Positions 1-40,751 of a stretch of 40,751 nt of DNA are shown piece by piece. Source of the stretch: Candidatus Poribacteria bacterium. Its GTDB lineage: Bacteria; Poribacteria; WGA-4E; WGA-3G. The notes beneath the pieces are model-generated. The model worked only from the letters and a program-made list of their open reading frames with translations. It had not been told where the DNA came from and searched no databases. Numbering within the stretch: position 1 is the first letter of the stretch; every line of letters begins with the position of its first letter. Made by a program: the position numbers and the translations under genes. The DNA lies in contig JAAXHO010000275.1 in the NCBI GenBank assembly GCA_012270795.1, positions 1 to 40,751 of the forward strand, written 5' to 3'.

Positions 1-1865
1 GGCACTCTCACTTCAAAAGTATCAGAAGTAGCACTGGCAACCGTACCATTCATTGCGCGCACTTGAATCTGATAAGTCGTTCCATTTACTAAATTTAATA
101 GATCAATAAATGTGCCTGTCCCCGCGGATATCCACGAACTCCAACTTCCACCAGGGACACGATACTGATATTGGAAACCGGTAACTGTACCGCCACCATC
201 TGTCCAGGAAAGACGGAATTGACCATCTACCATTGAATAAGACAAACCGTACGGTTGGTCTGGTGCAGGCGAGGCATTGACATTACCACCAGATTCACCA
301 TCATTTTGTCCAATTTGTTCTGTATTGGTTGACTCCGTGCGGGGCCACTGGGGCTTTTTTGTGCGCTTCGGTTCAAACTCTACCATCCTATTTCTGTGTG
401 ACCTTCTATCTACATTATCAACAAGCATGTATTCGTTATTGTGTATCTCTGGATAGAGATATCCCAGCATTTTATATTTTTGGACAAGTTTGGCAGCGTT
501 CCAACGCTTTTGATCATTATTTTCTGCAGGTGAACTACCAATTTCCATAATGGAGGTCGCGGTAGCTGTTAGTCTATCAAATAAGTAAATACAGTGGCCA
601 ATTTCATGCCCAATGACACCTTTCAGCTTGTTTTCGTAGTAATTATCATACATATTGTTAAGATTAGGGTGTTCATCCATCCATTTCAAACTTCTTTCTA
701 TATGAGTAGGGAAAATATAACAATTCTTTACTTTATACGGGACAGTCGCTAGATCCAATACTACTCCTGATTCAAAAATGAAACGCTGTGCAATGTCATC
801 ATCATTAGATCCATTCTCCACATGCACAGCATCCTGCGGACGTAAACCAACCTGATTTTGATATGTTTTCCCAGCCCCACACCTATGAATGTTGATACGG
901 CGTGTACCTCGTTGCATCTGATTCTGATTGATCAAGTGAAGTTTAAAAGTTGATTGTGGCAGATTTGATGCGTAACCGTAACCTTCACTAAAAACACTGT
1001 AGACAAAAAGGTCTTTAGTTAATAACGGATTATCAATTTTGTCTTCGGAAGTATGACCGACTTGGTCTTCAAAACCGCGATATTCCTCAAATGCTGTAAT
1101 TCCATCACCATGTTTGCTATTGTCAACGGGGCCTGTTTCATCATCTGCCCAAGGATCATAACCAGACCTACTATTACCACCACCGATCGCAACCGTAGCA
1201 TTTCCATCACCAAACCAACCATCAGCGATGTCGTTTCCGTTATTATCAAGTGGGATTGAAAGAGCATCTGTTATTGTTATGTCATCGGTTGCTGTAGCAC
1301 TTACGTTCGTATCCTTGTTTATTTCTACAGTCACCTGAAGTACACCGTGTGCGGCATAGTCTTTGACAAAAGCTGTGACATCTACAAAGGTTTTGGGAGT
1401 ATTGCACGTGCCAGTGAGAGTTCGTTTATCAGAACTCACTTTATACTCAAGCCCTTGCACACTTGTTTGATACGCGGTCTGAAACTCAATGTCGATTCCT
1501 GCTGCGGATGCTACGTTGGCATTCATACAGTATCCCGGATAACTGGAAAGTGTTGCGTCATATTCTTCGCCATTGATATTAATTTTTCCTTCTGGAAAAG
1601 TGAAAATGTAGGTAGTGGATTTTATGAATCCGCCTGTGTTGGTATCTAAATCTTCCATATTGCCACTCAATTCCGCCCGGAAAGATACGGTATCTTCCCA
1701 CGATGGCCGCCATCTCTTCCACCAATCCATAGAATCATTATCGTCAGGTTTCGGATTGAGCACAACTTTGAGGGAAGTTCCATCTTGCCCTTGACATAAG
1801 GGTGGTATTGCAAAACATGTTATACTTATCAGTAAAAATGATAACAACAAAGATTTTTGTGTCAT
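1..1865 (-). CDS. Secreted metzincin-like metalloprotease with FN3 domain (3' end outside window)
   Basis: The reading frame opens with ATG at 1865 and stays open to the window edge (621 codons seen). An AAGGAG ribosome site lies 6-7 bases upstream and overlaps the stop of the preceding lipoprotein gene, so the two genes are coupled. Residues 1-20 form a signal peptide. An N-terminal beta-rich region ends in an acidic motif, SIPLDNNGNDIADGW, shared with the protein at 3217-3936, followed by a second acidic stretch (GDGITAFEEY) like calcium-binding TSP3/dockerin loops. The peptidase motif HEIGHCIYLFD is at residues 420-430, followed by a plausible Met-turn (TSIME, Met 440). HExxH plus a third ligand at position 11 is the metzincin layout; Asp in that place is known from snapalysin-type enzymes, and the usual Gly at position 8 is Tyr here. 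From about residue 528 a fibronectin type III domain follows. Probable secreted zinc endopeptidase; the substrate is unknown. Confidence 0.8.
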   Translation of the reverse strand, partial: MTQKSLLLSFLLISITCFAIPPLCQGQDGTSLKVVLNPKPDDNDSMDWWKRWRPSWEDTVSFRAELSGNMEDLDTNTGGFIKSTTYIFTFPEGKININGEEYDATLSSYPGYCMNANVASAAGIDIEFQTAYQTSVQGLEYKVSSDKRTLTGTCNTPKTFVDVTAFVKDYAAHGVLQVTVEINKDTNVSATATDDITITDALSIPLDNNGNDIADGWFGDGNATVAIGGGNSRSGYDPWADDETGPVDNSKHGDGITAFEEYRGFEDQVGHTSEDKIDNPLLTKDLFVYSVFSEGYGYASNLPQSTFKLHLINQNQMQRGTRRINIHRCGAGKTYQNQVGLRPQDAVHVENGSNDDDIAQRFIFESGVVLDLATVPYKVKNCYIFPTHIERSLKWMDEHPNLNNMYDNYYENKLKGVIGHEIGHCIYLFDRLTATATSIMEIGSSPAENNDQKRWNAAKLVQKYKMLGYLYPEIHNNEYMLVDNVDRRSHRNRMVEFEPKRTKKPQWPRTESTNTEQIGQNDGESGGNVNASPAPDQPYGLSYSMVDGQFRLSWTDGGGTVTGFQYQYRVPGGSWSSWISAGTGTFIDLLNLVNGTTYQIQVRAMNGTVASATSDTFEVRV

Positions 1866-1876
1866 TACTTTTCTCC

Positions 1877-2785
1877 TTATTTTTCAGGGAGTATAGTTTT
1901 TGATTTAATCACTTTAATAAAAAGAGAAGACATATCCGTTGGTCCTGTAAATACTTCAGATGCTTGAAGGTATTTGAGTGCTTTCTCATATTCACCTAAT
2001 CTATAATAGACCATTCCTAAACTAAATATGGGGCCGTGCCAATCGGGATTCAGCCGATATGCTTTTTCGAGGTAAGGAATGGCTTCGCGCGGTTCCTTAT
2101 GTGTATTCAAAATGTGGTTTCCTAATCCAACCACAGCGACAAGTGAATCAGGACGCATTTCCACTAATCTGCGACGCACAACCTCAACTTCAACAGGTTT
2201 TTTGGCTTCATTCAGGCCACACCAATAACGAAGAGCCTGAAAATCATCGGGGTTTTCCGAGATCGCCTTTTCAAAGAGTGTCTTTGCTTCTTCGCTGAGG
2301 CCACCCATCTTCAAAGCAACTACGGCAGCGGTGCGTGTGTCTAATCCTTCTGACAAAATTTCAACAACTTTTTGTCTAAAGGCTTCACCAGTAAGTTCTC
2401 CGGGAATATGATTTAATTTATCGGATTTTTCGGTAGGAAGCCTAACATGCCAGAAACCTTTCTCATCTACAGTAAAGTGATCAGGATATTCTTGAACAAA
2501 CTCTGGCACTGGAAATGGGTCTTTTCGGTATCTGAAATGTCCATGCGGTCGATAGGGGGGTGTTTTAGGAAAAATGATCGACTTGAAAAAGGTATCGCCT
2601 TCCGGGGCTTCGGGCACCTTAGTTTTCACATTACTATGGTGATCATGATCTTGATGTAACAGGTCGTTGTGAAAGCGTTCACCTTGGGCTGTTTCGTTCT
2701 CTCTTTCTCCACAACCCGAACAACCATTGAGTAGAATAGCTGCTATTAAAAATAATGTTGCAAAGTTTTCAATACGAAGTTTCAT
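1877..2785 (-). CDS. TPR-containing lipoprotein (first gene of module copy A)
   Basis: A 302-residue protein. I start it at the ATG at 2785, which has an AAGGAG site 6-7 bases upstream; longer frames lack this. The N-terminus is a lipoprotein signal with lipobox LLNGC at about residues 14-18, followed by a Cys-rich acidic linker and several His residues (HQDHDHHSN). The C-terminal half has TPR-like helices, for example EEAKTLFEKAISENPDDF and GEYEKALKYLQAS. It should sit on the periplasmic face of a membrane as a protein-protein docking module. Its stop codon overlaps the ribosome site of the downstream metzincin-like gene, so the two are probably co-translated. The signal-peptide DNA is nearly identical to that of the gene ending at 5018. 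Specific function unknown. Confidence 0.85.
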   Translation of the reverse strand: MKLRIENFATLFLIAAILLNGCSGCGERENETAQGERFHNDLLHQDHDHHSNVKTKVPEAPEGDTFFKSIIFPKTPPYRPHGHFRYRKDPFPVPEFVQEYPDHFTVDEKGFWHVRLPTEKSDKLNHIPGELTGEAFRQKVVEILSEGLDTRTAAVVALKMGGLSEEAKTLFEKAISENPDDFQALRYWCGLNEAKKPVEVEVVRRRLVEMRPDSLVAVVGLGNHILNTHKEPREAIPYLEKAYRLNPDWHGPIFSLGMVYYRLGEYEKALKYLQASEVFTGPTDMSSLFIKVIKSKTILPEK

Positions 2786-2881
2786 TGTTTTCTCCTTTCT
2801 ATTTGGGCGTTTATGTATTCTCAATGTCTTTGAGAGCATCTTTCCAACTTAATGCGTCTTTTCTAAAGTTCAGTTCTGTAA

Positions 2882-2911
2882 ATTATACATTTTTTTTTTC
2901 AAATTTGTCAA
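2882..2911 (-). promoter_or_regulatory. Sigma-70-type promoter for the TPR lipoprotein gene
   Basis: On the minus strand TTGACA (2906-2911) and TATAAT (2882-2887) are separated by 18 bases, most of them a run of ten A. Transcription would begin near 2875, about 90 bases before the lipoprotein ATG at 2785. Both hexamers match the consensus. Confidence 0.6.
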
Positions 2912-3135
2912 AGCAACAGAACTTACACATTTTCCTTAAAGTCCCTGATAAGGGAATTGATACGCGTTTTATTACACGTTCACCCCATAGTAACGCAATG
3001 AAAAATTTGGAACAGATTCAACGTTCTGTAGGAATCTATTCAACTAACCTAAAAGTGTCAGATCCATGCATTTTGCCGCTGCCCAGACCCTTCGTATTTG
3101 GAATTCGGTTTGTGTGGCTTAACTAACGCCGCTAT

Positions 3136-3164
3136 ATTATAATATTGGTTTTCAGAAATGTCAA
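3136..3164 (-). promoter_or_regulatory. Perfect-consensus sigma-70 promoter upstream of the lipoprotein leader
   Basis: TTGACA (3159-3164) and TATAAT (3136-3141) on the minus strand have a 17-base spacer. It lies just downstream of the truncated gene ending at 3217 and would give a leader of about 340 bases before the lipoprotein ATG at 2785. It is the closest match to the sigma-70 consensus that I found in the window. Confidence 0.6.
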
Positions 3165-3216
3165 GTTAAAAATTATATCGATTTCCTAATTTTCCTTGAA
3201 ATATCATTGAAATGTG

Positions 3217-3936
3217 TTATCCTTGATTGTCTGTGAGAAGGGTATGTCTACCCTTTACCCATGCCCCAGGTTCCCACGAATCAGCAATATCATTGCCATT
3301 ATTGTCTAAAGGAATACTAATCGCATCACTTGCATCCCCTTCCGATGAGGAACTTCCTGAAACTGGGTCCTCGTAGTTGAAGGTAGCACTTGCTGATAAA
3401 ATACCGACTGCCGCATAATCGTTAACACGTACAGTGACAGTAACACTACTATTACCGCCCTCCGTTTCTGTCATCCCTAATCCTATCTCAACCGGTTGCC
3501 CCGACACATTATTTCCCTCACCCGGAACCGCTATCGGACGCTTCACCGTATACGTATATCCCGAACCACTCGCGTTATCTTCTTTGCGGAAAAACAAATC
3601 ATAGGACTCTTTTACATCGGTATCTCCATCAAAATTCATGCAGACACCTTTCCATTTGGAAGGGGTGCCAAGATCAAACGTAAACTTGACATTCGTAAAT
3701 TTCGTAATGTTTTTACCTGTCGCTGTCTTGCCTTTGATGCTGGCAATAAATGACACATTCGTTTTATATTCAGGTCGCCAGCCCAACCATGCTTGCGGAT
3801 GCATCGGTTCAAGACTCAACTCAAACGTTGGCGTGTTGGCATCTCCGTTTGCCTCTGCCGAGCAAACAAGTAAGTAAAATGGTGAACAAATAACCAATAC
3901 TAAAAGTATTAATGAAATAATAACACTCTTTCGCAT
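3217..3936 (-). CDS. Truncated secreted paralogue of the metzincin-like protein (module copy B)
   Basis: A 239-residue secreted protein. The start at 3936 is preceded by AAGGAG 6 bases upstream; a longer frame to 3984 has no such site. The signal peptide (RKSVIISLILLVLVICSPFY) precedes a beta-rich domain. Near the end it carries AISIPLDNNGNDIADSW, almost the same as the motif before the protease domain of the protein at 1-1865. About 20 residues later it stops, so the calcium-loop, HExxH and FN3 parts are absent. I read it as a paralogue that has lost its catalytic half; an intended stand-alone binding protein is the alternative. It follows the second TPR lipoprotein gene with a 71-base gap. 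Confidence 0.7.
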   Translation of the reverse strand: MRKSVIISLILLVLVICSPFYLLVCSAEANGDANTPTFELSLEPMHPQAWLGWRPEYKTNVSFIASIKGKTATGKNITKFTNVKFTFDLGTPSKWKGVCMNFDGDTDVKESYDLFFRKEDNASGSGYTYTVKRPIAVPGEGNNVSGQPVEIGLGMTETEGGNSSVTVTVRVNDYAAVGILSASATFNYEDPVSGSSSSEGDASDAISIPLDNNGNDIADSWEPGAWVKGRHTLLTDNQG

Positions 3937-4007
3937 ACTATTCTCCTTATTCTGTTTGGATGATAATCTTCTCAATAATTTCAATAAATGATTTAACTAA
4001 TTTCTCT

Positions 4008-5018
4008 CTAACGACGCAGTGGTGTCGGCAGATCGGGGCCAAGGATCGGTTGTCCAGCCTTTCTTATCTTTTCACGCACGTTCTCACCTTCGCCCCCACT
4101 GTTCACAACATCTTCTGCTGTAAGGAACAACGAACTGATCGCACCGATGATGTAAGAAGGTTGTGAGGTTGCCACTGCATATTGATGTGAACGCCGGAAC
4201 GATGCTAATGCTTTTTCGTAATCTCCCATTTGGTAATAACAGAGACCTTCAACACCCAAGTGAAGATAACCAGGGTCCAATTCCTGTGCCTTTTGGGCAT
4301 AACCGAGAGCCTCTTCAGGATGCGTTCCCAAGATACACTTTGCGAGTTTATGCAACACCCAAGGATGATTAGAGTTCATTTGATATAAACGACGTGTCGC
4401 CGCAGTTTTTTCTTTACCATAAAGATCTGTGAGATTTCCTCCTGCAAATACCCATGTGAGTAATGTGTCAAAATCATCTGGATTTTCCTTATACGCAAGA
4501 TCCGCTAATGCGATCATCCTATCGTCTATAGAGCCTCCACTTAAATCAAGCACTATCCGCGCCCAAGTCAGAATTCCGAGGTCCCGGAAAAGTTGAAGGT
4601 GTTTTTCATTGAACTCATCAATAGTTACCTCACCTGCTCGCCAGTGTTCGTCCAAGTCCCTTTCTACTCTTATTATTCTTTTCCATGTTTCAAGATGAAC
4701 AGTAGTCGGTTCCCAAGGGAACGGTATCCCGCCATCGTGTTCGCGTGCTACTTGTATATATTTTACATCCTTAAGTGACGCAAGGTAGTCCAAATCACTA
4801 AAGTTCTTTGGAGATAACTTTACCGTTTTTCCGCGCGGTTTGGGTTTTGTTCTATTTTGTTTTACTCCAGATAACTTAGATGTGCTATCTGGTGTTGATT
4901 GATTCGGGGGTGTAACAGGCGTTTCGGTAGCTATCTTTTGTCCACACCCGGAGCAACCCCCGAACAGGATTACTGTTATTAAAAATAATGTTGCAAGGTT
5001 TTCAATACGAAGTTTTAT
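4008..5018 (-). CDS. TPR lipoprotein paralogue with apparent ATA start codon (module copy B)
   Basis: The frame is open upstream to a TGA and holds no in-frame ATG before the lipobox. It can be read from the ATA at 5016-5018, which stands where the paralogue at 1877-2785 has its ATG, behind a GGGAG site and the same GAGAAAACA spacer. From there it reads IKLRIENLATLFLITVILFG then GCSGC, a lipobox lipoprotein signal almost identical to the paralogue. The next usable start is a TTG at 4793, which would remove the signal peptide. The C-terminal half is TPR-like (for example MGDYEKALASFRRSHQYA). Either ATA initiates weakly or the gene is silenced. Full length would be 336 residues. Confidence 0.7.
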   Translation of the reverse strand: MKLRIENLATLFLITVILFGGCSGCGQKIATETPVTPPNQSTPDSTSKLSGVKQNRTKPKPRGKTVKLSPKNFSDLDYLASLKDVKYIQVAREHDGGIPFPWEPTTVHLETWKRIIRVERDLDEHWRAGEVTIDEFNEKHLQLFRDLGILTWARIVLDLSGGSIDDRMIALADLAYKENPDDFDTLLTWVFAGGNLTDLYGKEKTAATRRLYQMNSNHPWVLHKLAKCILGTHPEEALGYAQKAQELDPGYLHLGVEGLCYYQMGDYEKALASFRRSHQYAVATSQPSYIIGAISSLFLTAEDVVNSGGEGENVREKIRKAGQPILGPDLPTPLRR

Positions 5019-5110
5019 TGTTTTCTCCCTTAAATCAATTTGTCGCCTTTCCCATGAACGATTGATAAATCCTCGTGTTAATCAGATGACGCGTTTCTTT
5101 TGAATATCTT

Positions 5111-5139
5111 CACATACGTTTGCGCGTAAATTCTGTCAA
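5111..5139 (-). promoter_or_regulatory. Probable promoter for the second TPR lipoprotein gene
   Basis: TTGACA (5134-5139) and TATGTG (5111-5116) on the minus strand are 17 bases apart, about 90 bases before the ATA start at 5018. The -35 box is perfect and the -10 box is weak. Confidence 0.4.
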
Positions 5140-5235
5140 AATTGAAATTTTGATTACATTGTATCACGCAAATGTTACGAAAATTAGACAAATATAGGAA
5201 TAGTTCTGTCACGTGATGCATGCTTAGGCGTAATA

Positions 5236-7151
5236 TCACCGTATAATAGACAAATTATCAATAGTATCCAAAAGTTGACTGCTATCGTTATAGACCTCTA
5301 ATCCCACTCTTTTCCCATCAACAGAAAAAAGGCAAAAGTGTTTATCTATAGCGAACGCTTTGACCTTATCAACCCATGGAACTGATTTGTCCTGTACATA
5401 ATAGGGTGCACCACAGCCACCGCTGATTACCTGCCAGACAGGAAACTGAAAATCTGGATTTATGGATGAATCAATTAGTGTGCGACTGTAGTTATGTTCA
5501 TCACCACAGAGTACAGCCAACACTTTAGACTTGCTTGAAACAATTTTCCAAAATCTATTTCGCATATCAAGGACATCCCCCATTGGGACGGTTTTATCAT
5601 TGTAACCACCTGTTCCGCCTTCACCGGGAACACCCCAATACATTGCATCTTTGACATGTCCACCGTTTGGGAATGGGGGTTCATGGAGTATGATGAATAC
5701 CCAATCTACATTCAGGTCTTTCTGGGCAGCGTCTAATTCCTGCTTCAACCATTCCATCTGATTTGCCATGATGTATCCCTCTCTGTTACCTCCAAGGTGT
5801 TTTAGAGCGAGATTTATCGCTGTTTTATCCTGCGATTTCTGACCGAATTCACTGAGATTTCTGTATCCTGTTGACCAATAATTGCTGTTCAAAGAGATAA
5901 AGTGAATTCTGCTGTATGTGAAAGAGTAGACGTTTTCAAGATAAGAAGGTCCAACATCTTCTCCACCCATATTGTTACTGCCTTTATTTTCAGGTTTTGG
6001 TATACCTAAGCCGTAGTGACTTCCTTGAGGATTAACAAATTCTTTAGCGAAAATTGCTTCAGCACTATTTTCGCCAACCGTTCCAGCAAATTGGATATAG
6101 TATTCATCCTGCTTCAAATGTGGCGCAACAACTTTATAGTATTTTCCTACCTGTTCATGGTTACCAATTGATTCGTAGAACGGTATGTTAGCAGCGACAG
6201 GCTGGACCGTTCGCTTCCAAGTTTCAAGCTGCGATTCATAATCCTGCACATCAGAGGTATAACCGTTGATGAGGTCACCACCAAAACAGACAAAATCCGC
6301 CTTTTTGTTGTAAAGTTCAATGGCAAATCGTCCAAGGTCTTTAGCATTAACGCCATTTTGGGCGCGTTCTCCACCCCCTACACCAGCACGGGAATCTGAC
6401 ATAAAGCCGAATTTAAATGGGGCTCTTGTCCCCTGATCTAGCGCGGTTTTGAATGTATAAGTCGGTGTGTAGATGCCGTAATTGACTTGATATGCATAGA
6501 TAGTATTTGGCTTCAGTTTCGTTAGATGAACTTCATGTCGGATAGCAGGATTCAGAGATAGAACTCTCTATTGTCAGCATGGACAGTGCCTTTGGTAGGA
6601 ATGTCTGTTTCCCATGATATTACAGCCGAATTATGTGTAACAAGATCAACAAAGGGACCTTCCGTCAATGTAACGAGTGAGGTATATTTGCCCGTTTTAG
6701 GTTTCCCTTCTCGCTTATATCTTAGTTGTCTGTCATAGGCGCGTGTAGTCTGAATGCGCGGATCGAACACCTCAATACGATAGGCGATAATGCCACCGTT
6801 ATTTGCAATCAAACCTGTATCGTAATGAACATCCTCAAGCTTTGATATATCCATTTTGATTTGATGTTTTGTTTGATCCTCATCTAAATATATCCCTTTA
6901 GCACTCTTGCGATATCGTGGAGTTGTCAGTTTACCTTCAGTGTGGGGAACACCGTAATAGGCAATTGCAGCTGGCGTGTCAATAAGGGTATCAAACTCTA
7001 CAATAGCAGATGAACCCTCAAATCCTGTTATTATTGGCTCTTTTGCCAACAGCATGTCTTGTCTGTAATCAATTTGTGTCAAAGTTATTTCCTGTGCATA
7101 GACTCCTATTGAAATAAAGAATAATCCTATGTAAATATAAAAATGTTTCAT
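5236..7151 (-). pseudogene. Purple-acid-phosphatase-like metallophosphatase, split by one frameshift
   Basis: Two frames join into one protein. The first part (6552-7151) starts at an ATG with AAAGGA upstream and has a signal peptide ending near VYAQ, then a beta-sandwich of the purple acid phosphatase N-terminal/FN3 kind. It runs into TGA at 6552-6554. The next frame is open from about 6570 and continues without a break through the end of that domain (reading NPAIRHEVHL) into the catalytic domain. Metallophosphatase blocks are in order: MSDSRAG, GGDLINGY, GNHE, LHEPPF and GDEHNY. The total of 1916 bases is one short of a multiple of three, so a single-base deletion near 6555-6570 explains the break. 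The first block has Arg where many relatives have His. Real pseudogene or sequencing/assembly error cannot be told apart here. Confidence 0.8.
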
Positions 7152-7174
7152 TTCTATGTCCTTTCATGTGATGA

Positions 7175-7202
7175 TTTATACTTAGATTTTACCTGAAATC
7201 AA
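7175..7202 (-). promoter_or_regulatory. Possible promoter of the phosphatase gene
   Basis: TTGATT (7197-7202) and TATAAA (7175-7180) on the minus strand are 16 bases apart, close before the start codon at 7151. This is a moderate match only; another candidate lies in the repeat end at 7269-7297. Confidence 0.3.
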
Positions 7203-7268
7203 TGAATTAAACCACAGTTTTATCACAGAGTTTTCTGATTTGTATGTCAAAAGTATGACAAGGGCAAG

Positions 7269-7297
7269 ATTATACCAATTCTAAAAAATATTGTCTC
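7269..7297 (-). promoter_or_regulatory. Outward-facing promoter-like end of repeat R1, toward the phosphatase gene
   Basis: On the minus strand GAGACA (7292-7297) and TATAAT (7269-7274) have a 17-base spacer, and TGG before TATAAT makes an extended -10. The same arrangement recurs at 21791-21819 and 35044-35072. It points to the gene starting at 7151. Confidence 0.45.
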
Positions 7298-7546
7298 ATT
7301 AAGGAATTCCACTGTTATTGCTGGTTAGGGTGCCTCTCTTCGGTAGGAGGAACCTCCAAATCAACGGTATGAATCATGGCGAATCATGTAGAATACCACA
7401 CGGGGAATGCTATATAGCATTCATACCGTTGATTTGGCGTATTCTACTAAGCGCATTCGCCCTATGGCATTCATCGGGTCGCGACCAGGAGGTCGCTCCT
7501 ACCGAAAATGGAGAAATTCGGGGTTGAAAACTCCAGCTACAAAAGT
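7269..7546. repeat. Repeat complex R1 (promoter-like end plus palindromic modules)
   Basis: From left to right it holds the conserved end (7269-7310), a degenerate GGTAGGAGGAACC unit, a 19-base inverted repeat (7356-7374 and 7419-7437) made by two opposed copies of the 'AATCAACGGTATGAAT' module, the hairpin GAATGCTATATAGCATTC (7405-7422), the palindrome GGTCGCGACC with GAGGTCGCTCCTACC, and a tail around 7511-7546 resembling the tail of the complex near 29170-29207. Confidence 0.75.
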
Positions 7547-7589
7547 ACATTTCAACAATTGAATGCCTTTGACCAAAATAGAGAAGTAA

Positions 7590-7618
7590 TTGAAAATACA
7601 TTGCACATCTGATAAGAT
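7590..7618 (+). promoter_or_regulatory. Possible promoter of the ABC transporter operon
   Basis: TTGAAA (7590-7595) and TAAGAT (7613-7618) are 17 bases apart on the plus strand, about 165 bases before the start at 7785. A moderate consensus match. Confidence 0.35.
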
Positions 7619-7784
7619 GTTTGAATATGAGATTTCCTGCTTTTCCGGATTTTGTTGTGTTTTTGCTGGTTAGAATGAAATCAAATGTGTTATACATATA
7701 GAGACTCAAATAGACACATTTTCATCATTGTATCAATACTATGGTATTGGTACATATACCATATTGGTAAATGTAGTTTTTGAT

Positions 7785-9380
7785 ATGACAATAAAAACAG
7801 ATACCGTTCTTGAGCTTAAAAATGTTACGAAGACATTTGGCAACCTTGTAGCCGTTGACAGCGTTAATTTTGATCTGCAAGCGGGTGAAATCCACGCAAT
7901 TTTAGGAGAAAACGGCGCAGGAAAATCCACCCTAATGAATCTCATCTATGGGCTATACCAACCTACAGATGGGAAAATCTATATTTCAGGGAAAATCAAA
8001 CGACTCAAATCTCCACGTGATGCAATTACCAATGGTATAGGTATGGTGCATCAACATTTTATGCTCATAGAGAATCTAACCGTTGCAGAAAATATTGCGC
8101 TTAGTATTTCCCAATTCAGTTCTTCGGTTGTCAAACCAAAACTAAATAAGCACCCCACAGCATCTATATCAAAAGAATACCCAATTAAACTTAGCAAATT
8201 TCGCTATAAAAAAGATGAAGCAAACCGAATAACCGAAGCATATTCCAATAGGTTCGGTTTATCTGTAGATCCAAATGCTCTGGTGCGAACGTTATCAGTA
8301 GGATTAAAGCAACGTGTTGAAATACTAAAAGCACTTGCAATAGATGCGCGCATCCTGATTCTTGATGAACCAACAGCAGTTTTGAGTCCGCAGGAGGTAG
8401 ACGGTTTCTTTGCCATTTTACGGACACTACAGAATGATGGTATATCCATCATATTTATTAGTCATAAGATGAAGGAAGTATTAGAAATAAGTGATAGAAT
8501 TACGGTATTGAGGCGTGGAAAGAAAGTATATAGTGGCAGGACAGGTGAACTCACTTCACAACAACTCGCAACAGAGATGCTGGGTGAGGATGTGCCAAAA
8601 GTCAAACGAAATCAGAGTAAAACTTCTACTGATGTGGTCCTAAGTATTTCTGGCTTGACTGTAAAAGGCAACCGAAAAGAAATTGCTGTAACAGATGTAT
8701 CTTTGGATACATTTCGGGGTGAAATCGTTGGTATAGCAGGTGTTGATGGAAACGGCCAACGTGAATTGGCAGAAGCAATAATGGGGTTACGTCCGATAAC
8801 TTCCGGCACGATAGATATTTTAGGGAACCAACCAAAAGGAACAAAGAACATTCGACATTGTTGTGTCGGATTTATACCTGAAGATAGACATTCAATGGGT
8901 ATCATTACGACCTTTACTGTTGCAGAAAATTTAATGTTAAATATTCCTTATTTGGGAAAAGTATCAAAATGGGGTGTAATTGACCAAAAAGCAAAAACAG
9001 AAAATGTGAAGAAATTGATAGATATTTATGATATTCGTCCACCCTTTTATGAAATTCCTGCTTCTTCACTTTCTGGTGGTAATCAACAAAAAATAGTGGT
9101 TGCCAGAGAACTTTCTCCACAACCTGAGCTACTTGTTGCTGTAAATCCTACACGCGGATTAGATATAAATGCAGCACAGTTTGTACATCAGAATTTGCTT
9201 AAACAGAGAAATAAAAAAAAATCAGTACTTCTAATTTCTACCGAGTTAGATGAAGTTCTACAGATGAGTGATAGACTGTTTGTCATGTCAAATGGAAAAC
9301 TCATAGATGCAACAGAACACCGCAACAACATAGAAACATTGGGTTTATTGATGACTGGAAAAACAGATATTGATGAATAA
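7785..9380 (+). CDS. Nucleoside/simple-sugar ABC importer, double ATPase subunit
   Basis: A 531-residue protein with two ABC domains, the layout of nucleoside importers such as NupO/YufO and of ribose-type importers. The first domain has Walker A GENGAGKST (residues 41-49), signature LSVGLKQR and Walker B ILILDEPTAVLSPQEV. The second has a degenerate P-loop (GVDGNGQRE), signature LSGGNQQK and NPTRGLD, as is normal for the family. The first domain carries an insertion of roughly 30 residues rich in Lys/Ser before its signature. I start at the ATG at 7785 because homology begins there; a TTG at 7728 would add 19 residues, and neither has a clear ribosome site. The stop overlaps the start of the next permease gene. 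With the two permeases after it, it should energise uptake of nucleosides or a related small molecule. Confidence 0.93.
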   Translation: MTIKTDTVLELKNVTKTFGNLVAVDSVNFDLQAGEIHAILGENGAGKSTLMNLIYGLYQPTDGKIYISGKIKRLKSPRDAITNGIGMVHQHFMLIENLTVAENIALSISQFSSSVVKPKLNKHPTASISKEYPIKLSKFRYKKDEANRITEAYSNRFGLSVDPNALVRTLSVGLKQRVEILKALAIDARILILDEPTAVLSPQEVDGFFAILRTLQNDGISIIFISHKMKEVLEISDRITVLRRGKKVYSGRTGELTSQQLATEMLGEDVPKVKRNQSKTSTDVVLSISGLTVKGNRKEIAVTDVSLDTFRGEIVGIAGVDGNGQRELAEAIMGLRPITSGTIDILGNQPKGTKNIRHCCVGFIPEDRHSMGIITTFTVAENLMLNIPYLGKVSKWGVIDQKAKTENVKKLIDIYDIRPPFYEIPASSLSGGNQQKIVVARELSPQPELLVAVNPTRGLDINAAQFVHQNLLKQRNKKKSVLLISTELDEVLQMSDRLFVMSNGKLIDATEHRNNIETLGLLMTGKTDIDE

Positions 9381-10482
9381 TCTTTTTGGAATGTTACTTA
9401 CAGCGAAATCCAAATGTGTTAGTTCATTGGCGAACTATCCCCGTTTTATTCAATGGGTGGCGATTCCACTGTTAATTTTAGGTTGTGCTTCCCTAACAAA
9501 TGCAATCATTTTACTACTATGTGGGTATAATCCTGTTCAAGCTTATACCGCTGCTGCAAGAGTTTCGTTAGGGTCAGTTAGTGGACTAAGTGAAACGCTC
9601 GTTAAAACTACACCTTTTCTGATGACTGGACTGTCAGTCGGCATTGCATTTCGGTGTGGGATTTGGAACATCGGAGCTGAAGGGCAGTTATTGGTTGGTG
9701 CTTTAGGGGCTACTTGGTTCGGAACGAGATTAGCATACATGATACCGCATACCTCATGGATAGGTGTCCCGTTATGTCTTACCACTGCTATTCTTACTGG
9801 AGGACTATGGGGTGTGATCCCCGCAATACTAAAAGTAACACGAAATGTAAACGAAGTGATCAGCACTATTATGCTAAACTATGTTGCAATTCATCTGATG
9901 GGTTTGATGATAGAAGGGGGACCTCTTCAAGAGACCTCAAAAATTGGGTCACAAAGCGATTCAGTGGTTGAGTGGGTAAGATTAACCCGATTTGTTGCTC
10001 AATATAGGCTTCACTATGGCATCGTAATTGCCCTTGTTTTAGCAGTAGTTTTGACATTTGTGCTATTTCGTACTACTTTTGGGTATCAACTTCGTGCAGT
10101 TGGTGAAGGTGCCGCAGCCGCAAAAGCAGCGGGGATTTCTGTGGCACGTAACACACTTCAAGTTTTCTTTATTAGCGGAGCACTTGCGGGGCTTGGTGGT
10201 GCTATTGAGCTCATGGCACTTGCAAATGAACTAACAAAGAGTTTCTCCCCAGGTTATGGCTATACAGCTATTGCTGTTGCACTGATGGCAAAATTACACC
10301 CGCTTGGTACGGTTGCGACGGCACTCTTGTTTGGTGCACTTTCAAGAGGTTCTTTTGCTATGGAAGGAGAAATCGGAATCTCTGGGAAGGTAACTTGGAT
10401 GATGCAAGCGATCATTCTACTCTATGTTATTGGGTTTAGTTCTGCAAGACTCTTCAATAAACAATCAACAAAACAACCATAG
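9373..10482 (+). CDS. ABC importer permease 1 (BPD_transp_2 family, NupP-like)
   Basis: A 369-residue integral membrane protein with about eight to ten hydrophobic segments. It carries the conserved permease stretch FRCGIWNIGAEGQLLVGALG, typical of nucleoside/ribose-type importers, and later FGYQLRAVGEGAAAAKAAGI, the coupling region that contacts the ATPase. The ATG at 9373 overlaps the last codons of the ATPase gene (stop at 9378-9380), so translation is likely coupled; a TTG at 9370 is an alternative start. It pairs with the permease at 10515-11450 to make the transmembrane channel. Confidence 0.92.
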   Translation: MNNLFGMLLTAKSKCVSSLANYPRFIQWVAIPLLILGCASLTNAIILLLCGYNPVQAYTAAARVSLGSVSGLSETLVKTTPFLMTGLSVGIAFRCGIWNIGAEGQLLVGALGATWFGTRLAYMIPHTSWIGVPLCLTTAILTGGLWGVIPAILKVTRNVNEVISTIMLNYVAIHLMGLMIEGGPLQETSKIGSQSDSVVEWVRLTRFVAQYRLHYGIVIALVLAVVLTFVLFRTTFGYQLRAVGEGAAAAKAAGISVARNTLQVFFISGALAGLGGAIELMALANELTKSFSPGYGYTAIAVALMAKLHPLGTVATALLFGALSRGSFAMEGEIGISGKVTWMMQAIILLYVIGFSSARLFNKQSTKQP

Positions 10483-10514
10483 TTGTTATTACTGTTTGGA
10501 GATAAGGAAACGGA

Positions 10515-11450
10515 ATGTTATTAGTAGAAGAAGTACTTGCAGCTACCATTCGTGGCGCAACCCCTTTACTGTTGGCAGCATTAGGAGAATTGGTATCTCA
10601 ACGTGCCGGTGTTATTAACATCGGCATTGAAGGTATGATGCTAATCGGGGCACTATCTGGTATGATAGGTTCCTTTTATACAGCAGGATTACCAATGTTT
10701 GCGCCGTGGATTGGGCTATTTGCAGCAGGTGTGAGTGGATTACTCATGGCTATCATTTTCATCATCTTCGCAATTAAACTACGTGGTGACCAGATTGTTA
10801 TTGGCACTGCGTTGACACTATTTGCATTGGGTTTTACTGAAGTTATTAACCAACGACTCTTACAAGTATTTGGAAGATCTCTTAAATCTACTGCTTTTAA
10901 TGACATTCATTTACCTGTTTTATCAGAAATACCAATATTTGGTAAGGTTCTTTTTTCACAAAATATCATCGTATATCTCACCTTTTTTCTTGTTCCTTGC
11001 GTTTACATATTTCTATACCACACACATTTTGGATTAAGGGTGCGCGCCTGTGGGGAACACCCAAATGCCATTTCAACTGTCGGATCAAACGTATTGCTTA
11101 TTCGTACAGCGTGTATGCTGCTTGCTGGGGTTTTGGCTGGACTCGGAGGTGGTTATTTATCGCTTGCTGATGTTCCATACTTCAATTCGGAGATGACCGC
11201 AGGACGCGGTTTTATTGCCTTAACTATCGTAATTTTCGGCAAATGGCATCCGATAAAAACGTGTGGAGCTGCACTCCTATTCAGTTTTGGGTTTGCACTG
11301 GAATATCGCTTTCAAGCGTTTGGATTGGCAATCCAACGTCAATGGTTTATGATGTTGCCTTTTCTGTTGTGTTTGGCAGTTTTAGCAGGATTTGTTGGTC
11401 GCGCTGAAGCACCTAAGGCACTTGGAAAAACTTTTGATCCGCAAGCATAA
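10515..11450 (+). CDS. ABC importer permease 2 (BPD_transp_2 family, NupQ-like)
   Basis: A 311-residue membrane protein with multiple transmembrane helices. Conserved features are GELVSQRAGVINIGIEGMML near the N-terminus and FGLRVRACGEHPNAISTVG in the coupling region. An AAGGA site sits upstream of the ATG. It lies 32 bases after permease 1 and ends the operon, only 9 bases from the convergent end of the Omp85 gene. No substrate-binding (BMP-type) lipoprotein gene is next to this operon inside the window, so that component must be elsewhere or absent. Confidence 0.92.
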   Translation: MLLVEEVLAATIRGATPLLLAALGELVSQRAGVINIGIEGMMLIGALSGMIGSFYTAGLPMFAPWIGLFAAGVSGLLMAIIFIIFAIKLRGDQIVIGTALTLFALGFTEVINQRLLQVFGRSLKSTAFNDIHLPVLSEIPIFGKVLFSQNIIVYLTFFLVPCVYIFLYHTHFGLRVRACGEHPNAISTVGSNVLLIRTACMLLAGVLAGLGGGYLSLADVPYFNSEMTAGRGFIALTIVIFGKWHPIKTCGAALLFSFGFALEYRFQAFGLAIQRQWFMMLPFLLCLAVLAGFVGRAEAPKALGKTFDPQA

Positions 11451-11459
11451 TTTGAAGCA

Positions 11460-14400
11460 TCAAAATGTATTACCGATCCGAAAATAAAACGAATTAGTTA
11501 ACACATCAGGAACTGAAACGAGTGGTACTGCGTAATCAACTCCACCAATAATGGGACCAATGTTGAGACGTAACCCTGCACCGACCGCAGACGGTAACCA
11601 TTTATATTCAATGTCTTCTATTGAGCCCCATACGTTACCAGTATCAAAGAAAAGAACACCATGAAAGGGATTGAAAATCGGGAAACGTAATTCTGTGTTG
11701 AAAATGAACTGCACATTACCCCTATGTTTCCCTGTAATATCTTCAGGACCGAGCCCTCTTTCTTCATAGCCACGGACAGTAGTACTACCACCTGCCCAGA
11801 ATCGTTCGAATGATATCAATTCTGTATCGCTATTAGGATTGTCCTGTAGCCCAGGTGTGTAACCTATACGGAAAGCGGGAGTAAGTACAAGACCACGTAC
11901 AAACAACTGTTTGTAATACCGAGTATCTGCAGTAATTTTAATGAAATTGCTTTCACCACCTAAAAACTTTCCAGCATATTCTACAGTATATTCATTATAC
12001 ATGCCTGATGTCGGATTCAAGGCTGGTAATCGACTATCTTGTCTCCATAAAAAGAGAAGGCTGCTCACTGTTGTTTCTGAGGATTCTACAGAAATATCTT
12101 TTAAGAAACGATAACTGTATTCTAAGTTCAAACGGTGCGTTGTTGATAACTTTCTACTCAGACCAAAGCTACCTTGTAATGCTCTTACATCATCATCTTC
12201 TTCCAATTTTCTTCCCAAAAATTGAAGGCTACCGCTTGTTCTTCCAATCAACCACGGTTCGGTTAATGTTGTGCTATATAAATATCCACGTGTACCCCAC
12301 CTTCCGCGAATTCCCAATCTTATATTTCGCTTGAAAAGGTTTAGATGACTCATAGTGATTGTACCACGCAAACCGTCAGCTGAGCTGAAACCACCACCAG
12401 CACCGAAGTGTCTCGGATTACTTTTTTGAAGTCCAATTTCAACATCTCTGACAGTAGGTTTATGTAGCACCGAATTCGATCCATCAGTAGAATTAGAATA
12501 ATTTGATTGATTTTCAGCAGATGCAGGCTCAATAGGTACGACCCGGATACCTGGTTCAAATATGCCTGTGGCATATAGGTTCTGTATTGCTTGGCTTAAT
12601 TTATCCGGTTTAAATATTTTACCTTGCAGATGTGCAACTTCACGTGTTAGTACTTTTTGATTTACACCAGTGTCGCCAACGAAACTGAAAGAACCAAACT
12701 TTATCTGTTCACCCTCAGTTATTTCAAATAGTAGTATTCCATGCTCAAAAACTGAAAGATATTCTTTATCCTGATTAAGTGTATATCGTGCATTTCCCTT
12801 AGCATCCTGAATTGTCCATTCATCACCTATTTTTGTGGCAACATACATACCTGTTAGTGTTAGATCATGTTCATTAAATAGTTTTTTCAACGACTGTGGA
12901 AGCATGCCAGCATCCAATGTTTTCGTAAAATCTCCTTTTAGTTGAAAGGTAGGTGTCTCTAACTTATCTACGAATTTAGGATTTTCTATTGTAACATCGA
13001 TGTAACCAAGGTCATGATATTCTTTTATAATTGCATTTTCATATCTTTTCTGTTCAAGTCTTGCATTTGGCACTGGTGGTGCATCCGGTAAAGCTGCAGT
13101 TAGACTTGCTGTATCTATAACACTGTTTCCAATAAAATGACATCGATAAATTACCTCTTTGTAAGGTTCTACAAAAGTGAGCCTAATTGAAACTTCACCG
13201 GTATTTTCAGCTTTCGTATTGTTTTTTGCCAAAACATGTTTTACATCTAACTTTGGGTATCCTGCTTTTTCATAAAGAATTCTCAGACGCTTCTTATCTC
13301 TTTCAAGTATTTGTTCGGAATAGAAACGTTTCCTGATATGTCGCGAGAAAAAACTGACAGGTTTGGTATCCATCTCACGGAGTAATTCTTGATCCGTAAA
13401 TGCGTCATTACCCTCAAATTCAACCTTCTTCACAAGGTGACGTTTACCTAGTTTAATAGTAAACTTAACATGTAGTGGGGAATTGGTAATTTTTTCTAAA
13501 TTAACTGTTGTGCCGTCGTATCCTCTTGTATTAAAATGTGATTCAACAATCTGTATCCATTGTGACTGATCGTTTATAAAAGAGGTAATATCCCCCATAA
13601 GTTTATCTTTTTCTGATTCTTGTCTGATATTGCGCAATTTCTCCCATAAACTACGTAAAATAGATTCTTTAAATATTGGTTTTCCATTTTCATCTACAAA
13701 GTCAAGTAATAGTTGTGTTCCTTCCGTAATGCTAAATGTCACCACACCTGATTGAAAGGTAGTTTCTATTTCTGTCCTATGGTAATACTTTTTTCTATAT
13801 AAATCGCGAATTAATCTAAGATCGTCATCTATAACAGATTTTTGATAGATACTTCCAACGCGTGTATGACATTTTTCTTTAATGTTCTCTGTAAAAATAG
13901 CTGTATTTCCATGGATTTTTATTTCAGAAACATAAGTGGGTTCACCTAAGTCAATTTTATATGTTAATCTTCCCCCTGAAGAAAGAAGACTAATATTTAC
14001 TCTTGCTGAGAAATATCCGTTCTCTGCACAAACATTCTTTATAGTATCTATATCATTAAGTGCAATTTTCTGGACATACATATCCCCAGGTTTTAATCGT
14101 AGTGAAGCATAAATATCTTGTTTGAGTGGGTCAGAACGTGCACCGAGTATCGTAATATTCTGGATACGAATTACATTCGTTAAATCGAATTTGAGTGTAA
14201 CACCATCCGGTGTTTCTATGTGATAGACATCAACTTGATAGAACTGTTGTGAAGCGAAAAGTGAATTTACACTTTGTTGAATTTTGTAACGTGAATATTG
14301 TGATCCGTTCTCTATATAGATCATCTCATTCAAACGCTCTAATACTTCACTATCAGACACGAGTATTGTATCAATGAAGAACTCAATTTTCGTAATTTTC

Positions 14401-14579
14401 TTTTGTTGTATTGTATCACTTGAGGAATCAAAGGAGTGTGTGGTAACAGTGTTTTCTCCATAGACTGGTTTAAGTGCAAGAAAACAGAATAGTAATAACA
14501 GAAGTCCACCAAAATTACACACAATATGTGAACGAACATTAATGGATTTAGGGTAGTGATTGAAATCCAGGTGATACAT
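11460..14579 (-). CDS. Omp85/TamA-like outer-membrane assembly protein with many POTRA domains
   Basis: A 1039-residue protein. A hydrophobic signal lies at about residues 22-41 (LLLLLFCFLALKPVYG). A chain of POTRA-like units follows, roughly at 61-133, 136-212, 215-287, 380-471, 474-550 and 624-683, with further less regular segments between. The barrel occupies about 715-1039 and has the Omp85 loop-6 motif VRGYEERGLGP (about 935-945), NTELRFPI and a C-terminal Phe in FYFRIGNTF as beta-signal. The gene begins 2 bases after the tamB stop, so the two are one operon, which favours a TamA role over BamA. It is much longer than E. coli TamA (about 577 residues, three POTRAs). Confidence 0.9.
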   Translation of the reverse strand: MYHLDFNHYPKSINVRSHIVCNFGGLLLLLFCFLALKPVYGENTVTTHSFDSSSDTIQQKKITKIEFFIDTILVSDSEVLERLNEMIYIENGSQYSRYKIQQSVNSLFASQQFYQVDVYHIETPDGVTLKFDLTNVIRIQNITILGARSDPLKQDIYASLRLKPGDMYVQKIALNDIDTIKNVCAENGYFSARVNISLLSSGGRLTYKIDLGEPTYVSEIKIHGNTAIFTENIKEKCHTRVGSIYQKSVIDDDLRLIRDLYRKKYYHRTEIETTFQSGVVTFSITEGTQLLLDFVDENGKPIFKESILRSLWEKLRNIRQESEKDKLMGDITSFINDQSQWIQIVESHFNTRGYDGTTVNLEKITNSPLHVKFTIKLGKRHLVKKVEFEGNDAFTDQELLREMDTKPVSFFSRHIRKRFYSEQILERDKKRLRILYEKAGYPKLDVKHVLAKNNTKAENTGEVSIRLTFVEPYKEVIYRCHFIGNSVIDTASLTAALPDAPPVPNARLEQKRYENAIIKEYHDLGYIDVTIENPKFVDKLETPTFQLKGDFTKTLDAGMLPQSLKKLFNEHDLTLTGMYVATKIGDEWTIQDAKGNARYTLNQDKEYLSVFEHGILLFEITEGEQIKFGSFSFVGDTGVNQKVLTREVAHLQGKIFKPDKLSQAIQNLYATGIFEPGIRVVPIEPASAENQSNYSNSTDGSNSVLHKPTVRDVEIGLQKSNPRHFGAGGGFSSADGLRGTITMSHLNLFKRNIRLGIRGRWGTRGYLYSTTLTEPWLIGRTSGSLQFLGRKLEEDDDVRALQGSFGLSRKLSTTHRLNLEYSYRFLKDISVESSETTVSSLLFLWRQDSRLPALNPTSGMYNEYTVEYAGKFLGGESNFIKITADTRYYKQLFVRGLVLTPAFRIGYTPGLQDNPNSDTELISFERFWAGGSTTVRGYEERGLGPEDITGKHRGNVQFIFNTELRFPIFNPFHGVLFFDTGNVWGSIEDIEYKWLPSAVGAGLRLNIGPIIGGVDYAVPLVSVPDVLTNSFYFRIGNTF

Positions 14580-14581
14580 AA

Positions 14582-17500
14582 TTAGAACCGTATATCCAAC
14601 AGTTGAACATCAACACCGTACTCTCCGTTTACATCACGTTCCAATCTGATAGGAAACCTTCTACCAAATAGTATGAATGGATATTCTGCGAATATATGGC
14701 GTTCATCGTTGTTTAAACCTTTGGTGATTGTGACGGTAAACCCACCTAACGAAAGAGATAGGTTATTTCCGGGTAAGAGAAGGGCAAGAACGTCAGCATC
14801 AGTAAAGACTTCCGTTGTTGAAGAATTGATAGGTTCTGCTTGCAGACTGAGTTTTGCATTATCAATATCTCCATTTTCAAGGATACCGGTGATTGATGCA
14901 GTAACTTTTAAATCTGCTGTACTACCATCACTTAGTAACACTCCAGGAATTGGGTTCGGTATTTCAAGAAAAATCTGTAGTTCTGGATTAAAGACCGTTG
15001 TGCTATTGTTTCTAATTGTAGAATTTTCGACAATTTCAAAAGTAGTTGTTAATAGAGCGATTTTTCCACCAAGTAAAGAGACGGTCCCTGTAAAAAGGGG
15101 TTCCTGAATAGGTCCTGTGATTTGACCGTTGCAAGCTATTTCAATTTCTGTGCTTCCTGCAGTTGAAGAAAGTAAACGAAAGTTATTTGGTATATCAATT
15201 CCGATGTTTAGATCAAGACCTCGCAGAATAGTAGCATAAGAAAGTAGGTCAACTTCACTAACAGTTCCTGCTGAGAATGCGTTTAGGACATCTTCCCAAT
15301 CCCAATCTTGTTGGTAATAACCTGATTTGATATTTAAGGATCCCTCCAGAATGAGATTGTCAACATTTCCATGTAGTTTTAATGAGTCTGAATTTATATT
15401 GATTTGGTATAAGTTTGGTTGTGTAAAAGTACAGTTATTTAATTCAGTTTCAAGGTTGATATCGTTAATCTTGAACCAATCCAAATTAACTACTCCACTG
15501 GTGGAAAAGTTTCCATCATTCAACTGACCTTCCATAGTTGTGAGATTGATATTAGATTGAGTGAAACTAAACTGTATGTTGGTATCTTCAAAGGCAATTG
15601 GTGAATCAACAATTCTAATTGCGACATCATCCAAAGTTCCTGTTCCACTGAGTCGAGGCGTATCTGGTGTACCGAGGAGTGTTGCATTGATAATTCCGTT
15701 CCCATTTACAGATTGAAACAGAGGATCAATCTGTTGCAAAATGCTGAGGTCGTTCAGTTGTAAGTCAAGAGTTACCGCCATCTCAGCATCTATTGGTATC
15801 GCTTGAAATTCAGTGAAGGACAATAAAAAGGGTATTTGACCGGAACAGGATAACTGATTTCTTCCAATTCTCATAATAGGTTTGTTTCCGGAGATATGCC
15901 ACTTCAGTCCATCAAAGTCATAAAGAAGTTGAACTGAAAATTCATCAATAGAGGCCTCATTGATTCCGAGTTCATTTCCAACAATATTTATCGTCACCTT
16001 AGGTTTTTCATAAGTCCCTGTAATGTCTATGGAAGTTGATAAATCCCCGAATTTGCGATATGCTTCTCTAAAGTCGGGGGGTAACATTGGGTCTAATGTG
16101 GATAGATTGAAGTTATCTAAACTCAGATTGGCAGCTATAGTGCCATGCATATTCCATCTTGCAAAGCAGGTGAATATGAGGGGTTTTTGTATACTATCAA
16201 CACTTTCTTGATTAGTATTTATTAGTTTCAATGCCTTGATTTGAAATGAGCCTTCAGTAAGCGAAATTGGGATCATATCTTGGTTCTGAAATAAAAAGTT
16301 TGTATCCAGTGTAAAGAATCCGACTTGAATGTCCTCTATAGTTAATTCTGCTTCTGCATTTTGAGTAAGCCTGTCAAAGGTGATTACTTGACGTATCTTC
16401 GGTATGGGGTTTGTTTCGCCATTGTTGAAAAAAGATTGAAGTGGAATGCTTAACTTTTTGAGCGTTGCAGTAACACTGCCTGATACGTTATTTATTATAT
16501 CATTTGGCAAGGCATTTCTTAGCGTTGAACTGAGTGGATACTTTCTCAATGTTAAGTCAAATATTTCAATACTTTGCGGTGTTAACCCTTTTAGTTTCAA
16601 TTTGCTCTGTTTCTGTTGTGGATCAAGCATAACTGTACCATCTTCAATATCCCATTGTAACTTAGTTACTTCGATAGCATTTTCTTGTGCGTTGAGTTGG
16701 ATTTGGACGTTTTTTAGTGGGTGTTGATATTGATGAAATAGAAGTTTAGGTGCTTCAATAGATATATTACCTTCTAAATAGAGTTTTGGCATCGTCCCTT
16801 TCAGTTGCAGGTTGATATCAGTAACTCCATCTACTTCTGAGAATACTCTATCAAGTCCAGGGAAATATGCTATAGGAAGTTCATTACCAAGAAGTTGAAT
16901 ATTTATTGGAGATGGTGTAAAGCGGGTCATTAAATCGGTATTGGTTTGTGTTATGTCATACGGAATCAAACCTGTTAGTTTTAATTTATCTTTATTATTA
17001 GATAGTTCTATACCGACAACAAACTGTTTATTGATGTATTCAACATTCCCTTGCCAATGCAAAGGGGAATCATTGTCTTTCTGCAAAGGTGGATTGATTG
17101 TTCCATTCCAAAGCAGCACTATTTTTGGATTTGTAAGGGTTTGGTCCAAACGAATGTCAACATTGGTTGCCAATGTTGGTGATGAGATGTTCAATGGCAT
17201 ATACGAATTGAGTTTGCTGTTATCTAAACTAAAGACTGACTGAGTTCTATTATTAATTTGATAGTTATATACTTGTAAATTAATTTCATTAATATTTGCA
17301 GTTGCTTTTATCTGATTCGGATTAAACCCTGTACCAGACAATGTTGCAGATCCGCTGACCGCACCTTGTACTAACGGTGGTTGTTGATTGTAGAATGCGA
17401 CAAATTCACCTATTTCCAATTTTTCAAAAGATGCTCCTATATCAAAATCTATTATGTCATTGCTTTGTGTTGAAAAGTTCATGTCACCTTTTATTTTAAT

Positions 17501-20500
17501 ATTGCCTGTACCTATTTCCCCATTTACAACCCAATCCTGTATCTGTAGCAATTCCTCCTTGAAAGTTATTACTAAATTCATCTGCTGCAACTTAATCTGT
17601 TCTGCTAAATGGCTTACTTGGATGGGATGATTTTCAATTGAATGTGTGTTTAGTGTTAATATAGGTTCTGAAACGCTGCCAGTCATATTCAGTAAGACTT
17701 CAATGTATCCTTCAATTATCGGTGTAGCTTCTTGTGATTGGTGATTCGTTAACTCAGCAGGGATAAGGTTTTTTAGTATATCTGAATACTTTGCTAAATC
17801 AAGTTTGTCCCCTTTGATTTTAATGTTAAGATTTGATTCGTTGAAATTATTATGATTTACAGATATATTCCCACCGATTTCCAATGGATTGTCTAATACC
17901 CACGCAGTGAAAGGTTTGATGTGTATGGCGTTGTTTTGATATGTTATTTCGCTGCTGATACTACTTACTTTGAGGTCTCCAATATTGGTCAGAATATTTA
18001 AGATTGGCAATTGCCAATTTAGATTTAATGTTGGAGTGCTTATATTACCTGTTAATTGCAGATCGTAGTTTGCCTTGCCAGTAACAGGGATTTTGAATGC
18101 TTCTCCTATTGCATCAAACGCAAAATCACCGTTGGATTTTGCGTTGAAGTTGATAACTTCACTTTTTGTATCAAAGGTGCCCGCGAGAACTACAAACGGA
18201 GACTCTTCTCCTTGCAAATTGAGTGAACACTCTGATACTGTCAAGATATCATTTTCTAACCTTATCTGAATGGGGGTTGAATTTGTAATAGGAAGTGAAT
18301 TGTACTCAAGTTGGGTTTGACTGATCTTAATATCTACGGCATAAGGGTGAATACGTTTATTTGACGGTTCTTCTGGTTGAGGAGCAGTTAAGTCCGATAG
18401 CGTCCCCTTTATAGCAACAACACTGTCTGCTGTTCCTGATACCTCCTCAAGTCTTTGATTCAATATCTGAAGAATCGGTGAAACATCTATTTCATCAGAC
18501 TGCAAATTGAACTGGTATCGCATCTCTTCAGTCGTATCTATTCTTCCTTCTATATCTGTTGTTCCATTAAATGCTTTGCCAATAAATTGGAAGTAGTCGG
18601 GTTCACTAGTTATCTTGCTCTGTTCTACAAGAGTTCCCTCAAGAACAGCCTCTCCGAGTATGACGTTTTCATAGATTATATCAGAAAAGTTAAGGTTTAC
18701 TTTAAACACAAAATCTTCCTGCTTTTTTTGTTGTGAACTAATGCTGATATTCATCTTACTGTCAAGTGGAAAGTCAGTAATACCCATTGCCATAGCCAGT
18801 TTTGCTAATTGGACCGGTTTGACATCCTTATTCCTGATATTAAGCTCAAACTCACCCTCACTTGTTACATGAGTATTCAGATAGACTTGTTGACCATTTG
18901 TGGTTATCTCAAAATTAGGAATTGTTACAGAATAGTCATCAATTTCCAGTGGTAGTGTGACAGGATCTATCTGAATTCCCCAAGCTTTTCCACCATCTAC
19001 AGTAAAATTTCCTTTTCCATCAAGATTATCAATTAGGTTGCCATATAGTTTTAGTTCTCCTCTCATAACACCTTCAATGGGATGGGGTTGTGTGAATAAC
19101 AGTCTGTTATAGTTTTCATCTAAGATAAGTGGATTCGCGACAATATTTATTTTGGTTGGAAGTTTTTCCTCCAATTTAATTTCACCATCAATGACGATAT
19201 TTGTAACACCCATTTGACCTTCATTTGTTAGGTGTGCGTTTTCAAAATACACTGTCTTGTCAACATATCGTATATTTCCTATCAATCTTCCAATGGGTAT
19301 TGGTTCCCCTTCAACATGACTGTAATATGCGTTAGGTATTTCAGCATATCCCGTTGCAGTTCCATCTATATTGACTTGTGCTTCTATCTTACCTATACCT
19401 GAAAAAGGAACAGAGTTTGCGATTTTGAACAATTTGCCAAAGTCAACATTCTCAAGTTTCACATTGAAGTTGTCAACAGTCCCGCTTATGTCGACGGTAG
19501 TATTATCTATGGTGCCAACAACACTAACGGTTGAAGTATTGGCATCTTCATAGTTAATATTACAGTCAAAAGATGAGTCTTTTAAAGGAATAGTTTTTTC
19601 TTGGACAAGTAGACTTGTATCAGACATTTGCAGATTGCTATTGAACTGAAACAGGTTTGTTGTATCACCCGTAAATGATGCCGTTGCGTTAATTGTTCCA
19701 GACTGTATTTGTGGAGTAACTATATTCAATTGAGGAAACCAAGACAGGAGAGAAGGTAGTTCAAAATCTGAAATTTCACAATTGCCTTCATAGGTTATAG
19801 GTTGTTTGACATAATGTTGTATTCGGTCGATGAGAGAGCCTTGAGCTTTTTCATCAAATGAAAGTATACCTTTTCCAGTGAAAGTTCCCCCCGCAAGTTC
19901 AGCACTGATATTGGGGATAGTTATTTGGGGTACTTCTGCTAAGACTATTTCTGAGTCAATATTCAGCTTTGCTATGTTCAACTGCCCAGATATTGTTTCT
20001 GAGGGACCATCACTAACAGCAGATAACTGATTGACAGATAGTGCTTCAGACGTTACTGTGAATTTTCCATTTAATTGTGAATTGGTTTCAAATAGAGACA
20101 ATTTTGCATTGCATAAACCTGTGAGTTGTAAATTATTTCCAAGCAGTTTTTGCACATCTGCTAAGTCAAACGTTGATTCAATAATAGTATTCCAACTTCC
20201 CTGTTCCAAATTACTATTGAGTTCCTGTATGTCTATAAGTGAGTTGCCAATTTGTATCTTGAGTGATTCCGATAGCTCAGCTCTTGCGGTAGATATAGCA
20301 AACTTCATATCCTTAATCTGTTCAATCGGCAGTTCAATTCCATTTACGATGAGATTACCTTTACCAACAGAAAAATTACCGGTATGATTCCATTCATCTA
20401 ACTGTCCCTCTATGTTAACTTCTATGTTTGGAAGACTAAGTTCTGATTTCTGTTGTCTATCTGTAAAGTGGACGACTCCACCATTAATTTTTACATTGGA

Positions 20501-20941
20501 AATTGCGAATGCAAAGGAACTTTGAGAATTACTATCTTCTTTATTTAGAACTTTGGTAAAGTTAATCTCTCCATCTTTATTGCGTATGATGTTTACTTTT
20601 GGAGAGGTGACTTGTAATTCTGTTACAAGCAATTTTCGTCTTAGTAATCCCAAAAAATTATACTTGAATACTACCTTCTCTGAGGAGAAAACAGATGATT
20701 TTTCTATATTTTTTTCTTTTAGAGAAAGATTATTCATTACAACACCAGTTAGGATATTACCTTTTAATTCATCAAGTGAAACTTCAAAATCCTGAGTGAA
20801 TTGTTCCTGGATTGCAGAAATCAATTTATCTTTGATATAGTTTTCTAAGAAATAGTCTGAGCTTACAAAAAGAAATCCGCCCATGCCACAAATAAGAATT
20901 AGCAAAGGAAGAATAATCATTATTTTTTTTCGTCGAGTCAT
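14582..20941 (-). CDS. tamB: Giant TamB/AsmA-like inner-membrane-anchored translocation protein
   Basis: A 2119-residue protein with an N-terminal transmembrane anchor (KIMIILPLLILICGMGGFLF) followed by an AsmA-like region and a very long run of repeating beta-strands. This is the taco-shaped periplasmic bridge known for TamB and AsmA-like proteins. The C-terminal part (about the last 270 residues, including TDADVLALLLPGNNLSLSLG and FGRRFPIRLERD) matches the TamB/DUF490 domain that contacts the Omp85 partner. E. coli TamB has about 1259 residues, so this is unusually long; the frame is intact over 6.3 kb. Its ATG lies 4 bases after the tlyA stop and its own stop is 2 bases before the Omp85 start. 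Likely roles are outer-membrane protein insertion or lipid transport. Confidence 0.9.
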   Translation of the reverse strand: MTRRKKIMIILPLLILICGMGGFLFVSSDYFLENYIKDKLISAIQEQFTQDFEVSLDELKGNILTGVVMNNLSLKEKNIEKSSVFSSEKVVFKYNFLGLLRRKLLVTELQVTSPKVNIIRNKDGEINFTKVLNKEDSNSQSSFAFAISNVKINGGVVHFTDRQQKSELSLPNIEVNIEGQLDEWNHTGNFSVGKGNLIVNGIELPIEQIKDMKFAISTARAELSESLKIQIGNSLIDIQELNSNLEQGSWNTIIESTFDLADVQKLLGNNLQLTGLCNAKLSLFETNSQLNGKFTVTSEALSVNQLSAVSDGPSETISGQLNIAKLNIDSEIVLAEVPQITIPNISAELAGGTFTGKGILSFDEKAQGSLIDRIQHYVKQPITYEGNCEISDFELPSLLSWFPQLNIVTPQIQSGTINATASFTGDTTNLFQFNSNLQMSDTSLLVQEKTIPLKDSSFDCNINYEDANTSTVSVVGTIDNTTVDISGTVDNFNVKLENVDFGKLFKIANSVPFSGIGKIEAQVNIDGTATGYAEIPNAYYSHVEGEPIPIGRLIGNIRYVDKTVYFENAHLTNEGQMGVTNIVIDGEIKLEEKLPTKINIVANPLILDENYNRLLFTQPHPIEGVMRGELKLYGNLIDNLDGKGNFTVDGGKAWGIQIDPVTLPLEIDDYSVTIPNFEITTNGQQVYLNTHVTSEGEFELNIRNKDVKPVQLAKLAMAMGITDFPLDSKMNISISSQQKKQEDFVFKVNLNFSDIIYENVILGEAVLEGTLVEQSKITSEPDYFQFIGKAFNGTTDIEGRIDTTEEMRYQFNLQSDEIDVSPILQILNQRLEEVSGTADSVVAIKGTLSDLTAPQPEEPSNKRIHPYAVDIKISQTQLEYNSLPITNSTPIQIRLENDILTVSECSLNLQGEESPFVVLAGTFDTKSEVINFNAKSNGDFAFDAIGEAFKIPVTGKANYDLQLTGNISTPTLNLNWQLPILNILTNIGDLKVSSISSEITYQNNAIHIKPFTAWVLDNPLEIGGNISVNHNNFNESNLNIKIKGDKLDLAKYSDILKNLIPAELTNHQSQEATPIIEGYIEVLLNMTGSVSEPILTLNTHSIENHPIQVSHLAEQIKLQQMNLVITFKEELLQIQDWVVNGEIGTGNIKIKGDMNFSTQSNDIIDFDIGASFEKLEIGEFVAFYNQQPPLVQGAVSGSATLSGTGFNPNQIKATANINEINLQVYNYQINNRTQSVFSLDNSKLNSYMPLNISSPTLATNVDIRLDQTLTNPKIVLLWNGTINPPLQKDNDSPLHWQGNVEYINKQFVVGIELSNNKDKLKLTGLIPYDITQTNTDLMTRFTPSPINIQLLGNELPIAYFPGLDRVFSEVDGVTDINLQLKGTMPKLYLEGNISIEAPKLLFHQYQHPLKNVQIQLNAQENAIEVTKLQWDIEDGTVMLDPQQKQSKLKLKGLTPQSIEIFDLTLRKYPLSSTLRNALPNDIINNVSGSVTATLKKLSIPLQSFFNNGETNPIPKIRQVITFDRLTQNAEAELTIEDIQVGFFTLDTNFLFQNQDMIPISLTEGSFQIKALKLINTNQESVDSIQKPLIFTCFARWNMHGTIAANLSLDNFNLSTLDPMLPPDFREAYRKFGDLSTSIDITGTYEKPKVTINIVGNELGINEASIDEFSVQLLYDFDGLKWHISGNKPIMRIGRNQLSCSGQIPFLLSFTEFQAIPIDAEMAVTLDLQLNDLSILQQIDPLFQSVNGNGIINATLLGTPDTPRLSGTGTLDDVAIRIVDSPIAFEDTNIQFSFTQSNINLTTMEGQLNDGNFSTSGVVNLDWFKINDINLETELNNCTFTQPNLYQININSDSLKLHGNVDNLILEGSLNIKSGYYQQDWDWEDVLNAFSAGTVSEVDLLSYATILRGLDLNIGIDIPNNFRLLSSTAGSTEIEIACNGQITGPIQEPLFTGTVSLLGGKIALLTTTFEIVENSTIRNNSTTVFNPELQIFLEIPNPIPGVLLSDGSTADLKVTASITGILENGDIDNAKLSLQAEPINSSTTEVFTDADVLALLLPGNNLSLSLGGFTVTITKGLNNDERHIFAEYPFILFGRRFPIRLERDVNGEYGVDVQLLDIRF

Positions 20942-20945
20942 CGTA

Positions 20946-21773
20946 TCAATTCCAATTTTGAAGGTTATCTCTGTAAAATGTAAGATGCGCGGTTTTTACA
21001 ACATCACTGACAAAGTTCGTGATGTCTGCATTCATATTTTGAATAGAAGTGGATTTATTTAGCCAGAGTAGATATTCTATATTGACAATATCGCTGTGAA
21101 TAGGTGAAAATGTCAGTCCCTTTGTTTTTATGGATAAGCTCCTGTGTGCAAAGTTAATTAGATTGATGAGTGTGGATATATGAACATCAGGGTCATCAAC
21201 GATTCCACCTTTTTTTACATGGACACGTCCTGCTTCAAATTGAGGTTTGACGAGAGCAATAATGTCAGTTATGCCTAACTTTTCAACAACGACTGGTAGA
21301 ACTTTTTGCAAGGAGATGAATGAGACATCAATCACTGCTATGTCAATTGTATTTGGAAAATGGCGTTGGTCAATATGACGGATGTTTGTTCTTTCAAGTA
21401 CTTTAACACGCGGATTTTTTCTGAGTTTCCAAGCCAACTGTCCATATCCTACATCCACTGCGTAGACGCATTCAGCATCATGTTGAAGCAAACAGTCTGT
21501 AAATCCCCCTGTTGATGCCCCGATGTCAATTGCAACTTTGTCTTTTACAGGTACATTAAATTCGTCAAGTGCTTTTTCAAGTTTCAATCCACCACGACTA
21601 ACATATTTCGGGGGTTGTTTCAGCTCTATTTCAGAATCAGGATCTATACGTTGCCCTGGCTTGAGTTTGGAATTATTGTTTACTCTCACTACCCCTGCCA
21701 TGATCAGACGTTTTGCTTGGTGTCGACTTTCGGCTAAACCTCGCTGCACAAGGACAATATCTAACCTTTCCAT
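20946..21773 (-). CDS. tlyA: TlyA-family rRNA 2'-O-methyltransferase
   Basis: A 275-residue protein of the TlyA (hemolysin A, YqxC) family, which methylates ribose on 16S/23S rRNA. An S4 RNA-binding domain covers about residues 1-60 (starts MERLDIVLVQRGLAESRHQA). The Rossmann methyltransferase domain has the SAM motif AIDIGASTGGFTDCLL near 80-95 and the likely catalytic K-D-K-E set in GGLKLEKAL, DVSFISL, ALVKPQFEAG and NIEYLLWL. Length is normal. It is the first gene of tlyA-tamB-Omp85. A repeat complex lies immediately upstream and its promoter-like end (21791-21819) faces this start. Confidence 0.95.
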   Translation of the reverse strand: MERLDIVLVQRGLAESRHQAKRLIMAGVVRVNNNSKLKPGQRIDPDSEIELKQPPKYVSRGGLKLEKALDEFNVPVKDKVAIDIGASTGGFTDCLLQHDAECVYAVDVGYGQLAWKLRKNPRVKVLERTNIRHIDQRHFPNTIDIAVIDVSFISLQKVLPVVVEKLGITDIIALVKPQFEAGRVHVKKGGIVDDPDVHISTLINLINFAHRSLSIKTKGLTFSPIHSDIVNIEYLLWLNKSTSIQNMNADITNFVSDVVKTAHLTFYRDNLQNWN

Positions 21774-21790
21774 CTTTTAATTGTTTTTTT

Positions 21791-21819
21791 GTTATACCGT
21801 TTCTAATTGATAATGTCTC
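21791..21819 (-). promoter_or_regulatory. Promoter-like end of repeat R2, facing tlyA
   Basis: GAGACA (21814-21819) and TATAAC (21791-21796) on the minus strand are 17 bases apart, with a predicted transcript start about 10 bases before tlyA. It is homologous to the repeat ends at 7269-7297 and 35044-35072. Confidence 0.45.
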
Positions 21820-22056
21820 ATTAACTGTAGAGATATGGTAGGGGCGACCTCCAAATCAAGAAAACAACGGTATGAATGCCTTATGGCATTCCCCGGGTCG
21901 CGACCAGAGGTCGCTCCTACCGAAGCGATCACACGGTCGCTCCTACCGAAGCGATCACACGGTCGCGACTAAGAAATCAACGGTATGAATGCCTTATGGC
22001 ATTCCCCGGGTCGCTCCTACAGAAGAGATGTATAATTATTTCAAAATTTACCATAG
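21791..22056. repeat. Repeat complex R2 between tlyA and dxs
   Basis: It holds the promoter-like end, a GGTAGGGGCGACC unit, two copies of the module AACGGTATGAATGCC with hairpins GAATGCCTTATGGCATTC at 21874-21891 and 21987-22004, the GGTCGCGACC palindrome, and a tandem pair of a 26-base unit (CCTACCGAAGCGATCACACG and following bases) around 21915-21966. It ends in a tail (GTATAATTATTTCAAAATTT) shared with the complexes near 25700 and 39490. No gene is present. Confidence 0.8.
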
Positions 22057-22126
22057 TAGTAACTTCTAAGCAAATTTGAGTCATAATTCTGCTAATACAA
22101 CGGCAATCAACATTGGAAGGTTGACA

Positions 22127-23986
22127 TTAAGCCCCTACTGCTAAGGCAATTCCTGCACGAATAATCGCTTGTGTATCATACCCGTATCGATCATATAATG
22201 TATTGACATCTCCGTGTTCAACAAATCTATCTGGTACACCGAGTGAATTGACTCGAACATCAGTAATGCCTTCAACGGCAAGTGCTTCAAGTATAGCACT
22301 ACCAAACCCTCCCATCAGTATACCGTCTTCAATGGTAATTACCTTACCAATCTCTTTTGCCATATCAATGATTAAGGTTGTGTCTAATGGTTTAACGAAA
22401 CGGGCATTTATGACGCATGTATTGATACCTGTTTCAGACAATGTTTCTGCTGCCTCAAGTGCGGGGTAGACTCTATTTCCAATTGCTATGATGAGTAAGT
22501 CTTCCCCTTCACGGCATATCTCTGCTTTACCAATATTAATAGGTTTAGGTTCTGCATCTAATTCAACACCTAACCCAGTCCCACGTGGGTAACGGACTGC
22601 GATAGGGCCCATTTCGTAGCTAAGTGCGGTTTTGAGCAAGTGCTGTAGTTCATTTTCATCTTTTGGTGCCATCACTACCATGTTAGGAATTGAACGAAGA
22701 TATGCGATATCAAAAACACCATGATGTGTAGGTCCATCAGCTCCTACAAGTCCAGCGCGGTCAAGGGCAAAAACTACAGGTAGATTTTGTATACAGACAT
22801 CGTGGAGCACTTGGTCATACCCGCGTTGTAAAAAGGTTGAGTATATGGCCACAACCGGTTTGAGGCCTTCCGTTGCAAGGCCTGCACTGAAAGTTACTGC
22901 ACACTGTTCTGCTAATCCAACATCAAAACATCGGTCTGGAAAGGTTTCTGCGAACTTATCTAAACCCGTTCCACCCGGCATAGCAGCGGTAACACCGATA
23001 ATTCGTGGGTTTCTCTTGGCTTCCTCAATCAAGGTGCGACTGAATACATCAGTGTACTTCGGTATTGCGGATGAGGGACGGAGGGATTTCCCTGTTTTCA
23101 GGTCAAATTGTCCACTCACACTGTAAAATCCGACTGGATCATCTTCAGCGGGGGTATATCCTAATCCTTTTTTCGTTACAACATGCACCAAAATTGGACC
23201 GTATAATTCGCGGATTCCCGTTAAAATTGGTACGAGTGATTCTAAGTCATTCCCATCAAGGGGCCCGAAGTAACGGAAACCGAATTCCTCAAATAGCGTG
23301 CCAGGTTTTAAGGATGCTTCTATTTTTTGTGCGAGTGCTTTAGCATCAGATGAAATGAATTCCATTAATTCCCCAGCACCGGATCGTAGCTTGTTGTACC
23401 CACGTGAACTAATCAATTTATGAAAATGTTTTGAGATTGCCCCGATTGTGGGCGATATTGACATCTGGTTATCATTGAGAATCACGAGCATGTCTTTTCT
23501 AAAATCACCTGCAGCGTTCAATGCTTCAAGTGCCATACCACCTGTCAATCCACCATCGCCAATAATCGCGATTACTTTGAAGTCATCGTTGTTAGCATCA
23601 CGTGCAGCGGCGATTCCTAATGCAGCCGAGATTGAAGTGCTGGAGTGGCCTGCTCCAAAAACATCATATTTACTTTCTTCTCGACTCAAAAAGCCGCTGA
23701 TTCCGTCAGTCTGCCGCAACGTATCGAATGTATCCAAGCGTCCAGTTAGAAGTTTATGGGGATATGCCTGATGACCAATATCCCAAATGACTTTATCGCG
23801 GGGTGTATCAAAAACTGTGTGTACTGCAATTGCCAGTTCTACTGTGCCGAAGTTCGGAGCAAAGTGTCCTGGATGTTTGGAAAGCACAGAGAGCATAAAT
23901 GCACGCATTTCCTCGGCAAGTGTTTCCAACTCACGAATACTCAGGTTTTTTAGGTCCGAGGGGTCATTTATTTTCTGTAGGACCAT
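22127..23986 (-). CDS. dxs: 1-deoxy-D-xylulose-5-phosphate synthase
   Basis: A 619-residue thiamine-diphosphate enzyme that condenses pyruvate with glyceraldehyde 3-phosphate in the first step of the MEP isoprenoid pathway. Visible family features are WDIGHQAYPHKLLTGR, the ThDP/Mg motif GDGGLTGGMALEALN ending in ILNDNQMSIS, the pyrimidine-domain glutamate in FDVGLAEQCAVTFSAG, and GPTHHGVFDIAYLR. Length is normal. I chose the ATG at 23986: it has a GGAG site upstream and begins one base after the xseB stop. A GTG at 24004 would overlap xseB. It is the last gene of xseA-xseB-dxs; ispA, often between them in other bacteria, is missing here. Confidence 0.97.
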   Translation of the reverse strand: MVLQKINDPSDLKNLSIRELETLAEEMRAFMLSVLSKHPGHFAPNFGTVELAIAVHTVFDTPRDKVIWDIGHQAYPHKLLTGRLDTFDTLRQTDGISGFLSREESKYDVFGAGHSSTSISAALGIAAARDANNDDFKVIAIIGDGGLTGGMALEALNAAGDFRKDMLVILNDNQMSISPTIGAISKHFHKLISSRGYNKLRSGAGELMEFISSDAKALAQKIEASLKPGTLFEEFGFRYFGPLDGNDLESLVPILTGIRELYGPILVHVVTKKGLGYTPAEDDPVGFYSVSGQFDLKTGKSLRPSSAIPKYTDVFSRTLIEEAKRNPRIIGVTAAMPGGTGLDKFAETFPDRCFDVGLAEQCAVTFSAGLATEGLKPVVAIYSTFLQRGYDQVLHDVCIQNLPVVFALDRAGLVGADGPTHHGVFDIAYLRSIPNMVVMAPKDENELQHLLKTALSYEMGPIAVRYPRGTGLGVELDAEPKPINIGKAEICREGEDLLIIAIGNRVYPALEAAETLSETGINTCVINARFVKPLDTTLIIDMAKEIGKVITIEDGILMGGFGSAILEALAVEGITDVRVNSLGVPDRFVEHGDVNTLYDRYGYDTQAIIRAGIALAVGA

Positions 23987-23987
23987 T

Positions 23988-24218
23988 CTATACTCCGTTT
24001 TCACTATCGTCTATAGATTCCCCGTTGATAGTTCTTTGCGCATCTTGCGAAACGTTCTGCACTCTTACTTCAGCTTTTTCCAGAAGTTCTCTACACTCGC
24101 GAACTAAACTGACACCTTCTTCAAAGAGTGTCAGAGACGCGTCCAATTCTAATGTATCAGGTGCTTCCAATTTCTCTACAATTTCTTTTATTCTTACAAG
24201 TTTTTCTTCAAAAGTCAA
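23988..24218 (-). CDS. xseB: Exodeoxyribonuclease VII small subunit
   Basis: A 76-residue helical protein typical of XseB (MTFEEKLVRIKEIVEKLEAP, then SLTLFEEGVSLVRECRELLE). It begins with TTG at 24218 behind an AAGGAG site 8 bases upstream. It forms the helical assembly part of exonuclease VII with XseA, encoded 18 bases upstream, and its stop is one base before dxs. Confidence 0.93.
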   Translation of the reverse strand: MTFEEKLVRIKEIVEKLEAPDTLELDASLTLFEEGVSLVRECRELLEKAEVRVQNVSQDAQRTINGESIDDSENGV

Positions 24219-24236
24219 ACTGTATCTCCTTACAAT

Positions 24237-25457
24237 TTACTCTAAAGTATCATTTACAGTACACACAAGACTACCTTGTGAGAGTTTTACATCAAGAATC
24301 TCATCCTTTTTGATTTGATTGCTTGAAGTAATTATTTCACCAGAAACTGTCCTGCAAATGCTGTAGCCACGTTTTAATGTCGCTAATGGACTGAGTCCAT
24401 TTAACTGGGCTGCTAAAGACTTCAATTGGTTGTTATCAACCTCTATTTTATCTATTATTGCTTTTTGATACGCTGCCTCTAGATCATCGATTGTTTGAGA
24501 TAATTGATTTATGCTATCCCTTCTTTTCGTAGGTGATAACCCATCTTGTAATGCATTAAGTTTTTCATGTGTATCTTGTAATTTCTGCAAAATTAGATGA
24601 TTGAGGCGTTCCTTTACTGCTTTTAGTTGGGGGATTAGTTCCTGCATATCAGGGACGACAAGCTCTACAGCAGCAGAGGGTGTAGGGGATCGCTGATCTG
24701 CAACCATGTCAGAAATAGTAAAATCAGTTTCATGACCCACAGCAGATACAATAGGAATGTTGGATTCAAATATTGCCCTTGCGACAATTTCTTCATTGAA
24801 AGCCCACAGGTCTTCCATTGATCCCCCTCCACGTCCGACTATTAGGACATCAATATCGGTTCTTGTGTTTAGTGCCTTTATTGCCTGAGCGATTTGTGCT
24901 GCGGCTAATTCACCTTGAACGAGTGTAGGATGAAGCAGGAGTTCAGCCAATGGGTATCGATTTCGGAGTTGTTTTTGTATATCTTGAATCGCTGCTCCTG
25001 TTTCAGACGTTATCACCCCGATTTTATTTGGATACCTGGGCAGAGGTTTCTTATGTTGCGAATCAAATAGACCTTCATCTGAAAGCCGCTTTTTTAAATC
25101 ATCAAAAGCACGTTGTAATGCCCCTATACCAAGCGGTTCTACATCATTAACAATTATCTGATACTGACTACTTGCACCATAGATATTGATTCGTCCCTGA
25201 ACCAGTACTTCATCACCGTTAGGCGGGATAAACTTCAGCCGTGATGCACTCCCCTTAAACAGAACGCATCTGATAGTATTTTTTTCATCTTTAAGAGTAA
25301 AATATATATGCCCCGATGTTGGTTTGCTAAGGTTTGAGACCTGTCCCTTAACCCAAACATTTTGAAGTTGGGGTTGCTGTTCAACTATTCTTGATAAGGT
25401 GCTTATTATTTGTGTTACACTAAAGATGGTGCGGGGTTTCGGTATGTCAAATAGCAT
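24237..25457 (-). CDS. xseA: Exodeoxyribonuclease VII large subunit
   Basis: A 406-residue catalytic subunit of exonuclease VII, which degrades single-stranded DNA. The N-terminal OB-fold (about residues 10-105, with VWVKGQVSNLSKPTSGHIYF) is followed by the catalytic domain with GVITSETGAAIQDI, GRGGGSMEDLWAFNEE and SAVGHETDFTISDMVADQRS, then coiled-coil helices. I start at the ATG at 25457 because the family usually begins just before the FSVTQ segment; an upstream frame to 25541 has no matching sequence and abuts repeat R3. Confidence 0.95.
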   Translation of the reverse strand: MLFDIPKPRTIFSVTQIISTLSRIVEQQPQLQNVWVKGQVSNLSKPTSGHIYFTLKDEKNTIRCVLFKGSASRLKFIPPNGDEVLVQGRINIYGASSQYQIIVNDVEPLGIGALQRAFDDLKKRLSDEGLFDSQHKKPLPRYPNKIGVITSETGAAIQDIQKQLRNRYPLAELLLHPTLVQGELAAAQIAQAIKALNTRTDIDVLIVGRGGGSMEDLWAFNEEIVARAIFESNIPIVSAVGHETDFTISDMVADQRSPTPSAAVELVVPDMQELIPQLKAVKERLNHLILQKLQDTHEKLNALQDGLSPTKRRDSINQLSQTIDDLEAAYQKAIIDKIEVDNNQLKSLAAQLNGLSPLATLKRGYSICRTVSGEIITSSNQIKKDEILDVKLSQGSLVCTVNDTLE

Positions 25458-25556
25458 TCTGTTAAACCGGTATATATGACTATTTAGTGAGTGCAAATCA
25501 TGATTATGGTAATTTATAGATTTTATTACACATTCAATCATTGGTTAGGAAACCGC

Positions 25557-25707
25557 AAATCAAGAAATCAACGGTATGAATGCCTTATGGCATTCCCCCA
25601 AATCAACGCTACAAATGCCATAAGGCATTTGGCGGGTATGAATGCCTTATGGCATTCCCCGTCTACGTGTTGCGAAATTGTGTATTTATTTTTAAATTTT
25701 ACCATAG
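25557..25707. repeat. Repeat complex R3 between xseA and ymdB
   Basis: Three hairpin modules occur in a row: GAATGCCTTATGGCATTC at 25578-25595, AAATGCCATAAGGCATTT at 25613-25630 and GAATGCCTTATGGCATTC at 25640-25657. They are linked by AATCAACG-type sequence and followed by a tail near 25680-25706 shared with R2 and R6. The GGTAGGAGCGACC unit is absent in this copy. Confidence 0.75.
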
Positions 25708-25711
25708 TTAT

Positions 25712-26500
25712 TCAAATTTGAACTTGAATTCGCTCAATACTTTCTGCTAAACCAGTATCATCATTCAGTAGGATTTTAACAGCATTTAACTTGATATTGT
25801 CTTTAGCAACACCAAATCTTGCGGGCATCATTGTTAAGAAACTATCAATTACTTGATCTATGCGACTTCCGATCACCGAATCGTGTGGTCCAGTCATACC
25901 TACATCGGTGATATATGCTGTGCCTTTGGGTAGTACACGTTCATCTGCTGTTTGAACATGTGTATGAGTGCCGATGACTGCCCCGACTTTCCCATCCGCA
26001 TACCATCCCATTGCATTTTTCTCTGATGTCGCTTCAGCATGAAAATCCAATATAACATGAGGTGTTTCAGTCTTTATCACAGGTATAATAGAATCCAGTG
26101 TATGAAATGGATTAGAATATCTGTTCATGAATATCTGGCCGGCAAGGTTGATTACCCCCAATTTTGAGTGTCCATCAGTTGAGGAAACAACGGTATAACC
26201 TCTTCCTGGAACATCAGTTGGATAATTTGCCGGACGTATTAACTGCGGGGTTGTATCCACGAAGTCAAAGATTTCTTTCTGTGCCCAAACATGGTTCCCT
26301 GTTGTTATTACAGATACTCCTGAAGCTAACAACTGATCGACTATTTCAAATGTAAGTCCTTTGCCTCCAGCCGCATTTTCACCATTTGCTACGATGAAAT
26401 CATACGAATTTTCGGATGTTTTTTGAAGTTGTTTAAAAAACTCGGTAACTGCCTTCCTTCCTGGATTACCAACAATATCTCCAATAAACAGTATTTTCAT
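25712..26500 (-). CDS. ymdB: YmdB-family metallophosphoesterase
   Basis: A 262-residue protein of the YmdB family (dimetal phosphodiesterases; the Bacillus enzyme hydrolyses 2',3'- or 3',5'-cyclic nucleotides). The metal-binding blocks are GDIVGNPGR at the N-terminus, NGENAAGGKG, TGNHVW, DFHAEATSEK and GTHTHVQTADE. Length is normal. There is no obvious ribosome site before the ATG. It follows pyrE after 165 bases with no visible feature and ends just before repeat R3. Confidence 0.95.
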   Translation of the reverse strand: MKILFIGDIVGNPGRKAVTEFFKQLQKTSENSYDFIVANGENAAGGKGLTFEIVDQLLASGVSVITTGNHVWAQKEIFDFVDTTPQLIRPANYPTDVPGRGYTVVSSTDGHSKLGVINLAGQIFMNRYSNPFHTLDSIIPVIKTETPHVILDFHAEATSEKNAMGWYADGKVGAVIGTHTHVQTADERVLPKGTAYITDVGMTGPHDSVIGSRIDQVIDSFLTMMPARFGVAKDNIKLNAVKILLNDDTGLAESIERIQVQI

Positions 26501-26665
26501 TTTGTTTTTTCACATTTCTCGTAAAATATTACGGTATGCTTGTGCGTTCTTTGCAGTTGCGATATGTCTATTACTCAGTTTTTTCTAATTTTTATTCGCA
26601 GCACAAGATTTTTTCTTATTTGTCACCAAATCACCTATAATGTATGTCTAATCATAAGAAGATAT

Positions 26666-27187
26666 CTATACTGAATCTAATTCGGCAAGTGTAAATACGG
26701 ATTTATAAGAACATCCAAGTGCTTTTATTTTTTTTTCTCCTCCTGCTTGCCGATCAATGACTGCAATTACATGCTCCACTGTATATCCCTCTCCCCGAAT
26801 TTCTTCTATTGATGTACAAACTTGTCCAGCAGTCGTGATGACATCTTCTATAATAACAAGTGTGTTGTTTTTTCTTACACCTCCTTCAATGAGATTACAT
26901 GTACCGTAGGGTTTTGCTTCCTTACGAACATAATAACAAGGAGCCCCTGTCTGTAAAGATATTGCAGTTGCAAGAGGGATTCCCCCTAATTCTAAACCTG
27001 CTAAACCATCAAAATCCGTAGGTAACAACGTTACCATTTCATTGGCGATAGCAGTGAGTAGTTTTGGATCGCTTTCAAACCGGTATTTATCCCAATAAAA
27101 ATTACTAATTTGGCCTGAACGGAGTTTGAACTCTCCGGTAAGATATGAAACGGATCGGATCTGTTTTGCTAATTCAGTTTTTGTCAT
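26666..27187 (-). CDS. pyrE: Orotate phosphoribosyltransferase
   Basis: A 173-residue enzyme transferring the phosphoribosyl group of PRPP to orotate to give OMP in pyrimidine synthesis. The PRPP-binding motif is LVIIEDVITTAGQ. Other family features are FKLRSGQISNFYWDKYRF near the N-terminus, GLELGGIPLA and YYVRKEAKPYGT with the catalytic-loop Lys. It lies 24 bases after selD and is probably in the same operon. Confidence 0.94.
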   Translation of the reverse strand: MTKTELAKQIRSVSYLTGEFKLRSGQISNFYWDKYRFESDPKLLTAIANEMVTLLPTDFDGLAGLELGGIPLATAISLQTGAPCYYVRKEAKPYGTCNLIEGGVRKNNTLVIIEDVITTAGQVCTSIEEIRGEGYTVEHVIAVIDRQAGGEKKIKALGCSYKSVFTLAELDSV

Positions 27188-27211
27188 GGCGGTATCGTTC
27201 TGTAGCGTGAT

Positions 27212-28258
27212 TTAATGTACCTCAATATGTGCAGTTCCGGATGAAATGACTTCGCCTATTACGGTTGCTTCTGGGCAATCTGCAGCGTGAAGTTCATCTA
27301 TGGCTGCATCGGCATTTTCGGCTGGTAGTGCGAAAAGTAGTCCGCCTGAAGTTTCTGCTTCCATCAAGATATGTTGCATTTCTTCTGAAACTGATTCATT
27401 GAATGTAATCTTTTCAGCAAGAAATTTTGAATTTGCAAGATATGCTTGCGTGTAGACTTTCTTTGAGACAAGAGCGGGCGCGTCTTCAAAATAAGGGACA
27501 ACACTGCTGTTTATACGAAGTCTGACATCATTGCCTTCTGCCATTTCTGTAGCATGTCCTAACAACCCATATCCAGTAACATCTGTGCATGCAGTCGCTT
27601 CATATTTTACCATCACTTCTGAGGCGGAAGCGTTAAGACGTGTCATTGATTCAACCAATTGCGGAAGCACTTTATCACTGATCTTATTGAATTTCAAGCC
27701 GGTGGTGAGAATGCCGATTCCCAGATTTTTTGTTAGGATTAGGACATCACCAGGACGCGCACCATAGTTCCTAACAAATTTTTGCGGATGCACAACACCT
27801 GTGACAGCTAATCCATACATCAGTTCAGGGGAGTCTACTGTGTGTCCACCAAGGAGTGCAGCACCAGATTCAGCTGCCTTGTCTGCACCGCCTTTGACGA
27901 TGTCACCCAGGATTGATAAATCGAGGTTATCCTTGGGCCAGCATGTGATGTTCAATGCAGTTTTTGGTGTTCCCCCCATGCTATAGACATCACTTAGTGA
28001 ATTTGTTGCTGCGATTGCTCCAAATGTATAGGGATCGTCGACAATGGGCGTGAAGTAGTCTACCGTGTTGACAAGTGCAAGCTCATCAGAAATACGGTAT
28101 ATACCTGCATCGTCAGATGTTTCTGTGCCAACGAGCAGATTCGGGTCCGTGGATCTTGGCAGGTTTTCTAAAACTTGTGAAAGCTCACCCGGAGCAAGTT
28201 TTGATGCTCAACCAGCACATTTGACGGTTTTGGTAAGTCTTATCTTTTTCTTGGTCAT
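27212..28258 (-). CDS. selD: Selenophosphate synthetase, itself a selenoprotein (in-frame TGA)
   Basis: SelD makes selenophosphate from selenide and ATP. Read from the ATG at 28258, codon 17 is TGA (28208-28210), in the context KCAG-U-ASKLAPGEL; this is exactly the catalytic Cys/Sec position of SelD. Without read-through only the part from about 27979 would be called as a gene, starting at MGGTPKTALNI. With it the protein is 348 residues, the normal SelD length. Further family features are DDAGIYRI, VDYFTPIVDDPYTFGAIAA, GGHTVDSPELMYGL and CTDVTGYGLLGHA. A SECIS-like hairpin follows the TGA. The organism must therefore have SelA, SelB and tRNA-Sec elsewhere. It sits between the HD-domain gene and pyrE. 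Confidence 0.95.
28170..28202 (-). promoter_or_regulatory. SECIS-like hairpin after the selD TGA
   Basis: On the minus strand a perfect 8-base stem (AAAACTTG / CAAGTTTT) begins 5 bases after the TGA. Inside it a second stem GCTC/GAGC encloses the apical loop CGGGT about 16-20 bases after the TGA. This is the position and form expected of a bacterial SECIS bound by SelB. Confidence 0.75.
28208..28210 (-). other. Selenocysteine codon (TGA) of selD
   Basis: TGA in frame as codon 17, flanked by codons for Gly and Ala-Ser-Lys-Leu, at the SelD active-site position where other organisms have Cys or Sec. The frame is open on both sides. Confidence 0.92.
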
Positions 28259-28300
28259 TTTCTTTTTACTTTATACTTCCTTTGTTGAACTTTATCTTGT

Positions 28301-28903
28301 CTACCCATCAAATAGGTACGTTACTGCCTGTTGAAGTTGGAGAAAGATTGTGTTGAACTGTTCAATTGTTGCTATATCCCTCTTATCTGTTTCTTTTCCA
28401 TTGATATGTAATCGTAAACTCTCCAAAATGCTCCTATAGTACCACGATTGTGCTTCTTTTCCGCCGTGAAACCTTTCCCAGACTCTTTCTCCGATGACAT
28501 CATATTCAGAAATAACTGTTCGTAAATTATGTAGTTTGTCAGCACAAGTGACAAGGCAAATTTCTGTACTTGCAGTTTTCAATTTTTCAATCAGTTCAGT
28601 TTTTCTTTCTCGCCACTTCAAAGATTTGTTTTCTGAACATGCATCAACTATCTTTGCAATAGGTTCGCCGAAACAATCGCGAATACATTCTAGTGTTAAG
28701 TCGGTATCTTCGACTGTATCATGCAGAATTCCTGCGATTACAACTGCATCAGAACAACCTTCTCTCATTAGTATGAACCCTACTGCATAGGGATGTGTTA
28801 TGTAGGGTGTTTCAGTGCCTTTTCGATATTGTCCATAATGAGCTTGTGCAGCGAGTTCTATTGCTTCTTCAATACGGTTTTTCCGTATACCTTCAACCGT
28901 CAT
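28301..28903 (-). CDS. HD-domain hydrolase, SpoT/MESH1-like
   Basis: About 200 residues. HD-superfamily motifs are YITHPYAVGFIL, AGILHDTVEDT (the HD pair) and CADKLHNLRT, in the order found in ppGpp hydrolases of the SpoT/RelA N-terminal domain and in small alarmone hydrolases. There is no synthetase or TGS domain. It may degrade (p)ppGpp or another nucleotide; this is inference from the family. I use the ATG at 28903; a GTG at 28915 in frame adds four residues, and neither has a clear ribosome site. It precedes selD by 42 bases. Confidence 0.85.
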   Translation of the reverse strand: MTVEGIRKNRIEEAIELAAQAHYGQYRKGTETPYITHPYAVGFILMREGCSDAVVIAGILHDTVEDTDLTLECIRDCFGEPIAKIVDACSENKSLKWRERKTELIEKLKTASTEICLVTCADKLHNLRTVISEYDVIGERVWERFHGGKEAQSWYYRSILESLRLHINGKETDKRDIATIEQFNTIFLQLQQAVTYLFDG

Positions 28904-29080
28904 AAATTCAATCACGACTTGTGTTCGCGCCGATACCTATAAGTTGACTTAACCTATCGTTAGAAATATAAGATAAAAACAGTCTTAAATGATACACTAT
29001 TTTCGCGTACTTCGTCAAGATATTTTTGCAGAGGCATTCAATTATCGATTTAGCGCATAATCTAACATAGGTTTCTTAAG

Positions 29081-29207
29081 GTAGGAGCGACCTACGGTCG
29101 CGACCAAGAAATCAAGAAATCAACGGTATGAATGCCTTATGGCATTCCCCGGGTCGCTCCTACAGAAGACTGGGAAAATTCGGGGTTAGAAACCCCTCCA
29201 ACAAATA
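29081..29207. repeat. Repeat complex R4
   Basis: It starts with GTAGGAGCGACCTACGGTCG and GGTCGCGACC, continues with AATCAACGGTATGAATGCC and the hairpin GAATGCCTTATGGCATTC (29130-29147), then GGGTCGCTCCTACAG. It ends in a tail with a small hairpin GGGGTTAGAAACCCC resembling the tail of R1. The rest of 28904-29304 holds no gene that I can see. Confidence 0.75.
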
Positions 29208-29304
29208 AATAGGTAGCAACTTGGGTTATAATAAAAGAGGGGAATTTTCTTAACGGTACTATTGAGAGGAAACGCGTATTAGTGTTTGAGTTTATTGAAC
29301 GTTA

Positions 29305-31503
29305 TCATTCTCCAATAGGAATTTTAAAAATGCCTTTTTCATCTGTATTGATATAAAAATGATTGTCATGGATAGTAAAATTTTGAACCCTTTCCGGTAT
29401 TGCAGAAGTAATTTCCTTCCATTTATCGTTATGATCCAAAAGATAAACACTTTTCCTATCAACCCGTATAGTTTATTTCCATCCACAAAGAACAGATCAA
29501 TTTCAATTTCTCTGCCGGAATTATCTTTCATCACATACCATTCTTCACCAGTATCTGATGTTAATACCCTCTGTAAGTAGCAACGTATACTTTTGATTCT
29601 ACAATCTCTATGTCTTGGAATCCTATCAATTGAATTGGTATAATAGGTGTTATATCCATCCAGTTTTTTCCGTCATCAACTGATTGAATGAGATGTGCGT
29701 CTCCGCGTCCAACAAATATGTTATTGTCCGAAACTGCAATAGTTAATCTTCCGTAATCAGGCTCCTTACCAAAATCTAATTCTGTATTTGTCCACTCTGA
29801 GTCACCGATTTCAGCTTTGAATAAATGTTCGTTAACTTCCAAATAGAAAGTATTCTTATTGCCTGCCAAGGTACGAATCCTCGTCCTATTTAGACGTGCC
29901 ATCAGAGCTCTTATCTGTTCTTCAGACAGTTCGGTTTCTTCGTCAATATTAGGAAGAACATCTTTTTCAATTGGCTCCATCCCTAACTTCTTGATAAATG
30001 ATTCTCCACCAATTTCGGGTAATTCTTGAATTGGAACAAACTCATCACCATCAGAAGACATTTGGCAAATGCGTATATTTTCAAGACTATCACGAGCAAG
30101 TGCATAGAAATTATCATCTACGACAGTGAATTCTGCAGGATAGTAGCCTGTGCCTTTACCAGAATCAATCTGAACTGGCAACCATGTTTCTCCGTTGTCT
30201 GTGGAGTAGACGATTTCTCGGGGCGTTTTTGCATATAGTCTGTTATTGTATGAGACCAAATCTCGTATTTCTGATCCTACAATACCTTTCATAAATTTTT
30301 GCCATGATTCACCACCATCTATTGAACGTAGTATTTGATAGTTTCCCTGTTGGTAAAAGTATTATCATTTATCGCAACTATGGGAGAATCAGGAAAGGGG
30401 GGTGGATTTTCAGGGTGACCAAGATTAGTCCATGATTTTCCTCCATCCCTTGATCGTATGGTTTGCATTCCAAATGCTAATACCGTTTCCCCTGAAACCA
30501 ATAAACCGAATTCCTCACCTAACGAATAAAGTTCAGTAAGTTTCGGTGTAATTTCTATCCAAGAATCTCCCAAGTTGTCTGATCGGAGTATTTTCCCGCC
30601 GATATCCTTCCATCGATTTAATCCTTTGTTTGATTGTAACGCTTTTAACCGTTCTGATCTATCAACTGCAATACTAATATAGAGTGTCTTATTAGAAACT
30701 TCCATTGCAGCCACAGATTTAATACCTTCTTCATTTAACCTATGCCATGTATTTGATTGTAGACGATAGAGTCCATCCTCCGTACCGACAAACAAGGTTT
30801 TTTTAATTGTACTCATAGAAGTAATTGTTTGGTTTTCCAATCCATTACTTAAAGGTAACCATGGATGTCCATATCCGAAAGAATGCATCACTCCTTCTTC
30901 ATGGGCAAGGAAGAATCCATCCTGATTTATTATCAGTTCAATGATAAAACCGTCAAAGTCTGGAAAATATGAAAAAATACTCCATGTAAAGCCATCGTCA
31001 CCTGATACATATATCTCTCGTCTATCAGTCAAATAGAGTTTTCCATCCCATTCTGACATCGGCATTTTGGGAAAACCTTCTAATGGAATACTGTTGTTAA
31101 TTTGTTTCCATCCACTCTTGTCCTCTAAAATTCGGTATACTCCAGTTGAGGAAACAGCAAAGAGTGTTCCTTTTGATGAAACAAATAGTTCCTTTAGTTC
31201 AGTGCATTCAGGGCCCTGAACCTGAGTCCATGTGTTTCCTTCGGTCTTGGGTTTAAGTTGGTTTTTTCGTTCTGCAGCAGATATGTTTAAATCGTTATCA
31301 GACGGTTTCGTGACAATGGCTTGGTGTTTGCTACATCCGCTTAACAGGCATAAAACCAGTATTGCACTTGAACAAACTGTTCTCCAAGACATTGATGTTT
31401 TCTCTCTTGATGCGACTATTGGTCTGATATTAGCAATTTTTTCCAGAATTTTCTTAGCTAAACTTGAGGAATACTGGAAGCAGATTAATTTCTTTAAAAA
31501 CAA
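29305..31503 (-). pseudogene. Degraded paralogue of the sigma/propeller protein (sigma domain lost, three frameshifts)
   Basis: The first frame (30319-31503) starts at a TTG behind AAGGAGG and has a membrane segment (SAILVLCLLSGC) and Asp-box repeats. It is followed by frames at 29561-30292 and 29305-29535 that continue the same protein. Alignment by eye to the intact gene at 31877-34726 places three single-base losses: a T in a T run near 30355, a G near 29572, and a G near 29445. No in-frame nonsense codons are seen otherwise and the restored end reads KGIFKIPIGE, matching KGIFNIPIEQ of the intact copy. The sigma domain is absent, although a few codons upstream in frame (ending KEESP) resemble the tail of region 4 in the intact protein (KKEEP). 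Probably a recently inactivated duplicate. Confidence 0.85.
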
Positions 31504-31584
31504 GGGACTTTCCTCCTTCGTCTGTTTGTGTGTCTGCTTAAGACGGTTAGATTTAGAATGAATGTGAGTTCGGTTTCAATGTGT

Positions 31585-31613
31585 ATTATACAACAGTTCT
31601 GTTTAATTGACGA
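31585..31613 (-). promoter_or_regulatory. Possible promoter of the degraded propeller gene
   Basis: TATAAT (31585-31590) with TCGTCA 17 bases upstream (31608-31613) on the minus strand, about 80 bases before the TTG at 31503. The -35 box is weak. Confidence 0.3.
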
Positions 31614-31626
31614 CTTTTTAATTGAA

Positions 31627-31760
31627 CAGGACTTACGCAAATTTGGGTGTTCCTGTTTAGAATTTTGTTTTTTTCAAGGATTGTATCCTTGTTTTTTGTC
31701 ATTTTCAGGGATTTACCCCCCCCTTATCCCCCCGCAAGCGAGGGGAATGCGTAAGTCCTG
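31627..31760. mobile_element. MITE-like element, 134 bp, with 13-bp inverted ends and 6-bp target duplication
   Basis: The ends are perfect inverted repeats CAGGACTTACGCA (31627-31639) and TGCGTAAGTCCTG (31748-31760). They are flanked on both sides by ATTGAA (31621-31626 and 31761-31766), a target-site duplication. The interior has no reading frame. The first 38 bases recur with a few changes at 40714-40751. Ends of the type GGACTTACGCA are familiar from cyanobacterial and other IS elements; the mobilising transposase is not in the window. Confidence 0.85.
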
Positions 31761-31805
31761 ATTGAATATGAGGCAAAAAATGGAATACAAACCGAGTTTG
31801 AAATT

Positions 31806-31848
31806 AAAAACGCGATTTTACCTAACTGTATTGTTAGGTAAAATCGCG
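31806..31848 (-). terminator. Rho-independent terminator of the sigma/propeller gene
   Basis: A perfect 16-base stem (31811-31826 with 31833-31848; arm CGCGATTTTACCTAAC) encloses a 6-base loop. On the minus strand it is followed directly by TTTTT (31806-31810). It lies 28 bases after the stop codon of the gene at 31877-34726. Confidence 0.85.
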
Positions 31849-31876
31849 CAAAGGAGATTAAACAGAATAAATGTTA

Positions 31877-34726
31877 CTATTGTTCAATAGGAATATTGAA
31901 AATGCCTTTTTTTCCTGTATTGATATAAAACTTTTTTTCATGAATTAAAAAATTTTGAACCCATTCCGGTATTGCAGAAATAATTTTCTTCCATTTATCG
32001 TTATGATCCAAAAGAAAAACACCTTTCCTACCAACACCGTACAGTTTATTTTCATCCACAAAGAACTTATGAATGGCAACATTCTTACCAGTAACATTAT
32101 TCATCACATGCCATTTTTCACCAGAATCTAATGTTATTGTTCCTTTGTTAGTGGCTACATATACGTTTGATCCTACAATCACTATGTCATTGAATATTTT
32201 GAATTGAATAGGAAGGTCGGATGTGATATTCTTCCAGTTTTTACCACCGTCAACAGATTGAATAAGATGGTTGTCATTTCTTCCAACATAGATATTCTTA
32301 TCAGAAACGGCGATCTTAACCCCATAATTAGAATCACTTTTTTCGAAATCAAATTCTGTATCTGTCCATTCAGTTGCACCTATAGTTGCTTTAAACAATC
32401 TACCGTTAGAAACCAGATAGAACGTATTTTTACTGATTGCCAATGTACCAATTCTTGGTAAATTTAGTCGTTTTTTCATGGATTCCAATATTTTTTCAGA
32501 TACATTGTTTTCTTCATCATCTAATTTCTTGAAAAACAATTCTCCACCAATTTCGGGTAATCCTTGAATAGGAACTAACCCAGTTCCATCAGAAGCCAAT
32601 TGACATATACGAACTCTGTTGTTTCTATCACGAGCAATTGCATAAAAGGTATCATCAGCGACAGTGAATTCTGCAGGATAGTTGTCTGTGCCTTTACCAG
32701 AATCGATCTGAACTGGTCTCCATGTTTTACCTTCATCAATGGAGTAGACGACTTCTTCTGCGGTTTTCGCATAAAGTTTGTTATTGTATGAGACCAAATC
32801 TTGTATTTCTGATCCTATTATACCTTTCATAAATTTATGCCAGGATTCACCACTATCAATTGAACGGTTAATCTGATAAATTCCGCACTTATAAAAAGTA
32901 TTGTCGTTTATTGCGAGCATAGGAGATTCACTATATTCATTTATATCTTTGATTCTGCCGAGATAAGTCCAAGATTTTCCACCGTCTCTTGACCGTAAGG
33001 TTTGCATGCCAATTACTAATACCGTTTCACCAGCAACAAGCATGTTTAAATCAAGGGTCAATGCGAGTGGATTGCTGGATTTGGGTGTAATATTCTCCCA
33101 AGAATCTCCCAAGTCGTCTGAGCGGAAGATTTTGCAATTCCCAGAATTTCTTGTAAGCATTCCTTTGATTACATCTGTTGTTTTTGGAATGAATTTGTCT
33201 CTATCAACAGTTGCAATATAAAGTTTATTTTTAGAAACTTCCATTGTAGCAACCTCTGATTTAATATTGTCTTCATTCAACCTGTGCCAAATTTGTTTCT
33301 TCAGGCGATAGAGTCCATCCTCTGTACCAACAAACAGGGTGTTACCAATTGAGTTCATTGAAGTTATTTTTTTGTTTTCTAACCCATTGTTTAGGGGTTT
33401 CCATGGTTGTCCAAGTTCCTCAGAATGGAAGATACCATCTTCGTTTGCTAAGAAAAATCCGTCCTGATTTATTATCAATTCAACTGTACGTCCTTTTGGA
33501 ATGTTTGAAACAGGATTCCAATTAACGCCATTATCTATTGATCCATAGATTCCTCTGAAGGTAGTAATATATAGTTTTTCATCCCATTCTGCTATTGGCA
33601 TTTTGGAATAACCAATTAGCTCCGTGCTACTCTTCATGTGTGCCCAACCACTATGATCGTCGGTAATTCTATAGACACCAGTTGAGGAAACGGCAAAGAG
33701 TGTTCCTTTGGATGAGACAAATAAATCACTTATTTCTGCGTATTCTGGTCCTTGAACCTGAGTCCATGTGTGTGCATCGGTTTTTACTGTGGGTAGATTT
33801 ACCTGTGCTTCAGCAGCTAAAACTGAGTCGCTGTGGTCTTTTCCTATACGATTATTAACACCAAAAGCAATAGCATTTCCGATTTTACGCTTATTATTTG
33901 GTTTTGATCGATCTTCAAAGACAATTGATGTATCAACGAGTTCTATAGTTGCTTCGGTTTCTGCTTCCAAATCATAGGGTTCGTTGAAAAGGGTTTGGTA
34001 TCGTGTACTTGCACCTAACAAGCAAAAGATCAATACTGCGGCAGAACATACTGCTGCCCACGGTAACAAAGGTTTACTACTTGGTGAGGGTGTCGGTTTG
34101 ATGTTAGTAATCTTCTCCATAACCTTTTTAGTAAAGTTCGTTGGGAGTTGAACGTTATTGAGTGTTTCACGAATCATTGGTTCCTCCTTCTTTAGTCGTT
34201 GACGTGCTCTTTGCAACCTACTTTTGATAGTATTTACAGATACGCCTAATAATCTACTAATCGCTTCGGATGTCATTTCACCGAGATAGTGAAGTGTCAC
34301 AACGGTACGTTCACTCTCTGGTAATTTATTCAGAAGTTTTTTAACAAGTTCTTGTCGTTTTTCTGTAGCAGCTATTTCATGCTGTTTTGCTAAATAGGCT
34401 TCATAAGCGTTTTTGTCTAAGACTTTCTTGTTTGTGTCTTCTATTGATTGCATAATAGGTTTCTTCCTTCTGTGCCAATCTGCACAAAGTCGACTGGTAA
34501 TGACATATAACCAACCCGCAAATTGGTGTGGTTTTTTTAGCGTTGCCAGTTTTTCGTATGCCTGGAGGAAAGCATCTTGAGCAATTTCTTCTGCAATTTG
34601 AAAATCTCCAATTTTCCGCCAGGCGAGTGCATGTATTCCCTTTTGGTATTTTTGAACCAAGACGCTAAAAGCTTTGTCGTCACCAGATAGAATGCTATGA
34701 ATCAATGCAACATCATCTTTTTCCAT
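31877..34726 (-). CDS. Transmembrane ECF sigma factor fused to an extracytoplasmic Asp-box beta-propeller
   Basis: A 949-residue fusion. Start ATG at 34726 has GGAGG 8 bases upstream. Residues 5-88 are sigma-70 region 2 (core DFQIAEEIAQDAFLQAYEKL) and about 128-180 region 4 (helix-turn-helix MTSEAISRLLGVSVNTIKSR). A Lys-rich linker leads to one hydrophobic segment at 220-239 (LPWAAVCSAAVLIFCLLGAS). From about residue 317 to the end there are BNR/Ycf48-like repeats with Asp boxes S-x-D-x-G-x-x-W: for example SIDNGVNW, RSRDGGKSW, RSIDSGESW, YSIDEGKTW, QSVDGGKNW. Positive charge before the membrane segment predicts the sigma part inside and the propeller outside. ECF sigma factors with C-terminal sensor-like extensions are known in Planctomycetes and relatives. 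An AAGGAGGA-ATG lies inside the gene at the domain junction (near 34180), hinting at former separate genes. No separate anti-sigma gene is adjacent. Confidence 0.88.
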   Translation of the reverse strand: MEKDDVALIHSILSGDDKAFSVLVQKYQKGIHALAWRKIGDFQIAEEIAQDAFLQAYEKLATLKKPHQFAGWLYVITSRLCADWHRRKKPIMQSIEDTNKKVLDKNAYEAYLAKQHEIAATEKRQELVKKLLNKLPESERTVVTLHYLGEMTSEAISRLLGVSVNTIKSRLQRARQRLKKEEPMIRETLNNVQLPTNFTKKVMEKITNIKPTPSPSSKPLLPWAAVCSAAVLIFCLLGASTRYQTLFNEPYDLEAETEATIELVDTSIVFEDRSKPNNKRKIGNAIAFGVNNRIGKDHSDSVLAAEAQVNLPTVKTDAHTWTQVQGPEYAEISDLFVSSKGTLFAVSSTGVYRITDDHSGWAHMKSSTELIGYSKMPIAEWDEKLYITTFRGIYGSIDNGVNWNPVSNIPKGRTVELIINQDGFFLANEDGIFHSEELGQPWKPLNNGLENKKITSMNSIGNTLFVGTEDGLYRLKKQIWHRLNEDNIKSEVATMEVSKNKLYIATVDRDKFIPKTTDVIKGMLTRNSGNCKIFRSDDLGDSWENITPKSSNPLALTLDLNMLVAGETVLVIGMQTLRSRDGGKSWTYLGRIKDINEYSESPMLAINDNTFYKCGIYQINRSIDSGESWHKFMKGIIGSEIQDLVSYNNKLYAKTAEEVVYSIDEGKTWRPVQIDSGKGTDNYPAEFTVADDTFYAIARDRNNRVRICQLASDGTGLVPIQGLPEIGGELFFKKLDDEENNVSEKILESMKKRLNLPRIGTLAISKNTFYLVSNGRLFKATIGATEWTDTEFDFEKSDSNYGVKIAVSDKNIYVGRNDNHLIQSVDGGKNWKNITSDLPIQFKIFNDIVIVGSNVYVATNKGTITLDSGEKWHVMNNVTGKNVAIHKFFVDENKLYGVGRKGVFLLDHNDKWKKIISAIPEWVQNFLIHEKKFYINTGKKGIFNIPIEQ

Positions 34727-34884
34727 TTGAATTCCTCCAAAAAGTTTAGGTTTACGATATATAGTGACGTAATTTTGAAGCGTAAATGGTGCATAATCTT
34801 AAGAAAAAACGTAAAATGCCCATAAAATTATTCTGTAAATGCTAATTTAATCGTAAGTTGCCACATAAGTAGCACAATCTTTAT

Positions 34885-35072
34885 CAGGTCGCGACCAGGA
34901 AATCAAGGAATCAACGTTATGAATGCTATATAGCATTCTCCGGGTCGTGACCTGAGGTCGCTCCTACCGACCCCGGGTCGCGACCTGAGGTCGCTCCTAC
35001 CGAAGAGAGACCTCCAACCAGTGAAAAAGTGAAATTCCTTAAGGGGACAATATTAATTAGAATTGGTATTAC
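34885..35072. repeat. Repeat complex R5, overlapping the 3' end of the deaminase gene
   Basis: It has the palindrome GGTCGCGACC, AATCAACGTTATGAATGC with hairpin GAATGCTATATAGCATTC (34921-34938), two GGTCGCTCCTACCG units, and the conserved end (35020-35072), inverted relative to R1. The end runs into the deaminase gene and supplies its stop codon at 35053-35055. The remainder of 34727-34884 shows no gene. Confidence 0.75.
35044..35072 (+). promoter_or_regulatory. Promoter-like end of repeat R5 (antisense to the deaminase gene)
   Basis: GGGACA (35044-35049) and TATTAC (35067-35072) are 17 bases apart on the plus strand, homologous to the ends of R1 and R2. This copy is a poorer promoter match and points into the deaminase gene on the opposite strand. 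Confidence 0.25.
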
Positions 35073-36006
35073 ATAGTGATGCGCGTCGTATTTCATCTAA
35101 CTCCTGTGGATTAAAGACACCAGCACGATATAGATTTCTATACTCCTCAGAAACACTTTGCCCAAAAATCATCAGATCGTCAGTATTTATGGTAACAGGT
35201 ACACCGTTGTCATACAATATTCGTATAGGGTGGCAAGCCAATTTCTCAACACTTCTCAACATAACGTTACTGGTAGGACAGACATTCAATTGGATTTTAT
35301 TCTTTGCAAGCCAATGCATGACTTCGTTAGACGTTGTAGCTGCAATACCGTGTTGTACCTCATCCAACTCAAGAATTTCTGCAGTTCGTCGAATTTCTTC
35401 AGCACCAGTAAATTCGCCAACATGTGCTTTCAGTTTCATATTTGCTGCACGTGCTTTTACATAAAGTGGTTTTACATCTTCTGGTTGACAGGCTTCTTGA
35501 TGACTATATAGATCAATTGACTTAAACACACCAGACTCAATCGCGTTTTCAGCTAAGTTCAACAATCTTTCGTCATCTGCACACCCACGTGCGAATCCGA
35601 GTTCAGGTCGTAGGTCAATATCTGAGCGATACCGATGGATTAAACCGTCAATATAGGTGCATAATCCTGTTAATCCTTCAGCATAAAAATCAGAAATTCG
35701 GATGTCAAAACTCATTTCAAGCATTATGACACCATCTTGTATTGCCTCATCAATTGCATTTTTGACAATGAACTCAAAACCTTGTTGATGTCTAATATGT
35801 GGCATAAGGGCACTTCCCGCGTATTCAAGCATCCCCTCAAGCCCGTTCATTTTCATAGGAGGTATTGTTAGTTCTTTTCCCAACCAACGTTCTACATTCG
35901 CTAAACGGGTACTGAACATTGCGTGGTTGTGTACATCTGTTTTTGGAGCAGCTTTTATTTTCTTCAGATCGTCAGAAATCAGTGCTTTAATAAAATTGTC
36001 GCTCAT
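35053..36006 (-). CDS. Adenosine deaminase-like metal-dependent hydrolase, C-terminus altered by a repeat
   Basis: A 317-residue protein of the adenosine/AMP deaminase family. Metal ligands and catalytic residues are seen in KTDVHNHA (His 26, His 28), KAHVGEFTGAEE, VQHGIAA and VTINTDD. Adenosine or a related nucleoside is the likely substrate. The ATG at 36006 overlaps the stop of the heparinase-like gene (ATGA), so translation is coupled. The family normally continues past the segment IRRAS for about 20 more residues; here the protein ends in NTNSN and a stop, all encoded by the conserved end of repeat R5. The C-terminal helix therefore appears to be lost. Confidence 0.87.
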   Translation of the reverse strand: MSDNFIKALISDDLKKIKAAPKTDVHNHAMFSTRLANVERWLGKELTIPPMKMNGLEGMLEYAGSALMPHIRHQQGFEFIVKNAIDEAIQDGVIMLEMSFDIRISDFYAEGLTGLCTYIDGLIHRYRSDIDLRPELGFARGCADDERLLNLAENAIESGVFKSIDLYSHQEACQPEDVKPLYVKARAANMKLKAHVGEFTGAEEIRRTAEILELDEVQHGIAATTSNEVMHWLAKNKIQLNVCPTSNVMLRSVEKLACHPIRILYDNGVPVTINTDDLMIFGQSVSEEYRNLYRAGVFNPQELDEIRRASLCNTNSN

Positions 36007-38258
36007 AGTTTTTGTATTTCTTGACATTTTACATAATATTCACAGGGTTGAGAGAAATCGGCAAGGACTTTTGACCCAACTCTTAGATACCTTCCATTGA
36101 GCATTATGAAATCATTCTCACGTAATAACAGGTATTCTCCCTCAAATTCTATTTCCCTATTTGAATCATTAACAGACATTTTTGCATATCCATCATCAGA
36201 AATCAAAAAGGTATCAGTTATACAATCTCCCTCTACATGAAAACCTGAAGTCAGGACATCAGCATCAGCAGTGACAGAAAGTGATTTAATTGTAAGTATA
36301 TTTTCCGAATTGGGTTTCATCGGATACATCACGATATTCATTACAGTAGGTAGCTCACATCTGCTGTGAAAAATAAGCTTGTTTTCATCATATCTGACTT
36401 CAATGTTTTCCGATCTTGTGGGACCTATAAGGATATCACTACCATTTTTTTCTTGAGTGCAGAACAGTCCGTTTTTTTGCAGAACATAAGGAATAGGTCT
36501 ATTTCCCATTGATTTTCCAATATGAAAAATCTGTTCCAGTGAGTGTTGCCCGACACCAAGAATTACGTCATGTAATATGAAGTATTCCCCTTTTATGTAA
36601 AAAATGGAACGTCTGTGGTGGAAGTCTTCTGTTTTTATTTCACCTGCTACAAAATCAAAAGGACTTTCAGTAATCCAACGTGCGTCTGGATCAAGTTCTT
36701 TCTTGAACACAACGTCTTGTCTTTGATTTTGACTTATACCATCAATCAAAACAGTGTTTATTGATGTCATATCAGTTCCATCAGCAATTCCAGATTCGTC
36801 AGTTATTAGTACTTGACCATAAGCAAAGAGTGTAAAACTTAACCTATTATCATATCTTTGTTTTCCAATCGGACCGTTGTGAAAACAGAGATATTGTGCT
36901 TCAGGTTTCCAACTATCTCTCATGACATAAATACCCGAACAGGAAAATGCATAAGATTTTTCAAACGGTTCAATTCCATGTTTTCTTAGCGTGTGAATGT
37001 ATTGGAATTCGCTGAGATTGGATAATTTGCTGTCACCTAATTTAACGGCATCTAAATTGTTACAAACAGGAGTAGTCATCCATTTTGGAAAAGAGAGATC
37101 TGGTTTAGATAAGTAAATACAAGCATTTAATTGTTTCTCTAAAAGAGTTTTCAATTCAACTATGCGGCCATCACTATTTTCGTTTATGGTTTTGTCTAAA
37201 ACTTGTAAGAATCGAGAAAAATTGTTTATTGAATCTACTTGAGAACTTAGTAGTTTTTCTTTATGAAAACCATCAGTAAAGAAAAATGCATCTGTTATCC
37301 ATTTTAACCTACGTAATGTCAAAGTAAATAACTGTCCACTGATATGAAACTCTGGGAATAGAAGGGCTGCAATACCTATTTCTATAGTGCCTGATATTGC
37401 TGGTGAAGGATTTATGGACAACTTCAGTAGATACTCCAGGGAGGTTTTCGCAGAACGAAATGAATTAGTATCACTAAGGAAATTAGTCTCTTCATAGTCT
37501 TTAAGATATTCATTTCGGAAAGTAGTATATCTGTTCTTTGCGTGTGTATAGTTGCCTTCCATTATAGCATATTTGACATTTTCTAACCCATCATAATTCA
37601 AGTTGAGATAACGAAAAAACTCAGTATCATCTAAAGGAAAGGTGCGTGTATTATTGTGTATAAATTTGCGAGTTAGTACTTTGTTATAGCTTTCAATAGC
37701 AGAATCAAGAATTTTCAGGTTCAAAATACTACCGAGTGAAAACGCTGCATCAATCGGTATTGTTATGTGAGTATCTGATGATGTTGGACAGACTTCAGAT
37801 AGATTTGCTGCAATGCGTCCAAATCCAGCAATCCTCCATAGTTCTGATTGTGGTAACATTGAACAGACACAACCTGCTAAAGCCAGACTACTCCCTGCTA
37901 CCAATTTTTCACGAGATGTTGGTGCTATTGGATATGTCCAAAGGAATTCAATGTGTTCAAGGAGGATTTGAGTAAGTGATTCCCATTCAGAGACCTCTAG
38001 TTTCTCATGTGCAGCAATTGCAAGTGCTTCAATTATGCGGGAAGCAACAGATTCAATCTGCCATGCTGAATGCCTTTCAGAAAAAACAACTGGAGTAGGA
38101 TGTTCTTTTGAAAAGGTCAAGAGTTCTTCAAAGTCTGCAATCGGTTCAAACTGATCAATTACAGGTATTTCTTTTTTGGAAAGGATTGACGACAATTGCG
38201 AAATTTTTTCTGTTCCAATCGTCGTATATTTACCGGACAACATAATTTTCAGAGGCAT
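36003..38258 (-). CDS. Heparinase II/III-like polysaccharide lyase family protein with degenerate active-site motif
   Basis: A 751-residue protein. The N-terminal 450 residues are helical, as in the alpha/alpha toroid of heparinase II/III and alginate lyases. The C-terminal beta-sandwich part has the family pattern GIYVMRDSWKPEAQYLCFHN and then YDNRLSFTLFAYGQVLITDE. In typical members the second segment begins with GHGHxD; here it reads IGKQRYDN, so the usual His residues are replaced. HRRSIFYIKGEYFILHD is kept. It may be a divergent lyase or a binding protein. No signal peptide is evident, so a cytoplasmic role on imported oligosaccharides is possible. No ribosome site precedes the ATG, and a terminator-like hairpin lies 10 bases upstream. 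Its stop overlaps the deaminase start. Confidence 0.78.
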   Translation of the reverse strand: MPLKIMLSGKYTTIGTEKISQLSSILSKKEIPVIDQFEPIADFEELLTFSKEHPTPVVFSERHSAWQIESVASRIIEALAIAAHEKLEVSEWESLTQILLEHIEFLWTYPIAPTSREKLVAGSSLALAGCVCSMLPQSELWRIAGFGRIAANLSEVCPTSSDTHITIPIDAAFSLGSILNLKILDSAIESYNKVLTRKFIHNNTRTFPLDDTEFFRYLNLNYDGLENVKYAIMEGNYTHAKNRYTTFRNEYLKDYEETNFLSDTNSFRSAKTSLEYLLKLSINPSPAISGTIEIGIAALLFPEFHISGQLFTLTLRRLKWITDAFFFTDGFHKEKLLSSQVDSINNFSRFLQVLDKTINENSDGRIVELKTLLEKQLNACIYLSKPDLSFPKWMTTPVCNNLDAVKLGDSKLSNLSEFQYIHTLRKHGIEPFEKSYAFSCSGIYVMRDSWKPEAQYLCFHNGPIGKQRYDNRLSFTLFAYGQVLITDESGIADGTDMTSINTVLIDGISQNQRQDVVFKKELDPDARWITESPFDFVAGEIKTEDFHHRRSIFYIKGEYFILHDVILGVGQHSLEQIFHIGKSMGNRPIPYVLQKNGLFCTQEKNGSDILIGPTRSENIEVRYDENKLIFHSRCELPTVMNIVMYPMKPNSENILTIKSLSVTADADVLTSGFHVEGDCITDTFLISDDGYAKMSVNDSNREIEFEGEYLLLRENDFIMLNGRYLRVGSKVLADFSQPCEYYVKCQEIQKL

Positions 38259-38267
38259 TCAATAGTC

Positions 38268-38297
38268 AAAAAACACTCTCGTGTGGGAGGTGTTTTT
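38268..38297 (-). terminator. Terminator-like hairpin just before the heparinase-like start codon
   Basis: On the minus strand AAAAACAC-CTC pairs with GAG-(A)-GTGTTTTT around a 6-base loop, an 11-base stem with one bulge. It is followed by a run of T (38273-38268), and the ATG at 38258 comes 9 bases later. It could be an attenuator or a translation-control hairpin. It is nearly symmetrical and could also act on plus-strand transcripts. Confidence 0.5.
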
Positions 38298-38393
38298 AAC
38301 ATAAGTGGTTTACGTTTTCTTGTAGGAGATGTTGTCAATTTCCTCTGCGAAAGTTGTGTTTATTTCACGTTTTTATTGGGCGATTGATCTTTA

Positions 38394-38438
38394 AAATGTT
38401 TTCAAATGAAAACAAATTTCGTTTTTTTGAAAACATTT
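38394..38438. repeat. 13-bp perfect inverted repeat in the divergent region
   Basis: AAATGTTTTCAAA (38394-38406) and TTTGAAAACATTT (38426-38438) are exact reverse complements. A smaller inner pair AAAAC/GTTTT lies within the 19-base loop. It may be an operator or a cruciform-forming site between divergent genes. Confidence 0.55.
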
Positions 38439-38847
38439 AAAATGTGGTGTAAACCCAGTGGTAGCAAGGGTTTACGGGTGATTTTTCGCAAATTGAAAAA
38501 AATATTTTTTTGAAAAGTGTAACATTTTGAAATTTTTTGTTCTTTTGTGATTAGAATGTGTCAGTTTTATAGATGTGGTCATAATATTTTACCGTAAGTT
38601 TCATGTGTGAAGTATATTATAACATATAAAATAATGTGTGTCAAGTATTTTTAACGTTTGTTGTAGATTTTTTTACTTTTTTATAGTATTGTTTATATTA
38701 TAGCGTGTCATGCATGTCAGTTTCCAAATTGTCTGTGGTGTGGAACAATAGATATCCAATAAATATCCAATAGATTTCCGTTTGTGCTTCATAATGTATT
38801 TGAAAAAACTGGATAATTGAATACTAATGACATAATTTTGCACTCTC

Positions 38848-38876
38848 TTGACTTCATTTATTCTGTGTGGTATAAT
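38848..38876 (+). promoter_or_regulatory. Strong sigma-70 promoter of the VOC gene
   Basis: TTGACT (38848-38853) and TATAAT (38871-38876) have a 17-base spacer; a transcript would start near 38883, 85 bases before the ATG at 38968. Confidence 0.65.
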
Positions 38877-38967
38877 ACCAACATTCAGAAGATTTGTCAA
38901 AGCGGTAGAAATGTTATACCTAATACCTTAAATCGACAGAAAAAAGCATATATTTTGGGAGTTTTAC

Positions 38968-39339
38968 ATGATATATACATTTCATCATATACATCTCAGA
39001 TGTGAAGACCTTGACGGTGCTATAGACTACTATCAAAAAATGTTTGACGGAGAAATAATTGATACTGTTGAAGTTCGTGGATTAAAAATAGTTAAAATGG
39101 AGGTAGGGGGACAAAACATTTTCCTTTCACCAAAATTTGGAGAAATGGTCGTAGAAGCTACCAGTGGCAATCCCCGTTGGGGTGTCTATCAACTTGCATT
39201 TACAGTGGAAGACCTTGATGCTGTTGTTGCTGACCTGCAGAAAAAGGGTGCAGAACTTGAAGACTTGAAACCAGAAGGTCTCATGATGGCGTTTTTCAAA
39301 GGACCAGATAACGTTCAAATTGAACTCATTGAAGTTTAA
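38968..39339 (+). CDS. VOC superfamily (glyoxalase/dioxygenase-like) protein
   Basis: A 123-residue protein made of two beta-alpha-beta-beta-beta modules, the vicinal oxygen chelate fold. The first module begins FHHIHLRCEDLDGAIDYYQK with His as likely metal ligand; the second begins WGVYQLAFTVEDLDAVVADL and ends with NVQIELIEV, whose Glu is the usual last ligand. A GGGAG site lies upstream of the ATG. The reaction cannot be told from sequence; lactoylglutathione-lyase-like or resistance roles are possible. It is alone in its transcription unit, followed by repeat R6. Confidence 0.85.
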   Translation: MIYTFHHIHLRCEDLDGAIDYYQKMFDGEIIDTVEVRGLKIVKMEVGGQNIFLSPKFGEMVVEATSGNPRWGVYQLAFTVEDLDAVVADLQKKGAELEDLKPEGLMMAFFKGPDNVQIELIEV

Positions 39340-39382
39340 AGTATTTATGATGGATTATACAATTAATTCTACATTCTGAGTT

Positions 39383-39500
39383 GTAGGAGCGACCTTTGGT
39401 CGCGACCAGAGGTCGTTCCTACAGAAGAGATCGAACGGTCGCGACCAGAGGTCGCTCCTACAGAAGAGGTGTATAATTATTTCAATAATTCACCATAATT
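39383..39500. repeat. Repeat complex R6
   Basis: An almost perfect 40-base palindrome (39383-39422) has arms GTAGGAGCGACCT / AGGTCGTTCCTAC around TGGTCGCGACCA. A second unit ACGGTCGCGACCAGAGGTCG with CTCCTAC follows, then the tail GTATAATTATTTCAATAATT shared with R2. The AACGGTATGAATGCC hairpin module is absent in this copy. Confidence 0.75.
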
Positions 39501-39533
39501 GATTTCAGAAGCGATTTTGGTTGAGTACCCATA

Positions 39534-40214
39534 ATGAAATACAGCGAAATATTCCATACAATTCAAGGTGAAGGAACGCTAATAGGTGTCCCGTCTGTTT
39601 TCTTTCGGACAAGTTATTGCAATTTAAGATGTGCGTGGTGCGATACACCTTATACTTCGTGGGAACCAGAAAATAGGGATATTTCTGTTGCAGACAGCCT
39701 ACAGTCAATTACAGAATTCGGTTGCAAGCATGTGGTTATTACAGGTAGAGAACCGTTCATCCAAGCTAAGGAACTAACAGATCTATGTCGTGAATTAGAT
39801 GAATTGGGACACCACATTACAATTGAAACGAATGCCACGGTTTTTGCAAAAGTAGATGCACACTTAATTTCCATGAGTCCTAAGTTACGGAACTCAAATC
39901 CATCTACTGACAATCGGTTTTTCAAAATGCACGAACGTGAACGTATCTGTCCTGATGTAATACATAAGTTCTTAGACGCTTACCCCTGCCAGGTGAAGTT
40001 TGTCGTTGATTCACCCGATGATCTCGCGGAGATACGTTTACTGCAGAAGAACATCCCAATTCCGATTGAATCAATTCTGCTGATGCCCCAAGGCAAAACC
40101 CCGCAAGTCTTGCATCAAAAACAGGAGTGGTTAGTTGATATCTGTAAAGAAAACGGTTATCGTTATTCTCCACGTGTTCATGTTGACATCTGGGGTGAAA
40201 AACGCGGTGTATAA
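39534..40214 (+). CDS. queE: 7-carboxy-7-deazaguanine synthase (radical SAM)
   Basis: A 226-residue radical-SAM enzyme of queuosine/7-deazaguanine synthesis. The N-terminus YSEIFHTIQGEGTLIGVPSV is characteristic, and the iron-sulfur ligands are C29, C33 and C36 in CNLRCAWC (CX3CX2C). The SAM-binding GGEP motif reads GREP here (VITGREPFIQ), one base change from Gly to Arg. Further family sequence is LISMSPKL and QVKFVVDSPDD. No clear ribosome site precedes the ATG. Other queuosine genes are not in the window. Confidence 0.92.
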   Translation: MKYSEIFHTIQGEGTLIGVPSVFFRTSYCNLRCAWCDTPYTSWEPENRDISVADSLQSITEFGCKHVVITGREPFIQAKELTDLCRELDELGHHITIETNATVFAKVDAHLISMSPKLRNSNPSTDNRFFKMHERERICPDVIHKFLDAYPCQVKFVVDSPDDLAEIRLLQKNIPIPIESILLMPQGKTPQVLHQKQEWLVDICKENGYRYSPRVHVDIWGEKRGV

Positions 40215-40262
40215 AATCAGTTAGATTATAAATGTGAACTGAAGTGAAGGAAAAGGTTATAT

Positions 40263-40670
40263 ATGTCTCTCATAGCACAAAAAATAAGTGGTTGTTATAG
40301 ACGGGTTCTTGTTTTCTTCGTACTGTTTCTTTTTGTCGGTGCGGGTCTCGGTTTCATCGTTTACTATCGAGTTGGTGGAATGGAAGGATTGAGATACTGG
40401 ACAGCAATACGTGCATTAAATGGCACTGAAAAACTGATATTAAAAAACCGGCCTGAAGGTATCCCACAAGAGAGGGTAAAAAAAAATTTTGAGACGGTTA
40501 GAGAAGCAATACATAGCAGACTGATTGAATTAGATTCGTTGTATAAGACACTCAATACATTTGCTATTAAGTTTCGCACATCTGGATTGACCTCTGATAA
40601 TAAACCGTCTACCCCAAAAGTAAAATCGTTCCTCACAGAACTTGAGGATGCTGTTATCACAGAGGAGTGA
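40263..40670 (+). CDS. Small single-pass membrane protein, unknown
   Basis: 135 residues, not recognised. A strong hydrophobic segment near residues 16-35 (VLVFFVLFLFVGAGLGFIVY) follows a short basic N-terminus. The rest is hydrophilic and helical (for example ERVKKNFETVREAIHSRLIE), probably periplasmic with a short coiled coil. A GAAGGAAAAGG site lies upstream of the ATG. It is 48 bases after queE and may be co-transcribed with it. Confidence 0.65.
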   Translation: MSLIAQKISGCYRRVLVFFVLFLFVGAGLGFIVYYRVGGMEGLRYWTAIRALNGTEKLILKNRPEGIPQERVKKNFETVREAIHSRLIELDSLYKTLNTFAIKFRTSGLTSDNKPSTPKVKSFLTELEDAVITEE

Positions 40671-40713
40671 TTACTTGATTGACCATTCCATCGTAATGAG
40701 AAAAGTTCTAAGA

Positions 40714-40751
40714 CAGGTCTTACGTAAATTTGGGGGTTCCTGTTTAGAATT
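40714..40751. mobile_element. Left end of an IS or MITE related to the 31627 element (cut by window edge)
   Basis: It starts CAGGTCTTACGTAAATTTGG and matches the first 38 bases of the element at 31627-31760 with a few changes. The rest lies outside the window, so I cannot tell a small MITE from a full insertion sequence. Confidence 0.65.

Follow-up and report, generated by a model that had tools for sequence, protein, structure and literature searches.

A membrane-tethered ECF sigma factor fused to an Asp-box twin propeller in Candidatus Poribacteria: a possible one-protein receptor

In a stretch of 40,751 nucleotides (the window) from Candidatus Poribacteria, a sponge-associated lineage, one gene joins a complete ECF sigma factor, a predicted membrane helix and a large Asp-box ectodomain in a single chain. 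This architecture, its conservation as a fusion, an ECF-type promoter, a non-random start codon context at the joint and the presence of M50 proteases in the host lineage are all seen at the level of sequence. From these features we propose that the product is a membrane-held sigma receptor in one chain which would be released by proteolysis, and we put the probability of this reading at about 0.5. The features of the locus are as follows.

34762 to 34793, minus strand: predicted ECF-type promoter, with -35 element TGCACCATTT (34784-34793), a spacer of 14 nt and -10 element CGTCACTA (34762-34769), from PWM and pattern scans
34734 to 34738, minus strand: Shine-Dalgarno (SD) sequence, GGAGG, of the annotated start
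31877 to 34726, minus strand: fusion gene of 949 amino acids (ECF sigma, joint, membrane helix, stalk, Asp-box ectodomain), from the open reading frame, Pfam and full-length orthologues
34460 to 34660, minus strand: Sigma70 region 2, residues 23-89 (Pfam Sigma70_r2, 1.3e-11)
34193 to 34348, minus strand: Sigma70 region 4, residues 127-178 (Pfam Sigma70_r4_2, 2.4e-17)
34175 to 34189, minus strand: candidate nested start, AAGGAGG (34183-34189), 5 nt and ATG (34175-34177, Met184), from the joint SD statistics
34016 to 34072, minus strand: predicted membrane helix, residues 219-237, N-terminus inside, from hydropathy
33767 to 34015, minus strand: disordered stalk, residues 238-320 (AlphaFold2 pLDDT mostly below 50)
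31880 to 33766, minus strand: Asp-box (BNR/GH74/Ycf48-like) twin-propeller ectodomain, residues 321-949, from Pfam, AlphaFold2, PDB search, Foldseek and the Asp-box count
29314 to 31560, minus strand: degraded tandem copy next to the intact gene

The gene is a single uninterrupted frame of 949 codons at exactly 31877-34726, and its ATG is preceded by GGAGG 7 nt upstream. Residues 1-182 constitute a complete sigma factor of the ECF type (group 4), in which Pfam finds regions 2 and 4 only, as the earlier note on this DNA had proposed, and no region 1 or 3; the nearest solved structure to this domain is SigW (3.2e-33, PDB search). The single membrane helix claimed in the same note is predicted at residues 219-237 (19-residue hydropathy of about 2.0), and charged residues are absent from its core in 170 of 171 relatives of the same build. 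Since the net charge drops across the helix in 145 of these 171, the N-terminus is predicted to lie inside. The segment between sigma region 4 and the helix spans 31-46 residues (median 40) in the 171 relatives and in none of them contains a zinc finger (HxxxCxxC), which rules out a remnant of a zinc-finger anti-sigma factor at the joint. Pfam likewise finds no anti-sigma family in the 949-residue protein, and no separate anti-sigma gene lies nearby.

Behind the helix, Pfam assigns the C-terminal part to Sortilin-Vps10, BNR and YCF48. In an AlphaFold2 model based on 63 relatives (mean pLDDT 77), the sigma helices and an all-beta region at 321-949 are confident, and the segment at 212-317 is disordered or not confident. 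The protein contains eight S/T-x-x-x-G-x-x-W boxes and six strict S-x-[DN]-x-G-x-x-W boxes, the latter compared with 0.0125 expected in shuffled sequences (shuffle maximum 1). By Foldseek, the best matches of the ectodomain are GH74 enzymes, with E values down to 9.2e-20 and TM-scores (target) up to 0.60, and a single-sequence search of the ectodomain against the PDB gave no match on which the GH74 catalytic acid/base aspartates could be aligned. The BNR/Ycf48 repeats described earlier over about 630 residues are thus borne out, but they model as a GH74-like fold of about two propellers (a twin) rather than one. With the predicted topology, this part would be located outside the inner membrane.

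The covalent connection of sigma factor, membrane segment and propeller is well supported by comparison with relatives. A full-length orthologue, 80% identical along its length, is present in isolate jk18x9bins.65, the frame carries no stop or frameshift at the joint, and the fusion recurs in nearly all close relatives; none of the observations that the earlier note had named as speaking against a true fusion (a break at the boundary, its absence from relatives, a missing helix) was made. It can be argued that a frameshift, an assembly join or a decaying gene only resembles a fusion, because a decayed tandem copy adjoins the gene and some distant relatives are broken. We consider this extremely improbable, since stop-free full-length orthologues occur in independent genomes, a single-contig genome has over 20 paralogues, and all parts of the gene are under purifying selection; a frameshift or assembly join is refuted by the orthologues and this selection. 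Between this protein (P0001) and the orthologue, dN/dS is 0.08 in the sigma part, 0.38 in the joint and stalk, and 0.44 in the propeller, a combination of rigid output and fast-changing outside part as expected of a receptor.

The adjacent degraded copy has lost its sigma part save for the end of region 4 (SNRLKQTHKQTKEESPLF), which is followed by a frameshift-broken membrane-propeller part, and it retains AAGGAGGA ahead of a TTG. Between this copy and the intact gene lies a mobile-looking, MITE-like inverted-repeat element of 132 bp (31628-31759) with AGGACTTACGCA termini, and similarly spaced pairs of such repeats occur in about ten other Poribacteria loci.

Of 85 genomes from the phylum Candidatus Poribacteria, 70 carry relatives at a threshold of E <= 1e-40. 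Family members number about 18 in the host genome and, by the count of strong matches, about 23 and 38 in the single-contig genomes G046 and G083, respectively, while the genomes G028 and G029 have one to three. A few members have no helix (L042, L043 and L089), which counts against the receptor reading. A plasmid collection gave partial matches only, all to the sigma part. In several places, four to five sigma fusion genes with differing propeller or lectin partners stand in tandem, which suggests expansion through local duplication and domain exchange. These arrays are located as follows.

G000:C178:37173-50483 (L031): tandem array
G046:C1:3044000-3061000 (L083): tandem array
G046:C1:4404000-4422000 (L084): tandem array

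The upstream regions of the family share a promoter. When spaced 4-mers were counted without bias in the upstream regions of 163 genes of the membrane type, AACC-N17-CGTC ranked top (29 genes) beside low-complexity T runs, and refinement gave the family motif TGCAmCcTTT-N14-CGTCACTA (TGCA[AC]C[C]TTT), mostly 21-70 nt before the ATG. With a matrix trained on the same sequences that it scored, 121 of 183 family upstream regions exceeded the 99% shuffle quantile, and the same matrix gave one hit each in 183 reversed and 183 coding controls. The copy of the present gene, TGCACCATTT-ACGCTTCAAAATTA-CGTCACTA, ends 35 nt before the ATG and scores 29.3 against a 99.9% null quantile of 11.7; its AAC-like -35 and CGTC-like -10 elements predict a promoter of the ECF type. 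We then probed the regulon by whole-genome pattern scans. A strict pattern matched 16 times in two genomes (2 in the backward control), and 9 of the 16 matches stood at fusion genes, one of them a damaged copy. A pattern specific for the orthologues matched 15 times in 18 genomes (0 in the control), at 11 orthologues of this gene, 3 genes for S55 lipoproteins and 1 gene for a small membrane protein. The search for a shared motif at target genes suggested in the earlier note therefore did yield a motif, but mainly in front of the fusion genes themselves. Because the promoter precedes most of the family genes scored, this one included, and because the pattern scans support it, the fusion gene is likely autoregulated, with the attached sigma factor presumably reading its own promoter.

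In this orthologous group, the SpoIVB-like S55 lipoprotein gene is probably a further target. The encoded protein matches the S55 (SpoIVB peptidase) family weakly, just above the Pfam cut-off, and contains a GMSGSPV motif; a fourth S55 gene has a variant copy of the promoter, and in one genome (G033) the S55 gene lies downstream of the sigma gene, about 0.5 kb away and in the same orientation. Against such a target, the S55 gene of the host genome is broken and most S55 homologues of the genus are without the promoter. In Bacillus, SpoIVB triggers intramembrane proteolysis, and one may speculate that the S55 lipoprotein has a role in the release of the sigma factor.

The sigma module is combined with a wide range of partners. 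By Pfam, these are the Asp-box propeller, WD40, CarboxypepD_reg with C-type lectin, M16, beta/gamma crystallin and DnaN, to which a TPR-like type judged by eye is added, and some WD40 members have a membrane helix while others do not. A tree built from the sigma parts of 39 members from two genomes, in which one truncated member was classed as Asp-box by position only, shows at least 14 switches of partner type, where 6 is the least possible. The DnaN and M16 partners are hard to view as sensors, which counts against the receptor reading. The fusions to a second DnaN sliding clamp have GGAGG with ATG at the joint, and the copy in G046 has the TGCA-CGTC promoter; DnaN is also fused to FtsZ without a sigma factor in G028. 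A more distant sigma group is fused in one open frame to a second copy of FtsZ, and in one genome (G083) to FtsZ and DnaE domains; the genomes concerned also carry FtsZ of normal length elsewhere. One of these fusions (L095) and a WD40 relative (L045:14243-16933) have in common a different upstream pattern, TTAAACC...CCTCTwTA. As a speculation, the FtsZ fusions could be decoys for inhibitors of cell division or replication. The DnaN and FtsZ fusions are listed below.

L092:2254-3990 (G046): ECF sigma with second DnaN sliding clamp
L222:4195-5910 (G083): ECF sigma with second DnaN sliding clamp
L047:2388-4169 (G000:C245): ECF sigma with second FtsZ copy, one open frame
L093:1047-2792: ECF sigma with second FtsZ copy, one open frame
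L095:1009-5064: ECF sigma with second FtsZ copy, one open frame

At the joint, around residue 184, the sequence reads AAG GAG GAA CCA ATG. The earlier suggestion that this internal SD and ATG indicate an origin from two genes is upheld, and beyond a hint of a relic the codons are biased towards ribosome binding. Among the relatives, an SD match of 6 or more precedes 37 of 124 internal ATGs at the joint and 6 of 934 elsewhere. As the peptide K-E-E-x-M itself favours an SD match, synonymous codons were shuffled for comparison. The mean joint match was 5.64 compared with 3.74 in the shuffles for 11 clusters below 65% identity (z=5.2), 5.72 compared with 3.81 for all 115 sequences, which are related to one another (z=14.4), and 5.08 compared with 3.83 for the helix-less families (z=3.0). 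A joint SD stronger than the amino-acid sequence requires suggests a nested start that would yield a sigma-less receptor. One relative without the sigma part (L178) has an intact membrane-propeller frame with AAGGAG and ATG at exactly the joint position. Besides this relative, the search for split versions found frameshifted copies (L183/L189 and L184) and one copy interrupted by Ns (L187), but no clean two-gene form of sigma and partner. An ATG at the joint is missing in 9 of 20 clusters of the membrane type, and the close orthologues L052, L053, L054 and L061 have no strong SD at the joint ATG. We read these data as a nested start that would be used in many members and that was originally the start of a separate gene.

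Taken further, the sigma genes of Poribacteria may be nested genome-wide, a generalization to which we give slightly less than even odds. One self-promoted ECF module would be combined in frame with at least seven kinds of partner (propellers of the Asp-box and of the WD40 type, a lectin/regulatory-like part, M16, crystallin, TPR-like and DnaN domains and, on the more distant sigma, FtsZ), and each gene would give two products, the sigma-partner chain and, through a conserved internal ribosome binding site, the partner alone, so that the dosage of sensor and sigma would be set within one cistron.

The internal start, the promoter and the diversity of partners also bear on a different explanation, in which the sigma factor mainly switches on its own gene, the C-terminal partner acts as the effector and is translated for the most part from the internal start, and the full-length chain, present at a low level, serves for autoregulation, so that the propeller need not sense anything. 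Such a self-regulating payload gene would account for 9 of 16 strict promoter matches at the fusion genes themselves, for partners as diverse as DnaN, M16, crystallin, lectin and TPR-like domains, for joint SDs at least as strong as those of annotated starts (mean 5.64 compared with 5.05), and for the sigma-less frame of L178. However, constraint is strongest on the sigma factor (omega 0.08), the frame of the fusion is maintained although an internal start would do without it, the joint ATG is missing in nearly half of the clusters as given above, and true sensor ECF factors normally autoregulate too. We regard this explanation as unlikely, yet deserving of serious attention.

Under the preferred reading of a tethered receptor, sigma regions 2 and 4 would reside in the cytoplasm, tied through a 40-residue segment and one helix to an external twin propeller. 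On contact of the propeller with its ligand, which may be a polysaccharide or a peptide, the exposed stalk would be cut, and a site-2 (M50) protease would then cut within the membrane. The freed sigma factor would join RNA polymerase and fire its own promoter and probably the S55 lipoprotein gene, while the second start at the joint (AAGGAGG-ATG) would also make a membrane propeller without sigma. The M50 site-2 proteases found in all five genomes checked count for proteolytic release, and the lack of a conserved protease neighbour in the clustering of neighbour genes counts against it. No constant neighbour gene of any kind was found across 95 loci, and no regulatory link is seen to the neighbours in the window (HD, AIRS, XseA, YmdB, adenosine deaminase, heparinase-like). 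Genes for ABC-2-type permease-like proteins lie near 14 of the 95 sigma fusion loci; they adjoin sigma-TPR-like and sigma-DnaN genes (downstream of the sigma gene in L150; L221/L222).

No recognisable anti-sigma domain was found between sigma region 4 and the helix in the 171 members, and the membrane tether alone may not silence the sigma factor, which counts against the receptor reading. It is conceivable that the holoenzyme initiates transcription while still tethered and uncleaved, and that the switch is ligand-induced clustering or a conformational change, as in regulators of the ToxR/CadC type. The single helix, the short cytoplasmic joint, the missing anti-sigma domain and the fact that no protease gene consistently travels with the family are in line with this, but a tether would hinder the sigma factor from moving with or leaving RNA polymerase after initiation, and IutY, the only experimentally studied proteolysis-activated sigma fusion named in the review PMC8999054, leaves the membrane. 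We therefore consider initiation at the membrane quite improbable.

Compared with the known ECF systems described in PMC8999054, the family has several shared and several distinct features. The absence of a separate anti-sigma gene, which the earlier note saw as a departure from the norm, holds at this locus but has precedents in ECF48/52/53, ECF243 (IutY) and ECF57, which carry fused C-terminal regulators. First, IutY of Pseudomonas putida also unites a sigma factor with a membrane helix and an external part in a single chain, and its release by Prc and RseP was shown experimentally, which provides a precedent for proteolytic release here. Its extension, however, is a fused membrane anti-sigma factor of a cell-surface-signalling system, whereas here only about 40 residues connect sigma region 4 to the helix and a twin propeller forms the outside part. 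Second, the actinobacterial ECF48/52/53 groups have one or two membrane helices in the extension (one is predicted here), and SCO4117 of Streptomyces coelicolor has a carbohydrate-binding domain besides its membrane helices and outside part; their zinc-finger (ZAS-like) domain is absent from all 171 poribacterial members. Third, ECF57 has propeller repeats behind the sigma factor, as do the many WD40 paralogues here, but the present protein carries Asp-box repeats, and the two cysteines that link sigma2 and sigma4 in ECF57 occur together in only 44 of 171 members (Cys81 is there in this protein, but region 4 lacks a cysteine).

A plain member of such a group with a C-terminal extension, either of the ECF57 WD40 type or of the ECF48/52/53 zinc-finger membrane type, would follow the same general idea and would fit the WD40 propellers of many paralogues. 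As the zinc finger is absent and the cysteine pair infrequent, filing the family under ECF48/52/53 or ECF57 is unwarranted, and PMC8999054 mentions no Asp-box twin propeller for either type; we consider such membership decidedly improbable, although the way of working may resemble theirs. Outside the sigma factors, GH74 xyloglucanases (PDB 2cn3) and Ycf48/sortilin propellers share the twin-propeller fold and the Asp boxes, but here the propeller is membrane-tethered and fused to a sigma factor. The Bacteroides hybrid two-component sensors BT4663 and BT4673 similarly tie a large propeller ectodomain to a cytoplasmic output, which is a two-component system instead of a sigma factor, and their structural overlap is weak (Foldseek TM-score 0.24-0.30).

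In conclusion, it was already known that ECF factors can carry fused C-terminal regulators or WD40 extensions (PMC8999054). The new elements are a tethered sigma factor that bears an Asp-box twin propeller, the extent to which the family has expanded and swapped partners, the promoter that its genes share, and the selected start at the joint. Among the papers searched, none joins ECF sigma factors with Poribacteria; the 2014 Poribacteria genome paper mentions the abundance of WD40 but not sigma factors. The family looks like a lineage-specific class of one-protein switches with about 20 to 40 genes per genome. If this is true, the phylum has exchanged the separate anti-sigma factor for a receptor that is part of the sigma chain itself, and has amplified this design to some 20-40 copies with swappable outside domains, which would be the transcription-initiation counterpart of one-component receptors. 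The family makes it testable how a covalently tethered sigma factor stays silent and is then released without an anti-sigma domain, for which the promoter motif can serve as a direct reporter and the joint SD and ATG as a clean test of nested translation. In sponge symbionts, fast-evolving twin propellers coupled to transcription would be candidate detectors of the glycans of host or neighbours.
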